Shown here piece by piece: positions 1-64,000 of a DNA stretch of 64,000 bases (its first letter is position 1; the number at the start of each line of letters is the position of its first letter). The DNA is taken from contig NZ_QNSE01000005.1 of NCBI RefSeq assembly GCF_003315485.1, positions 248,001-312,000 of the forward strand, given 5' to 3'. Under the pieces are notes generated by a model. It made no database searches and was not told the DNA's origin. It saw only the letters and a program-made list of their open reading frames with translations. Made by a program: the position numbers and the translations under genes. This stretch comes from Marinomonas rhizomae (lineage in GTDB: Bacteria > Pseudomonadota > Gammaproteobacteria > Pseudomonadales > Marinomonadaceae).

Positions 1-1188
1 CGTGTCATTCACTTCTTTAAAATTATCTAGATCAATCAGAACAAGGCTCAGATTATGACCCTTTTCACTAGCGAGAATCAGGCTATTAGAAAGCTTTCGC
101 GTGAACGCGTCTCGATTAGGCAACCCTGTTAAGCTGTCTGTCTGAGCTTGTCGAATAGTTTCGCCTTCTGCATGTAATTTCAACTCAGCCATCTCAACAA
201 AACAACGTTGAAGGTCATCCATTTCCCTTACTCCTGTCGGCTGAGTATGAAAAACCTTTTCATTACGGCCTAACCGAACAGCAAGATCTGAGAGTAAACT
301 CAGAGGTTTTGATATTGTATTAATAAAAAACACTCTGAATAAAACGTAGATAACCGCTAGCAATACGGAGAAAATAACTGCCATTAAAGTAAAGCGTTCA
401 TTCACTCTTTTAAGAGATTGATCAACCGCTACCCCAGTTAGAAAAACTAATTGGACGTCTCCATCAGCATTCAGCACTTCGCGCTTATCAAAAATTCGAT
501 TAACTCCATCACTTCCAAGCCAAATAGAATTAAAGCGATCCGGGGCTGTGAATTTTATATCTTTAGGGAAACTTGCTACGGCTTGCCCGTTCCCATCCAA
601 TACATAAGCCACACTATTTTCTGGTAAATGATTTGTACTCAACAATTCATTCCACCAATCAAGGGAAATCACTACAACCGCAGCGCCAAGAGCCTGCCCC
701 TCTTCAGAACTTAATATGGGATAAGCAAAATTAATGGTTGGACGCCCCATGGCTCGATCTACCTGTACCCCACTAGAGGTGAAGTGCTTATGTGCCAACG
801 CTTCATTAATATAAGCGCGATCGCTCACGTCCACAGCCTTGGTAAGTTGAGTTCCGTTACAGGTTAAAATTCCCTTATCATTTGGTACTCCAATGTTGAC
901 GTAATGATCAAATAGCGGAGTTATCTCTTGAATAAAACGCTGACAGTCATCCGAGTTAGGGTTTTGCAGATGAGAAATAGACACTAAAGATTTTAGGAAT
1001 TCCTGAGTGGAATCCACTAGATGCTCTTGATTTTCGGCGGCTTGATTGGACGCAAACTGTGCCGTATGCGACAGCTCTTCTTGCACCATGGAGCGGCTGT
1101 AGTCAAAGCTCCAGTAAATAAAGAAGTATAATGGCAAGACGATCAAAATGGATAAAAAGTACAATCGTCCTTTGAGTGTATTTAACAT
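1..1188 (-). CDS. Sensor diguanylate cyclase, C-terminus cut by window edge
   Basis: Membrane-bound GGDEF protein expected to make cyclic di-GMP from GTP in response to a periplasmic signal. The frame reads from an ATG at 1188 without a stop to base 1, so only the first 396 codons are present. A first membrane segment lies at about residues 9-29, a long periplasmic sensor of dCache type follows, a second membrane segment lies at about 264-288, and then come a HAMP-like linker and the start of the GGDEF domain (TDSLTGLPNRDAF near residue 346; DLDNFKEVND near the edge). The GGDEF motif itself is outside the window, so catalytic competence cannot be judged. It is the first of four GGDEF genes here. 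Confidence 0.88.
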   Translation of the reverse strand, partial: MLNTLKGRLYFLSILIVLPLYFFIYWSFDYSRSMVQEELSHTAQFASNQAAENQEHLVDSTQEFLKSLVSISHLQNPNSDDCQRFIQEITPLFDHYVNIGVPNDKGILTCNGTQLTKAVDVSDRAYINEALAHKHFTSSGVQVDRAMGRPTINFAYPILSSEEGQALGAAVVVISLDWWNELLSTNHLPENSVAYVLDGNGQAVASFPKDIKFTAPDRFNSIWLGSDGVNRIFDKREVLNADGDVQLVFLTGVAVDQSLKRVNERFTLMAVIFSVLLAVIYVLFRVFFINTISKPLSLLSDLAVRLGRNEKVFHTQPTGVREMDDLQRCFVEMAELKLHAEGETIRQAQTDSLTGLPNRDAFTRKLSNSLILASEKGHNLSLVLIDLDNFKEVNDT

Positions 1189-1517
1189 CTAAAACTCTTA
1201 TTCCAATTAATGGACTGGCTCTTAAAGTTAGCCCTTTTGGGGCACATTAACCCAATAAGCTCCAAGCTAAATGGCGTCATATCCAATCATTTTTATTGAT
1301 CAAAATATTTTTATCTTTTAACCAATTAACGTTAGCACACATATTTCATGCACGTTCGTTCATTTTTGTAACAATTAGAAATTTGCTAGAAGCTCGTACT
1401 TTGATCGCTTTCAGAAGTGATTTTCTGCATTAAACCAGATGAAGAAGAGAGAAAATAAAGGCAAGTAGGTAACAAAACCAAGGCAAATGATTGATAGTTC
1501 ACCTTGGCTCTTAATAA
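1189..1517. other. Intergenic region between two minus-strand genes
   Basis: No convincing gene. The stretch is A+T-rich and should hold the promoter of the truncated cyclase gene at its left end. A short palindrome TTGATCAA lies at 1296-1303. I see no clear terminator for the aminotransferase gene to its right, which is transcribed toward it. Confidence 0.4.
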
Positions 1518-2675
1518 CTATAAAAAACTGAGCCTTTGCGCCGCCTCTATTAAAGTACTTTCTTCTTTTGCAAAGCACAGGCGAATAATACGCTGACCTT
1601 CAGGCGCTTGTTGATAAAACACACTCACCGGGATAGCCGCGACACCTACATGATCGACCAGCCATTCACAAAACGCCACGTCGTCTAGATCACTAATCGC
1701 GCTGTAGTCCAGCAGTTGAAAATACGTTCCTTCGCAAGGCAGTAACGTAAAGCGGCTACCTGCCAATGCCTTCCTCAATACATCGCGCTTTTGTTGATAA
1801 AAACCAGCCAAACCTGCACTTGCTTCAGGAAAAGCCGTTAAATGTTCTCCCAAAGCTTGCTGTAGAGGCGTGACCGTACAGAAAGAAACAAATTGATGTA
1901 CCTTACGAAGTTCCACAGTCAGCTCTTTTGGCGCCACAATGTAGCCCACCTTCCAACCTGTTAGATGAAAGCTTTTACCAAAAGAAGAAACAACTAAGCT
2001 ACGTTTTGCTAACTCCGCATGTTTGTGAACACTAACTACAGACTCACCAAAATGAATAAACTCGTACACTTCATCGGACAATACATAAATATCACGGCTC
2101 GCAATCGCTTGCCATAGGGACTCTAAGTCTTCTGCCAACCAACAGCTTCCTGTTGGATTATGAGGCGTATTGATTAAAACTAAACGCGTTTTATCGGTAA
2201 GTAACTCAGCAAATGCCTGCCAATCAGGGCGAAATTCAGGAGCCAATAACGTTACTCGACGACAGATACCACCCGCTAAGGCCACCGCAGGTTCGTATAA
2301 GTCATAAGCTGGGTCGAACAAGATCACTTCATCGCCGTGATGCACTAACGCTGCAATCGCATCAAAAATGGCTTCTGACGCACCGCTAGTCACTGTAATT
2401 TCATCCAATGCGCTCACTGTTCGGTCGTAATGACGCTCAACCAAACCCGCAATCGCCTCTCTTAGTATTGGTAACCCCGCCATAGGCGAATATTGATTAT
2501 TACCCGTTAAAATCGCCTGGGAGGCACGCTCTAACAATCGAGCATCTGCTGTAAAGTCGGGGAAACCTTGCGACAGGTTAATCGCACCTTTCTCAGCCGC
2601 TAATGCTGACATTTTGGTAAAAATAGTGGTGCCGATGGCCGGCAATTTGGAAGTAAGAGTAGAAGAGATGGTCAC
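1518..2675 (-). CDS. ybdL: PLP-dependent aminotransferase, YbdL (methionine aminotransferase) type
   Basis: Class I/II fold-type I aminotransferase of 385 residues, the usual family length. The N-terminus (MSALAAEKGAINLSQGFPDF) is typical of the YbdL/kynurenine-aminotransferase group. The PLP lysine is in SFGKSFHLTGWKVGY, near residue 232, and the NTPHNPTG and SDEVYE motifs that hold the cofactor and substrate carboxylate are intact. The likely reaction is transamination of methionine and aromatic amino acids with 2-oxo acids in the cytosol, as known for E. coli YbdL. Exact substrate preference is inference. The gene seems to be a single transcription unit; a strong terminator at 2781-2825 separates it from the reductase gene upstream. 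Confidence 0.88.
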   Translation of the reverse strand: MTISSTLTSKLPAIGTTIFTKMSALAAEKGAINLSQGFPDFTADARLLERASQAILTGNNQYSPMAGLPILREAIAGLVERHYDRTVSALDEITVTSGASEAIFDAIAALVHHGDEVILFDPAYDLYEPAVALAGGICRRVTLLAPEFRPDWQAFAELLTDKTRLVLINTPHNPTGSCWLAEDLESLWQAIASRDIYVLSDEVYEFIHFGESVVSVHKHAELAKRSLVVSSFGKSFHLTGWKVGYIVAPKELTVELRKVHQFVSFCTVTPLQQALGEHLTAFPEASAGLAGFYQQKRDVLRKALAGSRFTLLPCEGTYFQLLDYSAISDLDDVAFCEWLVDHVGVAAIPVSVFYQQAPEGQRIIRLCFAKEESTLIEAAQRLSFL

Positions 2676-2780
2676 GATAATATTGCCTTAAAAGATTATA
2701 GTTATTGCTACGTTACAAGGCTTCCACTTTGAAGGTCAATGCTCTGACACGGCTAAATTAAAAAGCAAATCCGATGCTCA

Positions 2781-2825
2781 AAAAAACGCCAAGGCATTCT
2801 CAGTTACTGCAGCCTTGGCGTTTTT
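2781..2825 (-). terminator. Rho-independent terminator after the ene-reductase gene
   Basis: Stem CGCCAAGGC / GCCTTGGCG with a 14-16 base loop. It is flanked by an A run on the left and a T run on the right, so it has a U-tract on either strand. It lies 26 bases past the stop of the reductase gene on the minus strand. Confidence 0.88.
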
Positions 2826-2850
2826 AATCAAGTAGTATTTCTTCTTTGTG

Positions 2851-3927
2851 TTACGCGGTCATAAACGGATAGTCCGTATAACCTTCAGCACCAGAAGTAT
2901 AAAAAGTATCTGGGTTAGGTTGATTCAACTCAGCACCATTTTTTACACGTTCAACGAAGTCTGGATTCGCAAGAATACCGGTTCCAAATGCCACACTGTC
3001 TGCTTGGCCATCGGCAATCACTTGATGTGCTTCTTCGGCACTGTAGCCCATGTTCACCATTAAATGTCCCTTGTAAGCTTCGCGTGCCACGCTGACGACA
3101 TCCGCTTGTTGTAAACCAAAGAAGTCCGCTCGCATCAAATGCACATACGCTAGGTCAAAACGATTAAGGTGTTCGCTCAAGAAGCGAGTCCAAGCGATAG
3201 GATCGTTTTCTTTCATACTTTGGAAACTGTTAAGCGGTGAAAGCCGCAACCCCACTCGGTCGCTCCCCATTACGTCCGTTACGGCTTCAATCACTTCCGT
3301 TAAGAAGCGAGAACGATTTTCCAATGAGCCGCCGTATTCGTCTGTACGCTGGTTAGCACTTTCACGAAGAAATTGGTCAATTAAGTAACCATTCGCGCCA
3401 TGAATTTCCACACCGTCAAAACCTGCTTCTTTGGCATTGATCGCGCCTTGGCGGAAATCATTAACGATGCTTTTTATCTCGTCGACCGTCAATTCACGAG
3501 GCACGGTATACGCTTTTTTACCTTCTGGTGTGTGTGTTTCGCCATCAATCGCAATCGCACTGGAAGAGACCGCTTCTTTTCCATCATTCAATAATGGATG
3601 AGCGGCGCGACCAGCATGCCAGATCTGCATAAAAATACGACCACCAGCTTTATGCACAGCATCGGTCGTTAGCTTCCAGCCTTCGATCTGCTCAGCAGAA
3701 TAAATCCCTGGGTCATCACCAAAAGCCGACGTTCCTTCCGTCACCATGGTGCATTCAGTAATCAATAAGCCAGTACTAGCACGTTGAGCATAGTACTCGG
3801 CCATCAAAGCATTGGGTTGATGCCCAGGTGCTCGGGTACGTGTCAAAGGCGCCATGATAAAACGATTTGGCAGCTCTAGGTTACCCAAGATCACTGGGCT
3901 GAACAGGTTTGTGTCTGTGCTTGTCAT
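2851..3927 (-). CDS. nemA: Old yellow enzyme family alkene reductase (NemA-like)
   Basis: FMN-dependent NAD(P)H ene-reductase of 358 residues, full length for NemA/XenB-type enzymes that reduce activated C=C bonds, N-ethylmaleimide, nitrate esters and nitroaromatics. The N-terminal strand (LFSPVILGNLELPNRFIMAP) and the substrate-binding His-Asn pair in HGANGYLIDQFL (about residues 173-176) are intact, as is the following NQRTDEYGGSLENRSRF motif. It is cytosolic. It stands alone between a strong terminator and a 486-base intergenic region; no NemR-type regulator is adjacent. The exact substrate is not shown by the sequence. Confidence 0.9.
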   Translation of the reverse strand: MTSTDTNLFSPVILGNLELPNRFIMAPLTRTRAPGHQPNALMAEYYAQRASTGLLITECTMVTEGTSAFGDDPGIYSAEQIEGWKLTTDAVHKAGGRIFMQIWHAGRAAHPLLNDGKEAVSSSAIAIDGETHTPEGKKAYTVPRELTVDEIKSIVNDFRQGAINAKEAGFDGVEIHGANGYLIDQFLRESANQRTDEYGGSLENRSRFLTEVIEAVTDVMGSDRVGLRLSPLNSFQSMKENDPIAWTRFLSEHLNRFDLAYVHLMRADFFGLQQADVVSVAREAYKGHLMVNMGYSAEEAHQVIADGQADSVAFGTGILANPDFVERVKNGAELNQPNPDTFYTSGAEGYTDYPFMTA

Positions 3928-4413
3928 TATGAACTCCAGAATAAGTTTCAGTCTTTAAATAAAGGATAAACACTACATATGGCAGTTATTTTAAAAAACA
4001 ATCTAGTGCACTTTCTTTCCTGAATAGTCCCAAGCTCACTAAATAGTCAAAAAAAATCGCAACCAACGTGCTTGCTACAGCGAATACAACAACTTCTGCC
4101 AATCCAAGAATACACTTACGCTCCTACCAAGGTTTTTACCGCACATGACAAAGCACAGGCTTTTTTGGCAATTAACTATTGACGAGATTCTCGTTAAAGA
4201 GTGGAGCTTCTGTTAAAAATAGCCGTAACACTGTTACTATAGCGTTAGAAACTGATGTCACAGCCCAGCAGGCAAATTCCGATTTATCGGGTTACTTTGT
4301 CGCGACTTCAACGACACTAACTTTCGCTCTTTATTAGGTTAAGACATTCCGTTGATAAACAGTAAAAAGAACGAAGTAATTATGCTCTATAAAAACAATC
4401 AAACCTGTCACTA
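3928..4413. other. 486-base intergenic region
   Basis: No gene seen. It should carry the promoter of the reductase gene at its left end. Palindromes present are ACGAGATTCTCGT at 4182-4194, GTAAC-N3-GTTAC near 4226-4238, and a short CCGAT/ATCGG hairpin near 4279-4290. Any could be an operator, but none matches a site I can name. Confidence 0.35.
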
Positions 4414-6072
4414 TTAACGATGACTAAACTTAGCGGCGTACATTACGCCATCCGCCCTATGTAATAGACTTTCTAACGTATCACTGTCTTCTACCAAGGC
4501 ACTACCCACACTAAATTGAATCGTAATATCTTGCTCATTAATGTTGATAACAAGTGATTCATGATCATCTTGCAGTTGTTCCGATATCGCGGCCAGATCC
4601 TGCTTAACCAGTATTAAAAACTCATCTCCACCCCAACGAGCCACTTCTCCCTTATCGCCTACAGTATTTTTTAAATAGGTCGCAATTTTTTGCAAGACTA
4701 AGTCCCCAGCAGCGTGCCCATACAGATCATTCACTGATTTAAAATGGTTCACATCCACATTAATAAGACCAAACGAATGGCGACTTTGCTGCCAACGCTG
4801 CATATATTCCGTCATATGCGCTTCAAAACCTCTGCGGTTGTATAGTTCCGTTAACGGATCAAGCCTAGCAATACGATTCAATTCCTTTGTTCGCTCAGCC
4901 ACTTTTTCTTCCAGTTCTTGCTGATGTTCCAAAAGAGAAGTCGACATCTTTTGATAATGGGAAACCAGCTTTTTGATTTCTAAACCGGCAAATCGCGTCA
5001 ATTTTGGTGCTCGGTATTGTTTTTTATCCAATGATCCAATAGAAAGATCTAACTCAGCTAACGGCTTTGTCACAATTAGCGTCAGCAATAGATAGAACAC
5101 AATTAAAGCGCAAACTAGACTAATGAAAAAAACAACCAACAAACTAGAAAACTCTGTTAGTGGAAGGAAACCTTTGATATCAATAAAGTTTATTTGAAAC
5201 CAATCAATTTCAGGAATATAAACAATACTCGCCAGTTGACGAACGTCATCCTTATACACAAAGGAGGTTTTAACATGATTAGGCGTTTCTTTCGCTAAGG
5301 CTAAAGCTTGTGTTAACTGAGTCCGCGACACTTCATCATCCAGCAGTTGAAACACTCGGCTTTTATCTTGAGACAGCTTTGTTAAAGAAGAGTAATCAAT
5401 TAATTCTTCTCGCTGATAAAGCTGAATAGAACCTTCATTGTTAGTAAATACAATGGCCGAATAAATATCTTGTTTTGCAACCATTTGCTGTAAGAACCCT
5501 GAAAGGTCTAAACCTGTCCCCACCACTCCCAAAACGTCATCGCCATCGCGGATTAAAACATCACTCCAGAGCTTGATCACCCCTAACTCTACATCCGGAT
5601 TCACATTCAAATGCAGATTGAGTTTTTTCGCCATAATTTGATAAAACCATGCGTCATCAGGGTTAGTGTGGTGGAGCGTATAGCGATATAGGTTTGGTGG
5701 CGGAGCTTCCTTACCCTCACTGTAATAATAGTGTTCATTTCCTTTCAAGGCGATGAAATAGGATTTATCTGCAAATCGATGTCGAAATGCTTCAGTTTCT
5801 TCAAGAGCCTGCTGCTTCAAAGCTTCATTAAATGGTTGTTTAGCCCACGCTTTTAAAGACTCAAGCTCTGCAAATTCTTTAGAGCGATTTACCTCTTGAA
5901 TTAATGGTAATAGCGTTCGCACTTTATCATATTGAATCTGTTTCTCTGCATAGCGCTCAACCCAGTTTACAATAATACCTTCTGCTAATACTCTCATCGA
6001 AAGCCAAGAAAATAGCCCTGTAAGTAATAAAATTAGAGCAGTTGATATTAGAAATCGCGACTTAATAGCCAT
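4414..6072 (-). CDS. Membrane-bound sensor diguanylate cyclase (GGDEF)
   Basis: A 552-residue c-di-GMP synthase. Membrane helices at about residues 7-29 and 312-336 enclose a roughly 280-residue periplasmic sensor of Cache type (it contains VLGVVGTGLDLSGFL, typical of these domains). A short HAMP/coiled-coil linker (about 345-395, EEKVAERTKELNRIARLDPLTELYNRRGF) leads into the GGDEF domain. The active-site motif RWGGDEF is complete near residues 477-483. The inhibitory I-site is absent: the residues that should read RxxD read GDKG. Feedback inhibition by c-di-GMP at that site is therefore unlikely. No partner phosphodiesterase is adjacent. Confidence 0.9.
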   Translation of the reverse strand: MAIKSRFLISTALILLLTGLFSWLSMRVLAEGIIVNWVERYAEKQIQYDKVRTLLPLIQEVNRSKEFAELESLKAWAKQPFNEALKQQALEETEAFRHRFADKSYFIALKGNEHYYYSEGKEAPPPNLYRYTLHHTNPDDAWFYQIMAKKLNLHLNVNPDVELGVIKLWSDVLIRDGDDVLGVVGTGLDLSGFLQQMVAKQDIYSAIVFTNNEGSIQLYQREELIDYSSLTKLSQDKSRVFQLLDDEVSRTQLTQALALAKETPNHVKTSFVYKDDVRQLASIVYIPEIDWFQINFIDIKGFLPLTEFSSLLVVFFISLVCALIVFYLLLTLIVTKPLAELDLSIGSLDKKQYRAPKLTRFAGLEIKKLVSHYQKMSTSLLEHQQELEEKVAERTKELNRIARLDPLTELYNRRGFEAHMTEYMQRWQQSRHSFGLINVDVNHFKSVNDLYGHAAGDLVLQKIATYLKNTVGDKGEVARWGGDEFLILVKQDLAAISEQLQDDHESLVININEQDITIQFSVGSALVEDSDTLESLLHRADGVMYAAKFSHR

Positions 6073-6282
6073 GTCCAGAACATTCCATATAATTAAAGCA
6101 AAGGCTGATAATAAAACTTACCATAATAGCAACATACTCTCTCGCATCTCTATCAATTAAACACCTATTCCCCATCAAAAGAGACTTAGCTTGCAAAAAA
6201 CATCACAAGATAACGTATTTGATTTATCTCAAAAACAATAATAATTTACTTTTTTATTCTTTCAAAAAATTTCGCTAACAGC

Positions 6283-6307
6283 CTTAAAATAAGAATCTTA
6301 AAATAAG
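6283..6307. repeat. Short tandem repeat upstream of the helicase gene
   Basis: CTTAAAATAAG occurs twice (6283-6293, 6297-6307), and its AAAATAAG core recurs at 6348-6355 just before the helicase start. The repeats could be promoter or leader sequence; function unknown. Confidence 0.4.
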
Positions 6308-6365
6308 CCCCCAAAGTGCTACACTAGCGCCCTAAATTTGCAGACATAAAATAAGCGAGACCTCC

Positions 6366-7622
6366 ATGAGCTTTGCGTCTTTAAAACTTCATCACGACAT
6401 CATTCAGCAGGTTACAAAGCTGGGCTACTCGGCCCCAACACCGATTCAACTTGCTGCGATTCCAGTTGTCTTATCTGGAAAGGACCTCATGGCTGGAGCT
6501 CAAACAGGAACAGGAAAAACAGCCGCTTTTGCCTTGCCGCTTTTACAACACATCCTAAATAAGCAAGGCTCTCATAATACCGAAGGCATTCAGGTACTCG
6601 TACTCACTCCAACTCGTGAATTAGCGCAGCAAGTTCACACCAGTTTTATTAAATACAGCACAGGTTTACCCATAAAATCAGTTGTCGCTTATGGTGGAGC
6701 AAGCATAAACGTACAGCTTGACGCACTTAAACAAGGCTGTGATGTATTGGTTGCTACTCCTGGTCGGTTGCTTGAGCTGATCATGAAAAACCTCATTGAC
6801 TTAAGCTACCTACAAACCCTAGTACTAGATGAAGCTGATCGAATGCTCGACATGGGGTTTATCATTGATATTCAAAGAGTTTTGAAAAAACTACCGGTTT
6901 CACGTCAAACTTTATTTTTCTCAGCAACCTTCAATGATGATATTTTTGCGTTAAGTAAAACACTATTAAAAGATCCCCAATTAATTGAAGTAGACAGCCG
7001 CAACACCACAGCAACTCAAGTCGAACAAACCATTTACGCGGTAGATCAGGACCGAAAAAGCGCTCTGCTATCATTTCTAATAGGGTCAAAAAACTGGCAG
7101 CAAGTACTTATCTTCACCCGAACCAAGCAAGGTGCTGACGAATTAGCCAAAGAAATGCAAAAAGATGGTATTGCCACTCAAGCTATTCATGGGGACAAAT
7201 CTCAAGGCGCACGAGATCGTGTATTAGCTGATTTTAAAGCAGGAAAAGTACGAGCCCTTGTTGCTACTGACGTTGCCGCAAGGGGCATCGACATTGAGCA
7301 ATTACAATATGTGGTAAATCATGAGCTGCCTTATAATGCTGAAGACTATATTCACCGCATAGGCCGTACTGGCCGCGCGGGTACAACAGGCCTAGCCATA
7401 ACCTTAATATCAGAAAAAGAACGTTATTTACTAACCGACATTGAAACACTTATCGGCGAGCACTTTATACCACAATGGATGCCAGGGTTTGAGCCAGACC
7501 TGAATAAAGCACTTAATACTCCCAAAAAACGAGAGCCATCTAAAAAAGAGCTGCGAGCAAAAGCTCTTGGTCTTATTTCTTCAAAAGACAAAAAAACAAA
7601 GAAAAAGCGTCGTTTTAATTAA
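6366..7622 (+). CDS. rhlE: DEAD-box ATP-dependent RNA helicase, RhlE type
   Basis: Two RecA-like domains with all canonical motifs: the Q motif in GYSAPTPIQLAAIP, motif I AQTGTGKT (about 45-52), DEAD as LDEADRMLDMGF near 153-163, SAT near 185, and motif VI HRIGRTGRAG near 328. The C-terminal tail is short and lysine-rich (KKTKKKRRFN), typical of RhlE proteins that remodel RNA in ribosome assembly and degradosome-linked decay. At 418 residues the length fits RhlE rather than DeaD or SrmB. The start ATG follows a GAGACCTCC leader with weak Shine-Dalgarno character. It seems monocistronic. Confidence 0.92.
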   Translation: MSFASLKLHHDIIQQVTKLGYSAPTPIQLAAIPVVLSGKDLMAGAQTGTGKTAAFALPLLQHILNKQGSHNTEGIQVLVLTPTRELAQQVHTSFIKYSTGLPIKSVVAYGGASINVQLDALKQGCDVLVATPGRLLELIMKNLIDLSYLQTLVLDEADRMLDMGFIIDIQRVLKKLPVSRQTLFFSATFNDDIFALSKTLLKDPQLIEVDSRNTTATQVEQTIYAVDQDRKSALLSFLIGSKNWQQVLIFTRTKQGADELAKEMQKDGIATQAIHGDKSQGARDRVLADFKAGKVRALVATDVAARGIDIEQLQYVVNHELPYNAEDYIHRIGRTGRAGTTGLAITLISEKERYLLTDIETLIGEHFIPQWMPGFEPDLNKALNTPKKREPSKKELRAKALGLISSKDKKTKKKRRFN

Positions 7623-7734
7623 AAAATGCATTTAATAGATTTGTTGCTTAATACCGGAGCTGCCAATAATATGAAGTGGAATTCTTCACACAGAAACTAA
7701 ATTAAGGGCGGCCTAGGCTGAGGTTAATCGAACA

Positions 7735-8805
7735 ATGAAGCTCCAACACTCGCCTAAGAAACAACTTAACTCAGCATCAATGCCTCCCACACTGTTTCGT
7801 AAAATGCTTGTTGTCGCTATTTTAGGTTTCAGTGCAATTTGGGGGATCGACTTGTCGAGTGGCATCATAGCTTCCTTTGATGCTGCAGCTTACCCAATTT
7901 GCATCAGTGCTTTTGCTCTTATTTACCTCCTTAGCGTCATCACTAAAATCAATAATCAAAGCCTACACTTCTTCGCCTATTTTATTATTGCTGGTTATCT
8001 AATTAGCACAAGTATTTGGCATCACATGGATGCCAACGGCTTATTTTCAAATGCAGCACAATGGCTAGGACTGAATTACGTCATTGCCTACCTCTTTCTG
8101 GAGGTCAAAAAAGCAGCGCCTACCACTATCCTTGTCTTTGTTGTCACCGTCATTGGGCATTTCTCCGCCGTCATACAAAATCATAATATGGCCGATACTA
8201 TGGGAGTTGTACTTAACATTGCCATCGCACACATGATCTATATATTTTTGTTATGGACTATTATTAAGTTAAGAGTCAAAACCGACCAAGTCATAGAGCA
8301 TGCTGATACACTCGAGAATTATGCTTATGTTGACTTACTCACCCGAGCATTAAACCGACGAGGAATTGAAAAGGTATTTAACGAGCTTGATCTAGATTCA
8401 GTAGAACAAAAGAAAAATTACGCAATACTCATCATCGATATTGACCATTTCAAGCAGTTCAATGATATCAACGGCCACCTTGTGGGAGATGAAGTACTTA
8501 CCCGCATCTCAGGCAAACTCAGCAGAACAATTCATCCAAATGACGTTCTTGGACGCTGGGGTGGCGAAGAATTTATCGTACTTACTTTGAATCGAACGCC
8601 ACAGCAAGTAATGGCTCTAGCCGAAAACCTAAGAGCGGCGGTCAGCAATCTTGTCATAGATACTATCTCCAATATTACTGTGAGTATTGGTATAGGGTAC
8701 TCCCATGAAGCCTCTTCAAAAGAAGCCGTGTTCAAAATCGCAGATGAACACCTTTATATTGCCAAACAATCCGGCCGAAATACCATTCATGCAAATCACT
8801 TTTAG
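7735..8805 (+). CDS. Integral-membrane diguanylate cyclase (GGEEF)
   Basis: A 356-residue protein with about six hydrophobic segments in the first 180 residues, no periplasmic domain of note, and a C-terminal GGDEF domain. The catalytic motif is RWGGEEF near residues 273-279, and DIDHFKQFND and YAKQSG-like end motifs are intact, so it should make c-di-GMP. At the I-site position the sequence is HPND: the aspartate is kept but the arginine is replaced by histidine, so product inhibition is probably weakened. The membrane part resembles the multi-helix sensors found on many small marine GGDEF proteins; its ligand is unknown. Confidence 0.88.
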   Translation: MKLQHSPKKQLNSASMPPTLFRKMLVVAILGFSAIWGIDLSSGIIASFDAAAYPICISAFALIYLLSVITKINNQSLHFFAYFIIAGYLISTSIWHHMDANGLFSNAAQWLGLNYVIAYLFLEVKKAAPTTILVFVVTVIGHFSAVIQNHNMADTMGVVLNIAIAHMIYIFLLWTIIKLRVKTDQVIEHADTLENYAYVDLLTRALNRRGIEKVFNELDLDSVEQKKNYAILIIDIDHFKQFNDINGHLVGDEVLTRISGKLSRTIHPNDVLGRWGGEEFIVLTLNRTPQQVMALAENLRAAVSNLVIDTISNITVSIGIGYSHEASSKEAVFKIADEHLYIAKQSGRNTIHANHF

Positions 8806-9215
8806 CGCTAACCTTCTGCACTAACGCTTTCGCTATCAACGAAACGACGAATATATTCACCCTACATAAGACGCCAACTTCCAAGTCACCATAAAGAAAG
8901 TAAAACACGGAAACCTTATTGATATATAAGGTTATTTATATTTTTTATTGCTCTAAATTCCATACCAATTGCTTATTCGCAATTAAGCACAGAAAGCGCC
9001 CCACTCTCTATGATTAACCTTTCCTCAGCCGCCAGAAAATACTTCCTTAACGAAATTAAACCATTAAATAGTCAAAATAATAGGATGAAAAAATCTATTA
9101 ATTCACTGTAAAATTATTGTAAGGTTACAAAAATACACGTAAGATTTACGATAAATACTACACAGTAATAATCTTGGAATGACAAAATAAAAATACCAAA
9201 AAAGGAATAAAAAGC
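8806..9215. other. 410-base intergenic region with weak hairpins
   Basis: A+T-rich with no gene. AACCTTAT (8912-8919) pairs with ATAAGGTT (8926-8933) and is followed by a T-rich run to 8948, making a weak terminator for the cyclase gene. A second small inverted repeat, AATTGC/GCAATT, lies at 8968-8984. The promoter of the next gene should be in the last 150 bases. Confidence 0.4.
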
Positions 9216-10118
9216 ATGATTAGAGATACTAGAGACCTTCTTGATCCCACATCCGAGAGAGAACTTGCTTTTTATTCTGACTATTTGTTAAAAAACATCC
9301 GAAGTGCATCTTTAAAAAATCTACGTGGAAACTCGCAAGAAGAACGCGTTAAAAAGCTAAATGAAGAACTAGAAAACTTAATCATTAAAAAGCGAGCTCC
9401 GCAGAACTTTGCCACTCAAATACGTACTGCCTTTAAAGCAAGCCAGCTTCCTTCCAATTATTTCCGCTGGATAGATAAAAAAGACGAAAGACTATGTAAT
9501 TGGGCATGGAGTTATTTAAAAACCCTTACAAAAAGCTCAGAACTAGAAACACACCCAACAAAAGAAAATCCGTTCTCCTTACTCTCAGAAAAGCCATTCA
9601 ATACAGAAAGAACTAACTCTGCAGATAGATATTTAGATATTTTGGACGCTTTTTATAAGGGCGAAGCCGATACTCAACAACAGCAAAACCTACTCGAAGA
9701 ATTGAAAATAAAATGGCAGGAAATTCGTTTTAACGAGACCATCGTAAATTGGCTGGAAGAAAATAATCCAGCACAATGGGTCTGGGCTTGGTCTTATCTG
9801 CAGAACATCACTCAAAGACCCCTTAAACAGGCTTGGATTCCGAGTACAGAAGCAGAAAAAAAAGCCGCAGTTATTGCTACTATTGATTTATCTGATAACG
9901 TAGACCGCAAGGCATTAATCATTGATAAAATGAAAAAAGCTTGGAGCCAGAAAAAGTTTCGTGAAAAATCGAGCGGTAGAAAACCCTACAGCATCAGCAT
10001 GACGCTCAATACTAAGCAAAAGCTAAATGCACTGGCTGAAGAAAAAAATATGAAAATCAACGAGATGGTTGAGCATTTAGTAAGGAATGAATATAAAAAG
10101 CGTGACTCCAACGAATAA
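9216..10118 (+). CDS. MatP-like protein with C-terminal ribbon-helix-helix domain
   Basis: A 300-residue protein I do not recognise with certainty. Its last 55 residues (RKPYSISMTLNTKQKLNALA, then KNMKINEMVEHLVRNEY) have the pattern of a ribbon-helix-helix DNA-binding domain. They are preceded by a basic MKKAWSQKKF segment that resembles the region before the RHH domain of MatP, the Ter macrodomain organiser. Two internal copies of a W-rich motif (FRWIDKKDERLCNWAWSYL near 87-105, and NWLEENNPAQWVWAWSYL near 178-195) suggest an internal duplication. E. coli MatP has about 150 residues, so this would be a doubled or extended form. It is soluble and charged, with no signal peptide. Alternative: an unrelated RHH regulator. 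Confidence 0.5.
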   Translation: MIRDTRDLLDPTSERELAFYSDYLLKNIRSASLKNLRGNSQEERVKKLNEELENLIIKKRAPQNFATQIRTAFKASQLPSNYFRWIDKKDERLCNWAWSYLKTLTKSSELETHPTKENPFSLLSEKPFNTERTNSADRYLDILDAFYKGEADTQQQQNLLEELKIKWQEIRFNETIVNWLEENNPAQWVWAWSYLQNITQRPLKQAWIPSTEAEKKAAVIATIDLSDNVDRKALIIDKMKKAWSQKKFREKSSGRKPYSISMTLNTKQKLNALAEEKNMKINEMVEHLVRNEYKKRDSNE

Positions 10119-10223
10119 CCTTGTTAATTGCAAGGTAGAAATGATTCCGCTACATCAGCGATCAAGTCTATTTTCTATTTCTGGTAGTTTCATTTGTCAC
10201 CTAATCACTGTATAACGAGCCGC

Positions 10224-11081
10224 ATGAAAATCCCTAAAAGAATACAACCACTCATCGAAGATGGCTTAGTAGACGAAGTTCTTCGACAATTAATGAGCGG
10301 AAAAGAAGCGACTGTCTACGTGGTACGCTGTGGATCAGAGATCCGTTGCGCAAAAGTATATAAAGAAGCAGGTAAACGCAGCTTTAAACAAGCCGTGCAA
10401 TATCGTGAAGGCAGAAAAGTCCGCAATAGCCGTCGCTCTAGAGCAATGGAAAAAGGCTCTAAGTTTGGCCGAGATGAACAAGAAAACCTTTGGCAAAATG
10501 CTGAAGTGGATGCCTTGTATCGATTAGCCGCTGCTGGCGTTCGTGCACCAACACCTTATGGCTGCTTTGATGGTGTCTTACTGATGGAGTTAGTTACAGA
10601 TGATAGCGGTGAAGTCGCACCTCGTCTTAACGATGTAGTACTGACAGAGGAACAAGCCAAGCACGACCACGATATCATTATCAAAGATATTGTCCGCATG
10701 TTATGCGCGGGTTTGATCCATGGTGATTTATCCGAATTTAACGTATTAGTCGATTCTCATGGTCCTGTCATTATAGATTTGCCTCAAGCTGTTGATGCTG
10801 CAGCAAACAATAATGCCGAATGGATGTTAGAACGCGACATAAATAACATGCGTAATTATTATGGTATGTTCGCTCCAGAACTTCTTGAAACAAAATACGC
10901 CAAAGAAATATGGGCGCTATTTGAAGCCGGAAAATTAACGCCTCACACAGAACTAACAGGCTTATTTGACGAACCAATAGAAGAAGCCGATGTTGATTCC
11001 GTATTACAAGAAATCCAAGATGCCTTCGAAGAAGAACAAGATCGCCTAGCTCGTATCAATAGTTCAAATGACGAAGATTAA
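10224..11081 (+). CDS. RIO-family atypical serine protein kinase
   Basis: Bacterial RIO1-type kinase of 285 residues. The ATP-binding region is MSGKEATVYVV, with the phosphate-anchoring lysine in CAKVYKE near residue 44. The catalytic loop is HGDLSEFNVLV (Asp near 166, Asn near 171), and the metal-binding aspartate is in VIIDLPQAVD (near 184; RIO kinases usually have IDxPQ here). The tail is very acidic. I chose ATG 10224 (MKIPKRIQPL) over an upstream TTG at 10194, because family members begin at that sequence. Known RIO kinases act in ribosome maturation in eukaryotes and archaea; the bacterial role is not established. Confidence 0.88.
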   Translation: MKIPKRIQPLIEDGLVDEVLRQLMSGKEATVYVVRCGSEIRCAKVYKEAGKRSFKQAVQYREGRKVRNSRRSRAMEKGSKFGRDEQENLWQNAEVDALYRLAAAGVRAPTPYGCFDGVLLMELVTDDSGEVAPRLNDVVLTEEQAKHDHDIIIKDIVRMLCAGLIHGDLSEFNVLVDSHGPVIIDLPQAVDAAANNNAEWMLERDINNMRNYYGMFAPELLETKYAKEIWALFEAGKLTPHTELTGLFDEPIEEADVDSVLQEIQDAFEEEQDRLARINSSNDED

Positions 11082-11110
11082 TACGCCATAGTGGATACAG
11101 TTTTTCTAAA

Positions 11111-11680
11111 TTAACCTAAGAGAGCAACAGCCATCGTTTTTGCTCTCTTAGCGGCATCCAAGTCACCTGCTACATACGCCTGTGCAATAGCCCCTTCTTT
11201 TAGCACGCTGATACTTTGCGCTAAATCAGCCGCAGCCAATTCAGACGAACAACTCACAAGATTTGCCTGAATAAAAGACGTGATATTCTGCTTATGACGC
11301 TGACATAAATCATTAACAACATGATCAGAAAATTCACCATTCGCTTTCACAAAAAAGCAGCCTTTAAATGGTGATAGCAATTCCACTCTGTCATGAAACC
11401 AATCATCAAGTGCATCAAACAAAGCCAAAACAGCTGTTTTTCCATCTCCTGCAGTCATCATTCTTGCTGTCAGCCAATCCATAAATATCTGGTCGCGGTA
11501 AATCAATACAGCCTCAAGCAAGGCATCTTTACTGCTAAAGTGGTGGTAAAGCGTTTTTTTAGCCACACCCGTTTCAGACAAAATTCGGTTTATTCCCACC
11601 GCATGAATACCATGCTGATAAAAAAGCCTAAACGCGGCATGAATTAATAAGTCAGGTTTCGTCACTTCTCTCTCCCTCAT
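11111..11680 (-). CDS. TetR family transcriptional repressor
   Basis: A 190-residue TetR regulator. The N-terminal helix-turn-helix is clear (LIHAAFRLFYQHGIHAVGIN, then GVAKKTLYHHFSSKDALLEAV, about residues 8-50). The C-terminal half resembles the AcuR/YxaF-like ligand-binding part (KGCFFVKANGEF). I start it at ATG 11680 (MREREVTKPDLL) rather than further upstream. It is divergent from the HPP-family gene, and two near-identical palindromes lie in the shared promoter, so it probably represses itself and that gene. The inducer is unknown. Confidence 0.88.
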   Translation of the reverse strand: MREREVTKPDLLIHAAFRLFYQHGIHAVGINRILSETGVAKKTLYHHFSSKDALLEAVLIYRDQIFMDWLTARMMTAGDGKTAVLALFDALDDWFHDRVELLSPFKGCFFVKANGEFSDHVVNDLCQRHKQNITSFIQANLVSCSSELAAADLAQSISVLKEGAIAQAYVAGDLDAAKRAKTMAVALLG

Positions 11681-11703
11681 TGAAAAAGAATATTGACATG
11701 AGT

Positions 11704-11742
11704 AAACCGATTTGTCTACCATGAAAAAAGACAGATCGGTCT
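11704..11742. promoter_or_regulatory. Twin TetR-type operators in the divergent promoter
   Basis: Two 14-base palindrome-like sites spaced 25 bases apart: AAACCGATTTGTCT at 11704-11717 and AGACAGATCGGTCT at 11729-11742. The second is palindromic except at one base pair. Both are followed by ACCAT, so they also read as a direct repeat. Position between the tetR gene and its divergent neighbour supports operator function. Confidence 0.7.
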
Positions 11743-11786
11743 ACCATTGTTTTTCAGCATAAAACTGCACCTAGAGGAATTCACTC

Positions 11787-12284
11787 ATGCTATCCAACTT
11801 TTTTACGTCATTTTATCAATCAAGGTTTTTCCCCATTTGCCTAGCAGGAGCTGGAGCAACACTGTGTATTTTTATGATTGCTCAAGGTGCTCAGCTTGCA
11901 CCAGAGTACCTGGGTATCATGGCACCTTTTGGTGCAACCATGGTTATTCTCTTTGCCTTACCACAAAGCCCTTTAGCACAGCCAAAGAATATTCTCGTCG
12001 GTCATCTACTGACAACAACCATAGGACTGATCAGCTTACAATTTTGGGAGGTGACACCAGTCTCAATGGCGGTAAGTGTTGGCCTCGGTGTTGCCTTGAT
12101 GATGCTAACCAACACGCTACACCCGCCAGCAGGCGCTAACCCACTTCTAGTGATATCCATCAATGCGTCATGGGGTTTTTTACTCTCACCGGTTCTATCT
12201 GGATGCTTGCTTATTATTCTATTTGGTTGGTTTTATCATAACTGGGTCTCACGCATTGGCTACCCAATAAAACCCTCTAAGTAA
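11787..12284 (+). CDS. HPP-family integral membrane protein
   Basis: A 165-residue membrane protein with four to five hydrophobic helices and the signature LHPPAGANP (about residues 110-118) that names the HPP family. Some members are reported in nitrite transport in plastids and cyanobacteria; here the substrate is unknown. The start ATG has GAGGAATTC upstream as ribosome binding site. It is divergent from the TetR gene and likely under its control. Confidence 0.85.
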   Translation: MLSNFFTSFYQSRFFPICLAGAGATLCIFMIAQGAQLAPEYLGIMAPFGATMVILFALPQSPLAQPKNILVGHLLTTTIGLISLQFWEVTPVSMAVSVGLGVALMMLTNTLHPPAGANPLLVISINASWGFLLSPVLSGCLLIILFGWFYHNWVSRIGYPIKPSK

Positions 12285-12298
12285 ATGAAATACAGGAT

Positions 12299-12339
12299 GG
12301 CCAGAGGTTTATAGGATTTTTTGCAGCTGGCTCTTTTTT
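12299..12339 (+). terminator. Probable terminator after the HPP gene
   Basis: GGCCAG (12299-12304) pairs with CTGGCT (12327-12332, one G-U pair), followed by CTTTTTTA. The stem is short and the loop is long, so confidence is moderate. Confidence 0.5.
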
Positions 12340-12410
12340 AACCAAACGTTTCATGTATAATTCCGCTCCGCATTTGACCTTATGGTCAGACGTCTAAATA
12401 GAAAACGCTG

Positions 12411-12439
12411 AAAGTTCGTCAATCAAAAACGAACTTTTT
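12411..12439 (+). promoter_or_regulatory. Leader hairpin just upstream of the preQ1 riboswitch
   Basis: AAAGTTCGT (12411-12419) pairs perfectly with ACGAACTTT (12429-12437), followed by TTTTA. It could be a weak intrinsic terminator or a leader structure in the yhhQ transcript. A candidate TATAAT at 12356-12361 would place it inside the leader. Confidence 0.45.
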
Positions 12440-12441
12440 AA

Positions 12442-12475
12442 TTTGGGTTCCCTCACCCCAAGCAAACGAAAAAGG
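12442..12475 (+). promoter_or_regulatory. preQ1-I riboswitch controlling yhhQ translation
   Basis: A compact H-type pseudoknot candidate. P1 is TTGGG (12443-12447) with CCCAA (12457-12461). The loop TTCCCTCAC contains CCT (12451-12453), able to pair with AGG (12473-12475) at the end of an A-rich tail. Size, P1 sequence, A-rich tail and final AAGG closely follow the known translational preQ1-I aptamer of Thermoanaerobacter tengcongensis. The AGG that closes the pseudoknot is also the Shine-Dalgarno, 7 bases before the yhhQ start. The queuosine precursor should therefore shut off synthesis of its own importer. Confidence 0.8.
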
Positions 12476-12482
12476 TCACAAT

Positions 12483-13148
12483 ATGAGTACGTTCACACCT
12501 GAGCAAAAAGGCAAGGCACTCTGCTACCTTGCCATGTTTCACCTACTAATCATTGCTTCAAGCAATTATCTAGTACAAATACCCTTCACCCTTGCTGGTT
12601 TTCACACTACATGGGGCGCATTTACCTTTCCTTTTATCTTTTTGGCAACAGATCTAACCGTAAGAATCTTTGGCGCCGCTTTAGCACGAAAAATCATCTT
12701 CCTAGTGATGATTCCCTCTTTAATCGTGTCTTATGTGCTGTCGGTAGTATTTGCGCAAGGACAGTTTCAAGGATTCGGGGCACTCGCATCATTCAACGAG
12801 TTTGTCGGACGTATTGCCATAGCAAGTTTAATGGCTTACTTGTTGGGTCAAATTCTTGATATTCAGGTATTTAACCGACTTAGACAACTAAAAGCATGGT
12901 GGATCGCGCCCGCCGCTTCAACTGTATTTGGTAATGGACTAGATACCTTGGCATTCTTTGGGATCGCTTTCTACCAAAGCCCAGATGCATTTATGGCAGA
13001 ACATTGGCAAGCCATTGCACTGGCTGATTTTGGCTTTAAGCTAATTATAAGTCTTGGATTATTTATTCCAATGTATGGCGTACTATTGAATTATCTAATA
13101 AAGAGGATTACCTCAGTCAAACCAGACTTTACCGCAGCGAACGCATAA
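12483..13148 (+). CDS. yhhQ: Queuosine-precursor (preQ0/preQ1) transporter YhhQ
   Basis: A 221-residue VUT/YhhQ (COG1738) membrane protein with six to seven helices. Typical motifs are visible: WGAFTFPFIFLATDLTVRIFG, FNEFVGRIAIASLMAYLLGQ, and STVFGNGLDTLAFFGIAF with the conserved Asn/Asp. It imports 7-cyano- or 7-aminomethyl-7-deazaguanine for tRNA queuosine synthesis. The preQ1-I-like element directly in front matches this role and agrees with known regulation of COG1738 genes. A long hairpin terminator follows. Confidence 0.92.
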   Translation: MSTFTPEQKGKALCYLAMFHLLIIASSNYLVQIPFTLAGFHTTWGAFTFPFIFLATDLTVRIFGAALARKIIFLVMIPSLIVSYVLSVVFAQGQFQGFGALASFNEFVGRIAIASLMAYLLGQILDIQVFNRLRQLKAWWIAPAASTVFGNGLDTLAFFGIAFYQSPDAFMAEHWQAIALADFGFKLIISLGLFIPMYGVLLNYLIKRITSVKPDFTAANA

Positions 13149-13171
13149 ACTTTTCTAGCTCGTTGCAACTT

Positions 13172-13205
13172 ATGAAGAGTCTATTTTAAAAAATAGACTC
13201 TTCAT
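13172..13205. terminator. Bidirectional terminator between convergent genes
   Basis: A 16-base perfect inverted repeat with a two-base centre: ATGAAGAGTCTATTTT on the left, its complement on the right. A/T runs near the centre and flanks allow it to serve both yhhQ (+) and the ygjP-like gene (-). Confidence 0.75.
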
Positions 13206-13231
13206 TTAAATCAGTTTCTGAATCGCACTAC

Positions 13232-13756
13232 TTACCATAAGTCACCAAACCGCTCTCGATGACTTAAATATAAACGCAGATCGAATTCTAACTGATGGTA
13301 AGCGGGCTCCATATAACAGCACAGCTTATAAAAGGCTTTGTTATGCTCCTTTTCTTTAAGATGTGCCAGCTCATGCACCAAAATCATCTTTAATAGAGGC
13401 TCAGGAATCCGTCGGAACAGAGACGAAATACGAATCTCGTTTTTCGCTTTTAATTTGCGGCCCTGCATTCTAGACACAAAAGTATGTAACCCCAGAGCAT
13501 TATTGATGATATGTATTTTATCGTCATAAATGACTTTGCTGATTGGTGGGGAACTACGCATAAACTCATTTTTGAGGTCCATTACATACTCATACAAAGC
13601 ACGAGTTCCGTTAAGGTCATGAACATTAGGGTATTTTTGCAGCAGCCAAGTGCCGGATTTCTGAGACTCCAGCAGATCTTTAGCCTGTCGCTGAACCTGA
13701 GCACTATAAGCACCAAGATAGTTTTTCACGTCATTAACTTGACCATTCTGGCTCAT
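13232..13756 (-). CDS. YgjP-type (DUF45) zinc metallohydrolase
   Basis: A 174-residue cytosolic protein of the YgjP/WLM-SprT-like metallopeptidase group. The zinc motif HELAHLKEKEH lies near residues 128-138 (HExxH plus a third His), preceded by the conserved RRIPEPLLKMILVHE helix. E. coli YgjP is reported as a UTP pyrophosphatase, but this family is usually annotated as a metal-dependent hydrolase; the actual substrate here is not shown. It is convergent with yhhQ and separated from the upstream cyclase by 65 bases on the other side. Confidence 0.82.
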   Translation of the reverse strand: MSQNGQVNDVKNYLGAYSAQVQRQAKDLLESQKSGTWLLQKYPNVHDLNGTRALYEYVMDLKNEFMRSSPPISKVIYDDKIHIINNALGLHTFVSRMQGRKLKAKNEIRISSLFRRIPEPLLKMILVHELAHLKEKEHNKAFYKLCCYMEPAYHQLEFDLRLYLSHRERFGDLW

Positions 13757-13821
13757 ATATTCTGTCGCTAGGTGACTTACAAGGTCGATAATTTTGGCAG
13801 ACTTAACAAAGAAAAACGAGT

Positions 13822-15231
13822 TTAAAACCGAAAGTTAATAGAACCCTCTACCGAAAAGACACAATTGCGTCCAGCCGCTTTAGATTGATACAAGGCCTTA
13901 TCCGCTTTGTTCAATATATCATCAACTGTTCCGCTGCCATCTTGTCGACAAGCCACGCCCAATGATACTGTAAAAAACACGTTTTGATGATCAAGACTCA
14001 ATACCATACTTGACTCTATCGACGCCCTTAGCCGTTCGGCTATTAATAAAGCCTCATTTTTTTCAGTAAACGGCAGTAAAATAGCAAATTCTTCGCCACC
14101 GATTCGAGCAATAAGGTCATCTCGCCTGAGGATAGACAGGCTCATGCTTGCCAGTTTTTGCAGCACTAAATCCCCAGTTTTATGACCAAATTGATCGTTT
14201 ATTTTTTTGAAATGGTCTACGTCCATCATTAAAATAGCAAATGGTGAGTGATCGTCTATCGACTTATTAATAAGCACTTCGCATTGCTGAAAAAAGTACC
14301 CCCTATTTGCTAACTCAGTTAAATGATCAAAATCCGCTTTTTTTTGAAGAGCTTCTTGTGCTCGAAAACTTTCGATCGCGATGCTTGCCAAATGACTCGC
14401 AAAATTAATCAACTCAAAATCTTTTTCAGAAGGCGCTGAAACTGAGCGTTTATAAATAGCAAAAGTACCTAATAAGTCCCCTTTAGACGACATAATAGGG
14501 TCAGACCAACACGCTGCAACCTCGGCTTGACGAGCAAGTTGCGTATAATCTTTCCAATAAGGATGTACATAAATATCTTCAACAATGACTCGCTGTCCTA
14601 AATACGCAGCCGTACCACACGACCCAACATTTAAGCCCACTTTCACACCATCAATGGCCTGATTATAAATATCGGGGAAGTCAGGAGCCGCACCTAACCT
14701 TAGACATTGCTCGTCTTTATCAAACAACAACACACTGCATAAAGAAAGTGGGCTTTCTTGTTGGATCTGCTTAACAATCACCTTAAGAATATCTTTTAGT
14801 GCAGAACTTTTTGCGACCATCTCCAACATATTACTTCGAGCACGCAATCGCTCTTCCGCCACCCAATGATCTGTTACATCGTTAAAATACCAAAGCTGTT
14901 TATCCCCAATTGTGGAAAAACACATCTTAATATGTCTCACAGAGTTATCTTTACAAAAGAGCGTCGCTTTTAAATCAGGAGCAGAGACATCACTACGGTA
15001 TTCTTCAATCCAAGGAGCAATAATGTTTTGATAATATTCGCGATGAGGGGAAATACGTAAAAGCCAAGTTTCGACATCAAGAATGTCATCCAAAGCAAAA
15101 CCAAAAAGCTCATTAAATGCTTTATTGATATATTCAATACGACCAGAGGACAAACTCGACCAACTAACAGCAATTGGTGTGGTATTCAGAATATCCTCTA
15201 ATCGAACATCATTGTTCTGGCTGTCTTTCAT
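13822..15231 (-). CDS. PAS-GAF diguanylate cyclase
   Basis: A 469-residue soluble c-di-GMP synthase. A PAS domain (about 10-125; ITPIAVSWSSLS-like start, DITERK-like linker) is followed by a GAF domain (about 150-290; LGSCGTAAYLGQRVIVEDI, then a CWSDPI motif like that in GAF sensors) and a GGDEF domain from about 300. The catalytic motif is RIGGEEF near 374-380. An I-site RRDD sits at the right spacing upstream (about 366-369), so unlike the two other complete cyclases here this enzyme should be feedback inhibited. No membrane segment is seen. It lies alone between two other minus-strand units. Confidence 0.9.
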   Translation of the reverse strand: MKDSQNNDVRLEDILNTTPIAVSWSSLSSGRIEYINKAFNELFGFALDDILDVETWLLRISPHREYYQNIIAPWIEEYRSDVSAPDLKATLFCKDNSVRHIKMCFSTIGDKQLWYFNDVTDHWVAEERLRARSNMLEMVAKSSALKDILKVIVKQIQQESPLSLCSVLLFDKDEQCLRLGAAPDFPDIYNQAIDGVKVGLNVGSCGTAAYLGQRVIVEDIYVHPYWKDYTQLARQAEVAACWSDPIMSSKGDLLGTFAIYKRSVSAPSEKDFELINFASHLASIAIESFRAQEALQKKADFDHLTELANRGYFFQQCEVLINKSIDDHSPFAILMMDVDHFKKINDQFGHKTGDLVLQKLASMSLSILRRDDLIARIGGEEFAILLPFTEKNEALLIAERLRASIESSMVLSLDHQNVFFTVSLGVACRQDGSGTVDDILNKADKALYQSKAAGRNCVFSVEGSINFRF

Positions 15232-15360
15232 ACAATATCCGTGGAATAGCGTGTTTAATGCAGAAGTTCATGAACTTGCTGCCTACCAGCTAGTAATACG
15301 GAACAACCTAACAAATAACAAGCGGATGACCCGACCTTTTTGTGTATTTTTTGTACGACC

Positions 15361-16164
15361 CTAGTCAACAGATGCTTGATCTGACTTTCTCTCTTTCTTA
15401 CATAGCCAGTTATGTAATTCCCCCCACAACAGCGGACTCGCTGCCCAAACAAGGTTACCATTTAGCAATCCATCATTATTAAGGAAGCCTGTAATCCGGC
15501 CACCAGCTTCTTCGATTAACAGTAAGCCAGCTAACGCGTCCCAACTATTAAGATGAGATTCGAAATAGCCATGAACCAGCCCTGATGATACATGCGCGAG
15601 CATAAGAGCACCGGCACCAAAGCGTCGATACTCGATATTCTGTTCATCTAACATCAAGATAAGATCACAGTATTCTTGCACAGGCCGACGATTTGAACGC
15701 CCTAAACCAAGCAGCTCCTGACCTTTTTCGGGATCATTAATCTGTAACCGAATGCCATTCAGATACGCTCCTTGGCCTTTCTTGGCACTGAAAAATTCAT
15801 CTCGATCTGGCGCATAGACAAAGCCCATTTGAATCTCATTATTTTTTACATAAGCGACCGAAACACACCAATAATCCATACCTTGAACATAATTGGTGGT
15901 GCCATCAATAGGGTCAATTACCCACACTCCGCTGTTTTTTGCGTTTATTACTTGAGTCAAACCACTCTCTTCGCCTAAAAAGCCATCTTCTGGAAACAAG
16001 GAGCGAATCACTTGCCTTAACTCATCTTCAACCGCTATATCAGCTTGTGAAACAAAATCTTGTCGACCTTTCGTTGTAACTGACAACCCCGATTGACGAA
16101 GGGTTTGAGCGCGCTTACCTGCTTTTCTGATCGCGACTTCTAAAACGTGATAGTCATCTTGCAT
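15361..16164 (-). CDS. Inositol-monophosphatase family sugar/polyol phosphatase
   Basis: A 267-residue Mg-dependent phosphatase. The three metal-binding motifs are intact: GEES near 63, DPIDGTTN near 81-88, and SWDALAGLLLIEEAGG near 218-233. Family members hydrolyse inositol, histidinol, sugar or nucleotide phosphates. It is the last gene of a minus-strand group after an MBL hydrolase and a LacI regulator, divergent from a four-gene ABC importer. This suggests it dephosphorylates something imported by that system (inference). A related enzyme sits in the same company at 53771-54574. Confidence 0.88.
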   Translation of the reverse strand: MQDDYHVLEVAIRKAGKRAQTLRQSGLSVTTKGRQDFVSQADIAVEDELRQVIRSLFPEDGFLGEESGLTQVINAKNSGVWVIDPIDGTTNYVQGMDYWCVSVAYVKNNEIQMGFVYAPDRDEFFSAKKGQGAYLNGIRLQINDPEKGQELLGLGRSNRRPVQEYCDLILMLDEQNIEYRRFGAGALMLAHVSSGLVHGYFESHLNSWDALAGLLLIEEAGGRITGFLNNDGLLNGNLVWAASPLLWGELHNWLCKKERKSDQASVD

Positions 16165-16189
16165 GCTATTTTTTCCTCATCATGTCAGG

Positions 16190-17215
16190 CTAAAAACTTG
16201 GCGACGTATTTCTGATCACCAACTTAACCGGAATTTCTTCAATACATTGATCAATATGCGGATCTTGCCCCCTGGCTTCCAAGCAAGATAAAACACGCTT
16301 CGCAGTTTCCTCGACGTCTTGATGAATCGTCGTTAAGCGATAACTGTATTGCGCGGTTTGCGGCGTATTATCAAAGCCAATAATGTGAAAATCAGTTGGT
16401 GCATCGAAGCCATTTTCTCGCATACCATCTAAAAAGCCGCAGGCCAATTGAGCATTAGCGCAAAACACACCATCGACGGTTTTTCCTTGCGCACAAAACC
16501 GGTGAGCCGCTAGCCTTCCGCCTTCGTAACCATCTATATCAGCGGTAACATGAAGTAAATCGCCCTCATCGCATACGCCTTGTTCAACCATTACCTGACG
16601 AAACATTTCACCACGATTGATACCAGACCATGTGGACTCTCTGTAATTGAGCCACGCAATAGACGAACAACCACTGCGCACAAACTGCTCAGCAACAAGC
16701 AAGGCCGCCATCTTATTATCAGAACAGACAAAATCCACATAAGGGATGTCCATATGACGATTAATGCCTACAACAGGGATATTATGTTGAACGCATTCTT
16801 TGACTAAATCCGCTGGCGGCTGACCAGACGTAACCACAACGCCAGAAACTCGAAATTGTGTAAAACGCCGAATCGTCACTTCCAGCTCATTGGCATCACG
16901 CACTTCTGTGACAAGTGCTTGATAACCTTTTCTTTGGATTTCACTTAACAAACCTTCAAGCAAGCTACTACGAAATGGGTCACTCAGACGCGCTACAACC
17001 ACGCCGATTAGTTGACTACGTTTACGATTTAAACCCTGAGCCAAAAAATTGACTTGGTAACCAAGCTCATTTGCCGCCTGTAATATTTTTTCACGGGTTT
17101 CTCTCGCGACATTGCCTTGATCACTAAACACTCGAGACACCGACGCACGAGACACGCCAGCGAGTTTCGCCACATCTTCAGCAGACGCAGAGCGACTGCG
17201 TCGAGAATTGGTCAC
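16190..17215 (-). CDS. LacI family transcriptional regulator (transport locus 1)
   Basis: A 341-residue LacI/GalR regulator. The HTH and hinge occupy residues about 12-66 (AEDVAKLAGVSRASVSRVFS), followed by a periplasmic-binding-like sensor domain with the usual GVVVTSGQPP, GINRHMDIPYVDFVCSDN and DFHIIGFDNTPQ motifs. It overlaps the MBL gene by four bases (ATGA type), so the two are translationally coupled. Its probable operator is the 14-base palindrome at 18116-18129 in the divergent promoter. It is related in layout to the LacI gene at 48134. Confidence 0.9.
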   Translation of the reverse strand: MTNSRRSRSASAEDVAKLAGVSRASVSRVFSDQGNVARETREKILQAANELGYQVNFLAQGLNRKRSQLIGVVVARLSDPFRSSLLEGLLSEIQRKGYQALVTEVRDANELEVTIRRFTQFRVSGVVVTSGQPPADLVKECVQHNIPVVGINRHMDIPYVDFVCSDNKMAALLVAEQFVRSGCSSIAWLNYRESTWSGINRGEMFRQVMVEQGVCDEGDLLHVTADIDGYEGGRLAAHRFCAQGKTVDGVFCANAQLACGFLDGMRENGFDAPTDFHIIGFDNTPQTAQYSYRLTTIHQDVEETAKRVLSCLEARGQDPHIDQCIEEIPVKLVIRNTSPSF

Positions 17216-18009
17216 AATTTGCCTCCTTGTCCTGCCGAAAGAGAATCAAAAACATGTCGACTAAGCTCAATATCCTCTAAATCCAATTGCAAACCATCTC
17301 GACTCAAAAACATGTCAGGAATATCCCTCACGGCTTGCAATAAACTCGGTATCGCCTCATCAAAACAATGATAAATTCCCAATGCCTTAGCACCAGTGTC
17401 CACTAGCAAGCGCTCACAACCGGGCAAATCCCCATGGGAGGAATCATTGGATAAAGCCTCAAAAGACGCGCACTCCTGAAAAGCCATGTCCACATCTTTC
17501 ATCAACGACTGGCTGGCGGTCGTAGGACGCCCATCTCCACTGTAAAACAAGGTTTTTTCATCGGCCGAAATTCGAATCGCTTTGTTCGCCATTTCATGCT
17601 GAGTGTTCGCTGTGCGGATTTGCCAGTGCTTCCATTCAAATTCGTTCGCAATATCCTGCCAATGAATCTCAAAGCACACCTGAGTTTCCGGCCACACAGC
17701 CAACTCCACCAGCGCTTTTAGAGGTTGCTGCTGTTCTGCTTGGCAAAAAATAGTCAAAGGCTCCGTTCGCTTGAAGCTTTTCCATTGATTAATCAGCGCA
17801 GCCAAACCTGAGCTATGGTCAGGATGAATGTGCGTAAAATAAATTACCTGAATATCATTCACACCAATATTTCTCTGCCAAATCGCACGTGGCACCGTTG
17901 GCCCACAATCGATAAGCCATTGGTTTTGCTGACAATCTATAATTCTAATCGAGGAGGTATTGTTGCGTTTAGAGAACGCACTGCCACTGCCAATTACGTC
18001 AATTTTCAT
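17212..18009 (-). CDS. MBL-fold metallohydrolase (PhnP/RNase Z-like)
   Basis: A 265-residue metallo-beta-lactamase-fold enzyme. The N-terminus MKIDVIGSGSAFSKRNNTSS and the metal motif THIHPDHSSGL (about residues 59-69), followed by the YSGDGRPT motif near 156, are typical of the RNase Z/PhnP branch. Members act as nucleases or cyclic-phosphate phosphodiesterases. With a phosphatase and an ABC importer as neighbours, a role as a phosphodiesterase for an imported organophosphate is plausible but unproven. First gene of the minus-strand unit, coupled to the LacI gene. Confidence 0.82.
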   Translation of the reverse strand: MKIDVIGSGSAFSKRNNTSSIRIIDCQQNQWLIDCGPTVPRAIWQRNIGVNDIQVIYFTHIHPDHSSGLAALINQWKSFKRTEPLTIFCQAEQQQPLKALVELAVWPETQVCFEIHWQDIANEFEWKHWQIRTANTQHEMANKAIRISADEKTLFYSGDGRPTTASQSLMKDVDMAFQECASFEALSNDSSHGDLPGCERLLVDTGAKALGIYHCFDEAIPSLLQAVRDIPDMFLSRDGLQLDLEDIELSRHVFDSLSAGQGGKL

Positions 18010-18115
18010 ACTGCCTCACTAAGATGTCTTTTTAGCTTAATTAAATTGTCATAAAGATCCGACAAAGTAGACCACCATAATGTCGGTTAGAGATTGCATT
18101 TTTTTTACAAAACGC

Positions 18116-18129
18116 TGAACACGTGTTCA
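18116..18129. promoter_or_regulatory. Perfect palindrome, probable LacI-type operator
   Basis: TGAACACGTGTTCA is a perfect 14-base palindrome with the central CG step usual in LacI/GalR operators. It sits in the 185-base divergent region between the MBL-LacI-phosphatase unit and the ABC importer, suited to control both directions. Confidence 0.7.
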
Positions 18130-18194
18130 TTTGTTAAAAAAACTTAAAAAATCCTACCAACACTCGTTTTATCGGTTTGGAGAAAAAACAAGGC

Positions 18195-19265
18195 ATGGCG
18201 CACTTACACATAAAAAACTTACAGGCAGGCTACGGTAAAAAAATGATATTAGACAATATCAATTTAACCGTTGAGCAAGGCGAGATGATTGCCTTACTCG
18301 GTCCATCTGGCTGTGGAAAAACCACGCTACTCAATGCCTTATGCGGCTTTGTTCCTGTCAGTAATGGCGAAATTTTTGCCGGTGACCGAGCCGTTTCTCA
18401 GCTTCCCGCCGAAAAACGCAACATTACCATGGTCTTTCAAAGTTACGCTCTTTGGCCTCACATGACCGTTGCGCAAAACATCGGTTATGGACTGAAAGTT
18501 CAAAAAGCCAAACGAGTAGAAATAGAAAACCGAGTTACCGAGCTACTGAACATCGTTAAGTTAGAAGGTTTAGAGGATGAAAAAGTCACCGCTCTTTCAG
18601 GAGGGCAGCGTCAACGAGTGGCTCTGGCTCGTGCGTTGGCGATCAGACCCGATGTACTGGTTCTCGATGAGCCTCTTTCAAATCTTGATGCAAAGGTTAG
18701 ACTAAGCGTTCGTCATGAAATCAAAGCCCTGCAAAAGCAACTCGGCTTCACCTCACTCATAGTCACCCATGATCAAGAAGAAGCCTTGGTAATGGCGGAC
18801 CGAATCGCCGTATTAAACCAAGGCAAAATCGAACAAATCGGTACACCAGAAGAAATTTATCATCACCCAAGTACGCCTTTTGTCGCCGACTTCATGGGTG
18901 CCGAGAACCATATCGAGTGGCCAACTAACGACGACGCTTTCCACCTAAGCCTGAATAACCATGCCGCTCCATTAGATATTTATTTTCGTAGTGAAAATGC
19001 AGTGTTATCGACTCAGCCCTCTGCAATCAAAGATGACTTCCATACGGGCTTGGTGATCAACGGCCATGTCGCGCAAAGTGTTTTCTTTGGCAACAATTAT
19101 CAAATTAGTGTGCGCTGCGGGAAGCACACTATTCAAGCCGATCACGATCAGAATCTGCCTGAGCACACTCCCGTGACCTTACGCGTTCCTATCGATGCAC
19201 TGTATGCTTTCACTAAAAACGAAAAGCATTCAGAGCATCAAAAAAACCATGCTGTTTCTGTTTAA
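18195..19265 (+). CDS. ABC importer ATP-binding protein (locus 1)
   Basis: A 356-residue ATPase of the PotA/MalK/FbpC class. Walker A GPSGCGKTT is near residues 36-44, signature LSGGQRQR near 134, Walker B VLVLDEP near 155, and the switch His in VTHDQEE. A C-terminal TOBE-like regulatory region follows from about residue 235. I chose ATG 18195 (MAHLHIKNL) over a TTG 18 bases upstream; both are in frame. First gene of a plus-strand importer operon (ATPase, binding protein, two permeases). Confidence 0.92.
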   Translation: MAHLHIKNLQAGYGKKMILDNINLTVEQGEMIALLGPSGCGKTTLLNALCGFVPVSNGEIFAGDRAVSQLPAEKRNITMVFQSYALWPHMTVAQNIGYGLKVQKAKRVEIENRVTELLNIVKLEGLEDEKVTALSGGQRQRVALARALAIRPDVLVLDEPLSNLDAKVRLSVRHEIKALQKQLGFTSLIVTHDQEEALVMADRIAVLNQGKIEQIGTPEEIYHHPSTPFVADFMGAENHIEWPTNDDAFHLSLNNHAAPLDIYFRSENAVLSTQPSAIKDDFHTGLVINGHVAQSVFFGNNYQISVRCGKHTIQADHDQNLPEHTPVTLRVPIDALYAFTKNEKHSEHQKNHAVSV

Positions 19266-19281
19266 TCAATGAGGATGAATC

Positions 19282-20430
19282 ATGTTTGCTAAAACTAACA
19301 TCGCCGTAATTGCCGCTGTCGGCCTTACTCAATTTTCAACTTTTGCTCATGCAGAAACCACTCTTAACGTGGCCTCTGCGGGCAGTCAAAATATGGTGGA
19401 TTACGTAAAAACTTACCTAGCGCCAAAATTTGAAGCAACGCACCCAGGCGTTAAGGTAAAGGTTGTCGGCACAGGGCCAGGTGATGCAGGTTCCCACAAA
19501 ATAATGGAGAAACTATCGGCTCAGCAAAACAGTGGCCTTAATAAATGGGACATTGATGTCGCTGTTGTACACCAAAAAATCGGTGGAGAAATGGTAGAAA
19601 ATGGCCTGCTGTCACAATACCGTAGCGAGATTAATACGGGCAAAATGGTCTCCCGAGACAGTGCGAAAAATGCCCTAGGCATCGATGTTGATGGTTACGT
19701 TATGCCTATGTTCCATAGCCAAACCGCCATCGCTTATAACAGCGACTTTATCACAAACCCGCCAAAATCTTACGACGAATTAGTTCAATGGACCCAAAAA
19801 CACCCTAAATCCTTTGGCTATAACGGTATTAAAAACGGTATGTCTGGTGTGAGCTTTGTGACGGGCTGGATTTATGCTTATGGTACCGATGCTGAAAAGT
19901 TGTCCTCTATGCCATATGACAAAAGTGTTGAGTCTTCTTGGGGCAAAGCCTTTACCGAACTAAAAGAGTTCAACAAGAACATTACTTTCACACCGGGCAA
20001 CGCAGGCACATTAGACATGCTAAACCGTGGTGAGATTTTTATGGGGCCAGTTTGGGTCGACATGTTCTATAGCTGGAAAGAACAAGGCAAGATTCCACCA
20101 TCACTTAAACTCTCTTTGATTGCACCAGGCATGCCTGGACAGCCAATGTACTACGTAACGCCAGCCAAAGCAGAACACCCTCAGTTGGCACGTGAATTTA
20201 TTGAACTAGCGACCAGCCCAGAAGTTCAAGCCAACGGCATTGTGAAACAGTTCAACTGGTATCCAGGCATTGATGCGAATTATGTCGAAGCCAAGCTTGA
20301 TAAAGCCACATGGGAAAAATTGTTCGCAGAAATTACACCGGACGATCTATCCAAATATGGCAAAAGCTTTCCGATTGGGCCCTACTTTGATGACATTAAA
20401 GAAGGCTACGAGCGTAACGTTTCTAACTAG
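19282..20430 (+). CDS. ABC importer periplasmic substrate-binding protein (locus 1)
   Basis: A 382-residue family 1 extracellular solute-binding protein with a clear signal peptide ending in FAHA-E (about residue 24). The mature part has the fold markers of this group: NMVDYVKTYLAPKFEATHPG, a hinge region at PMFHSQTAIAYNSDF, and GEIFMGPVWVDM. It carries no cysteine lipobox, so it is a soluble periplasmic protein. The ligand cannot be read from sequence; polyol, sugar or organophosphate are possible given the phosphatase and LacI neighbours. A terminator-like hairpin after it probably lowers permease expression relative to the binding protein. Confidence 0.88.
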   Translation: MFAKTNIAVIAAVGLTQFSTFAHAETTLNVASAGSQNMVDYVKTYLAPKFEATHPGVKVKVVGTGPGDAGSHKIMEKLSAQQNSGLNKWDIDVAVVHQKIGGEMVENGLLSQYRSEINTGKMVSRDSAKNALGIDVDGYVMPMFHSQTAIAYNSDFITNPPKSYDELVQWTQKHPKSFGYNGIKNGMSGVSFVTGWIYAYGTDAEKLSSMPYDKSVESSWGKAFTELKEFNKNITFTPGNAGTLDMLNRGEIFMGPVWVDMFYSWKEQGKIPPSLKLSLIAPGMPGQPMYYVTPAKAEHPQLAREFIELATSPEVQANGIVKQFNWYPGIDANYVEAKLDKATWEKLFAEITPDDLSKYGKSFPIGPYFDDIKEGYERNVSN

Positions 20431-20476
20431 ATCCGTGCAGAACTAAAGCATTGAGTGAAGAGCTCGCTCAACATAA

Positions 20477-20520
20477 GCCCTGAGCAATGATCCCTTAAAT
20501 TAAACGGCTCAGGGCCTTTT
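20477..20520 (+). terminator. Attenuating terminator between binding-protein and permease genes
   Basis: GCCCTGAGC (20477-20485) pairs with GCTCAGGGC (20507-20515), followed by CTTTTTAT. Located inside the operon, it likely sets a high binding-protein to permease ratio. Confidence 0.75.
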
Positions 20521-20548
20521 TATCTCGTGTTGGTTATTGGAAGTAAAC

Positions 20549-21397
20549 ATGCGTCAAACAACATCACGCAATCTGCTAAAAAATCACCTTTGGTTAATCG
20601 CCCCTGCAGCGCTTATGGTCGGTATTTTCTTCTTATACCCTTTGTGCTTTTCCCTCTATTCGGCTATTACATTAGACAACGGTGCATTCACTCTTAGTCA
20701 TTTACACAAAGCCTTTGAGCTTTATTCAAATGACATACTTTTCACTATTGTCATTGTGTTAAGTTCTGTTGTCATTTTGGCGGTATTATCCGTCACCATC
20801 GCGGCGTTAATTACCTTATCGCCTTTTCGCTCTTTGACGAAAACACTCGGCTTTCTTTATCGCTTGCCTCTGTTTATTCCCTTTATTGTCACCGCGCAAA
20901 TGATGCGTACCTTTTTAGCGAAAAATGGCTTAATGAATAATGCCTTTGTCGCTTCTGGCTTGTTAACTCCCATGGACACTGTGTCTTTCCTTGGTTGGAG
21001 CGGCATTATTATTACCTTTGTCTGGAAGCAATTGGCCTTTTCGACCTTGTTAATCTCTGGCGCCATGGCCGCCTTGGACGACTCTCAAATTCGTGCTGCC
21101 CGTAATTTAGGCGCATCACGTTTGCGTATTCTGTTTCAGATTATCTTGCCACAAATTATTCCTACTCTTGGTGTCGCCATGGTCTTATCTATTGTCACCA
21201 TGATGTCGGTATTGTCCGTTCCATTAATGATAGGTACAGGCTCTCCTACAATGATGACAGCAGACATGGCATTTCGAATTAATTCTTATGGCGATTATCA
21301 CGTGGCGAACGCGCTAGGTTTGGTGTCTTACTGTATTTGCGCTGGCTTGGCGTGGTTTTACCTTCGCCAAAACCTCAAAGAAAAAGGGGCTAACTGA
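20549..21397 (+). CDS. ABC importer permease 1 (locus 1)
   Basis: A 282-residue inner-membrane permease of the PotB/CysT class with six helices and the cytoplasmic coupling (EAA) loop AARNLGASRLRILFQIILPQI near 181-201. ATG 20549 is chosen over an in-frame TTG at 20537, because a GGAAG ribosome site lies 6 bases before it. Its stop TGA overlaps the start of the next permease by one base. It forms the membrane pore with permease 2. Confidence 0.88.
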   Translation: MRQTTSRNLLKNHLWLIAPAALMVGIFFLYPLCFSLYSAITLDNGAFTLSHLHKAFELYSNDILFTIVIVLSSVVILAVLSVTIAALITLSPFRSLTKTLGFLYRLPLFIPFIVTAQMMRTFLAKNGLMNNAFVASGLLTPMDTVSFLGWSGIIITFVWKQLAFSTLLISGAMAALDDSQIRAARNLGASRLRILFQIILPQIIPTLGVAMVLSIVTMMSVLSVPLMIGTGSPTMMTADMAFRINSYGDYHVANALGLVSYCICAGLAWFYLRQNLKEKGAN

Positions 21398-22248
21398 TGA
21401 TTTATCCACACAGCAAAACCTTACTAGAAAAGTTCAACGTCCGCTCTTTCCGCCCCAACTTCTGGCTACAATGTTTGTTTATTTTGTTGCTCGCGTTGGT
21501 GATATTTGGGCCAATCATGAATCTACTGATTTGGACAGTTACGGAGAGTTGGTACTTCCCTCATGCGCTACCAAGCCAATGGGGGTTCAAATATTGGCAG
21601 CAAGTATTTAACCCTTATAGCGATGTGTCTGGTTCATTATTTACCAGCTTACTGATTGCGGTATTAACCGTGGTGGTTTGTATGATCGTCTCAATACCGG
21701 CGGGGTATGCTCTATCCAAACGCAGTATGCCGTTGCGTGTTTTTTGGATGTTACTGTTTTTAATCCCTCAAGCATTTCCAAACTTAACCGTGTACATGAA
21801 CATCGCTCGGCTGTTTTATGACTTTGGCTTAAACGGAACCTTGCTAGGTGTGGTCATAGTCCATAGTGTTCATGGTTTGATGTTTTCTATCTGGATCAGT
21901 GTCGCGGCATTTTCATCGACGGACCCTATGCTAGAGCGTGCGTCCCGGAATTTAGGTGCAGGTCCTTTCTACACCTTCTTTCATATCGTATTACCACAAG
22001 CCGCTCCTGGGCTTATTGCCAGCTGTATTTTTGTTTTTTTAGAGTCGCTAGACGAATTTACTGGCACTTTTTTTGTAGGTTCGCCGAATATCAGCACATT
22101 GCCGCTTTTACTTTATACCGCTAGCATGGAAGGGAACTATCAAATTGCCTCGATTACTGCCTTAATTCTTCTCGTGCCTTCTATCTTATTTATGGTCATT
22201 ATCCATAAATTTATGAAACCAGAAATGCTGTCTAAACTCGGAAAGTAA
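21397..22248 (+). CDS. ABC importer permease 2 (locus 1)
   Basis: A 283-residue PotC-class permease with six membrane helices and an EAA loop ERASRNLGAGPFYTFFHIVLP near 183-203. The start overlaps the preceding stop (TGATG), so the pair is translationally coupled. Last gene of the importer operon; its end faces the TauE gene 17 bases away on the other strand. Confidence 0.88.
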   Translation: MIYPHSKTLLEKFNVRSFRPNFWLQCLFILLLALVIFGPIMNLLIWTVTESWYFPHALPSQWGFKYWQQVFNPYSDVSGSLFTSLLIAVLTVVVCMIVSIPAGYALSKRSMPLRVFWMLLFLIPQAFPNLTVYMNIARLFYDFGLNGTLLGVVIVHSVHGLMFSIWISVAAFSSTDPMLERASRNLGAGPFYTFFHIVLPQAAPGLIASCIFVFLESLDEFTGTFFVGSPNISTLPLLLYTASMEGNYQIASITALILLVPSILFMVIIHKFMKPEMLSKLGK

Positions 22249-22265
22249 ATGATGAAAAAGTAATG

Positions 22266-22991
22266 CTATGAAAACAAAAACAGCTTCAAGGCAGCAGCAG
22301 TCGACATAATGCGAATTAGCCATTTGAATTGGATAGGGTTCACTTTCTTTAACACGTGGTAGCCGATGAAAGACCCTATCACCAATCCAGGCACTGCATA
22401 TAAGCTGGTTTTTGTACTCTCGACGGAGAGCAAACCAAGACTAATATAAAAGGGTAATTTCACTACATTAATAATGAAAAACGCCCACGCTCGGGTGCTG
22501 ACATAGGTTTTCTTATCCAGCTTTTGCTCTAATAAGAACAGGCTAAATATCGGTCCTGCAGCGTTGGCCATCATGGTGACAATACCGCCAAGAAAACCCA
22601 TTGAATAAGCCGCAAGCGGCTTTTGCATAAAGGAGGTTGGACGATAATCTAGATAAAGCCCTAATGCGATCATGGTAATAATCATCACCCCGAGAAAGCT
22701 CACAAATTGCTCGCCATCAATGTTCGCTAAAAAATGACTGGCGACAAATACCCCTAAAAAAGCCAAAGGTAAAAAGCGCGCTAACACAGACCAAGCAATT
22801 TTCGACCTATAACTAAACACCGCCATAATATCGGTAATAATGTACAGAGGCAGTAAAATAGCTAATGCCTCAGGTCCAGGAACCGCAATCATCACAATGG
22901 GCAAGACTAATAATCCCATGCCCCCCACAGAAAATTTAGAAAAGCCGGTAATTAAACCCGCTAAAAACAACACAACCATAACAGAATCCAC
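22266..22991 (-). CDS. TauE/SafE (TSUP) family membrane transporter
   Basis: A 241-residue protein with about eight hydrophobic helices, the TauE/SafE family of putative sulfite or sulfonate-related anion exporters. GxGG motifs typical of the family are seen (ITGFSKFSVGGMGLLVLPI and FLGGIVTMMANAAGP). I place the start at GTG 22991, which has an ideal AAGGAGG site 5 bases upstream; longer upstream reading lacks one. Divergent from a LysR gene with a 20-base palindrome between, which suggests direct control by that LysR protein. Substrate unknown. Confidence 0.85.
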   Translation of the reverse strand: MDSVMVVLFLAGLITGFSKFSVGGMGLLVLPIVMIAVPGPEALAILLPLYIITDIMAVFSYRSKIAWSVLARFLPLAFLGVFVASHFLANIDGEQFVSFLGVMIITMIALGLYLDYRPTSFMQKPLAAYSMGFLGGIVTMMANAAGPIFSLFLLEQKLDKKTYVSTRAWAFFIINVVKLPFYISLGLLSVESTKTSLYAVPGLVIGSFIGYHVLKKVNPIQFKWLIRIMSTAAALKLFLFS

Positions 22992-23071
22992 ATTTTCCTC
23001 CTTCAAATATCTCACGAAATAACTCGTTTTATGCGTGCAATGATACGGCAATTAATGAACAATAAATAATC

Positions 23072-23091
23072 TCGTTTTATTATTAAAACGA
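23072..23091. promoter_or_regulatory. 20-base palindrome in the tauE/lysR divergent promoter
   Basis: TCGTTTTA and TAAAACGA are perfect inverted repeats separated by TTAT. The size and T...A ends fit a LysR-type binding box; location between the LysR gene and its divergent neighbour supports this. Confidence 0.65.
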
Positions 23092-23120
23092 TAAAAATTA
23101 CCAATCATTAAGTGAGCATT

Positions 23121-24029
23121 ATGAAACTGGATCAACTCAGAGCTTTTATCGCAGTAGTCGAAACGGGCAGCTTTCGTTCCGCTGCTGATTCTATTCATAA
23201 AACCCAGCCAGGAATCAGCGCGGCCGTAAAAGCCTTAGAAGAACAGTACGGAATTTTACTGTTTGATCGAAACAGTTATCGTCCAACGCTAACGACAGAA
23301 GGTCATGCTTTTTTTCAGCAAAGCAAAAAACTCATGTCACAGGTTCTGCAATTGGAAAACCTAGGCCATGATCTTGCCCAAGGCACAGAAGCACCACTGC
23401 AACTCTGTTTAAGCCAAATGGCACTAGATGATGACTGCATGTCACGTATTAAAGCTTTCCAACAGCGACATACAGGCATTGCTCTGGATATCACCACAGA
23501 TCACCTTTATGGCGTGCAAGACAAGCTCACTAAGAACAAATGTGAAATCGCTATTGGCCCAAGATACGGGCTCGATGACAGACACGCTTTTATCGAGTTA
23601 AATAAAATCACCATGATCGCTGTGATTAATCCAGAATTACTTGTCACGCTTAACGCAGGCGATACCAAAATCAAGCAACAATCTCTCTATTCGATCCCTC
23701 AAATTTTGGTGAACGATACCACGGCTAACGCATCAGAAAATGGCCATAGATATGTTTTACCAACAGGAAAACGTTGGTATGTGAACGATTTCCAAGCGAA
23801 GAAAACCTTATTGATTCATGGACTTGGGTGGGCTCGAATGCCAAGACATTGCATTCAGTCGGAGCTGAAGAATGGGCAGCTAGTGCCGATTGAAGTGGAA
23901 AACTTCACTTCACAAAACCAGCTGCCCATTTTTATGATTCGTCTACGTCATCAAACCATGAGTTCGCAGGCGAATATATTCTGGGAAATGATGAAAAACT
24001 TTTCTAATAATACAAAAAATGATCTATAA
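23121..24029 (+). CDS. LysR family transcriptional regulator
   Basis: A 302-residue LTTR. The winged HTH is in residues 1-60 (MKLDQLRAFIAVVETGSFRS, then HKTQPGISAAVKALEEQYG), followed by an effector-binding domain with the usual two-lobe pattern. ATG 23121 has AAGTGAG upstream and is preferred over GTG 23112. It is divergent from the TauE-family gene and probably activates or represses it. Its last six bases overlap the end of the convergent DUF547 gene. Confidence 0.9.
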   Translation: MKLDQLRAFIAVVETGSFRSAADSIHKTQPGISAAVKALEEQYGILLFDRNSYRPTLTTEGHAFFQQSKKLMSQVLQLENLGHDLAQGTEAPLQLCLSQMALDDDCMSRIKAFQQRHTGIALDITTDHLYGVQDKLTKNKCEIAIGPRYGLDDRHAFIELNKITMIAVINPELLVTLNAGDTKIKQQSLYSIPQILVNDTTANASENGHRYVLPTGKRWYVNDFQAKKTLLIHGLGWARMPRHCIQSELKNGQLVPIEVENFTSQNQLPIFMIRLRHQTMSSQANIFWEMMKNFSNNTKNDL

Positions 24030-24842
24030 AGTACGGTTCAATGCCCAATCGTAGTCTAGGAAACGGATGGTCATATCCTTGTCTTTAAGTATCTGAAGCG
24101 CTTCAGGACTTAAGGACAAGTCGGTCGCATGATCGGCCAGAAACTGCTCCAATGACGAATACCCTTGCCAGCCTTTTTCAAAATCTTCTCGATACCATTT
24201 AAAGATCGATGAAAGCTCTAACTGGTTGTCATTGATTCGATTCCGGCTGCGATCTTGCAAGAAAAGCTGTGTTTGTTCATTAAGCTGAGTATCCAAGCTT
24301 TGCCCCTTGTAAGCTTCGTTGCGAAGCGCAGGACAACCGATACTCGCGCAATTCACCGCAAAATGAATGCGTGGATCTTGATAGCGATCTGAACCACGAA
24401 TCAAGTTGTGTTCGATATCATCCAAAGAACGTGTTTTGCCCAATAATGGAATAAAAGACTTGCTCCACGGCGAACTAAAAAAGCGGCCCAGATCTTTAAT
24501 CGAATCCAAATCCGGCCACTCAGTAAGAATCAAATCCACCGTCCAGGCGTTATAAGCATTGATCAAAAATGCCAGTTGATTATCTTTCGACCAGTCATCA
24601 AATTCAGACTGGCTAACGTTCTCTAATGTTTTTAAATAAGCATCCAAAGACGCTTTATCATCAACGAAACCTTGATAATCTACTTGGCTTGCCTGACCGC
24701 CATTGAGCGGAAGTACATGCTGTTTTAGCAATGTATTCCACTGACTATGATCAAATTCATTTGCCGCGCTTAGCGGGGAGCTGAACAAGCCAGTCAAAAC
24801 AAAACTGAGTAGAGTAAAAATCAATAATCGAGATTTATTCAT
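24024..24842 (-). CDS. DUF547 domain periplasmic protein
   Basis: A 272-residue exported protein. The signal peptide ends at about residue 26 (LFSSPLSAA-NEF). The DUF547 core follows, with the characteristic NQLAFLINAYNAWTVDLIL, the RGSDRYQDPRIHFAVNCASIGCP-type segment holding two Cys, and LSSIFKWYREDF. Function of the family is unknown. It is 4 bases downstream of the membrane/FAD-reductase fusion gene on the same strand, so the two are co-transcribed; the same pairing is known in other proteobacteria. Confidence 0.85.
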   Translation of the reverse strand: MNKSRLLIFTLLSFVLTGLFSSPLSAANEFDHSQWNTLLKQHVLPLNGGQASQVDYQGFVDDKASLDAYLKTLENVSQSEFDDWSKDNQLAFLINAYNAWTVDLILTEWPDLDSIKDLGRFFSSPWSKSFIPLLGKTRSLDDIEHNLIRGSDRYQDPRIHFAVNCASIGCPALRNEAYKGQSLDTQLNEQTQLFLQDRSRNRINDNQLELSSIFKWYREDFEKGWQGYSSLEQFLADHATDLSLSPEALQILKDKDMTIRFLDYDWALNRTL

Positions 24843-24846
24843 CGAA

Positions 24847-26997
24847 TTAACCTCGGCGCCAAGTGTGGTATTTTTCCAGCCAATTCAAAATACGCTGCGG
24901 TGCGTGAGCACGCTTCCACTCACCGGCGGCGTATTTGTTAGATTCCGCCCACGTCGGATAAGTGTGGATAGTGCCAAGAATTTTATTCAAACCTAGGCCA
25001 TGTTTCATCGCTAGAACAAATTCAGCTAATAAGTCACCAGAATGTTCACCAACAATAGTGACACCGAGAATCTTATCCTTGCCAGGAACAGTCAGCACTT
25101 TTACAAAGCCTTTTGTCGCACTGTCGGCAATTGCACGATCCAATTCATCAAATTCATAACGAACCATTTCATAAGCAATACCCTGCTCTTTGGCATCTTG
25201 CTCACTTAATCCAACTCGCGCCACTTCAGGGTCCACAAACGTCGCCCATGGAATCACGCGATAGTCCGCACGGAATTTTTTAAACGTACCAAACAACGCA
25301 TTCACGGCGGCATACCATGCTTGATGTGCGGCCACATGAGTAAATTGATAAGGACCCGCGACGTCGCCAGCAGCATAAATATTCGGAAAAAGTGTTTCGA
25401 GGTAATCATTAGTTATGATGTTACGATCAGTTTCCACCCCAATATTCTCTAAGCCATAACCTTCAAGACGGGCCTGACGGCCGACAGCACAAAGTAATGC
25501 ATCAAACTCTATGACACTTTCTACTCCGTCTTTTTCAACGATCAGACGTTTCACGTCACCCTCTTTCTCACAACGTACCGCATTATGAGAGGTTAGAATA
25601 TTTACCCCATCGGCTCTCATACTTGCTTGAACTAATTCAGACACTTCTTGGTCTTCACGAATCATAATTCGCTCAGCACGTTCTACCTGCGTCACGTTAG
25701 AGCCTAGACGAGCAAAGCTTTGCGCTAACTCAGAACCAATCGGACCACCACCTAATACAACAAGACGTTTTGGTGGCGCATCAAATTTTGCAAACTCTTC
25801 CCAAAGTGTATCACTGGTGTAATAACCCACATCGTTCAAACCAGGCAATGGTGGTACGAATGGACGTGCGCCCGTTGCCAACACAATACTGCGTGCTGTC
25901 ATACGCTTAGTGCCGCCTTCGTTTAATTGGATCTCAACCGTCCAAGGATCAATTAATTTTGCGTAACCTTGTACAACATCAACACCCAGATTTGTGTAGC
26001 GCTCAATACTGTCATGTGGCTCCACTTTACTCACTACGTCATGAACACGCGCCATAACTTTCTTAAATGAAAACGTCGGTTCGCTGCTATTCAAGCCATA
26101 GTTCTCTGCGTGGCGCATTTGCTGTGCGACTTTCGCACTTTTAATTAACGCTTTACTAGGAATACAGCCATAATTTAAGCAATCACCGCCCATTTTATGC
26201 GCTTCAATCAAAGTCACTTTCGCTTTAACCGTTGCCGCAATGTAAGCACTTACCAATCCACCAGCACCACCACCAATGACAATTAAATTACGATCAAACG
26301 TTTTTGGCTTGGTAAATCCAGCATAAACACGGCGAGCTTTGACCACATCAACTATTTTTTTCGCGATAATTGGAAATACGCCCAACAACACGAAAGACAA
26401 CAATAGTGAAGGCGATAGAATACCGGATAGACTCTCTAGCTGACCTAATTGAGTCCCCGCATTCACATATACCACGGTTCCAACCAACATGCCGGCTTGG
26501 CTTACCCAATAAAAGGTCAAGGCTCGAATTGTAGTAAGGCCCATCAGCAAATTAATTAAGAAAAAAGGGAAAATCGGAACAAGGCGGAGCGTAAATAAAT
26601 AAAATGCGCCTTCTCTTTCGATCCCTTCATTAAACGCTTTTAGACGATCACCAAAGCGTTTTTGCACCGTCGCTTGAAGCAGATACCGAGAAACTAGAAA
26701 AGCCAATGTCGCACCAATTGAACTAGCAAAAGACACAATCACCGTACCCCAAACCAAGCCAAACAAGGCACCAGCCGCTAGCGTCATGATCACCGCGCCA
26801 GGCAATGACAAAGCGGTCACGATGACATACAAAAATAAAAATGCACCACTCACCAAGAAGGGGCTGGCTGCTCGCCATTCCTCAAACCGCACAAGACCCG
26901 ATTTCAAACCATCTAAAGTTAATAGCTGGTGCAGATCAAAATAGAAGAAGCCCGCTGCCAATGCTGCAATGAATACCAGCAATCCAATTTTTTTCAT
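24847..26997 (-). CDS. Fusion of VTT (TVP38/TMEM64) membrane domain and FAD disulfide oxidoreductase
   Basis: A 716-residue two-part protein. Residues 1-225 form a VTT/DedA-like membrane domain with five or so helices and the GAVIMTLAAGALFGLVWG motif. Residues 235-716 are a class I pyridine-nucleotide disulfide oxidoreductase: FAD motif GGGAGGLVSAY near 242, redox cysteines in GGDCLNYGCIPSK near 268-280, NAD motif GGGPIGSELAQ near 418, and the dimerisation motif HTYPTWAE near 685. It resembles mercuric reductase or dihydrolipoamide dehydrogenase but lacks an HMA domain. The membrane anchor suggests quinone- or envelope-linked electron transfer; the substrate is unknown. Confidence 0.88.
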   Translation of the reverse strand: MKKIGLLVFIAALAAGFFYFDLHQLLTLDGLKSGLVRFEEWRAASPFLVSGAFLFLYVIVTALSLPGAVIMTLAAGALFGLVWGTVIVSFASSIGATLAFLVSRYLLQATVQKRFGDRLKAFNEGIEREGAFYLFTLRLVPIFPFFLINLLMGLTTIRALTFYWVSQAGMLVGTVVYVNAGTQLGQLESLSGILSPSLLLSFVLLGVFPIIAKKIVDVVKARRVYAGFTKPKTFDRNLIVIGGGAGGLVSAYIAATVKAKVTLIEAHKMGGDCLNYGCIPSKALIKSAKVAQQMRHAENYGLNSSEPTFSFKKVMARVHDVVSKVEPHDSIERYTNLGVDVVQGYAKLIDPWTVEIQLNEGGTKRMTARSIVLATGARPFVPPLPGLNDVGYYTSDTLWEEFAKFDAPPKRLVVLGGGPIGSELAQSFARLGSNVTQVERAERIMIREDQEVSELVQASMRADGVNILTSHNAVRCEKEGDVKRLIVEKDGVESVIEFDALLCAVGRQARLEGYGLENIGVETDRNIITNDYLETLFPNIYAAGDVAGPYQFTHVAAHQAWYAAVNALFGTFKKFRADYRVIPWATFVDPEVARVGLSEQDAKEQGIAYEMVRYEFDELDRAIADSATKGFVKVLTVPGKDKILGVTIVGEHSGDLLAEFVLAMKHGLGLNKILGTIHTYPTWAESNKYAAGEWKRAHAPQRILNWLEKYHTWRRG

Positions 26998-27140
26998 TCG
27001 TCAAACTCCAAAAGAGCCTTGCGACTCAGGAAAAATACAATCGATAATTTCTTTAATGATAGTTAGACACAATACAGGCTGGAATTATTACAGCAATATG
27101 GATTATTTTTTAAATAACCGACAAAAGAGCAGAAAGAGAG

Positions 27141-27167
27141 ACAGTGTCTGGCCAAACCAAACACTGT
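27141..27167 (-). terminator. Weak terminator-like hairpin after the MFS gene
   Basis: ACAGTGT (27141-27147) pairs with ACACTGT (27161-27167). On the minus strand it is followed by a pyrimidine-rich run without a continuous T tract. It lies about 20 bases past the MFS stop. Confidence 0.4.
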
Positions 27168-27187
27168 AATAAGAAAAGAAGAATGTC

Positions 27188-28396
27188 TTATAAAACGGTT
27201 TTAATACGCCCAGCCCATAAACTAAATAACACACCAAAGCTGCACACGCACAAAACCAATACCACCAAACCAGGAAGACCATAAACCGCAATTGACGTAG
27301 CAAAAGTTGGTGGTCCAACGGTCGCACCAAGGTTACCAAATTGAGCAAGCAAGCCATAACCTTGTGCTTGTTCACTTGGACTACGGGCAAGAGTTGGAAT
27401 CATCGCCAATGCAGAGCCCGGCACCATACCAAGGAACAACACCATCACGCCAACCACAGCGCAAAATATTTCCGCAGAGCCACTAATGAAAGACAACACC
27501 ACGGCACAACTAGCAACGCCGCAATACGCCATTAATGCAACACGCTGTGGTCGCATCAAGTATTGTGCAATCGCACCCGCCAAAAAAGTCCCACCAGTAC
27601 TGATCAAAGGCAACACCACCATCATCAACTTCTGTAATGTCGAATCACCAATCAGCCCTGGAATATAGGTCAAGACAGACACCAAAGTGCAGGTATAAAA
27701 CAAGAACACACAGCTTGGTAGCAGCGCTCGCGGATTACGATAGATCTGCATCATTTGCTTAAAGAAACCATCTTGCATTTCTGTGATAGGAACCAAGTCC
27801 AACACTGGATTCTTTCTTAATTTAAAGAACAACACTACACCCATTGTGGTAATAAAAACGCCATGGCTTAAAAATAAAGCCTGCAAACCGTATTGATCTA
27901 AAATGCTCTTTCCCGCCCAGCCACATACAGCAAACGCGACCCCAAAGAAGGTACCCCAAATTCCCATAGTCAAAGACTTATGCTGAGGTGCACTTAATTT
28001 AGCAATCAAGGTTGGCGCAGCAACAACCACACCCAATTGAGAAAAACCTTCCAACATGCGAGTCACGAATAACAGGTTAAAAGGTGGCAAAGTAGACTGA
28101 ATCAAAGACAAACTGCCACCCAGCAATAAAGCGCCGACCAACACCTTCAAATAACCAACCCGACTTGCAATCATGCCCGCCGACACACCAAACACCAAGC
28201 CTGCGATACCAACCGCAGAAAGCGCTGCTCCGGTTGACGTCGCGCCCATCTGATAATGCTCAAGCAAACCATCAAACGATACCGAAAACTTCGCAAACTG
28301 CATCGCCGCTGAAATACCCGCGATCCAAAGCAAAATAACTTCCAACCATTGAGTTCTCGGCTCAGTGATTGATGAATGAATAGACGTATTGGACAT
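27188..28396 (-). CDS. MFS transporter
   Basis: A 402-residue major facilitator superfamily protein with twelve predicted helices. The motif A-like loop between helices 2 and 3 reads GMIASRVGYLKVLV, and the large central loop lies near residues 195-215. It resembles CynX/NimT-type carriers in length and pattern, but the substrate cannot be assigned. It is downstream, on the same strand, of the broken AraC-type regulator gene, about 150 bases apart; that regulator may once have controlled it (inference). Confidence 0.85.
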   Translation of the reverse strand: MSNTSIHSSITEPRTQWLEVILLWIAGISAAMQFAKFSVSFDGLLEHYQMGATSTGAALSAVGIAGLVFGVSAGMIASRVGYLKVLVGALLLGGSLSLIQSTLPPFNLLFVTRMLEGFSQLGVVVAAPTLIAKLSAPQHKSLTMGIWGTFFGVAFAVCGWAGKSILDQYGLQALFLSHGVFITTMGVVLFFKLRKNPVLDLVPITEMQDGFFKQMMQIYRNPRALLPSCVFLFYTCTLVSVLTYIPGLIGDSTLQKLMMVVLPLISTGGTFLAGAIAQYLMRPQRVALMAYCGVASCAVVLSFISGSAEIFCAVVGVMVLFLGMVPGSALAMIPTLARSPSEQAQGYGLLAQFGNLGATVGPPTFATSIAVYGLPGLVVLVLCVCSFGVLFSLWAGRIKTVL

Positions 28397-28542
28397 CTTG
28401 CTTCCCTATTAGAGTAAAAATCAGCCATTCACTGCATAAAGAGATGAACTTAAAACTGACCTTACGGACAAAATATGGGCGATATTCTAAAGCAAAAAGC
28501 ACCACAGATGGGCAGGTATTTCTAATAGAAAAAGAAAAAAAC

Positions 28543-29526
28543 TTAGTACTTAGTTCGATAATGAGAAGGAGGAAATGAGTGCTGTCTGGCCCAAAGTCGA
28601 CGAAACTGCCTTGGATCGTCGAAGCTACAACGCTCTGCGACCTCTTCTATAGGCAGAGCAGAGCTTTGTAAAAGTTACATTGCTAAAGCAAGGCGCAGTT
28701 TATGGATATATTCTCGTGTCGTCACTCCGGCGCTTTCTTTAAACAAACGCACGAGATGTCGCGGACTGCACTGGGCAACAGCTGCCAAGCTCTCTAATGA
28801 CCAATTGCGTGCAGGGTCTACCTGAATCGCATCTTGCACACGGTGTACGCTTTGATGGAAATGATTGCGGTTTTCTAACCAAGGAGACTGGCTCGGATCA
28901 TTTGGGCCTCGACGAGAAAACAGCACCATATGAAGTGCCTCTTGACTCGCACAATTCGCTCCACATTCCTGCTGTATCAAATACAGAACTAAATCAATAC
29001 CAGCCGTCACACCAGCACTGCTATAAAAGTCACCATCTACGGCAAACAACCGATTAGCGAGCACCTTGGCAGTAGGCTCTATTTCTTGAAGTTCGTCGAG
29101 ATGCATATGATGAGTGGTACAGGCTCGACCCGCCAGCAGTCCTGCTTTTACAAATAATAAAGTCCCAGCAAAAATACTAATATAACGTCCAATACAGCTG
29201 GCTTTTCGGCCTAACCAGCCTATCGCAGCTTCCATAGCAGGTGTTTCTAAATCAATACGATTCCCCGACAGTCCGGTACTAACGACCCAGCTGTTAGCCA
29301 CCATAACATCAGGTAAAGACTCGACTTGAATATTCAAACCTAACGTATTTTCAACCATTGTTTCAGGACCAACAAAATGCAATTCAAATTACCTTTGCCC
29401 CTCAAACTCAGCGCCTGATACAAAACGATTGCTATATTGAAAAGCCTCAGCAGGGCCAATCGTATCCAGCAAAACACTGTTTGGCAGCATGATAAAATAG
29501 ACATGAATTTTAGCAATCGCGGACAC
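28543..29526 (-). pseudogene. GlxA-type AraC regulator with two in-frame stops
   Basis: One continuous frame runs from GTG 29526 (MSAIAKIHVYFIMLPNSVLL, with AGAGG upstream) to TAA 28543-28545, 328 codons, the usual GlxA-family length. It is interrupted by TAA at 29389-29391 (codon 46) and TAA at 28675-28677, which splits the second HTH after RLALAM. Flanking residues on both sides of each stop are good family sequence: a DJ-1/PfpI-like domain (about 5-190), then the AraC HTH with the second half reading LPIEEVAERCSFDDPRQFRR. The second stop probably arose from CAA (Gln). No frameshift is needed. The gene is almost surely non-functional unless the stops are read through. Confidence 0.85.
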
Positions 29527-29527
29527 A

Positions 29528-30426
29528 CTATGCCTCTTTGAAGATTATTTTTAACTGAGAAAAAAGCCGAGCGCCAAAGGTATTAACCAACAAACCGATC
29601 AATACAAAACACACACCAATCCATTGTAATGGTCATAAGCTCTCATCCAATATTATTGCCGCAAAGGTCAAACCCACGACAGGAACCCCTAAGGTCAACG
29701 GCGTAACCTGACTCGCAGGATAACGGCCCATCAAATATCCCCACAGAGAATAGCCTACAATCGTCGCCACCAAGGCAAGATAAACCAAAGCGTCAATAGA
29801 AACCCAGCTCATACCAAGTAACGCCGATTGCATCAACTCAGTCCCTTCCATCAACCAAGAGCATACAAAGAAAGGCAATGGTGGCACCCAAGCGCTCCAA
29901 ATAACCAAGTTCACATTCACCGAGTAGTCTGACTCATGGTGCGAGTACTAATATTCCCCAGCGCCCAGCTCGCTGCGGCGAACAAGGTTAGAATAAACCC
30001 AAACAGCGTCATATCGCTGACACCAGACACCACGGTAATCATCAGCAAACCACTGCCCGCTAAAGCAATCGCCAACACTTGATGCAAACGCACACCTTCT
30101 TTCAAAAACACCAACGCAAATACCATGGTAAACAACGCCTGAGACTGCAATACCAAAGAAGCCAAGCCAGCGGGCATACCATTCGCCATCGCCATAAACA
30201 AAAAGGCGAACTGCATAAAACCCATTGGTAGTGCATATACACACCACCACTTCAGCGGAATGTTAGGCCGTTTCACCAACAAACACCCGATCGCCGCCAC
30301 TGCTAGAAATCGCAGTCCACCCAATAGCAAAGGCGGCACTTCGCCAAGGCCAAAAGAAATCACCACAAAGTTTAATCCCCAAGCGAGGATAATCACCAGA
30401 GCCAAAATACTGTCTTTGAACGTCAT
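29528..30426 (-). pseudogene. eamA: Degraded eamA (cysteine/O-acetylserine exporter type)
   Basis: Strong similarity to E. coli EamA along its length: start MTFKDSILALVIILAWGLNF at 30426, MPAGLASLVLQ, SWALGNI, NLVIWSAWVPP, ATIVGYSLWG, LDESL. Two lesions are visible. Near 29918, after SQTTR, the frame shifts (CGGTGAATG), most simply a one-base deletion, and coding resumes as VNVNLVIWSAW. At 29633-29635 a TGA interrupts LDESL-PLQWIGVCFVL, after which frame continues to TAG 29528-29530. The last bases overlap the start of the GlxA-like pseudogene, so the two were probably one operon. DMT fold, ten helices when intact. Confidence 0.85.
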
Positions 30427-30777
30427 AATGCCTACCACCAATAAATTTGATATAAGCATTATAAAAAGACAATTAACGAGAAACGAGGACAGACCCTAGG
30501 GTCAAAAAGGACATATCAAATTTCAGAGTCACTGGCCGCTTAGGCTAAATAATTTCGCCAGTCTAAGTACACGACAATTAGGCCCCCATAACGCAATATG
30601 ACTTACAGCAGAACAAAAACACTTGACTGCTTAGACTGTTGAAACAAAAAATGAGAAATACAGAGGTGACCAATACAATCAAAGAGGATAAGATTTATTA
30701 TCTAGTGTGCGATTTGAAGTGCCCGTTTTTTAATTAATCATATTAACTATTTTAAACTATGTGTAAGGAATCCTGTT
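30427..30777. other. Intergenic region at the left border of the A+T-rich region
   Basis: No gene. Base composition changes here from moderate G+C on the left to A+T-rich on the right. A ribosome site (AAGGAA near 30763) precedes the TTG start of the next gene. I see no tRNA or clear attachment-site repeat. Confidence 0.4.
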
Positions 30778-32106
30778 TTGAGTTATGAAAACTTTTCGGA
30801 TGTAACACAACCGCCACCAAAGACTCAGGATCTAGGAATATTATTACGTCACTTCATCACTTTTGCAGGTATTTCCTCCAGTGAATATGCCGCTCTAACT
30901 GTAAAGCTTACTAGAGGAGTATCCAGATCTAGAGCAATATCAGAAGATAGTTTTAAAGATTATGTTTACAAAGGTAAATTTCCAAATAGTTATGGGAGGA
31001 ATACTATCAAGCTACTTTTCGAAAGAGCTTGTGATGAGTCTGTTAAGCAGTTATGGATAGATGCATTCTCTGAAATTGAAAATATAAAGTCTTTAAATAA
31101 GCTGAATTATAAGCAAGATGAACCAGAAATAAATCATGCACCACAAGAACTAGAGTTTAACGATAAAGAAGCGTCTAAATTTGATCATTATAAACCCAAA
31201 TTCAGCTCTAAATTACTAATTTTGACTCTCATCGTATTATTATTTTTTGTTTTTATTATATTAGTTATGGTAAATAATGAAAGAAAAAATATTGCTAGTC
31301 CTTTTACTAACCCAACACCTCTTAATATAAATAATAATTCTTATATTGCGAATCAAAAAATAGAAAAAAGTAATCTTGATGAGGTTATAAAAGAGCCGAT
31401 AGTCCATTCTACAAATAATCATATCGATACTCCAACGCCAGTATATCTAAAACAAGATACTACTGAAGAAAAAAGTATGGATAATGCAGTCCAAGAACCT
31501 ATGAAAAAAAATATTGATAATGGCTTTCACCCTATAGTTTTATCCAAAGGGCTTTCATTAGATGTCTACTCCCTTGGAAAAAACAAATACAAACACTTAC
31601 CATCAACACCAGAAGGTTTGCAGGTGGCAACATTGCCCTTTAATAAGGGAGGTTACTTTACCTTTATTGATCATATGGTTGACAAAAACATAGCTAGGGC
31701 CACGGTTGATCGAGATGTAGGGTTATATTATCAAGGTTTTATCAATTTAACTGGCGATGGTGAATTCATCTTTCAACTTGACTATAAATCTGGCTACCAC
31801 TTTGTAAATCAGCTCTTAAAAAAATGTCGACTTGTATTAAAAGTCAATAACTCGCCCCTTTTTGACAACATAGTCAAAGTAGGCCAAGGTCAATCCTATA
31901 GTATGCAGAATACTGGCATATTTTCTAACGGAGCAGCCCCATTTAGCTTCTGGTTTACTTGCAATAATTTGAGAGGTTTTTCGCCAAAACAAGATTACAA
32001 AGCTTTTAAAGACACATCAGTCACACTGTATCTAAAGCAACCAGATGACAATGGAATATTAAAAATCACACCCGATCTATTTTCTTATGATCCGGATAAA
32101 AACTAG
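30778..32106 (+). CDS. Single-pass membrane protein with possible PA14-like C-terminal domain
   Basis: A 442-residue protein I cannot name. The N-terminal 140 residues are cytoplasmic and charged (LTRGVSRSRAISEDSFKDYV gives a vaguely HTH-like impression). One membrane helix lies at about 143-165 (KLLILTLIVLLFFVFIILV). A low-complexity Asn/Thr/Pro linker runs to about 245, and the last 190 residues form a compact outer domain. The segment VGLYYQGFINLTGDGEFIF plus LVLKVNNSPLFDN follows the PA14 pattern of a strand pair and ligand-exposed loop; this is a weak call. The start is TTG with AAGGA 9 bases upstream. The gene is A+T-rich, unlike its left neighbours, which suggests transfer. Confidence 0.6.
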   Translation: MSYENFSDVTQPPPKTQDLGILLRHFITFAGISSSEYAALTVKLTRGVSRSRAISEDSFKDYVYKGKFPNSYGRNTIKLLFERACDESVKQLWIDAFSEIENIKSLNKLNYKQDEPEINHAPQELEFNDKEASKFDHYKPKFSSKLLILTLIVLLFFVFIILVMVNNERKNIASPFTNPTPLNINNNSYIANQKIEKSNLDEVIKEPIVHSTNNHIDTPTPVYLKQDTTEEKSMDNAVQEPMKKNIDNGFHPIVLSKGLSLDVYSLGKNKYKHLPSTPEGLQVATLPFNKGGYFTFIDHMVDKNIARATVDRDVGLYYQGFINLTGDGEFIFQLDYKSGYHFVNQLLKKCRLVLKVNNSPLFDNIVKVGQGQSYSMQNTGIFSNGAAPFSFWFTCNNLRGFSPKQDYKAFKDTSVTLYLKQPDDNGILKITPDLFSYDPDKN

Positions 32107-32136
32107 ATGGTTGAGAGTATTTTCCTCTCAACCATC
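32106..32136 (+). terminator. Perfect hairpin after the membrane-protein gene
   Basis: GATGGTTGAGAG (32106-32117) pairs over 12 bases with CTCTCAACCATC (32125-32136) across a 7-base loop, starting at the stop codon. It has no T run, so it may act as an RNA-stability or weak terminator structure. Confidence 0.55.
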
Positions 32137-32149
32137 TCGACTCTATTCG

Positions 32150-32332
32150 CTAGAAAATACGTGAATAGGGACGCTTATAGGACATAATGTCCTTCCACAG
32201 AGAGTGGCAAGAACAACTAGGCACGTAGTCAAATGACAGCAAGCCCGTTTTACGATGCTGGTCGATCAACTCTAAAATAATGGGGTTGCAGTTATCACAG
32301 TTGGACGGCCCAGCGATGGAAGGCGTGTGCCA
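32150..32332 (-). pseudogene. Unidentified gene remnant with paired cysteines
   Basis: On the minus strand a 60-codon frame ends at TAG 32150-32152 and reads like real protein: GPSNCDNCNPIILELIDQHR followed by KTGLLSFDYVPSCSCHSLWK. Upstream a TGA at 32333-32335 interrupts continuing sense-like sequence (LVVIDGRS before WHTPSIAG). The CxxC and CxC pairs look like metal ligands. I do not recognise the family. Nearby lies a perfect palindrome AGGACATAATGTCCT at 32179-32193. It is probably the tail of a decayed accessory gene. Confidence 0.3.
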
Positions 32333-32622
32333 TCAACTCCGCCCATCAATAACGACAAGGCTTTCTTTTCAGCTTCTTATACCACCTCTAAAATGGTCCA
32401 CAGCCATGATGCTGGAAGCTTACCTATCAAAAATTTTTCTCCAACTTTGTGCTTTTTGGTACAAAAGAACAAGAAGACGAAAACTTTATAAGCAATTGAT
32501 TTTAAAGTGATTATTTAAATAATTACACTCTTCTCACCTTCCACTCACACTTCTGACCAACTGCAAAACTGCTTTCTATCAAAAAAGATACATTCTCCTT
32601 TACATAGAGCTCGGAGAATTAA
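32333..32622. other. Non-coding leader region of the acyl-synthase/methyltransferase gene
   Basis: A short open frame on plus (32280-32510) has no ribosome site and overlaps the remnant; I do not call it. The last 100 bases should hold the promoter of the next gene. A direct repeat ACTGC-N3-ACTGC occurs near 32560. No lux-box-like 20-base palindrome was seen. Confidence 0.35.
32592..32619 (+). promoter_or_regulatory. Hairpin that would mask the ribosome binding site
   Basis: ATTCTCC (32592-32598) is complementary to GGAGAAT (32613-32619), whose GGAG is the Shine-Dalgarno 6 bases before the start at 32623. Folding would hide the site and could regulate translation of the synthase-like gene. 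Confidence 0.5.
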
Positions 32623-33894
32623 ATGACTCAAGTTACAAACATGCTACAAGCCCAAGAGAACACCATTAAATCAGTTGAAGAAAAAATACTCAGTCAATTA
32701 CCAAGCGGTATTCACTTAGCACAAACACAAGAGGAAATTCAGGCTATTATTAACCTTAGAAAAAATTTCTATCAGGATGACAGAGATGAAGTAAAAGCCT
32801 TCCATGATGATGGTTTAGATACATCGGGGTATGTGTTTTACAGCATGGATTCAAATGGCAGTATAACGGCGACCGTCCGTTTATTGTTAGATTCTCAACG
32901 AGGTTTCCCTGAAGAAGAATTTTTACCAGAATCAGTACATCAGATGAGGAAAACAGGGAAAGTATTTGCAGAGTTAGGTCGACTACTCATTTTGGAACAT
33001 CAGAGTACACAATTACCTTTGCTCTACAAGGTAGTCTACGATGTCGCTCATATTTTAAATGTGGATGCTATTCTTATCGTTATGAAGAAAAATAACTACT
33101 CATCCCATCAAAAAATTATGGAAGTAAAAATATTATCAGAAGAAATGGGACTTAGCTGGGACAAAGAAAAAGCGACACTATGTTTAGTTGAGTGGGATAT
33201 TAAGGCCCCTCAGGATAAATTCTACAAACTTGCCAATCGATCCATAGATCACAAGTTTCGTAAAAAAATGTGGGATCAGTACAGCACCTATCATTTAGGG
33301 GTATGCACGTCCGTGCAACATGAAGTTTATAGTGACATAGCATCTAAGGTAAAGGGTCATATCTTAGATCTAGGCTGTGGAACAGGTCGAATAATGGGTT
33401 TCATTCAAGAAAACCCTCATTCGCTTAGCTATACTGGGATTGATGTTAGTAAAGGAATGATTGAACTAGCCACAGAACTTAAAGATAGATTAGCCTATAA
33501 GCAAGCCAATCTCATTATATCCAATATAGAAAAAATTGAAGGAAAGTACGACACTATCGTTTCTACTCTTAGTTATTATTGCTGGCATAACAAAGAACTA
33601 TGCTTAAACCATATAAAAGGCATGCTTTCTGAAAATGGAATATTTTTTCTAGTCACTCCAAATAATGAATTTGACAAAGAAAAGCTAACTCGATTAGTTA
33701 TAAGGGATTCTTTCGGACACCCATACTTAGATAAATTCCTCTCGTTTAATTTTGATATTGCTGAAAAGGCGAAATACCCAACTCTAGACGAGTTAATTAA
33801 GCAAGTAAGAAAGGCGGGCTTCTCTATAATTTCCGCACATAGCAACTTTTTTCTTGGAGGTGTTTCATGTTTAGAGTTAAAAACCTCACTATAG
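32623..33894 (+). CDS. LuxI/FeeM-like acyl synthase fused to SAM methyltransferase
   Basis: A 423-residue two-domain protein. Residues 30-205 look like the acyl-ACP-using autoinducer synthase/FeeM fold: LRKNF (Arg46, Phe49), HDDGLD (Asp63, Asp66), a TVRLL strand (Arg86) and ELGRLLI (Glu117, Arg120). These line up with the Arg, Phe, Asp-Asp, Arg and Glu-x-x-Arg positions conserved in LuxI proteins. Residues 210-420 are a class I SAM methyltransferase with motif I LDLGCGTG (249-256) and YTGIDVSKGMIELA. Inferred product: an N-acylated small molecule that is then methylated. Its last bases converge on the LuxR-type gene; both stop codons lie in one CTATAG. A+T-rich, in the accessory region. Confidence 0.7.
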   Translation: MTQVTNMLQAQENTIKSVEEKILSQLPSGIHLAQTQEEIQAIINLRKNFYQDDRDEVKAFHDDGLDTSGYVFYSMDSNGSITATVRLLLDSQRGFPEEEFLPESVHQMRKTGKVFAELGRLLILEHQSTQLPLLYKVVYDVAHILNVDAILIVMKKNNYSSHQKIMEVKILSEEMGLSWDKEKATLCLVEWDIKAPQDKFYKLANRSIDHKFRKKMWDQYSTYHLGVCTSVQHEVYSDIASKVKGHILDLGCGTGRIMGFIQENPHSLSYTGIDVSKGMIELATELKDRLAYKQANLIISNIEKIEGKYDTIVSTLSYYCWHNKELCLNHIKGMLSENGIFFLVTPNNEFDKEKLTRLVIRDSFGHPYLDKFLSFNFDIAEKAKYPTLDELIKQVRKAGFSIISAHSNFFLGGVSCLELKTSL

Positions 33895-34632
33895 ATATTC
33901 ATCTATATTAATAGTTCCAAGCATATACATCAGTTCATTTGTTGATATGCCCCCGAACTCTTCTCTAATGTTAAGTAAAAGTTTTTCCGCGTAGCGACGG
34001 CTTATAGGATAATGGTGCTCGATCTCTGTTAAGGCTTCTCCGTTTAACAGGTGTTTGAGCACCATTATTTTTTTTGCCGTAAATGTCTCTAACAGTGGAG
34101 CAATAAAAAAACGAAGATCTTCTTTAGATTCCATCACTTTATAGTGATAAGACCTAGATAACCTCTCCAGATCAACCATAGATGATACTTTTAAGTCTTT
34201 AAAATATTGACTTTCAGTTTTTTTTGTAATTACTGAAATTCCTGCTATCGCAAACTTCCCATAAAATATGGGTACAGATAAACCGTTAGAAATACCAAAT
34301 TTTTCTTTCGCATCTACCGTTACATTTTTTTCTTCTCTCGTTACGTTCCCCAAACTTATCTCTTCCCACCAATCAATAGGTGTCCTTCTGCCTTGACTAG
34401 CCAACCTCAAGACGAAATCTCTATTACCGTAATCATTCTTGATATAATACTGAACAAATGAAGAGAAGCCTTCAGAAAAGTGCAACACAGGTTGAACTGC
34501 AGAATTCAAATACATTGGTCTTGGGTAGAACGAATAAAGGACAGCATCAAAACCGATTTTTTCAATTTCATCGGTCAGATTCTCAAAACTATCACTAAAG
34601 CAACTGGCAAAACTTGTCTTACTCACATCCAT
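33889..34632 (-). CDS. LuxR-type regulator with autoinducer-binding domain
   Basis: A 247-residue regulator. Residues about 15-165 have the pattern of the autoinducer-binding domain of LuxR proteins: VQYYIKNDYGNRDFVL, TPIDWWEE, then KFGISNGLSVPIFYG and AGISVI. The C-terminal 65 residues (FTAKKIMVLKHLLNGEALTE, then YPISRRYAEKLLLNIREEFG) align with a GerE/LuxR HTH, but several usual positions differ (for example no TVxxHL), so it is divergent. Convergent with the acyl-synthase/methyltransferase gene with a shared end, which makes it the likely receptor for that enzyme's product (inference). Confidence 0.78.
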   Translation of the reverse strand: MDVSKTSFASCFSDSFENLTDEIEKIGFDAVLYSFYPRPMYLNSAVQPVLHFSEGFSSFVQYYIKNDYGNRDFVLRLASQGRRTPIDWWEEISLGNVTREEKNVTVDAKEKFGISNGLSVPIFYGKFAIAGISVITKKTESQYFKDLKVSSMVDLERLSRSYHYKVMESKEDLRFFIAPLLETFTAKKIMVLKHLLNGEALTEIEHHYPISRRYAEKLLLNIREEFGGISTNELMYMLGTINIDEYL

Positions 34633-35008
34633 ATTTATCTTCTCAAAATGATCTAAAAATTCGCTTTATCTTGACCTAAATAAATTTCGGGTATAGATCA
34701 ATCTTCAATCTGAAAGACTTCAGCAGTTAGCTTATCTTTGGGAAATAGAGTGACATATACCTATAAAACAACTTTTCTTACCAATCCCGTATCCATCTAC
34801 ACATCAAAAAATACGCTCCAAATGTAAAGAAAGAGTAATTTCCTACATTGTCAGAATAAGAAAATATATTCAATATCTGGAAAATGCTCATTGCTTAGCC
34901 AACAGGCATATTGTAGGAATAACTCATAGCTACCAATCAGTTAAGAGAGTTTTTTTGTATGTGAATATGCTTTATATCAAATTCATAAATAAGAAGGAAT
35001 ATATAGAA
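34633..35008. other. Intergenic region between luxR-type and traT-like genes
   Basis: A+T-rich divergent region of about 375 bases. It contains the palindrome CTGAA-AGAC-TTCAG near 34710-34723, a candidate regulatory site on the luxR side. No gene is called; the frame upstream of the traT-like ATG has no ribosome site. Confidence 0.4.
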
Positions 35009-35782
35009 ATGAATAGCACTCTTAAAATTGGCATAATTTCTGCGGTGTTGTATACATTAGTCGGTTGTTCTGCCGTAAACACCATGGCCAAAAAGCAAGA
35101 CTTATCCGTTGAAACTCGTCTGAGCCATTCCATTGTTTTAGAGCCAGTCTCTCCTTCAAAACGCATAGTATATGCAAGAGTTCGAGACGTTAGCGGCAAC
35201 CAAATGCGTAAAGATATGCAGAAAAAAATTGTGGCTCATCTTCAAACCGAAGGTTTCACCGTCACCGAAGATCCTACAAAAGCAAATCTAATGCTAAATG
35301 CAACCATTCTTTCAGCCAGCAAAATGACAGCGGACGAAGTAAGCAGATCACTTTCAAGCGGCTACAAAGGTGCAGCCGAAGGCGCACTTATTGGCGGAGG
35401 ACTTACGGCTATTACAGGCGGGTCAAATTCTGACGCTCTAAAAGCTGGTGCACTGACAGCGGTAGGAGGCTTTTTAGCTGATGCCTTTGTTGAAGACGTT
35501 TATTACACCTTCATAATGGATGTTGAGCTACGAGAAAGACCTCTGGAAGGTGATTCCATCGAAAATTCGAAAAAGAGTATCAGCGCAAAAGGTATGAGCG
35601 GTCAAAACGCAGCTAACTTAACCGTAGCCAAGAGCTCTGTTGAACGTGGTGAAAACTATAAATGGATCACATACGAAACTCGTATCGTCACCACTGCCAA
35701 TCAAATGAATCTAAAAATTGAAGAAGCAATTCCAGCTGTACAAGACAAAACTGCTTACAGTTTGTCTGAAATGCTACTTTAA
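35009..35782 (+). CDS. traT: TraT-like outer-membrane lipoprotein
   Basis: A 257-residue lipoprotein clearly related to TraT of F-type plasmids, the surface-exclusion and complement-resistance protein. Lipobox LVGC gives Cys20. Hallmarks are MAKKQDLSVETRLSHSIVLE, SGYKGAAEGALIGGG, a central glycine-rich hydrophobic stretch, ADAFVEDVYYTFIMDV and the end motif NQMNLKIEEAIPAV. I start at ATG 35009 (AAGGAA upstream), not at the earlier in-frame ATG 34955. No tra genes are near, so it is a chromosomal or island-borne homologue rather than part of a transfer operon. It precedes a set of envelope genes. Confidence 0.88.
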   Translation: MNSTLKIGIISAVLYTLVGCSAVNTMAKKQDLSVETRLSHSIVLEPVSPSKRIVYARVRDVSGNQMRKDMQKKIVAHLQTEGFTVTEDPTKANLMLNATILSASKMTADEVSRSLSSGYKGAAEGALIGGGLTAITGGSNSDALKAGALTAVGGFLADAFVEDVYYTFIMDVELRERPLEGDSIENSKKSISAKGMSGQNAANLTVAKSSVERGENYKWITYETRIVTTANQMNLKIEEAIPAVQDKTAYSLSEMLL

Positions 35783-35795
35783 TAGTCCCATCTCA

Positions 35796-35831
35796 AAGTA
35801 GGTTTCGAGTTTTTAATATTGAAGCCTACTT
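35796..35831 (+). terminator. Hairpin after the traT-like gene
   Basis: AAGTAGGTTTC (35796-35806) pairs over 11 bases with GAAGCCTACTT (35821-35831), including one G-U pair. No clear T run follows, so read-through into the next genes is possible. Confidence 0.5.
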
Positions 35832-35855
35832 AACTTAAAAATTAGAGAAATTATT

Positions 35856-36203
35856 ATGTTTGTAGTTATTCTGTGGATTGCATTTGCTATTTTAGTCGGC
35901 CTTCTCGCAAGTACAAAAGGCCGATCTGGTTTTTTGTTTTTCTTACTGGCATTAGTCCTATCACCTGTAATTGGACTAATCATTGCGCTGGTCGTTCCCA
36001 AAAACAATGAGATAGTTGAATCTAAAGCGATAGAAACGGGTGGCATGAGGAAATGCCCAAACTGTGCGGAACTTGTAAAATCAGAAGCAAAAATATGTAA
36101 ACACTGTCAGTCTGATTTAAATAATACAGTGACAAATGAAATGAAAATCAAAGAAAATAAATTATCTAAAAAAATAGATTCATCTACAGATATTGATTTA
36201 TAG
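35856..36203 (+). CDS. Small membrane protein with zinc ribbon
   Basis: A 115-residue protein. Two membrane helices occupy residues 2-18 and 28-47. A zinc-ribbon follows: CPNCAELVKSEAKICKHCQ, with two CxxC pairs at about 67-70 and 82-85. The tail is charged. Such helix plus zinc-ribbon proteins are common and of unknown function. Only 3 bases separate it from the next gene, so they are co-transcribed. Confidence 0.7.
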   Translation: MFVVILWIAFAILVGLLASTKGRSGFLFFLLALVLSPVIGLIIALVVPKNNEIVESKAIETGGMRKCPNCAELVKSEAKICKHCQSDLNNTVTNEMKIKENKLSKKIDSSTDIDL

Positions 36204-36206
36204 GTA

Positions 36207-36800
36207 ATGAAAATGAAAATTTATCTGAAAATATGTATCTTTCTATTATTATTAATCGCCACAATAGAACTCACAATCGATATTAAAGAAAATCATCAAC
36301 TCTACTGGAGCTCTTTGTACATTAAAGCAGCCGCTCTATCATTTTTTTTCTTCTCCTTCCTTAAATTTAGAAAAAACATTCCTTTATTTATTTTTTCTTG
36401 TATTTTAATGTTTTCATTTGAAATAAATGATCTCTTAATGGCAGCTAATAATTTATCTCAACAAATAATAGACAACCCCAAAAAAAATGTTGCGAAATCA
36501 ATTTATCTAATCACTCCATTGATAATAGCATCATTCTATATAATTTTATCTTTATCTAGAATTAGACCTGGATTTGTGACTAAAACAAAAACAATCATCA
36601 TATTATCGGCCTCATTTTTATTAATAAGATTAACAATCAACGGCATAGCATTGAAATCAAAATTAGAAAATCCTGACTTTTATTGGAACAATATAAATTA
36701 TTATAGTTATATATTTAATAGCGTTCTATGGGCATCTATAGATATTATATTTATTGGCTTCCTATTCTTTTATCTATCCAAGTTAAAAAAACATGAATAA
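36207..36800 (+). CDS. Hypothetical polytopic membrane protein
   Basis: A 197-residue protein with five to six hydrophobic segments spread along its length and no recognisable family. A+T-rich with many Ile and Leu codons of the ATA/TTA type, unlike core genes in this window. It overlaps the next gene by 8 bases, so translation is coupled. Confidence 0.6.
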   Translation: MKMKIYLKICIFLLLLIATIELTIDIKENHQLYWSSLYIKAAALSFFFFSFLKFRKNIPLFIFSCILMFSFEINDLLMAANNLSQQIIDNPKKNVAKSIYLITPLIIASFYIILSLSRIRPGFVTKTKTIIILSASFLLIRLTINGIALKSKLENPDFYWNNINYYSYIFNSVLWASIDIIFIGFLFFYLSKLKKHE

Positions 36801-37560
36801 AATCATCTTTATCATTCCTATTTTTTTATTTTCTTCTGTAGGAAACTCTAGCAATTATCACGCAGGAAATTACCCCAGGTTCTCCAACGCCATTATATGG
36901 CCATCCGGGGAGTCTGTTTCCGCGCGAGCTAATAATGTGTCTAGAGCTATCGAAAGAGCTGACGCAATCCCACTAAGCGATACCTACAGGCTTAAAGAAC
37001 TAAGCCAGTATCTATTTCCAAGCTCTGTGTATGGTGACAGTTATTTGCAAAATAAACTGGCTTCCGATGGCTTCACTCAAGCTCTTGGCAATGTGGTAAA
37101 ACAGTTTGGCTGTGCAGAATACCGGTTTAGACACGACTTACCTGAATCAACAGGCTGCCTAAATGGATCCTCGAATCAAAAAGAGGCCATGCCCTTTGTA
37201 TCAGGACAATTTACTAGTAATCGAATAGAGAGCTTCATTGACGACCAAAGCAACAATATCAACTTCCATGCCTATCTAAAAAGCACAAATGAGAGAAGCC
37301 TCGACTCCGCTTTTGGTAGCGTACACGAGTTAGGTACATTTTTTGGCAGACTAGCGGGTAGGCAAAGCCTTGTTCTGAGTATTGACTTACAAACCTACCA
37401 ACTTAATGCCAATGGTTTTCGTGGAGACAAGATCAACAAAAAACCTTATACCTATTTTTTGATCCTACCTAAAGCTACAGATATTTCTAAACAAGCCAGC
37501 CAAGAAGAAGCAGGGGGATTTTCAAAGAGTCGCTCTAGGATACTTATTTTGAATAAGTAA
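36793..37560 (+). CDS. Hypothetical exported protein
   Basis: A 255-residue protein with a signal peptide (MNKIIFIIPIFLFSSVGNSS). The mature part has two Cys (CAEYRF and GCLNG), likely a disulfide in the periplasm, and no domain I recognise. It lies in the middle of the envelope gene set, coupled to the membrane protein before it. Confidence 0.6.
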   Translation: MNKIIFIIPIFLFSSVGNSSNYHAGNYPRFSNAIIWPSGESVSARANNVSRAIERADAIPLSDTYRLKELSQYLFPSSVYGDSYLQNKLASDGFTQALGNVVKQFGCAEYRFRHDLPESTGCLNGSSNQKEAMPFVSGQFTSNRIESFIDDQSNNINFHAYLKSTNERSLDSAFGSVHELGTFFGRLAGRQSLVLSIDLQTYQLNANGFRGDKINKKPYTYFLILPKATDISKQASQEEAGGFSKSRSRILILNK

Positions 37561-37649
37561 ATTGAATTTTATAATCATGACCTTACACTCTTGTTAGTAT
37601 ATTATTTTTACGATATCTTTACATTTCTAGTTTGATAGGAAACGCCTAA

Positions 37650-38729
37650 ATGTGGCGTTGTCAAGATATGGATAATCACTTGAAAAAAATTATATATCTT
37701 AGCGTATTAACTATTTTAGTGTCTGCATGCGCCTCAAAAAACCATACAACTCCTGCTTCTGTAATACCTATTGAAGAAGTTGCACCTCCCCAAAAAACAG
37801 AAACTCACCTTTCAGTAAAAGATGAGTCTACAGCAGAAAAATTAGGGTTTTACGAAAAAGAGTCTGGTAGCACCGCTGTAAATTTTGCATTCACAGAAAG
37901 TACAGCTATTTCTAAAGATCAATTGGACTCTGAAGTTATTAATAAAACAGTATCTTTTATAGACAAAAATCTTGAATTTATTAGATACAGTTTTGGTAAA
38001 AACAACTCTATTTATGTAGCTGATTTTTCAAATGCATTAATGTTCGATTATAGAAAAAGCAGCGTTAGAAACTCAGATCAGAGTTTATTGGGTAACTTTT
38101 CTAGACTATATGGCTCTGCAGCTTTTGGAAAGTATCTTTATATTATTGGCCACACAGATAGTGATGGAAGTGCATCGTATAACTATGGATTGAGTGCAAG
38201 GCGCGCACGTTCTGTCGCCTCTATTCTAATTGATAATGACGTTGATGGATCAAAATTAAGCATTGTTCCGGCTGGTGAATATTTACCTAAAGTATCGAAT
38301 AGTACCAATGAAGGAAAGCAACAGAATCGCAGAGTGGAAGTGATCTCTGCAGATAGTCGAGCACTCATTCAATCTTACCTTCGACAGCTAAAATGTCCTC
38401 CTAATGAACGCTGCCAAAGAAAAATACTCAATATCTTTGATGTCCGAAAAGTGGGTGCCAATACAGAAATGAACATCAAGAACCCGTATTCGCTTGCAAT
38501 CCATTCTCCTGAACTAAATAACTTAATTCAACTTGATGAATCACTTAGAGAGAATCCTGATTTTTTAAATACTAAACCATTAAGTTTAAATGATGAACGA
38601 AATCTAATCGAGATGGGTGAATTACGACAAAACCTTCTAATTGAAATTGATATAAGACCTGTTCTTAGGTTAGCAATACAAAAACGAGCGGGCTTTCACA
38701 TCCCTAAAAAATATATAATCAAAGACTGA
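37650..38729 (+). CDS. OmpA-domain lipoprotein
   Basis: A 359-residue lipoprotein. The signal ends at LVSAC (Cys near 27 from this start, 21 from the alternative ATG at 37668). The OmpA C-terminal peptidoglycan-binding domain occupies about 125-235 (IIGHTDSDGSASYNYGLSAR, RRVEV), and a further 125-residue region of unknown type follows. AGGA 9 bases upstream favours ATG 37650; the ATG lies in the loop of a small AACGCC/GGCGTT hairpin (37641-37659). Seven bases before the coiled-coil membrane gene. Confidence 0.8.
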   Translation: MWRCQDMDNHLKKIIYLSVLTILVSACASKNHTTPASVIPIEEVAPPQKTETHLSVKDESTAEKLGFYEKESGSTAVNFAFTESTAISKDQLDSEVINKTVSFIDKNLEFIRYSFGKNNSIYVADFSNALMFDYRKSSVRNSDQSLLGNFSRLYGSAAFGKYLYIIGHTDSDGSASYNYGLSARRARSVASILIDNDVDGSKLSIVPAGEYLPKVSNSTNEGKQQNRRVEVISADSRALIQSYLRQLKCPPNERCQRKILNIFDVRKVGANTEMNIKNPYSLAIHSPELNNLIQLDESLRENPDFLNTKPLSLNDERNLIEMGELRQNLLIEIDIRPVLRLAIQKRAGFHIPKKYIIKD

Positions 38730-38736
38730 GGTTTTT

Positions 38737-40050
38737 ATGGAAGAATTAAAGCGATCAATAGAGAAACTTATTAATGAGTCTCCTGTTGATGAAGCAACGA
38801 GACATCATGACAAGTCTCATATCTCACACCTTGTAGATGAAGACATAAGCGAAGTCAATTCATCAAAAGTGCTACATACAGATAAATATTATCGTACACA
38901 TAGGATTGAAGAGGCTGCCATTGGAAGTATTAAAGATAAACTCGGGCGCTGGGCAAATCAGCGTAATGATATAGTACTTAAGGCTAAAGGTATCATTGCT
39001 AAACAGTCGAACTCAGAACTAGATATAAAAAAGCGTAAACTAACTGAAGAAATGGAAGATACGAAGTCAAAAGCGAAAGACTCGTATATGCGCAACAATA
39101 ACTACGCTGATTTAAAAGCAAATTTTGATGGTACTAAAAGACGCTATGAGGATATGCGCGCAGAGCTAGGTGGGAAGCCTCCTATTACAAGCCGAATCTG
39201 GCTATACATAATAGGAATAGCTCTTATTGGCTTTATTGAGTGGTTCGTAAACTACTCTACTTTCAGCACAAAGTATCCTCCAGGCATAGCTTTTGGTGCC
39301 ACAGTATTAATTGCACTTTCAATTGCTTTAGCATCTCATTTTCATGGTGGGTTATTAAAACAGAGATTATCTCTTTTTGCTAAACATAGAAAGAAAGAAG
39401 AAAAACGACAAATCATAATAAAGCAATCTTTTTTTTCTTTGCTATTAATTATTTCTCTTATAGTAGTAACCTATAATAGATATGACATATTGGCTGCCAA
39501 CGTTATTGAGTCGGGTGGCATCAGCTTAGCAGGAATAGATGAAAAAACAGAATCAATTATAGGTGTTTTAATACAGTTTGTTTTATTAAATATACTAGTA
39601 TGGATTGTTGGTGTTGCTATTTCATATTTTATTCATGATCCTCGACCAGACTATCAAGAGGCCTTTAAGCATTATGAACACGCAAAAGTGAAATTTTATA
39701 AAGCAGACAAAGGGTTACAAGAAGAAATTGAGAGGATAGGAGAAAGTTTTGAAGAACAGCTTAAAAAAATAACAAACTCTCTTGCTAGTCATCAAACAGA
39801 TATAAAAGATATATCCAACCTACTTGACCGATTAGTAGCAAAAGAGGCAAGCCTTATAAAGCAAGCCTCAACGTCGATAAATAATATGTTAGAAAAGCAT
39901 CACTCAATGTTAATTACTGAATTTAATACTAAGTCAATGTTTGATGTGAAAATCGGTCCTGATGCATTATCCGTTGACGAATTTAAGACTAAATCGATTT
40001 CTGTAGATAGCAATTTTGTTCGTCATACACTCTCTTTGGAGGTGATTTAA
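38737..40050 (+). CDS. Coiled-coil protein with four membrane helices
   Basis: A 437-residue protein of unknown function. Residues 1-145 are hydrophilic and partly coiled coil, four membrane helices lie at about 152-172, 183-203, 228-248 and 277-300, and a second coiled coil covers 310-395. Both ends are likely cytoplasmic. It does not show the MotA/ExbB motifs, so a Zorya-like motor reading is not supported. It is coupled to its neighbours by gaps of 7 and 1 bases, which argues that the three products work together. Confidence 0.65.
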   Translation: MEELKRSIEKLINESPVDEATRHHDKSHISHLVDEDISEVNSSKVLHTDKYYRTHRIEEAAIGSIKDKLGRWANQRNDIVLKAKGIIAKQSNSELDIKKRKLTEEMEDTKSKAKDSYMRNNNYADLKANFDGTKRRYEDMRAELGGKPPITSRIWLYIIGIALIGFIEWFVNYSTFSTKYPPGIAFGATVLIALSIALASHFHGGLLKQRLSLFAKHRKKEEKRQIIIKQSFFSLLLIISLIVVTYNRYDILAANVIESGGISLAGIDEKTESIIGVLIQFVLLNILVWIVGVAISYFIHDPRPDYQEAFKHYEHAKVKFYKADKGLQEEIERIGESFEEQLKKITNSLASHQTDIKDISNLLDRLVAKEASLIKQASTSINNMLEKHHSMLITEFNTKSMFDVKIGPDALSVDEFKTKSISVDSNFVRHTLSLEVI

Positions 40051-40051
40051 T

Positions 40052-41206
40052 ATGTTCAAAAAATTATTAATTTCCGCGTTGATAACATTACCTTCTATAG
40101 TAATGGCGGACGGCCTTTTAAGAACGACAAACTTAGATAAATATTGTGAAATTAATCCAGGAGATAGACAGACGGTTATCTATTTAGACCAAAACATCAT
40201 TGCCTCTAAAGATCCAAATTGGTACAAAGACATTCTTAATAAAGTAAAGTATCGTCCAGGCGAAAAAATCCAGTTTGTAAATATTAATAACGGAGGATCT
40301 ACTGTCGAACTAATATGGGAAACATGCTATCCATCTTTTACGGCAGAACGATTGAAAAAATTAAAAGAAAATGAAGGATTTGGAAGTTTATTTACAGGCG
40401 GAGTAGCTGATAATCTATCCAATGATCAAAAATTCTTTAATAAACAAATAGTTAAAGCCTTAAGCTATCCCTTACAAAAAACTCGGCATGAAACAGCACC
40501 ATCCTTTTCAGCCTCTTCATTTCCACGCAAAAAGCTAATTGAAGCAATCTATTACGACTCAAAACGTTTAGATGTGGATGATGTATTCAGCAGAGTAATT
40601 ATTTTCTCAGATATGATAGAAAATAGTGATCTTTTTACACTTGAATCATTTAATCCATTAGATACAGCAAAATCGGTAGCTAAGCGCTATCCAATGTTCT
40701 TAAATTATTCTAGTTTTCAAATTTACGGCATTAACTACACGAATAACGAAACTAAGATCAATGAAAATATTCGTGATTTCTGGAGCCAGTTTCTTCTGTT
40801 ATCAGGAGCTTATGTTGAGCAATATGGGGCTCAATTAGCTGTTGAGGAAGACACTTTAGCTTGGGGCTTTTACAAATTTAAAGGTTATGTTCAAGTCTCC
40901 GGCATTAAAGGAGCTTCAGCTTTTAGAATGATTATTGGTGACGATGGAAAAATTCGACACGGTTGGTTAGAAATAGCTGATATGTACCTCCCAGTCTCAG
41001 GTGAAGTAAAATGTAGTGGGCAAAACTGTACTATTGATGCAGAGGTATTAGCTTCACCAAATCTTGACGCCTTTAGAAAAAAAGATGTTCTACGCATTGA
41101 AGGAACATTGGAAAACTTAAAAGGCCATGTTGGTGGTAAAGACGAGTCTGTCATTGATAGCCAAGGTAACCCTTACCAGCATCCTATTAGCCTATCTAGA
41201 ATTTAA
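40052..41206 (+). CDS. Exported vWA-like protein of the envelope module
   Basis: A 384-residue protein with a signal peptide ending near MAD (residue 20). Early in the mature part RQTVIYLDQN (about 39-48) and later VIIFSDMIENS (about 183-193) have the strand-Asp pattern of von Willebrand A folds, though the first motif lacks the usual DxSxS metal site. The C-terminal 120 residues contain a second domain with a CSGQNC pair. I do not recognise the family. One base separates it from the coiled-coil membrane gene. Confidence 0.6.
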   Translation: MFKKLLISALITLPSIVMADGLLRTTNLDKYCEINPGDRQTVIYLDQNIIASKDPNWYKDILNKVKYRPGEKIQFVNINNGGSTVELIWETCYPSFTAERLKKLKENEGFGSLFTGGVADNLSNDQKFFNKQIVKALSYPLQKTRHETAPSFSASSFPRKKLIEAIYYDSKRLDVDDVFSRVIIFSDMIENSDLFTLESFNPLDTAKSVAKRYPMFLNYSSFQIYGINYTNNETKINENIRDFWSQFLLLSGAYVEQYGAQLAVEEDTLAWGFYKFKGYVQVSGIKGASAFRMIIGDDGKIRHGWLEIADMYLPVSGEVKCSGQNCTIDAEVLASPNLDAFRKKDVLRIEGTLENLKGHVGGKDESVIDSQGNPYQHPISLSRI

Positions 41207-41234
41207 TCCTAGTATAAAATAACAGAACAGTAAT

Positions 41235-41267
41235 AAATGGTCTGGCAGTTGAACTTCCAGACCATTT
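41235..41267. terminator. Bidirectional terminator hairpin
   Basis: AAATGGTCTGG (41235-41245) pairs perfectly over 11 bases with CCAGACCATTT (41257-41267). It separates the envelope module (+) from ribN (-). Confidence 0.65.
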
Positions 41268-41295
41268 GAAGAAAAAACTAATAGTGTTAGAGCTA

Positions 41296-42237
41296 CTAGG
41301 CCACTGCAGCCAATTCAGCCTTTCTAAGCTCTTTCATCCTCAAGCCGATGTTACCGAAAATTAGCATCAAGCCGCCGATAATTTGGTAGCCGGTTAAGCC
41401 CATGTCGAGGAAAAGCCAATTGATCGCAGCAGCAAAGACAGGGAAAGACAACTCGGCCAAGGTGGCAAGTTGCGCAGGCACGGTTTTTAACCCTTGGTAA
41501 TAGAACCACATGCCGATAAAACCACTCAACAAGGCCATTGCGATCGCGAGGCTGAGATCAATCGACTTCATCGCTACCAAGCTATCAGACTGCGCTAACG
41601 CCATGGGTAATAACACCAATAAACCCGCGACAAAACGCCCCGACATAATGGCATTAGCAGGCATATGTTGATGTGATAAATATTTACCACAAACGGTTGC
41701 TGCGCCCCATGCGATCACGGCGATGAGCGTGTAGCCATAACCTTTCATGATGCTGGTAGTATCGCTTGAATAGTGCCATTGTGCATCGCCCAATTGGCGA
41801 AGATCCGGCCACATCATCACAAAACTGCCCAGTAAAATCACCGCTGCCCAGCGGACAAACTGTCCTTCAATACGTTCTTTCAACAACCAATAAGCCAACA
41901 GGATCGCCACAATGGGTTGCAGCTTTTGCAGCAAGATAACCACAGTAGGATTGAGGTAGTGAAAGGCTTCGGTAAATGCCAAGGTGCCCATAGCAGAGCC
42001 GATGCCGCCAATAAAAAACAAACACGAAAAGCCGCTTATCGACATATGACGATAGACATGGCGGTAGCGCCACAGCATAGGACTGACGAACAACACCAAA
42101 GTAAGGTGTTCGATTAAGACAATTTGCAGAGTGGAATAACCCGCTCCCAACAAGGGATAACGAATTAAAGTATCAAGCGCCCACGTAAAGCACGCGATCA
42201 TGATAAAGAATGTTCCTGCCATCTTTGGTTTCTCCAA
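41296..42237 (-). CDS. ribN: Riboflavin transporter RibN (EamA/DMT fold)
   Basis: A 313-residue protein with ten membrane helices in two EamA repeats. The EamA fold alone does not define the substrate; the assignment comes from the FMN riboswitch directly upstream on the same strand, as known for RibN importers in Rhizobium and Vibrio. It sits in the inner membrane and imports riboflavin. It ends 90 bases from the convergent envelope module, separated by a strong hairpin. Composition returns to the core type here. Confidence 0.85.
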   Translation of the reverse strand: MEKPKMAGTFFIMIACFTWALDTLIRYPLLGAGYSTLQIVLIEHLTLVLFVSPMLWRYRHVYRHMSISGFSCLFFIGGIGSAMGTLAFTEAFHYLNPTVVILLQKLQPIVAILLAYWLLKERIEGQFVRWAAVILLGSFVMMWPDLRQLGDAQWHYSSDTTSIMKGYGYTLIAVIAWGAATVCGKYLSHQHMPANAIMSGRFVAGLLVLLPMALAQSDSLVAMKSIDLSLAIAMALLSGFIGMWFYYQGLKTVPAQLATLAELSFPVFAAAINWLFLDMGLTGYQIIGGLMLIFGNIGLRMKELRKAELAAVA

Positions 42238-42309
42238 ATAATAAGATGCACAGGGGTGATGAGAACGAATAGTACCAAGCGCTGCACATAAAAAAGCACA
42301 GCACAGAAA

Positions 42310-42328
42310 CGCCTAAAGAAATTAGGCG
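42310..42328 (-). promoter_or_regulatory. Expression-platform hairpin of the FMN riboswitch
   Basis: On the minus strand CGCCTAA pairs with TTAGGCG across a short loop, just past the aptamer and before ribN. It is followed by TTTCTG, a poor U-tract. It could be a terminator arm switched by FMN. Confidence 0.55.
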
Positions 42329-42340
42329 CAACTAAGACTT

Positions 42341-42526
42341 GGTCGATCTTCTATCATCCGGACTATGACCGTCGGCTCTGGAGTCTCACCAGATCTGCTG
42401 ACCCTTGCTGCTTAAAAGACACTTATTAAGGCAAAGAAACAAGGCGCTCGCGGGCTGTTTCATTGGATTATAAAACCAAGAAAATCACCGCCGGTGGGGA
42501 ATTTCGCCCCGCCCCGAAGTTCGATT
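42341..42526 (-). promoter_or_regulatory. FMN riboswitch (RFN element)
   Basis: On the minus strand the conserved RFN parts occur in order: CTTCGGGGCGGGG, AAATTCCCCACCGGCGGT, AGCCCGCGAGC, GGTCAGCAGATCTGGTGAGA, TCCAGAGCCGACGGT and CATAGTCCGGATG. The element is complete, with a long variable arm between AGCCCGCGAGC and GGTCAGCAG. It binds FMN and should reduce ribN expression when flavin is plentiful. Confidence 0.95.
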
Positions 42527-42698
42527 AATGTAAAAAATTACTGCCTAACTTTAACTCCATCACCTGACTTAGGCAATAAGTTCTCTATGTCGATGAATGA
42601 AATAGTCTATTTCTAATACAATAAAAAGTGTGACCACGTGTCACGCATTCGTATACACTCTTTATCCAAAAAATAATTCATTGAGTGGGATAACTCCA

Positions 42699-43613
42699 AT
42701 GCAGACTTCTTCTAAAAGCGGGATTTTTTACGCCTTAACAGCCTTTACCTTGTGGGCTATTGCGCCAATCTATTTTAAAGAAATGTCGTTTGTCCCTGCA
42801 CAGGAAATTCTTGCCTACCGCGTTATTTGGTCATGCCTACTCGTTCTTATATTAATTGTACTACTGCGCTACACCGACGCTTTAACAAGGGTCTTGCGAT
42901 CTCCCAAAACATTATTAGCCATGCTGGTTTCAACCGTGCTGATTGCAGTGAATTGGGGAACCTTTATTTGGGCAGTACAAAACAACAAGATGCTCAGTGC
43001 CAGCTTGGGTTATTACATCAACCCACTTATTAGTATTTTATTAGGCGTAATCTTCTTCAAAGAGAAGTTAGATATAGTGCGTAAGGCTGCGGTGTTTTTA
43101 TGTTTCTGCGCAGTTGTTTTTGAGGTCATTCAATTTGGTTCATTGCCTTGGGTCGCCTTGTCTCTCGCTGTAACGTTTGGGTTTTATGGGCTGGTCCGTA
43201 AAAAAGTGGCCGTCGATAGTTTCACTGGTATGGCCATCGAAACCGCTATTTTATTACCTTTCGCTCTCATCTATTTAATGCTCAGTGACTCACCAAGTGC
43301 CAATATGTTTGATAATACCAGCACGGTAAACTGGCTGTTATTTGCGTCTGGACCAATCACCATGGTGCCACTAATGTGCTTCGCAGCCGCAGCGAACCGA
43401 GTAAGTATGGTGACGCTTGGCTTCTTTCAATATATCGGACCAACTGGCATGTTTTTTCTGGCGGTTTTTTTATACGACGAGCCGCTAAGCTCAGAAAAGT
43501 TCACCACTTTTGTGCTGATCTGGTCGGCACTTGCCATGCTAATTGTGGATTCCATTCGCCGAATGCGAAAGGCCAAAGTAGCTAAGCCGCTTACCAACAA
43601 CAGCACCAGCTGA
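42699..43613 (+). CDS. rarD: RarD-family EamA transporter
   Basis: A 304-residue ten-helix DMT-superfamily protein. The N-terminal SGIFYALTAFTLWAIAPIYF, ILAYRVIWSC and SASLGYYINPLISILLG motifs are characteristic of RarD. ATG 42699 (MQTSSKSG), with GAGTGGGA upstream, fits family starts better than the earlier in-frame codon. The substrate is not firmly known; RarD was first linked to chloramphenicol sensitivity. Divergent from ribN. Confidence 0.9.
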   Translation: MQTSSKSGIFYALTAFTLWAIAPIYFKEMSFVPAQEILAYRVIWSCLLVLILIVLLRYTDALTRVLRSPKTLLAMLVSTVLIAVNWGTFIWAVQNNKMLSASLGYYINPLISILLGVIFFKEKLDIVRKAAVFLCFCAVVFEVIQFGSLPWVALSLAVTFGFYGLVRKKVAVDSFTGMAIETAILLPFALIYLMLSDSPSANMFDNTSTVNWLLFASGPITMVPLMCFAAAANRVSMVTLGFFQYIGPTGMFFLAVFLYDEPLSSEKFTTFVLIWSALAMLIVDSIRRMRKAKVAKPLTNNSTS

Positions 43614-43637
43614 CCTTTTTTATAAAGTGGCCCTAAT

Positions 43638-43717
43638 AAAGAGCAACGCTTACGATATTTAAAAAATATACGCGGTTTTCACCATGTTTAAATATTGAAA
43701 AAGTTGCTCTTTTTTTG
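43638..43717 (+). terminator. Long-loop terminator after rarD
   Basis: AAAGAGCAAC (43638-43647) pairs with GTTGCTCTTT (43703-43712), followed by a T run to 43716. The 55-base loop is unusually long and contains a small inner inverted repeat. Confidence 0.6.
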
Positions 43718-43776
43718 TTTCTTTTTTAGCCATCTGGCCTCACAATCGCGGCATGTTTGGCTATTGACTATATGAA

Positions 43777-44583
43777 ATGAAAATTATCTCTTTTGATGCA
43801 CTAAGAACCTTACACTTACCTCATGTTCGCTACATAAAACCAGAGTCTATGTACGACCATCTAGAGGAAATTAAGGAGGCTGATTGGCTACTATTTCCAC
43901 AGTACTGGCAGCTAACTGCTTTGGTTTTTGGGCTGAAGAAGCGTATTTTTCCAAGCCTTTCTTCATACATGATCGGTCACGACAAAATCGAAATGACGCG
44001 AACCTTCCGTACGATTACTCCACAACATCATCCTTATACCCTTATTTCTGCAAACACACCTTTTGAAGCGGAAAAGATTTGGGATGAAATGCCATCACCA
44101 TTTGTCGCTAAAATTCCGCGTAGTAGTATGGGCCATGGCGTATTTCTCATAGAAACAATAGGTCAGTGGAGAGACTATATTGCTCAAACTGACGTGCTGT
44201 ATGTACAAGAGTATTTGCCAATAGACAGAGACATGCGCGTTATTTGGATCGGTAATAAAATCGTTAGTGGATATTGGCGCTTACAATCAGACAACGGCTT
44301 CCACAATAACATCAGCCAAGGTGGACAAGTAGAAGCCGCTCTGATTCCAAAAGAAGCTCAAGATCTAGTCACTTATTTGGCGGAATCATTGGACATCAAC
44401 CACGCAGGGTTTGATATTGCCATGGTTGGCTCTGTACCTTATGTGATTGAGATAAATCGAATTTTTGGTAATCAAGGCTTGCCGAACATCCAACAAGATG
44501 TAAATGATGAGCTGCTTAACTACCTCAATGAGCAACATTTATTAACAACCGCTATGTTAATCGATCAACCCAGCGGTTTTTGA
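43777..44583 (+). CDS. RimK-like ATP-grasp protein
   Basis: A 268-residue cytosolic ATP-grasp protein. The nucleotide-binding lysine is in FVAKIPRSSMGHGVFLI (about 110-126), the hinge region reads YVQEYLPIDRDMRVIWIG, and the metal ligands are in HAGFDIAMVG and VIEINRIFG (Glu and Asn near 224-226). It resembles RimK/LysX ligases, which join an amino acid or peptide to a carboxylate, but is shorter in its N-terminal part, and the substrate is unknown. It is isolated, with a terminator hairpin downstream. It is not part of the GAK-type ATP-grasp group at 58 kb. Confidence 0.8.
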   Translation: MKIISFDALRTLHLPHVRYIKPESMYDHLEEIKEADWLLFPQYWQLTALVFGLKKRIFPSLSSYMIGHDKIEMTRTFRTITPQHHPYTLISANTPFEAEKIWDEMPSPFVAKIPRSSMGHGVFLIETIGQWRDYIAQTDVLYVQEYLPIDRDMRVIWIGNKIVSGYWRLQSDNGFHNNISQGGQVEAALIPKEAQDLVTYLAESLDINHAGFDIAMVGSVPYVIEINRIFGNQGLPNIQQDVNDELLNYLNEQHLLTTAMLIDQPSGF

Positions 44584-44923
44584 TCCAATATATCTCCTTG
44601 CTAAGGTGCCTACACGTCTTAGCAAGGCTAATGTATAAAGTACTACCCAAACTTGCTCACAGAAGAGTTTTGTCATTCTTGCATCATATAGCATAGCTAC
44701 TATAGAACAATGCAAAACCACTATTGCTGCTCTTGATGTGGGAATTGGAGGCTCCGTACAGCGCGAATATTCAATGGGGTGTTTGCCGTAATCAGGTAAG
44801 TCGCTTACTGGTTAGGATACTTTATAACAAAAAAGAAGTTGGTTTTAAAAACAGTTGTAATCCAATCGCTCGCGGCAGCTACTTTTATCGTATCTAGACA
44901 TGCTTAATTTAAGGGAAAGGTAC
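44584..44923. other. 340-base intergenic region with a strong hairpin
   Basis: CCTTGCTAAG (44596-44605) pairs perfectly with CTTAGCAAGG (44618-44627), probably the end of the ATP-grasp transcript despite lacking a T run. The rest holds no gene that I can support. Confidence 0.5.
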
Positions 44924-45394
44924 TTACTGGTTTTGCCTTGCCATAATGATCATTTTATCAAGTGCGGCGTGTAATCGCTTAGCGGCGTCAGGTCTAATAC
45001 GAGTTTTGGCAGTACAATCATTGATAGCTGCGGCGTATTCCGTAAACAGTTTTTTCTCTGAATAACGCTCATTAAGATGCCTAAAAAACGTCGCTCTTTG
45101 CCGATCAAACAATCGCTGCATAAGTGTGGCTTGAGATTCATTGCCGCCATACAGATTTAATAATTTTGGAGTAATTACATCAATTTGGAGAAAATCTTTA
45201 TAGGCAGATAGGCCGCCGTGTACTATTGTCATATCTTCTGCATCATAATTATCGGTGAAATTATCTAATTTAGAATCAACAAATTCCACCAACGCGAGGC
45301 AAGAGTTAAGTTCATTAATCGAAGGGTTCGCGGCAAACAATGTAGCCGAACAAAGTGAACTGATGATAAAAATGAGATTTTTACATACCTTCAT
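44924..45394 (-). CDS. Small exported protein of unknown function
   Basis: A 156-residue protein with a signal peptide MKVCKNLIFIISSLCSATLFAA. The start ATG 45394 is fixed by AAGGAG 7 bases upstream, so the longer frame is discarded. The mature part is helical and charged with two Cys (NSCLAL and NDCTAK). No family recognised. Its neighbours give no clue. Confidence 0.6.
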   Translation of the reverse strand: MKVCKNLIFIISSLCSATLFAANPSINELNSCLALVEFVDSKLDNFTDNYDAEDMTIVHGGLSAYKDFLQIDVITPKLLNLYGGNESQATLMQRLFDRQRATFFRHLNERYSEKKLFTEYAAAINDCTAKTRIRPDAAKRLHAALDKMIIMARQNQ

Positions 45395-45587
45395 AGTCCG
45401 TCTCCTTTTTATTATTGCTGTAAAGCGATTCGAATACTCAGCTGACAACGCTACACCATTTGCATAAAATAGCACCAAGGGTTGTTTAAGCAAAAACATA
45501 TTGTAAATAATTATCAACAATACTTTGGTGTTTTAAACAACTTAAGTACAAAAATAGCGAGACACCTTCAATATGAAGCCGCCGTTA

Positions 45588-45813
45588 TTAGATTTTACAT
45601 TCAGAAATTATACATTCAGTAGAAGGGGGGTTATTCGCCAGTTTGTTCACTGGACGAATAGGTCTTGGGGCAAAAAGTACCGCCACAGCCATGAAGGACG
45701 GTCTCTGCGTAGACGAAACAAAAAATACATTCAAAGCTGCTGATCATGGCGTCTTCAGCAGATGGAAGGAAATCTTTATCACAACACTCGCAATTAGGTC
45801 TTAGCGCTAGCAT
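45588..45813 (-). pseudogene. Frameshifted DUF1272 zinc-ribbon gene
   Basis: The N-terminus MLALRPNCECCDKDFLP and SSFECIFC are plain DUF1272. Then the usual CPNCGG is shortened to CGGTF, a usual Cys reads Tyr (FVYAE), and after a run of five T the frame must shift by one base to resume as APRPIRPVNKLANNPPSTE, the family's C-terminus, ending at TAA 45588-45590. In the unshifted frame the protein stops early at 45631. The likely lesion is one extra T in the run. The product, if made, would lack part of the metal site. Confidence 0.75.
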
Positions 45814-45908
45814 ACCTCACTTTAGATGGATCAAAAAAAAACAGATTTCAATCTAACAAAGATCCATAGGCTGCACTACAAAAACCTAAGATATTAGTGG
45901 CTATATGC

Positions 45909-47897
45909 TCAGCTCGCCAAGGTAAAACGTGCCATAGTTTGCTTCATCGCGGCACTTTGCCCACTCAACTCTTCGGCTGCAGCCGCCCCTTCAACCGACC
46001 CTGCGGCATTCTGCTCAACAACATCGCCAACAGAAACAATGGCACGCGCCACCTCATTAACAGCGAGAGACTGCTCGCTGGTCGCCGTAGCAATTTTCGC
46101 CACCACATCAGTCGTTTGGCTGATGCCATCGAAAACTGTCTGTAGCGATTTCGCCGTACTCTCAGCGATAGATACACCATTCTCAGTTTTTGACGAAGAT
46201 AACTGTATTAATTTCGCGGTTTCAGTAGCAGCGGCGGTGCTCCTTGACGCCAAACCTCGCACTTCATCAGCAACCACTGCAAAGCCTCGTCCTTGTTCAC
46301 CGGCTCTGGCGGCTTCAATCGCGGCATTTAAAGCTAATAAATTGGTTTGCTCAGCGATTTCATCGATCGTTTTAATAAAGCCTGAAATAGTTAATCCTGC
46401 TTCTTTAATATCCTTCATCGCAATCACCATATCTTGCATATCAGCTTGACCCTTAATAACCGCCTGCTGAGCCATCGCTGCTAATGAGTTGGCCTCTTTC
46501 GCACTTTCTGCATTTTTACTAGTTTGAACGGAAAGTTGCTCTAATGCGGCAGAAATTGTTTGTAAGTGATCTTTCTGCTGTGTCGCACCTTCTGCCAGTG
46601 AATGACTAAAACTAGACACCTGGGAACTACCAGAAGCAATTTGATCTCCTGCATTTTGAATGTCCGTCAAAATAGTGTTCAGATTTTTCACCATATCTTG
46701 TAACGCCTGACCTAGGCTATCTTTGTCCGAAGCCAACACCACCTTGGCGGACAAATCTCCATCGGCAATTTTTTGCGCCAATATAGCTTTCGCTTTTAAG
46801 CTATCAACCATACTACGAATAGCCGCATACAAGCTGTCCTCTCGCTCATTATTATTGGGCAATTGGACCTCTAAATCGCCTTCTGATACACGTCTAACAA
46901 CGTGAGTCACCAACGAAGGATCGCCACCTAATTGGAGCATCGTCGAACGTGTAATGAGCCACGCAATAGTAGCGCCGAGCAAAATGGCAACCACGACAAT
47001 GGCTTCAATAATATAAACCGCTTTGAAATTACTTTCTTCTAACTCTGGGCCAAGTTGATCCTGAGCGCTTTTAATGGATAACTTTAAGTCTTCTGTGGCC
47101 TTACTTACCGAATCACCCAGTGGGTTTAAAGAGCCTTCTATAATGGTGTTCCGATCAAAAATGACGTTAACGACATCAGAAAATGCCTTTTCATAAATAG
47201 CAACATCGTGAATGACGTCTTCCAGTAACGCCTTACGAGCTGGATTTTGAAGCTCCTCTTCTAAAACAATAAGTTGGTTATCTAAATCAGAAAATTCTTT
47301 TTTGACGCGATCTACTTCAGCCAAGCTATTAGTTTCTAAAAACTTCAGCGCATACAAGCGAGCAAGCAGCAAACTTCTAGTAGATAAAGACGCGTTATAA
47401 GCCGCAGAAACATCACCATCATTTTTAGCAGAAACGAGTATTTTAGTCAGGTTTTTCTCAATATCCGGACCATAAACATTCAATATATCATCAACCAACT
47501 CATTTCTTTTTTTCTTTAAAATGACAACACTTTCAACACCATCAAGATAATTATCTAACGAAAATCCAAGCTCTTTAATTACCTCGATTTCTTCAGGTTT
47601 CTTAATATCCGTTGTCGCATTACTCAAAAACTGCTGGGTATTATTCCAATAGAGATCAAATGCCTCTTTGTCTTCTGAACTACCCGAAAGAATAAAATCT
47701 TTTTCCTTCATACGAGCCATCAACATATTAGCCTGTACTCTACCTACAGCATTCGTTGCTCGTGCCAAAGAACGATAATCACCAAAGCCATCCGAAGCCT
47801 TCGTTAAAGCGAAATAGGCCGTGGAGCCAACTATCACTAATAGAACCATAACAACCGAAAAGCCTAAATATAATTTCTTTGAGAAGCTGACCATCAT
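45909..47897 (-). CDS. Methyl-accepting chemotaxis protein
   Basis: A 662-residue chemoreceptor. Membrane helices at about 9-29 and 303-325 flank a roughly 270-residue helical periplasmic sensor of the HBM/tandem four-helix type. HAMP follows (about 325-410, two HAMP-like units are possible), and the signalling domain has the conserved tip [20 protein letters not shown]. It directs CheA through the flagellar or another chemosensory pathway. No che genes are adjacent. The ligand is unknown; the long all-helical sensor suggests a carboxylic-acid type signal (inference). Confidence 0.92.
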
Positions 47898-48133
47898 CTG
47901 AACCCTTTTAACATAGAGTAATACCTTTATTAAAATAGAGGATTAAATTTAAAAAATAACTTTATAATGTGTATTGATTTGTAAAATAAAGATACAAAAT
48001 AGTGGAAAAAGAATCATTATTATAAAGAGTATGTTTATATTTTCTAAAACAGGATGAATATATTTTTTTTATTTGTCATGATCTATCCGAGACGACAAAA
48101 ACATCCTTAAAACTATTTGATCAGAGCAACCTC

Positions 48134-49168
48134 ATGAATAAGCACACAGCCACATCTGCGGATGTCGCAGCCCTAGCCGGCGTATCTCAATCTACCGTAT
48201 CACGTAGTTTCGATCCTAATAGTCGAATTTCCGTGGCGACTCGTCAGCGTGTCTTTGAAGCGGCAGAACAACTTGGCTACCAAATAAATAAAGCCGCGCA
48301 AACCATGATTAAGAAGCGCAGCGATCTTGTCGGCCTTGTCACAGCCGGATTAGAAGACCCTTTTCGCTCTGAGTTTTTGCACAAGCTCATTATTGAAGTT
48401 CAAAACTGTGGACTGCGACCTATGGTCATGGACGTGTCTGATAGAGAAACCATAGACGAAGAGCTACATGGGCTGATTCAATATCAGTTAAGCGGCGTCA
48501 TCATCACCTCAGGAACGCCCAGTGAGAATATCGGAAAGGCCTTTATAAGACACGGTATTCCCGTGGTATTGGTAAATCGTACAGAACATTCCGATGAAGC
48601 TGACATTGTTAATTTAGATAATGAAGGCGCCGGTGAAATGGCTGCAAAAGCCTTTATAGAATCAGGTAAAACGAACCTTGTCGTCGTACGCTCTAAAAAG
48701 CCCAGCTTTAGTAGTGTAATGCGTGTTAAAGGTTTCCTAAATTATTTAGCCCCCTTCCTAAGTGGAGATAAAGTGAACGCCACCGAAGTTTTGTGTGATG
48801 CCGGAAACTATGACAGTGGTTATCAAATTGCAGACAAGATTTTAACCTCGCAACACAAACCGGATGGCATTTTTTTCTGCATGGATCATATAGCATGTGG
48901 CTTTCTAGACTCAGCTAAGAGACTAGTCTCCCCCAACGAGATGAGCGCTATTGGAGTCATTGGCTGTGATGACATTGCCCTCGCCAGCTTTAGAGCCTAT
49001 GATTTAACGACCATTAGACAATCATCAAGCGAAATTGCAAGAGCCTCGGTAGAAACTCTATTAAACAGATTACAATCCCCAACCTCGGCGCCCAGTAAGC
49101 AAGCTATTCCTGTGGAGCTCGTCTATCGTTCTACTTTGGCTAAGCCACAACGAACTAATATTGAATAG
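48134..49168 (+). CDS. LacI family transcriptional regulator (transport locus 2)
   Basis: A 344-residue LacI/GalR regulator. HTH and hinge are at about 9-64 (SADVAALAGVSQSTVSRSFD), and the ligand domain contains GVIITSGTPS and GVIGCDDIALASF. It is close in layout to the LacI protein of locus 1 (for example SGVVVTSGQP against SGVIITSGTP), suggesting paralogues. It lies upstream of, and in the same direction as, the AfuABC-like importer; the near-perfect operator at 49294-49315 sits in the promoter between. Confidence 0.9.
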   Translation: MNKHTATSADVAALAGVSQSTVSRSFDPNSRISVATRQRVFEAAEQLGYQINKAAQTMIKKRSDLVGLVTAGLEDPFRSEFLHKLIIEVQNCGLRPMVMDVSDRETIDEELHGLIQYQLSGVIITSGTPSENIGKAFIRHGIPVVLVNRTEHSDEADIVNLDNEGAGEMAAKAFIESGKTNLVVVRSKKPSFSSVMRVKGFLNYLAPFLSGDKVNATEVLCDAGNYDSGYQIADKILTSQHKPDGIFFCMDHIACGFLDSAKRLVSPNEMSAIGVIGCDDIALASFRAYDLTTIRQSSSEIARASVETLLNRLQSPTSAPSKQAIPVELVYRSTLAKPQRTNIE

Positions 49169-49293
49169 AAAAGCACTCCATTTATACTGACCGAAATACG
49201 TTACCTATTGAACTCAATAGAATTTTTATTTCACATATAATTTTTTTTGAAATTTGCCTTTCGTTATAGAGATTTGCCTAGTATGCTTATGTT

Positions 49294-49315
49294 GTTGTTC
49301 ATACGTATGCACAAC
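49294..49315. promoter_or_regulatory. LacI-type operator before the AfuA-like gene
   Basis: A 22-base near-perfect palindrome: GTTGT, one mismatched base, core CATACGTATG, one mismatched base, ACAAC. The central CG and half-site spacing fit the LacI/GalR class. It is 30 bases before the binding-protein start, where it could block transcription. Confidence 0.8.
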
Positions 49316-49344
49316 TCTTAAAAACATCAGGAGGCAATATAAAA

Positions 49345-50376
49345 ATGAAAAACTCTCCCTATATCCTTAGCCTTGCTATCGCGACCGCAGCCACCCTAGG
49401 CGCGGCCCCCGCTATGGCAAAAGGCAAGCTAAATGTTCTTTGTTCCACCGATACCGATTGGTGTAGTTTGATGGAAACAAGTTTTGAAGCCGAAACAGGT
49501 ATTGATGTCTCTCTTATTCGTAAGAGCTCGGGCGAGGCTTATGCACAACTACGTGCGGAAGCCAAAAACCCAAAAATCGACATTTGGTGGGGCGGCACAG
49601 GTGATCCACACCTTCAGGCGGCAGCCGAAAAGCTCACTCAAGTATACAAGCCAAAAGCCCTTTCTAGCCTTCGAGATTGGGCACAAAATCAAGCAAAAGT
49701 ATCCGGCTACCGTACGGTCGGTGTGTACGCTGGCGCGCTGGGTTTTGGCTACAATGAAGACATCCTAAAATCCAAAGGTCTGCCCGCACCTCAATGCTGG
49801 AAAGATCTCACCAAACCAATGTACAAGGGCGAAGTACAAGTCGCCAACCCAAATTCGTCTGGTACGTCTTACACCGCACTCGCCACGTTTGTACAAATGA
49901 TGGGGGAAGACACAGCGTTCGACTTCCTTGCGCAACTGCATAAGAACATCAATCAATACACAAAATCTGGTTCTGCACCAATTAAAGCGGCTTCCAATGG
50001 TGAGACAGCCATCGGTATTACCTTTATTCACGACATCGTAAAACAGGTGAAAAAAGGCTACCCAGTCAAAGCTGTCGCGCCGTGCGAAGGCACCGGCTAT
50101 GAAGTGGGATCCATGAGTATCGTCAAAGGCGCTCGCCACTTAAGAGAAGCCAAAGTGTGGGCGGAATTTGCTTTACGCCCAGACATACAGACGATGGCAG
50201 CAAAAGCCAATGCTTACCAAGTACCATCCAACCAGTCAGCAACGACACCACCGGGTGCGCCTGACTTCGATACGCTAAAACTGATCGATTACGATTTTGC
50301 TAAATACGGAGCGGCGGACACTCGCCAACATTTGTTGCAACGTTGGGATAATGAGATCAAGTCTCTACCACGTTAA
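49345..50376 (+). CDS. afuA: AfuA-like sugar-phosphate binding protein (locus 2)
   Basis: A 343-residue periplasmic binding protein with signal peptide ending AMA-KG (about 25). The mature part (LNVLCSTDTDWCSLMETSFE, then IDIWWGGTGDPHLQAA, then GITFIHDIVKQV and CEGTGYEVGSM) follows AfuA of Actinobacillus, first thought to bind ferric iron and later shown to bind hexose phosphates. The HD pair and the Glu in CEGTGYE sit where AfuA has its phosphate-sugar ligands, so sugar-phosphate is the better guess than iron. AGGAGG precedes the start. Confidence 0.75.
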   Translation: MKNSPYILSLAIATAATLGAAPAMAKGKLNVLCSTDTDWCSLMETSFEAETGIDVSLIRKSSGEAYAQLRAEAKNPKIDIWWGGTGDPHLQAAAEKLTQVYKPKALSSLRDWAQNQAKVSGYRTVGVYAGALGFGYNEDILKSKGLPAPQCWKDLTKPMYKGEVQVANPNSSGTSYTALATFVQMMGEDTAFDFLAQLHKNINQYTKSGSAPIKAASNGETAIGITFIHDIVKQVKKGYPVKAVAPCEGTGYEVGSMSIVKGARHLREAKVWAEFALRPDIQTMAAKANAYQVPSNQSATTPPGAPDFDTLKLIDYDFAKYGAADTRQHLLQRWDNEIKSLPR

Positions 50377-50404
50377 TCATACCGACAAACTTGTTTTGAC
50401 TGAG

Positions 50405-50431
50405 ATCTGTTGAGGCCAAACCTCAACAGAT
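50405..50431 (+). terminator. Hairpin between the binding-protein and permease genes
   Basis: ATCTGTTGAGG (50405-50415) pairs perfectly with CCTCAACAGAT (50421-50431) with a 5-base loop and no T run. As in locus 1, it probably stabilises the binding-protein mRNA or lowers permease expression. Confidence 0.6.
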
Positions 50432-50459
50432 ACTCACGTTCCTATTTGGAGTATCGATC

Positions 50460-52685
50460 GTGAAACACTCTTTTATTCCGTGGCTATTGCTCGGCTGGGT
50501 CGGTTTTTTACTGATGCCGTGGTATCTGCTTGAAGACGGTTTTTGGTCCTTTGTTTGGTTAACGGACGGCTATCCAACTGACCTATATTACGCGCCTGCC
50601 ATACTGCAAGGTCTACTTGGTGATAAGCTTTGGTTACTGCCAATAGCCTTGCCTTTACTTGCTCCTTTACGCTTGATGTCACTAACGAAAAACGACCCTA
50701 GATACAGTCGTTATTTAATCTATTCTGGTGCATTTGGGCTGATCTATATGATGGGCCAAGGTTTCGCCATTGGCGTCACTGGTTGGCAGTTTGCCGGATT
50801 AGACTCTCTGTTTGGTGAATTGGAGCAGCAGCAATATGGTTTCGGCTACGGCGCCATGCTGTGTGGCCTGTCTTTTTTAATTCTCTTGACCACAGGGTTG
50901 GCCGCAAGAGGCTTTTTAAAGGGCGACGTCTTTGTCACTGGCAGCATAGGTTTGATCGTTGCTTTAGTTGGCGTATTTGTATTCTTTCCAGTGAGCCAAG
51001 TACTGATCAGCGCCTTTATGGATAACGACGGCGCGTTTGCACCAACGGCGTTTTTGGGGAAATTTTTTAGCGATAACATTTGGTCGCTGTCCTGCCTTAG
51101 CAGTGGTTATACCTGTGGTACCGCTTGGAATTCACTGGCCTTAGCCATTATGACCGCCACTATCACCACATTGCTCGGTTTGTCCTTCGCCTTAGTCGTG
51201 ACGCGCACCGGTTTTCGCTGGAAAAGGTCCTTACGCCTGCTAACCGTGTTACCTATTATCACACCACCCTTTGTGATTGGTTTGGCGCTGATCTTATTAT
51301 TCGGCCGTTCTGGTGTGGTCACACAATTCTTTGCCGATGTGTTCAGCATCGAACCAGGCCGCTGGCTTTACGGCATGCCTGGTGTATTGCTGGCGCAAGT
51401 CCTGTCGTTTACACCGATTTCCTTTTTGGTATTAATCGGCGTAGTCGAAGGCGTCAGTCCTTCCATGGAAGAAGCTTCTCAAACTCTTCGAGCTGATCGC
51501 TGGCGTACCTTTGTGAATGTTTCACTGCCATTAATGCGCCCCGGTTTAGCCAACGCATTCTTACTGGCCTTCATTGAAAGTTTGGCTGATTTTGGCAACC
51601 CTATGGTATTGGGTGGCGACTTCGATGTCCTGTCGACCGAGATATTTTTTGCCATCGTCGGTGCTCAGAATGATCAAGGTTACGCGGCCGTTTTGGCCAT
51701 TCTTCTGCTCTTCTTTACGTTGAGTGCATTTTTCCTTCAGCGTCACTGGATTGGCAAAAAGTCCTATACCACGGTCACAGGCAAAGCGGATTCGGGTGCT
51801 TATATGGGTGTAAACCACGGCATGAAACTGGCTTGCTACATGACCGCTTTGCCTTGGGCGGCATTAACCATCGTCATCTACGGCATGATCATGTTCGGTG
51901 GTTTTGTACAAAACTGGGGCTACGATAACAGCTTTACCCTGCAACATTATCAAGATGCCTTTTCGATCGGTTGGGGGGAATTTGGGGTGATTTGGGAAGG
52001 TGCCGCATGGGATTCTCTGTGGACCACACTAAGCATTTCAGCGCTAGCAGCGCCATTTACGGCCATCGTTGGTTTGCTTACGGCTTACTTATTGGTCCGA
52101 CAGCAGTTCAAATGGAAAAGTACATTTGAGTTCGGCACCATGTTGAGCTTCGCCATTCCCGGTACCGTTATTGGTATCAGCTACATCCTAGCGTTTAACG
52201 TACCACCATTAGAACTAACGGGTACCGGTGTGATTCTGATTATCTGCTTTGTTTTCCGCAATATGCCAGTGGGTGTACGCGGTGGCATTGCCGCCATGAG
52301 TCAGCTGGATAAAAGCTTAGATGAAGCATCATTGACCTTAGGCGCAAACAGCCTAATGACCTTTCGACGCGTGATTCTGCCCTTGCTTCGACCTGCGATT
52401 ATCGCCGCTTTGGTTTACAGCTTTGTGCGTGCCATTACGTCTGTCAGCGCAGTGATCTTCCTTGTCAGCGCCGATCACAACATGGCGACCTCTTACATCA
52501 TAGGTTTGGTTGAAAACGGGGAATATGGCATTGCCATCGCCTACTGTAGCGTGCTGATTTTAGTCATGCTCGTCACCATCATTGGCATTAATTTGTCAGT
52601 AGGAAAACGCCGCCTAAGACGCACAGAGTCCATCTCTCATACACCCACTACTTCAAGTCCCTCTTTTAAGGAGAAACACGCATGA
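50460..52685 (+). CDS. afuB: Fused double permease, AfuB-like (locus 2)
   Basis: A 741-residue permease holding two PotB/PotC-like halves in one chain, with twelve or more helices and two EAA loops (EEASQTLRADRWRTFVNVSLP near 340, DEASLTLGANSLMTFRRVILP near 621). AfuB proteins share this fused form. The start is GTG 50460 with TTTGGAG upstream. Overlap ATGA with the ATPase gene couples translation. A first block of about 170 residues adds extra helices before the first permease unit. Confidence 0.85.
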   Translation: MKHSFIPWLLLGWVGFLLMPWYLLEDGFWSFVWLTDGYPTDLYYAPAILQGLLGDKLWLLPIALPLLAPLRLMSLTKNDPRYSRYLIYSGAFGLIYMMGQGFAIGVTGWQFAGLDSLFGELEQQQYGFGYGAMLCGLSFLILLTTGLAARGFLKGDVFVTGSIGLIVALVGVFVFFPVSQVLISAFMDNDGAFAPTAFLGKFFSDNIWSLSCLSSGYTCGTAWNSLALAIMTATITTLLGLSFALVVTRTGFRWKRSLRLLTVLPIITPPFVIGLALILLFGRSGVVTQFFADVFSIEPGRWLYGMPGVLLAQVLSFTPISFLVLIGVVEGVSPSMEEASQTLRADRWRTFVNVSLPLMRPGLANAFLLAFIESLADFGNPMVLGGDFDVLSTEIFFAIVGAQNDQGYAAVLAILLLFFTLSAFFLQRHWIGKKSYTTVTGKADSGAYMGVNHGMKLACYMTALPWAALTIVIYGMIMFGGFVQNWGYDNSFTLQHYQDAFSIGWGEFGVIWEGAAWDSLWTTLSISALAAPFTAIVGLLTAYLLVRQQFKWKSTFEFGTMLSFAIPGTVIGISYILAFNVPPLELTGTGVILIICFVFRNMPVGVRGGIAAMSQLDKSLDEASLTLGANSLMTFRRVILPLLRPAIIAALVYSFVRAITSVSAVIFLVSADHNMATSYIIGLVENGEYGIAIAYCSVLILVMLVTIIGINLSVGKRRLRRTESISHTPTTSSPSFKEKHA

Positions 52686-53755
52686 GTCTCCATTACAAAT
52701 CTGGCTCAGTGAGCTTTGAAAACGTCATTAAAACCTTTGGCAATGTTACCGCCATTGATAACGTCTCGTTCACCATAGAGCCAGGTAACCTAGTGACTTT
52801 ATTAGGACCAAGTGGCTGTGGCAAAACCACGACTTTGCGAATGCTAGCAGGTTTAGAACACCCGACTTCCGGACGCATTATGATTGGCAATAAAGACGTG
52901 ACACACCTTCCCGCAACGGACAGAGACGTCAGCATGGTGTTCCAATCCTATGCCTTATTTCCTCATATGACGGTGGCTGAAAACGTCGCCTATGGCCTAA
53001 ATGCCAGTGGGGTTCATAAAATCGAAGCCAAAGAAAAAAGCGAAGAAGGCTTAGATCTGGTTGGATTAGCCGAATATGGACAGCGCTACCCCAGTGAGTT
53101 ATCCGGTGGTCAACAACAACGAGTGGCGGTGGCTCGAGCTTTGGTTTTAGAGCCTGAGGTGCTGTTGCTAGACGAACCCTTATCCAACCTCGATGCCAAG
53201 TTACGCCGTCACGTTCGAGAAGAAATTCGAGAACTCCAACAGAAAATTGGCTTAACAGCCGTCTATGTGACGCACGATCAAGAGGAAGCCTTGGCCGTCT
53301 CAGATCGTATTATCGTGATGAATCGTTCGGTGATCGCTCAAGAAGGCAGTCCACGTGAACTCTACGAAGCGCCTGCGTCGAACTTCATTGCTGATTTTAT
53401 CGGTGACGCGAATTTGGTCGACGCGGACATCATTGCAACGGATGGTGAAACAGCGGAGGTAGCGGTCGGAGCGCTTCGTTGTTCATTGCCCCAGCGTGAG
53501 TTTACGAAAGGACGCGTGCAATTGGCGGTACACCCAAGTTCTGTGCGTTTGTCCATCCGATCTCAGGCGTCAACAGGGCTCACTGGCACCATTAAACGGG
53601 CCACTTATTTAGGCAACCAAATGCAATACGACGTTGACTCCGAAGTGGGTAGCTTATTTGTTGTCGACTATCGTGTAGAGCAAGCAATTCCCGTCGGTTC
53701 CGATGTGTCTATTGCGTTTTCAAATCGCGGTCTTGCATTAGTTAAGACGGCTTAG
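52682..53755 (+). CDS. afuC: ABC importer ATPase, AfuC-like (locus 2)
   Basis: A 357-residue ATPase of the FbpC/PotA class. Walker A GPSGCGKTTT near 41-50, LSGGQQQR near 140, LLLDEPLSNLDAKL near 160, VTHDQEEA, and a C-terminal TOBE region (about 245-357) with PSSVRLSIRS. Overlaps the permease stop by four bases. It powers the importer formed with the fused permease and AfuA-like binding protein. Confidence 0.9.
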   Translation: MSLHYKSGSVSFENVIKTFGNVTAIDNVSFTIEPGNLVTLLGPSGCGKTTTLRMLAGLEHPTSGRIMIGNKDVTHLPATDRDVSMVFQSYALFPHMTVAENVAYGLNASGVHKIEAKEKSEEGLDLVGLAEYGQRYPSELSGGQQQRVAVARALVLEPEVLLLDEPLSNLDAKLRRHVREEIRELQQKIGLTAVYVTHDQEEALAVSDRIIVMNRSVIAQEGSPRELYEAPASNFIADFIGDANLVDADIIATDGETAEVAVGALRCSLPQREFTKGRVQLAVHPSSVRLSIRSQASTGLTGTIKRATYLGNQMQYDVDSEVGSLFVVDYRVEQAIPVGSDVSIAFSNRGLALVKTA

Positions 53756-53770
53756 AGTGGAGTACAACTC

Positions 53771-54574
53771 ATGTTTTTAGCTCATAACTTAATAGATCAA
53801 GCGATCGTTCAACGATTCGAACAGGCTGAAAAAGTCATCAAGGTGGCCGGCAGCCAAGCCTTAGAGTATTTCCGCAATCGAGAAAAGCTGGTCGTCGAAA
53901 CAAAAATGGAACCGCAAGATGTGGTCAGCATTGCCGATCGAAACGTCGAAATCACCATCATAGAAGGTTTACAAACCGCTTTCCCGCACGACAGCTTTCT
54001 TGGCGAAGAACAAGGCATCACCCAAGGAGACAACCAATATTTGTGGGTTATTGACCCGATTGATGGCACTGCCTGCTTCCTCAATGGTATGCATTCTTGG
54101 TGTATTTCGGTTGCGCTCATGGTAAACGACAAAATTGCTTGTGGCTTGATCTTTGATCCAAACAGTAACGAGCTATTCAGCGCAGTGGCAGGAAAAGGTT
54201 GTTTTGTGAACGACAAAAAAGTCGAAACATTGAATGTCAATTCACTGCAAGACGGCGTGATGGGATTGGGAACGTCACACCGTGTACCAGCAGAACTGTG
54301 CGTTCACTTCGTTGATAAGTTGTTGAACCAAGGCGGAATGTTCATCCGTAATGGCTCTGGTGCTCTGATGCTTGCCTATGTGGCGGCAGGTCGCTTAATT
54401 GGCTACTACGAACCTCATATCAACTCATGGGACTGTTTAGCTGGCCTCATTATGGTAGATGAAGCCGGCGGCTCAACCAATGACTTTTTGTCAAATGACG
54501 GATTACTAAAGGGCAACCCCATAATCGTGTCCGCTAGCGGAATCAAAAACTCACTAAGCCAGATGATTAACTAA
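53771..54574 (+). CDS. Inositol-monophosphatase family phosphatase (locus 2)
   Basis: A 267-residue phosphatase related to the one in locus 1. Metal motifs GEEQ (about 76), DPIDGTACF (about 94-102) and SWDCLAGLIMVDEAGG (about 219-234) are present; the first motif has Gln in place of the usual Ser and the second has Ala-Cys in place of Thr-Asn. Fifteen bases behind the ATPase gene and followed by a strong terminator, it is the last gene of the operon. It likely removes phosphate from the imported sugar phosphate (inference). Confidence 0.85.
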   Translation: MFLAHNLIDQAIVQRFEQAEKVIKVAGSQALEYFRNREKLVVETKMEPQDVVSIADRNVEITIIEGLQTAFPHDSFLGEEQGITQGDNQYLWVIDPIDGTACFLNGMHSWCISVALMVNDKIACGLIFDPNSNELFSAVAGKGCFVNDKKVETLNVNSLQDGVMGLGTSHRVPAELCVHFVDKLLNQGGMFIRNGSGALMLAYVAAGRLIGYYEPHINSWDCLAGLIMVDEAGGSTNDFLSNDGLLKGNPIIVSASGIKNSLSQMIN

Positions 54575-54610
54575 AAAGTATCCATCTAAAAATGCATTTC
54601 GTCGAACTTT

Positions 54611-54648
54611 ACCGCCTTACTGCTTGAGCAAATAGGCGGTTTTTTTTA
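54611..54648 (+). terminator. Rho-independent terminator of transport locus 2
   Basis: ACCGCCT (54611-54617) pairs with AGGCGGT (54634-54640), followed by a run of eight T. It ends the importer operon and faces the GAK-type operon. Confidence 0.85.
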
Positions 54649-54662
54649 TCCACTAAAAAGCC

Positions 54663-54932
54663 TCAAGACACAATATTAGGCGCTGTTTTATTAAGGCGCT
54701 TCGGACGCTTTTCCCAACGTACTTTGACCTCAAATTGCTGGCTGTCTTCATCGTCCGAAGCGGTCACCTTTAAGCGCATAAGCCCTTTGGGGTCTAGGGT
54801 TAGCACGCCTTCTTTTTCTTCACTAAATTCCAGCTTGCCTTTCGATAAGCCTTTCGAAAGCGCTTTTAGAACATCTTGAATATCGTCGACATCCAGTAAG
54901 GCTTCATACTTAAACTCTGTTTTCGATTTCAT
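54663..54932 (-). CDS. amphi-Trp domain protein of the GAK-type cassette
   Basis: An 89-residue protein beginning at ATG 54932, which overlaps the metallophosphoesterase stop (ATGA). The sequence MKSKTEFKYEALLDVDDIQD, KGKLEFSEEKEGVLTL and VKVRWEKR follows the small amphi-Trp domain known to co-occur with GAK (grasp and kinase) systems; I recognise it from family descriptions, not from a search. Function unknown. Last gene of the six-gene operon. Confidence 0.78.
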   Translation of the reverse strand: MKSKTEFKYEALLDVDDIQDVLKALSKGLSKGKLEFSEEKEGVLTLDPKGLMRLKVTASDDEDSQQFEVKVRWEKRPKRLNKTAPNIVS

Positions 54933-56263
54933 AATACGTGCCCGTAGATTCCTTGTAACTCTTCTGCCGTAATGACTTTCGCCGTGGGATAATCGCAACT
55001 CAGACCAACAATACCTGTGTCTTTACCAATCAAGGTCGCGCCAATACCGTGACCTTTTAAACCTTCCGCGGTACGCGAATGACAGTCCAAAGTGATATCC
55101 GCCTCCACATGCACCAAGCCTTTTTTAATTGCGATACGCTGGCCTTGCTGACGATTGATATGACCTTGAACCACAACATGAATACCAGCTTTGTGAATGG
55201 CATGTACGCCACGGTGCGTCAAAGGTAGATCGGCATCACGATATTTGGTGCGAAAAGTATTGGCAATTGAACTGTAATAAAAGCTGAATAAATCACGACG
55301 TTTTAAATTACGGTGAAAGGCTTTATTCGCGTACTTTGTGCCACTTTTCAGCAACATTTGCCCCATACTGTCATCCAAACCGGCATGCAAAAACAAAAAC
55401 GAACCGCGCTTGGCGACCAATTCCATCTTGCGAAAGAACCAATTGAACTCGCCTTTCTTATGGAGAAACAACTGCTGACATTTCAACGAGGTCGCGTAGA
55501 CTTGTCGCAAGCTCAACCCCGCCGACAGACAATGCTTCTCGAAACTGTGGTTCTTAGATTCCATTTTACGCACTTCACGATCGATGCCTTCCGCGGTCAA
55601 AAAACCCGCCGCATGAAATGGAAATTCTTTAAACCAATCATCGCCAGGGAAAAGTAACGCTCGACAAGTGTCTTCATCGGGAATTTTTTTGTCCCATTTC
55701 GTATCAGCCAAATATTCGTCAAAAACTTCACGAAATAAGGGCACGACTTTTTTACCCATGCGCACAAAAAAGTGTTGGTTGCCCACGTCCTTCTTACGAG
55801 CCAATGCCAACAAGCCCATTAACAAGCGCAAATCATGATTTCCGGCCAACAAGGTAACGCGCGCTTTCAGCTTATAAAGCTGTTTGACACTGCGCAGTAA
55901 TTCGAGATTACTCGGCCCTTTATCCAAACAATCTCCGCCTACGATGATTTCCGACTGTTTGCCTTTTTTCGTCAGGGAAAGGTGTCCCAAGTCTGCTTTT
56001 TTCTTGCGTTCCGCCACACCTGCTGCGATCAAGGAATCCTCAAAAGCCACCGCGTCCGCATGAGGATCAGAAATAAACACCACCGAACGTTTTGGCCAGC
56101 GCAACTTATTCTTTTTGAACAAAGAAGGCGTTTTATTGGGCTCCAAGACATGACTGTTTACTGAGCTTGCATCCCGAGGCCAAGCCGTCCATTCTCTCGG
56201 CAAACGAGCAATAATGTCAGTATGATGAGGGCGTTCTGTAATAACGGGAATAGGGCTCTGCAT
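54929..56263 (-). CDS. Metallophosphoesterase of the GAK-type cassette
   Basis: A 444-residue protein of the calcineurin-like phosphoesterase superfamily. Motifs in order are FISDPHAD (about 62-69), IVGGDCLDKGPSNLE (about 106-120), LAGNHDLRLLMG (about 137-148), and late His motifs FLHAGLDD and VVQGHINRQ. These are the metal-binding set (D-x-H, GDxxD, GNHD, GH). The N-terminal 50 residues and a long insert between motifs are atypical. It may act on a phosphorylated product of the cassette's kinases (inference). Confidence 0.8.
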   Translation of the reverse strand: MQSPIPVITERPHHTDIIARLPREWTAWPRDASSVNSHVLEPNKTPSLFKKNKLRWPKRSVVFISDPHADAVAFEDSLIAAGVAERKKKADLGHLSLTKKGKQSEIIVGGDCLDKGPSNLELLRSVKQLYKLKARVTLLAGNHDLRLLMGLLALARKKDVGNQHFFVRMGKKVVPLFREVFDEYLADTKWDKKIPDEDTCRALLFPGDDWFKEFPFHAAGFLTAEGIDREVRKMESKNHSFEKHCLSAGLSLRQVYATSLKCQQLFLHKKGEFNWFFRKMELVAKRGSFLFLHAGLDDSMGQMLLKSGTKYANKAFHRNLKRRDLFSFYYSSIANTFRTKYRDADLPLTHRGVHAIHKAGIHVVVQGHINRQQGQRIAIKKGLVHVEADITLDCHSRTAEGLKGHGIGATLIGKDTGIVGLSCDYPTAKVITAEELQGIYGHVL

Positions 56264-56323
56264 GCTTCGCTTACCTTTCTGTTTTTAAATTAAATGACAA
56301 ATTGCTTTTCAGTGAGCGCAAAA

Positions 56324-57004
56324 TCAATCCGGTACATCATGAATTTGACGTTGTTTCCATTCTCCGAAAAGTCTTGTTATTTGCTGGTCCTCAGCAAACT
56401 CAAACACCACAGGGTGGCCATAAAACATGCTTAGCCGTTTAATATCGTCGAACTTTATGGCAGTTAAATGAAACGCACCATGGCGTATCGATGCGCCATG
56501 ACCAACAAACAACTTAATAAGGCCATTATTTTTAGGCTGGGATTGAATATGATCTGCGACCCGTTGTCCCGCTGCGAGCAAGGACTCAGCGCCATCGAAT
56601 GGCAAACAATAATGACTGTCCGATTTCCAATTTTCTGGTGGTATTTCAAAACGTGGATCTAGAGCCAAAATGCGTTCGATTTCATCAACAGGCAAGTTAG
56701 CAACCGCGCCAACACTACGCTCACACAAAGCCGAAAAAGACACCACGTGTGGCTCAGTATCAAAATATTCACGCAGCTCTTCCGCATAAATCATTGCGGT
56801 TTGCCACGCTCGCAATAGTGTCGACGAATCAATTTGAGGAGCCAGACGCAAACCATGACAAGCCAACCACTCACCAAATATACGTGCCTGTTGTCGTACT
56901 TCTTGTTCGCCTGTTTCCGTCAAAGGAAAAGGCTGCAAAGCGCTCGGCACATTTTTCAATTGCTCATAAGCTCCGTGACGAATCAATGCGATACGAGCGC
57001 TCAT
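56324..57004 (-). CDS. Histidine phosphatase family protein of the GAK-type cassette
   Basis: A 226-residue phosphoglycerate-mutase-like phosphatase. The phospho-acceptor motif is LIRHGAYEQL (RHG near 8-10), a second Arg is in TLLRAWQTAM, and the catalytic His motif FVGHGASIRHGAFHL is near 167. Small-molecule or phosphohistidine targets are possible. It overlaps the HprK-related gene by four bases. Confidence 0.82.
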   Translation of the reverse strand: MSARIALIRHGAYEQLKNVPSALQPFPLTETGEQEVRQQARIFGEWLACHGLRLAPQIDSSTLLRAWQTAMIYAEELREYFDTEPHVVSFSALCERSVGAVANLPVDEIERILALDPRFEIPPENWKSDSHYCLPFDGAESLLAAGQRVADHIQSQPKNNGLIKLFVGHGASIRHGAFHLTAIKFDDIKRLSMFYGHPVVFEFAEDQQITRLFGEWKQRQIHDVPD

Positions 57005-58092
57005 TGTTTATCCAAACTTGCAATCAAATCGTAAGCGCGATCAAAGTCGATCTTGCCGGTGAGACGATAAACATCAACATTCGCCAACTCACGACAATAA
57101 TGCGCCACAGAATCAATGGCGTTGAGATCAGCAAAGGCGCCAAACTTGTCTTGATAAAAAGGCCCCGGACGTTTGCGCAGACCTTCGATCACATCCGTTT
57201 CGACAGATAGATCAACCAACTCAAGTTGCGTTGTCTCCGTGCTATCCAATGACCAATCCAACATAATAAGACGAGATAAATTGCCAGCTAAACGAACACG
57301 ATTTGGGCCGTATTCATCTTCAATTTGTACATCGTATTTTTCTTCTAAAGACCACAGCTCACTTTGCGGCATTTGGCGCAAGGCTTGCTGACGCGCTTCA
57401 GGCAAGATGTGACGTAAACGCTCGGCATGCAGCAAGGTCCCTGGGTTTACTCGTGGCAGTTTTGCCAAGCCAATGGTTTGCGTACCTTGGTCGGTTTTCT
57501 TAAGCAGAATGCGGTCATTGGTGAGAAAATCTCTTTGCGGATTTTCCAGACAACGCAGCATCAAGGTAGACTTGCCACCGCCCGACCCAGCAGCAATGGC
57601 CGTGGCTTGGCCATTTACACAAAACGCCGACGCGTGGCCCAAAGTAAAGCCTTCACGTAAATAATGATTCAAAAACTGATTGTTAATAAAGTTGATAATT
57701 TGTGCCAAGTTAGACGCACAAGGACCTACTGCAACCGCATGATCTGGGCGCTGTAAAAACGCCATGCCGGTTTTGAATTTCTTAATCCAACGTCCACCAG
57801 CTACATCAAGATAGCCTTCTTTACGGCCTTGTTTGCCTTCTTCACGTGGCACATTTAACCAATCTAGTTCATCGCCAACGATGTTTTGCTCCATCACATA
57901 CAAGTTCAAAGACGTTGTCGTGTGAGCCTCGGCCTTCAAGTAACTGCGATAATAATCGGCAATACCTGCCAGTAACATGGCTTCATTGGAATGCACAATA
58001 ACCGACAAATCGGCAAAATGAAGTCGAATCGTTTCATCACAATGACTTAATGCTTCGTTTACATGAGGCAAGTTCAATAGAGTTTTAATCAT
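57001..58092 (-). CDS. HprK-related kinase of the GAK-type cassette
   Basis: A 363-residue kinase-like protein starting at ATG 58092 (MIKTLLNLPHVNEAL), overlapping the ATP-grasp stop; an upstream in-frame start is less likely. P-loop AAGSGGGKSTLML lies near 167-179, with LTNDRILL and an FGPNRVRLAGNLSRLIMLDW segment as in HprK-related kinases of the GAK system (kinase B type). True HPr kinases phosphorylate HPr on serine; no HPr gene is here, so the substrate is unknown. No CofD-like, kinase A or XXXCH member is seen in the window. Confidence 0.82.
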   Translation of the reverse strand: MIKTLLNLPHVNEALSHCDETIRLHFADLSVIVHSNEAMLLAGIADYYRSYLKAEAHTTTSLNLYVMEQNIVGDELDWLNVPREEGKQGRKEGYLDVAGGRWIKKFKTGMAFLQRPDHAVAVGPCASNLAQIINFINNQFLNHYLREGFTLGHASAFCVNGQATAIAAGSGGGKSTLMLRCLENPQRDFLTNDRILLKKTDQGTQTIGLAKLPRVNPGTLLHAERLRHILPEARQQALRQMPQSELWSLEEKYDVQIEDEYGPNRVRLAGNLSRLIMLDWSLDSTETTQLELVDLSVETDVIEGLRKRPGPFYQDKFGAFADLNAIDSVAHYCRELANVDVYRLTGKIDFDRAYDLIASLDKQ

Positions 58093-59045
58093 GGTGCGAT
58101 CTCCTTCTTCTGCAATGCGTCTTTCGCCAAAGCACCTTTTTGTAAGATAGATTCTTGTGAAGTGCACTCTTGTAAAATATAGTCCGCGTACACACTGGCA
58201 GCGTCGATATCGCAACCTTCTAAAGCGCCTTTAAAGCCACCAAATGCCGATACTTCAAACACAACCGGACCTTGGTCGGTCAGAGCAATATCTACCGTAG
58301 TAAAGCTCAAGTCATAACAAGATTGCGCACGACGACCCAATTCAATTAGCTCAGCATCGGGCTCAAACATTTCATACTTGCCACCACTATTAATCGTAGT
58401 GTTCCAAGAGTCTTTATTGCCAACGCGCGCGTAAGTACAAAGGTATTCGCCACCGACAAACACCATGCCCAAATCACGGCCATCCAGTTTCACCGTCTGC
58501 TGGATATAATAAATCGACTGATTTTGACGATATTCTTCCAGCGCGTTACGAACAAATTCGTCGCTGTCGTCTTTGGTTAACATGATCATGCCGCGGGCTT
58601 TGGTGGAGTACAGCGGCTTTAAAATCGCAGAGCCAAATTCTCGCACCGTAGCAAAGGCTTGTTCTGGGTTCTCTGTGATGCGCGTTTTGGGCATGGGAAT
58701 ATTGCCTTGCTGCAACGCCAGAGTACCGCTCAAACGGTTCACCAAGTTACCGACACTTGCCGTTGGACTAAACAATTTAACGCCAGCACGCTCTGCATAA
58801 GACAACAGATGAATACGGTCTTCTGTGGCAGGCGCATAGACTTCACTGATCTTCTTGATGATCAGACCGTCCAGCGTCATCAAATCCAAGTCTTGATACA
58901 TCAATTGATTAGTATCTAAGCGCAATTCAACTTGACTCATATCGATCACAGCGCGGTAGCCGGTGCGCTCTTCGAGGCGATCCGCCAATACTTCTGTAGA
59001 CCATTTTCCCGGGATGCCAATGACCCCGATTCTCGGCTTATTCAA
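58089..59045 (-). CDS. ATP-grasp enzyme of the GAK-type cassette
   Basis: A 318-residue ATP-grasp protein of the RimK/LysX-like branch. The ATP-binding lysines are in AILKPLYSTKARGMIML (about 139-155), hinge YIQQTV, and metal ligands in TVDIALTDQGPVVFEVSAFGGFKG (Asp and Glu near 250-265; the final Asn of the usual ExN motif is replaced). It probably joins two small molecules or modifies a peptide with ATP. Overlaps the upstream PhoU/APH gene by eight bases and the HprK-related gene by four. Confidence 0.85.
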   Translation of the reverse strand: MNKPRIGVIGIPGKWSTEVLADRLEERTGYRAVIDMSQVELRLDTNQLMYQDLDLMTLDGLIIKKISEVYAPATEDRIHLLSYAERAGVKLFSPTASVGNLVNRLSGTLALQQGNIPMPKTRITENPEQAFATVREFGSAILKPLYSTKARGMIMLTKDDSDEFVRNALEEYRQNQSIYYIQQTVKLDGRDLGMVFVGGEYLCTYARVGNKDSWNTTINSGGKYEMFEPDAELIELGRRAQSCYDLSFTTVDIALTDQGPVVFEVSAFGGFKGALEGCDIDAASVYADYILQECTSQESILQKGALAKDALQKKEIAP

Positions 59046-60738
59046 CGTAAAGCTCCTTAAGCGGTAAGGTAAATGTTTGGACTTGTTCTGACGTGTTTTC
59101 TTCTGGCGAGCCCTGCTCAGGTGACAATTTTGCTAAACGCTCCAACAAATATCGGGCGCGTAAATGCATTCGAGAAGCCAATTTTTTGTCAAAAATAAAA
59201 CGGGTGGACGTAGCAAAAGAGCGCGCTAACCCAGCGGCTAAACGCACTTCAAAAGTCACATCTTGTTGACGAGCAGCAAAGCGTCGACCAAAGCGATACA
59301 CTTCTTTGGCGCTTTCCATCATCTGAGTTCGAGTCTCACCACTTAATACCTGTAAGCGATAAATCGAGACCATTAATACCGATAAATCCTGTACATAATC
59401 AAAGTAAGACGCACGATGTAGATCGATAAAATACACGCGTTTTTCTGCGTCATCGTAAATCAGATTGTCGACATTAAAATCCCCGTGAGTCAGTACCGAA
59501 AAAGGTGCTCGCCATTGGGCTTCTTGTATTGCCACACGACGTACTAACTCATCAAAGCTTAGACTGGTATAACCACAAATGCGCTCTTCGTCTTTAAAAA
59601 ATTCAGGATGAACCTTGCGACTGTCACCAATGCGCTTTTGCAATTGCTGCATAAACTTCGCAGAGCAAGACTCAGGCGTTAGACTGGCTTTCCACGTTTG
59701 GTTTAACGTTTTAAATAGTACTTTTAGCGCCGCTTTGGTGCCGCCTTTATCTCCAGCAAGCAACAAGGCTTCCAAGGTTTGCCCCGGTATATGCTCAATC
59801 AATAAAGACGATTGCTCATTGCTGCCATCGCTTTTCCCATTGATTTGAGACCTGCCAGTTTGACAAAGAACGCTGGGGGCCAATCTAGGATCAATATCGC
59901 GCCATTGATTCACGCCTGCGACTTCTTCTTCAATTTTTGAACGATCACCTTCTTTGTACACCGCCAGTACATCATTACCAGATTCATCTTTGTGCGTGAT
60001 CGCCGCAATGGCACTGCCAGAGCGGGTTAACGCCAAACGTCGTACCTTTAAATCACGCAGGTCGTAATTTAGGTTGGTCGCGCTGTCCAGCAAATGAGGG
60101 TAATTTTGCAACGTCGCCACTTGACCAAGATCTGCTTTAATCAAAGCTTCTGCCACCACGCCTAATTGCTCGATCAAACGCTTTACGCTGACATTACTTA
60201 GAATCGCCGCGCGCAGCTGGTCATCGCTCAAATCAAACTTCGCTTGCAAGGTTAACGCTTGCAGCTCGTTATAACTGGCCAGCAACTTATGTGTGCGTCG
60301 GCCTAGCTTGATGCCCGTTCGACGACGATTGTCGCTCACACCGACTTTCACTAAGCGCAAAGCACGTCTGATACGTTTCACCAACTTGCGGCACTCTTGC
60401 CCTGCTGGATGCTCATAAGCTTCCTCTAACGTCCCTTCCCGAACGCAATCGAAGCAATGCTTGGTCAGCATCTCAAGGGCGATCACCAAGGTATGCATGC
60501 CACTGACTTGAGCGTGGAAGGTGGTATTGGCTTTACGACGTTCTAACAACCGAGCGGTCTCAATGTCAGCTTTTTCGCGTAGCGCTTGCACATAGCCTCG
60601 ACGCCCGCGAATACTTGACAGTAGCGCCGTTGAACTGGAGGTAAAAAAAAGCTCCACTATATGGCAGTGTGTTTCGACCTCATGCAAGAGAAAAGACACA
60701 TGCTCTTGCAGGGTCGCCACAACTGGGGTTGAAGGCAT
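59038..60738 (-). CDS. PhoU-like/aminoglycoside-phosphotransferase-like kinase fusion
   Basis: A 566-residue protein. The first 230 residues are helical and PhoU-like (SSSTALLSSIRGRRGYVQ, then VALEMLTKHCFDCV). The second part is a small-molecule kinase of the APH/choline-kinase type: VLAVYKEGDRSKIE with the ATP lysine near 256, catalytic loop LTHGDFNVDNLIYD (about 416-429) and metal motif YFIDLHRASYFDYVQDL (about 435-451). First gene of the operon, with a likely promoter in the 105-base gap to the divergent acetyltransferase gene. Substrate unknown. Confidence 0.78.
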   Translation of the reverse strand: MPSTPVVATLQEHVSFLLHEVETHCHIVELFFTSSSTALLSSIRGRRGYVQALREKADIETARLLERRKANTTFHAQVSGMHTLVIALEMLTKHCFDCVREGTLEEAYEHPAGQECRKLVKRIRRALRLVKVGVSDNRRRTGIKLGRRTHKLLASYNELQALTLQAKFDLSDDQLRAAILSNVSVKRLIEQLGVVAEALIKADLGQVATLQNYPHLLDSATNLNYDLRDLKVRRLALTRSGSAIAAITHKDESGNDVLAVYKEGDRSKIEEEVAGVNQWRDIDPRLAPSVLCQTGRSQINGKSDGSNEQSSLLIEHIPGQTLEALLLAGDKGGTKAALKVLFKTLNQTWKASLTPESCSAKFMQQLQKRIGDSRKVHPEFFKDEERICGYTSLSFDELVRRVAIQEAQWRAPFSVLTHGDFNVDNLIYDDAEKRVYFIDLHRASYFDYVQDLSVLMVSIYRLQVLSGETRTQMMESAKEVYRFGRRFAARQQDVTFEVRLAAGLARSFATSTRFIFDKKLASRMHLRARYLLERLAKLSPEQGSPEENTSEQVQTFTLPLKELYVE

Positions 60739-60843
60739 AACGTTTTTCCCTTATTACTTTCCCTTTGACTATACAGACAGTAGAAAGCATCTAGATGACA
60801 GTAATATGACAATTACACATCAAACGCTTCACAAGGAGGCAAA

Positions 60844-61482
60844 ATGAAAGGGCCCAATCCAGATAACAAAGAACCGATGAAAGGCTTCCCACAAGTGGGT
60901 TATCTCAAGAATTTCATTACCCGAGACAATATAATCGTTGGCGATTACACCTATTACGATGATCCAAATGGGCCAGAACACTTTGAAAGCAACGTGCTTT
61001 ACCACTTTGATTTTATTGGTGATAAGCTAATTATTGGCAAATTTTGCGCCATTGCAAAAGACGTTACATTCATCATGAATGGCGCGAACCACGCCAACGC
61101 TGGTTTCTCAACGTATCCGTTTTACATCTTCGGCAATGGTTGGGAAAAAGCGGCACCCGAAGCTGGCGACTTACCCTACAAAGGCGATACAAATATAGGC
61201 AACGATGTGTGGATTGGCTACGACGCCACCATCATGCCCGGTGTGCAAATCGGTAACGGCGCCATTATCGCCAGCAAATCCGTGGTGACATCCGACGTGC
61301 CAGCTTACAGCGTGGTCGGTGGCAATCCTGCCAAGATCATCAAATACCGATTTGACGAGCAAACCATTCAAGCATTACAAGACATTGCATGGTGGAACTG
61401 GAGTGCCGAAGAAATCACTCAACATTTAGACGCCATAGTTGGTGCTGATTTGAGCCGATTACAATTAGTAAAGATCGGCTGA
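60844..61482 (+). CDS. vat: Vat/CatB-like hexapeptide acetyltransferase
   Basis: A 212-residue left-handed beta-helix acetyltransferase of the Vat/xenobiotic acetyltransferase group (streptogramin A or type B chloramphenicol acetyltransferase). [52 protein letters not shown], then [12 protein letters not shown] with the catalytic His (about 82), and [20 protein letters not shown] repeats are all present. The start has a perfect AAGGAGG site. A chromosomal Vat-like gene need not give clinical resistance. Cytosolic trimer expected. Confidence 0.88.
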
Positions 61483-61517
61483 ATATTGTATTAAAAAGAA
61501 GTATCTAGAAAAAAAAC

Positions 61518-61544
61518 AAAACCCCAGTGGTTAGCTGAGGTTTT
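61518..61544. terminator. Bidirectional terminator between vat-like and oxidase genes
   Basis: AAAACCCCAG (61518-61527) pairs with CTGAGGTTTT (61535-61544) with one mismatch, with A and T runs built into the ends. Serves the convergent genes on either side. Confidence 0.75.
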
Positions 61545-61578
61545 AGAAGATTGGATTCAGGCGTTTCTAACAGAGCGG

Positions 61579-62889
61579 TTACCAGCCGCGACGATCCGCA
61601 AAGTCATGCCATTTCATGATCATCGGTAAGAACCAAGGCTTGCCCGTGTAAAGCGGACGCGTGTTGAACGGAAACTGGTCAAAAGACGTTTTCCCTTCTA
61701 CTTGGTTTAATACCTGCTGGGCAATTTTACGACCAAAGTAATTGGCACGACCAACACCAGAACCACAGTAGCCCATGGCGTAGTGCATGTCATCCATCTT
61801 GCCGATGTGTGGCACATGGTCGAAAGTGTAGGCAACATAACCTGACCAAGCATAATCAATTTTTGCTTCTTCCAATTGCGGAAAAGTACGAATCATGAAG
61901 TCTTGTAGGTATTTCGAATACAGCTGTGGCTGATCACCACGGCCAAAGGCGCGACCACCAAACAAGATGCGTTTGCCATCTGGCGACGGTCGATAATAAG
62001 CAACCAAACGTTCGGTGCCGCCGTGGGCGCGTAATTTCGGGCTCACGGAACGAATCACGGATTCAGGTAATTCTTCGGTGGCAATCATCGCAGAACGAAT
62101 AGGAATGATGCGACGTTTAAATTTATCAAATTCGCCGCCTGTGTAGCCATTTGTAGCGATAATCACTTGATCGGCATCGATAACACCACCATCGTACTGA
62201 ACCTTGTAGCTCGCGCCCTGTTTACTAACATCACGCACCTTGGTGTGTTCTAGCATTAACACACCCGCTTGCTGAGCAATTTGGCACAGTCCACGATGTA
62301 ACTTGGCTGGCTGTAAGGTGCCATCGGTCGGGTAAACCACGCCGCCATGGTAAGCGTTAGAACCTACTTCTTCGAATTGATCCTGACGACTTACTGCAAT
62401 CGCGGGGAAGTCGACGACCTTCGCAAGCTCTTCCGCTTGCTCAATCAAGCCCGCGTAATGGCTCGGATGACTGGCACCACGGAAGCGGCCACACAAGGAC
62501 AGGTCACAATCGATTTGCTCTTCCTTGATAAAATCCACCAGCCAATTGAAGGCCACCAAACTCTCTCGAATGGTCGAATGCACGCTTTCACGGCCATATT
62601 GTCGCTCAAGTCCATCTACACCCAATTGGCTAAAACTTGGTCCGAGCAAGCCGCCATTTCGGCAGCTCGCCCCTTCGCCTAAATGTCCCGCTTCCAGCAG
62701 AACCACTTTTAGTCCCGCTCGCGCCAAGGTGATGGCTGCAGAAAGACCCGTAAAGCCACCACCAACAATCACAGCGTCGGCTTTTTGTGGGATTTCAAAG
62801 CGTGCGTTTGCGTGTATTTTGCTCGCTAAAGACGTATCGGCCAGCCAAAAAGGCATGTTGGTATACGTCGATTTGTTTTTTGCCAACAT
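61579..62889 (-). CDS. FAD-dependent amine/amino-acid oxidase (DAO family, PuuB-like)
   Basis: A 436-residue flavoenzyme of the glycine oxidase/DadA/PuuB group. FAD motif AVIVGGGFTGLSAAITLARAG near 40-60, GEGASCRNGG near 74-83 and GYCGSGVGRANYFGRKIA near 375-392 are intact. Members oxidise amines, D-amino acids, sarcosine or gamma-glutamylputrescine. It lies just downstream, on the same strand, of a polar amino-acid ABC importer, so it likely oxidises the amino acid or polyamine that is taken up (inference). Confidence 0.85.
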   Translation of the reverse strand: MLAKNKSTYTNMPFWLADTSLASKIHANARFEIPQKADAVIVGGGFTGLSAAITLARAGLKVVLLEAGHLGEGASCRNGGLLGPSFSQLGVDGLERQYGRESVHSTIRESLVAFNWLVDFIKEEQIDCDLSLCGRFRGASHPSHYAGLIEQAEELAKVVDFPAIAVSRQDQFEEVGSNAYHGGVVYPTDGTLQPAKLHRGLCQIAQQAGVLMLEHTKVRDVSKQGASYKVQYDGGVIDADQVIIATNGYTGGEFDKFKRRIIPIRSAMIATEELPESVIRSVSPKLRAHGGTERLVAYYRPSPDGKRILFGGRAFGRGDQPQLYSKYLQDFMIRTFPQLEEAKIDYAWSGYVAYTFDHVPHIGKMDDMHYAMGYCGSGVGRANYFGRKIAQQVLNQVEGKTSFDQFPFNTRPLYTGKPWFLPMIMKWHDFADRRGW

Positions 62890-62939
62890 ATCGATTTCAT
62901 TCCATAAAATAAGGGTAAGTTCGTACTGCTAATAAAGCC

Positions 62940-63710
62940 TTAAAGAACGTGTTGTAAAAACTCTTTCGTCCTATCCCATTGGGGATTCACCAGCACCTGC
63001 TCTGGCGGCCCAACTTCGATGATTTCACCATCGGCCATGAACACCACGCGGTCTGCCACTTGTCGGGCAAACTGCATCTCATGGGTGACGCAAACCATGG
63101 TCATGCCGGTTTTGGCTAGGTCGATCATCACGTCCAAGACTTCCTTCACCATTTCGGGATCAAGTGCGGACGTCGGCTCATCGAACAGCATGATTTTGGG
63201 TTCCATGGCGAGGGATCGAGAAATCGCTACGCGCTGCTGCTGACCGCCTGATAATTGCCCTGGATAACGTGTTGCGAGATGAGCAATGCCCACACGATCC
63301 AACAAACGCATGGCCATTTTGTCGGCCTCGCGTTCTGACATTTTACGCAGCCAAGTTAAGCCCAAAGTGCAGTTCTGCAAGACGGTAAGATGTGGAAATA
63401 AGTTAAAATTCTGGAACACCATGCCCATGGTTTGGTGAATGATTTTATGGCTCTGACGATCCCGAGAAAGCGGCTGACCAAACACGGAAACCACGCCTTC
63501 TTGGTATTCTTCCAAATGGTTCAAAGAACGAATCAAGGTAGATTTACCCGAACCAGACGGCCCACAAACCACCATAATTTCACCTTCGCTAATGTCTAGA
63601 GAAACGTCTTTCAGAACGTGGTGATCTCCGTACCATTTGTTCAGGTTGTCGATTTTAATCGCCGTTTCAGTCACGGCTTTTTGAGCTAAATTTCCGCATG
63701 ACGTCGTCAT
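62940..63710 (-). CDS. Polar amino-acid ABC importer ATPase (GlnQ-like)
   Basis: A 256-residue ATPase of the GlnQ/HisP class. Walker [12 protein letters not shown] near 49-59, [17 protein letters not shown], signature [17 protein letters not shown] near 149 and [16 protein letters not shown] with VTHEMQFAR. Its start overlaps the stop of the permease gene by one base (TAATG). Together with the permease and the oxidase gene downstream it forms an uptake-and-use operon. Confidence 0.92.
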
Positions 63711-64000
63711 TAGCGATCCACCTTTAAACGTTTTTCAAGATTCAAACTGTATTGAGACATGCTGTAGCACAAGATAAAAAACAGCACGGAAATCATCACC
63801 AAAGGCTCGGTGTGCATTCCCACCCAGTCTTTATCATTGGCAATGTTGCGCGCCATCAACATGATGTCGAACAAGCCAATGATGGAAACCAAGGTGGTGT
63901 CTTTCAGCAAACTGATAAACGACGTCATGATGTTTGGAATCATCATTCTTAACGCCTGCGGCAAAATGATCAGTACCATGGTGTGTAGATAACCTAAGCC
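63710..64000 (-). CDS. Polar amino-acid ABC importer permease, N-terminus beyond the window
   Basis: The last 96 codons of a HisM/GlnP-type permease. The frame is open through base 64000; the EAA coupling loop is at the edge ([20 protein letters not shown]). An internal ATG at 63979 is not the start. Two helices and a charged tail ([10 protein letters not shown]) finish the protein. Confidence 0.88.

Follow-up and report, generated by a model that had tools for sequence, protein, structure and literature searches.

The window, a 64,000-nucleotide stretch of Marinomonas rhizomae DNA, contains two convergent genes whose 3′ ends share 6 bp (Table 1). One encodes a synthase domain and a methyltransferase domain in a single protein (the fusion), and the other encodes a LuxR-type receptor. 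The fusion of Marinomonas arctica strain 328 is 80% identical to the window fusion along its entire length, and genome G006 matches the window at 80% identity for the fusion and 86% for the receptor. The upstream 442-aa ORF adjoins the fusion in three Marinomonas convergent loci (48% identity in L023, 26% in L024) and may be a target of transcriptional control by the receptor. The score of the palindrome upstream of the fusion was equalled in 12 of 500 shuffles. A conserved operator was not found, and there was no match of at least 16 positions upstream of the L023 fusion.

Table 1. Coordinates of the genes and features of the locus within the window
Feature	Position	Strand	Details
Synthase/methyltransferase fusion ORF	32623-33894	+	423 aa
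FeeM-type N-acyl amino acid synthase domain (by profile), N-terminal	32623..33237	+	Fusion residues 1-205
Class I SAM-dependent methyltransferase domain, C-terminal	33238..33894	+	Residues 206-423; stop codon included
LuxR-type receptor ORF	33889..34632	-	247 aa; PF03472 E 1.9e-11
Autoinducer-binding domain of receptor	34159..34587	-	PF03472 and pocket residues
Divergent GerE-like helix-turn-helix region of receptor	33913..34083 (limits approximate)	-	Family profile; helices in model
442-aa ORF upstream of fusion	30778..32106	+	Candidate target; without Pfam match over cut-off
Palindrome, 18-of-20, upstream of fusion	32507..32526		Weak candidate operator

The GC content is 35.3% in 30778-40050 compared to 43.5% in the rest. 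The left edge of this AT-rich stretch (28675-30459, - strand) holds two partial genes: one for an FtrA-like AraC regulator, which matches its profile over positions 58-277 of 327, and one of the cysteine-exporter-like EamA kind, which covers positions 1-170 of 299. Just behind the receptor gene is a gene for a TraT-like outer membrane lipoprotein (34955-35782, + strand; PF05818, E 1e-58) that is kept in G006.

Synthase and methyltransferase domains

The Pfam FeeM model (PF21926) matches residues 69-174 of the fusion (32827-33144; E 5.1e-13; 49.5 bits, cut-off 27). The match is partial, covering profile positions 34-142 of 158 and leaving the first 33 unmatched. Of the 22 synthase domains in alignment A5, the same model matched 20 at 1e-3, all except the two from Pseudoalteromonas. 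A profile of 22 synthase domains searched against the PDB sequences matched FeeM (2g0b, E 9.3e-7) and no LuxI structure up to E 1. The LuxI model PF00765 was absent from the Pfam results for the window protein and for the synthases of related loci, and a PF00765 search of the window's own genome matched at G000:C8 only and not at the fusion. Fold searches with the model of the fusion returned lists filled by matches to its methyltransferase domain. By profile, the synthase domain is of the FeeM kind and not LuxI-like. FeeM is described in PMC9654057, as excerpted, as structurally similar to the acyl-homoserine lactone (AHL) synthases without sequence similarity to them.

Residue conservation was scored in alignment A9, 22 synthase domains that leave out Pseudoalteromonas, L107, and L110 and include the lone synthases L113 and L114. 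The conserved positions in the first half are R46 (17/22), Y/F50 (21/22), D63 (21/22), D66 (17/22), and R86 (19/22), and those in the second half are D90 (21/22), P96 (22/22), R109 (21/22), E117 (22/22), and R/K120 (22/22). Position 120 is Arg in 17 domains and Lys in 5, and it is Gln in FeeM in the alignment of the profile with 2g0b. E117 aligns with a Glu of FeeM 2g0b, as does the D-x-x-x-G-x-P stretch with its counterpart; the active-site Glu of FeeM is given as Glu94 in the excerpted text of PMC9654057. The domain thus shares with the FeeM synthases a Pfam match over the cut-off, the aligned active-site Glu, and D-x-x-x-G-x-P. The Pseudoalteromonas fusions (L022:7731-8966 and L066:10109-11344) keep the methyltransferase and the receptor, but their synthase domains in A5 are without the Glu and Arg of E-x-x-R and had no FeeM match at 1e-3. 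The residues of these domains suggest either an altered substrate or a loss of activity.

The C-terminal domain of the fusion is Rossmann-type with a SAM motif, as in class I SAM-dependent methyltransferases. The Pfam matches are to class I methyltransferase models, the best being Methyltransf_31 (PF13847; residues 244-349, E 2.4e-17). The structure model of the fusion has a pLDDT of 92.6 and a pTM of 0.66, the latter making the placement of the domains less certain. The sequence and fold matches of the methyltransferase domain include the N- and C-methyltransferases BamL/BpumL, NodS, NovO, and CouO and the carboxyl methyltransferases ChlM and JHAMT (activities in part by entry title). O-, N-, and C-methyltransferases are matched alike, so neither sequence nor fold tells the site of methylation.

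These results bear on an earlier note, made from the DNA letters alone, that had proposed a LuxI/FeeM-type acyl synthase fused to a SAM methyltransferase. The fusion stands, with PF13847 C-terminal to the FeeM domain in one ORF. The family assignment holds for FeeM (PF21926, 2g0b) and fails for LuxI, with PF00765 absent and no LuxI structure matched. The LuxI/FeeM residue pattern that the note described is present and conserved in A9, except that in the window synthase Tyr50, not the adjoining Phe49, is the aromatic residue conserved behind the Arg.

The receptor and its relatives

Pfam Autoind_bind (PF03472) matches residues 16-158 of the receptor (44.1 bits against a cut-off of 23; E-value in Table 1) and all 20 aligned receptor relatives, which bears out the LuxR-type ligand domain read in the convergent gene. 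The Pfam GerE model is unmatched in the window receptor and matches 2 of the 20 relatives at 1e-3. The receptor family profile aligns to the helix-turn-helix regions of RhlR, TraR, FixJ, and NarL, and the receptor model (pLDDT 86.6) has helices in this region. The model aligns along its length with QscR, LasR, RhlR, and SdiA, and the best Foldseek match is QscR 6cbq (E 7.5e-9). Full-length TM-scores against these four are 0.4-0.5 because the two domains are differently placed.

The pocket register was taken from the alignment of TraR with the receptor family. F59, Y63, D72, F73, and W88 of the window receptor correspond to TraR W57, Y61, D70, P71, and W85. The positions of TraR Y61, D70, and W85 are invariant in the 20 aligned receptors. 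The W57 position is Phe in 16 and Tyr in 4, and Phe, Ile, or Tyr occupies the P71 position. In TraR, W57 contacts the lactone carbonyl, and these pocket residues have roles in lactone and amide binding. With Y61, D70, and W85 kept and W57 replaced, the pocket looks suited to N-acyl amides and altered at the lactone contact in the aligned members.

A canonical LuxI is encoded elsewhere in the same genome (L115, G000:C8:138682-139194; PF00765, E 4e-21), convergent with a canonical LuxR (PF03472, E 8e-22; GerE, E 8e-14). This LuxR, the sole canonical one compared, has Trp and Asp-Pro at the positions of TraR W57 and D70-P71. The ORFs adjoining the pair are ABC transporter-like by eye, and PF00765 was matched in 1 of 48 Marinomonas genomes. 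The window locus resembles LuxI/LuxR in having synthase and receptor genes together, an autoinducer-binding domain in which Tyr, Asp, and Trp correspond, and a receptor model of two domains. It differs in a synthase that is not LuxI by profile, in the added methyltransferase, and in the divergent helix-turn-helix region. By these comparisons the three-part module (synthase, methyltransferase, and receptor) would work like LuxI/LuxR without being a member, since its synthase does not pass the LuxI profile test and its receptor is without the lactone Trp.

Relatives of the receptor also occur away from any module. In the gammaproteobacterial family f120, 58 receptor-profile matches were listed, 17 in modules and 41 outside. 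We fetched 34 of the 41 (L117-L150), the 7 left out being mostly fragments, with about 4 kb of flank on each side and less at contig ends. A synthase was found in the fetched flank of none of the 34, and a methyltransferase, weakly matched, in one. The extra receptors are intermixed with the module receptors in the tree, and 31 of the 34 also have Phe or Tyr at the W57 position, so this signature belongs to the whole receptor branch. They look like LuxR solos by sequence, and the branch is therefore not exclusive to the module. At 7 of the 34 loci the common neighbors are small helix-turn-helix proteins or a 202-208 aa protein with helix-turn-helix and Ig-like (N_BRCA1_IG) domains. The 202-208 aa proteins are 51-63% identical to one near the L100 module.

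Related loci and pairing

Related loci were searched with synthase/methyltransferase queries (proteins and profiles), and the three parts were then sought with their own profiles in wider stretches. Receptor adjacency was not built in because the queries were without the receptor. In Marinomonas, 3 of 48 genomes matched (E up to 1e-20). The module is also present on replicons of Pseudoalteromonas sp. NC201 and P. piscicida 2515, and in genome G185, which belongs to another family of the same order (1 of 6 genomes of that family). In f120, the synthase is present in 16 of 63 genomes. The module is rare outside these lineages, as judged from the order, class, and phylum samples, which gave 2 of 390 (single-protein query, 1e-15), 2 of 369 (1e-20), and 1 of 398 (1e-20) genomes, respectively, the window's own genome included each time and being the only one in the phylum sample. 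A plasmid search with the fusion returned the two Pseudoalteromonas replicons and a Vibrio methyltransferase, and the receptor query returned the same two Pseudoalteromonas places only. No viral contig matched in the single-protein scan. A viral fragment from an alignment scan was set aside because it matches methyltransferase residues 243-297 only. An Aliarcobacter plasmid synthase-like gene (L067), whose fetched stretch matched neither methyltransferase nor receptor, and the long FeeM-family ORFs L061-L065, without methyltransferase or receptor, were likewise rejected.

Counting two near-identical Pseudoalteromonas loci as one, there are 23 loci with synthase and methyltransferase from Marinomonas, Pseudoalteromonas, and two further gammaproteobacterial families. 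The two parts are fused in 9 (the window, L022, L023, L024, L025, L097, L098, L099, and L102) and are separate neighboring genes in 14 (L059, L060, L100, L101, and L103-L112). A receptor adjoins them in 22 of the 23: it is convergent with them, follows them in tandem, or precedes them in tandem. In L060, one opposite-strand ORF (8292-9134) lies between methyltransferase and receptor. The L107 synthase was taken from the profile search, since the ORF filter of the locus comparison hid it. Some modules are damaged: the L024 receptor is missing its N-terminus at an IS66 transposase ORF, the L104 receptor is split in two ORFs, and the L110 synthase is broken. L112 has synthase and methyltransferase without an adjoining receptor, and L113 and L114 are synthases of the same branch without either partner adjoining. 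The genomes of L112, L113, and L114 each have a receptor elsewhere. A small N_BRCA1_IG-type protein is encoded near L113 (by Pfam) and near L114 (52% identical to that of L113).

The best 30 FeeM loci from the phylum sample (101 of 398 genomes match) served as a control, with about 1.5 kb on each side. Within this distance none of the 30 had a receptor, and methyltransferase matches numbered 2. The module thus differs from these FeeM loci in a synthase domain that is joined to or adjoins a methyltransferase and in the receptor alongside. At L045:2368-3144 and L048:329-1123, in two f262-family genomes, a methyltransferase gene lies near an ordinary FeeM gene, and the flanks hold no LuxR-type gene. 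These two loci are possible sources of genes for making N-acyl amino acid methyl esters. Among the 25 loci compared, each neighbor family was seen in 6 at most, so the module is not part of a larger cluster common to the loci. Genes for NACHT, STAND-like, or AAA ATPases lie near some modules (L025:3810-7046, L097:10110-12008, L107:932-2239, and L022:10126-13068). A defense link of the NACHT/STAND neighbors was rejected: PADLOC matches were weak and partial and limited to 3 of 9 proteins, those at L025 and L097 among them, and there were none for those at L107 and L022.

Receptor and synthase also coincide by genome. A receptor-profile search (E up to 1e-10) found the same 3 of 48 Marinomonas genomes as the synthase search, with four receptors at four fusion loci (3/3 synthase genomes compared to 0/45 others, p 6e-5). 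In f120, the receptor is present in 16/16 synthase genomes compared to 19/47 others (Fisher p 1.1e-5). The profile was made from module receptors, which favors finding module receptors in both counts. The pairwise distances of synthase, methyltransferase, and receptor correlate with r of 0.862, 0.850, and 0.858 over 18 modules and 0.77-0.81 over 15 modules (three near relatives removed), values that are inflated by the common descent of the genomes. Among 10000 permutations, none attained the observed correlation in any of these cases. The distances exclude five of the 23 modules: L024 and L104, whose receptors are broken; L107, whose synthase ORF is unsettled; L110, whose synthase is broken; and L112, which has no adjoining receptor.

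The three modules of genome G1168 have 22-46% synthase identity among themselves, whereas for each of them synthase, methyltransferase, and receptor are all nearer to those of a module in a different genome. The nearest genomes are G492 (same genus), G1177 (another genus), and G1162 (another genus and family, Marinomonas). One G1168 module is 47-51% identical to the window module despite the different genome family. This pattern suggests that the module was transferred whole, and the low GC of the window region agrees with that. Tentatively, the module may travel as a unit among gammaproteobacterial families, with orphan receptors of the branch listening in.

The earlier note had claimed a synthase-methyltransferase with its own receptor as a pair distinct from LuxI/LuxR and had suggested a genome survey for the gene pair. 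The survey found the receptor adjoining in 22 of 23 loci, and this neighborhood, the fused and split forms, the genome co-occurrence, and the mirrored divergence sustain a distinct pair. Two parts of the claim have to be loosened. The fusion is not essential (14 of 23 loci are split), and receptor relatives occur without a neighboring synthase (all 34 extra loci fetched).

Proposed signal and alternatives

We consider it probable that the locus is a cognate quorum-sensing module with a methylated N-acyl amino acid signal, whatever the site of the methyl group. Judging by its family, the FeeM-type domain would use acyl-ACP as donor and acylate an amino acid on its amino group. The methyltransferase would then use SAM to methylate the N-acyl amino acid, most simply on the free carboxylate. 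The predicted product would be an uncharged, diffusible N-acyl amino acid methyl ester that the LuxR-type receptor would bind above a threshold, changing transcription. The logic of such a module would be that of LuxI/LuxR with different chemistry, and it would be self-contained. We infer the product, its substrates, the methylation site, ligand binding, the response of the receptor, and the target genes. Counted against a strict pair are the 34 extra receptor loci, with no synthase in the fetched flank, and the Pseudoalteromonas synthase without key residues. The lone synthases L113 and L114, the receptor-less locus L112, the lack of a conserved operator, and the inactivity of published NAMEs on AHL-type LuxR receptors also weigh against the proposal.

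A methyl ester made by a SAM methyltransferase is common to this proposal and to PhcB/PhcS, in which such an enzyme makes a 3-hydroxy fatty acid methyl ester signal. The PhcB/PhcS signal has no amino acid part and its sensor is a two-component histidine kinase, whereas the receptor here is LuxR-type. The predicted product would belong to the same class as the NAMEs, for which native methyl esters are described in the excerpted text of PMC6296433. NAMEs have been reported from Alphaproteobacteria, and the module here is gammaproteobacterial. The passages of PMC6296433 that concern their activity describe the published NAMEs as inactive on AHL-type LuxR receptors, and the same excerpts mention FeeM-type products as suspected signals. 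The NAMEs were known compounds with a synthase gene still unidentified in 2024, as stated in the excerpts of PMC11580390.

Within the preferred reading, the carboxylate is a tentative choice for the methyl group, and a cognate pair with the methyl elsewhere (on N, C, a hydroxyl, or the amino acid itself) takes a somewhat smaller share of the probability. The methyltransferase matches N- and C-methyltransferases as well as carboxyl ones, and the methyltransferase of the planctomycete stieleriacine cluster is similar to a tyrosine C3-methyltransferase (PMC7293339, in excerpt). Nothing separates the sites from one another; the replacement of W57 by Phe or Tyr in 20 of 20 receptors fits a lost lactone contact only. 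A different view is that the enzymes form a secondary-metabolite or lipid unit making a surfactant-like or antimicrobial N-acyl amino acid and that the LuxR-type gene senses something else. The 30 FeeM relatives without a receptor alongside would fit such a unit, as would the minor antimicrobial activity of NAMEs described in the excerpts of PMC11580390. The view is unlikely given that receptor and enzyme divergence are mirrored, same-genome paralogues included, that the acyl-ligand pocket residues are conserved, and that the neighbor families, in at most 6 of 25 loci, form no shared larger cluster.

Canonical AHL signaling by a divergent LuxI with an added methyltransferase is very improbable. 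The structural similarity of FeeM to AHL synthases (PMC9654057, in excerpt) is in its favor, but PF00765 is absent, the synthase profile found no LuxI structure, none of the 20 aligned receptors has the lactone Trp, and the same genome carries a true LuxI/LuxR pair elsewhere. The AT-rich region and the presence of the fusion in only 3 of 48 Marinomonas genomes could also point to unrelated genes that are chance neighbors in a variable island. An association in 22 of 23 loci, across several lineages and with differing orientations, makes this reading barely credible.

The closest published relatives of the proposed cognate module include the stieleriacine clusters, in which N-acyl amino acid synthase and methyltransferase genes are likewise clustered. 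They differ in a methyltransferase that resembles a tyrosine-ring enzyme, and the excerpts of PMC7293339 mention no cognate LuxR-type receptor. A search of open PMC papers found neither a description of the module nor a dedicated receptor for FeeM-type products. If the methyl ester reading is true, the module would provide the first genes for NAME-like compounds and a signaling role for such compounds. A parallel to the textbook LuxI/LuxR system based on methylated N-acyl amino acids would add to the signal chemistry known so far.
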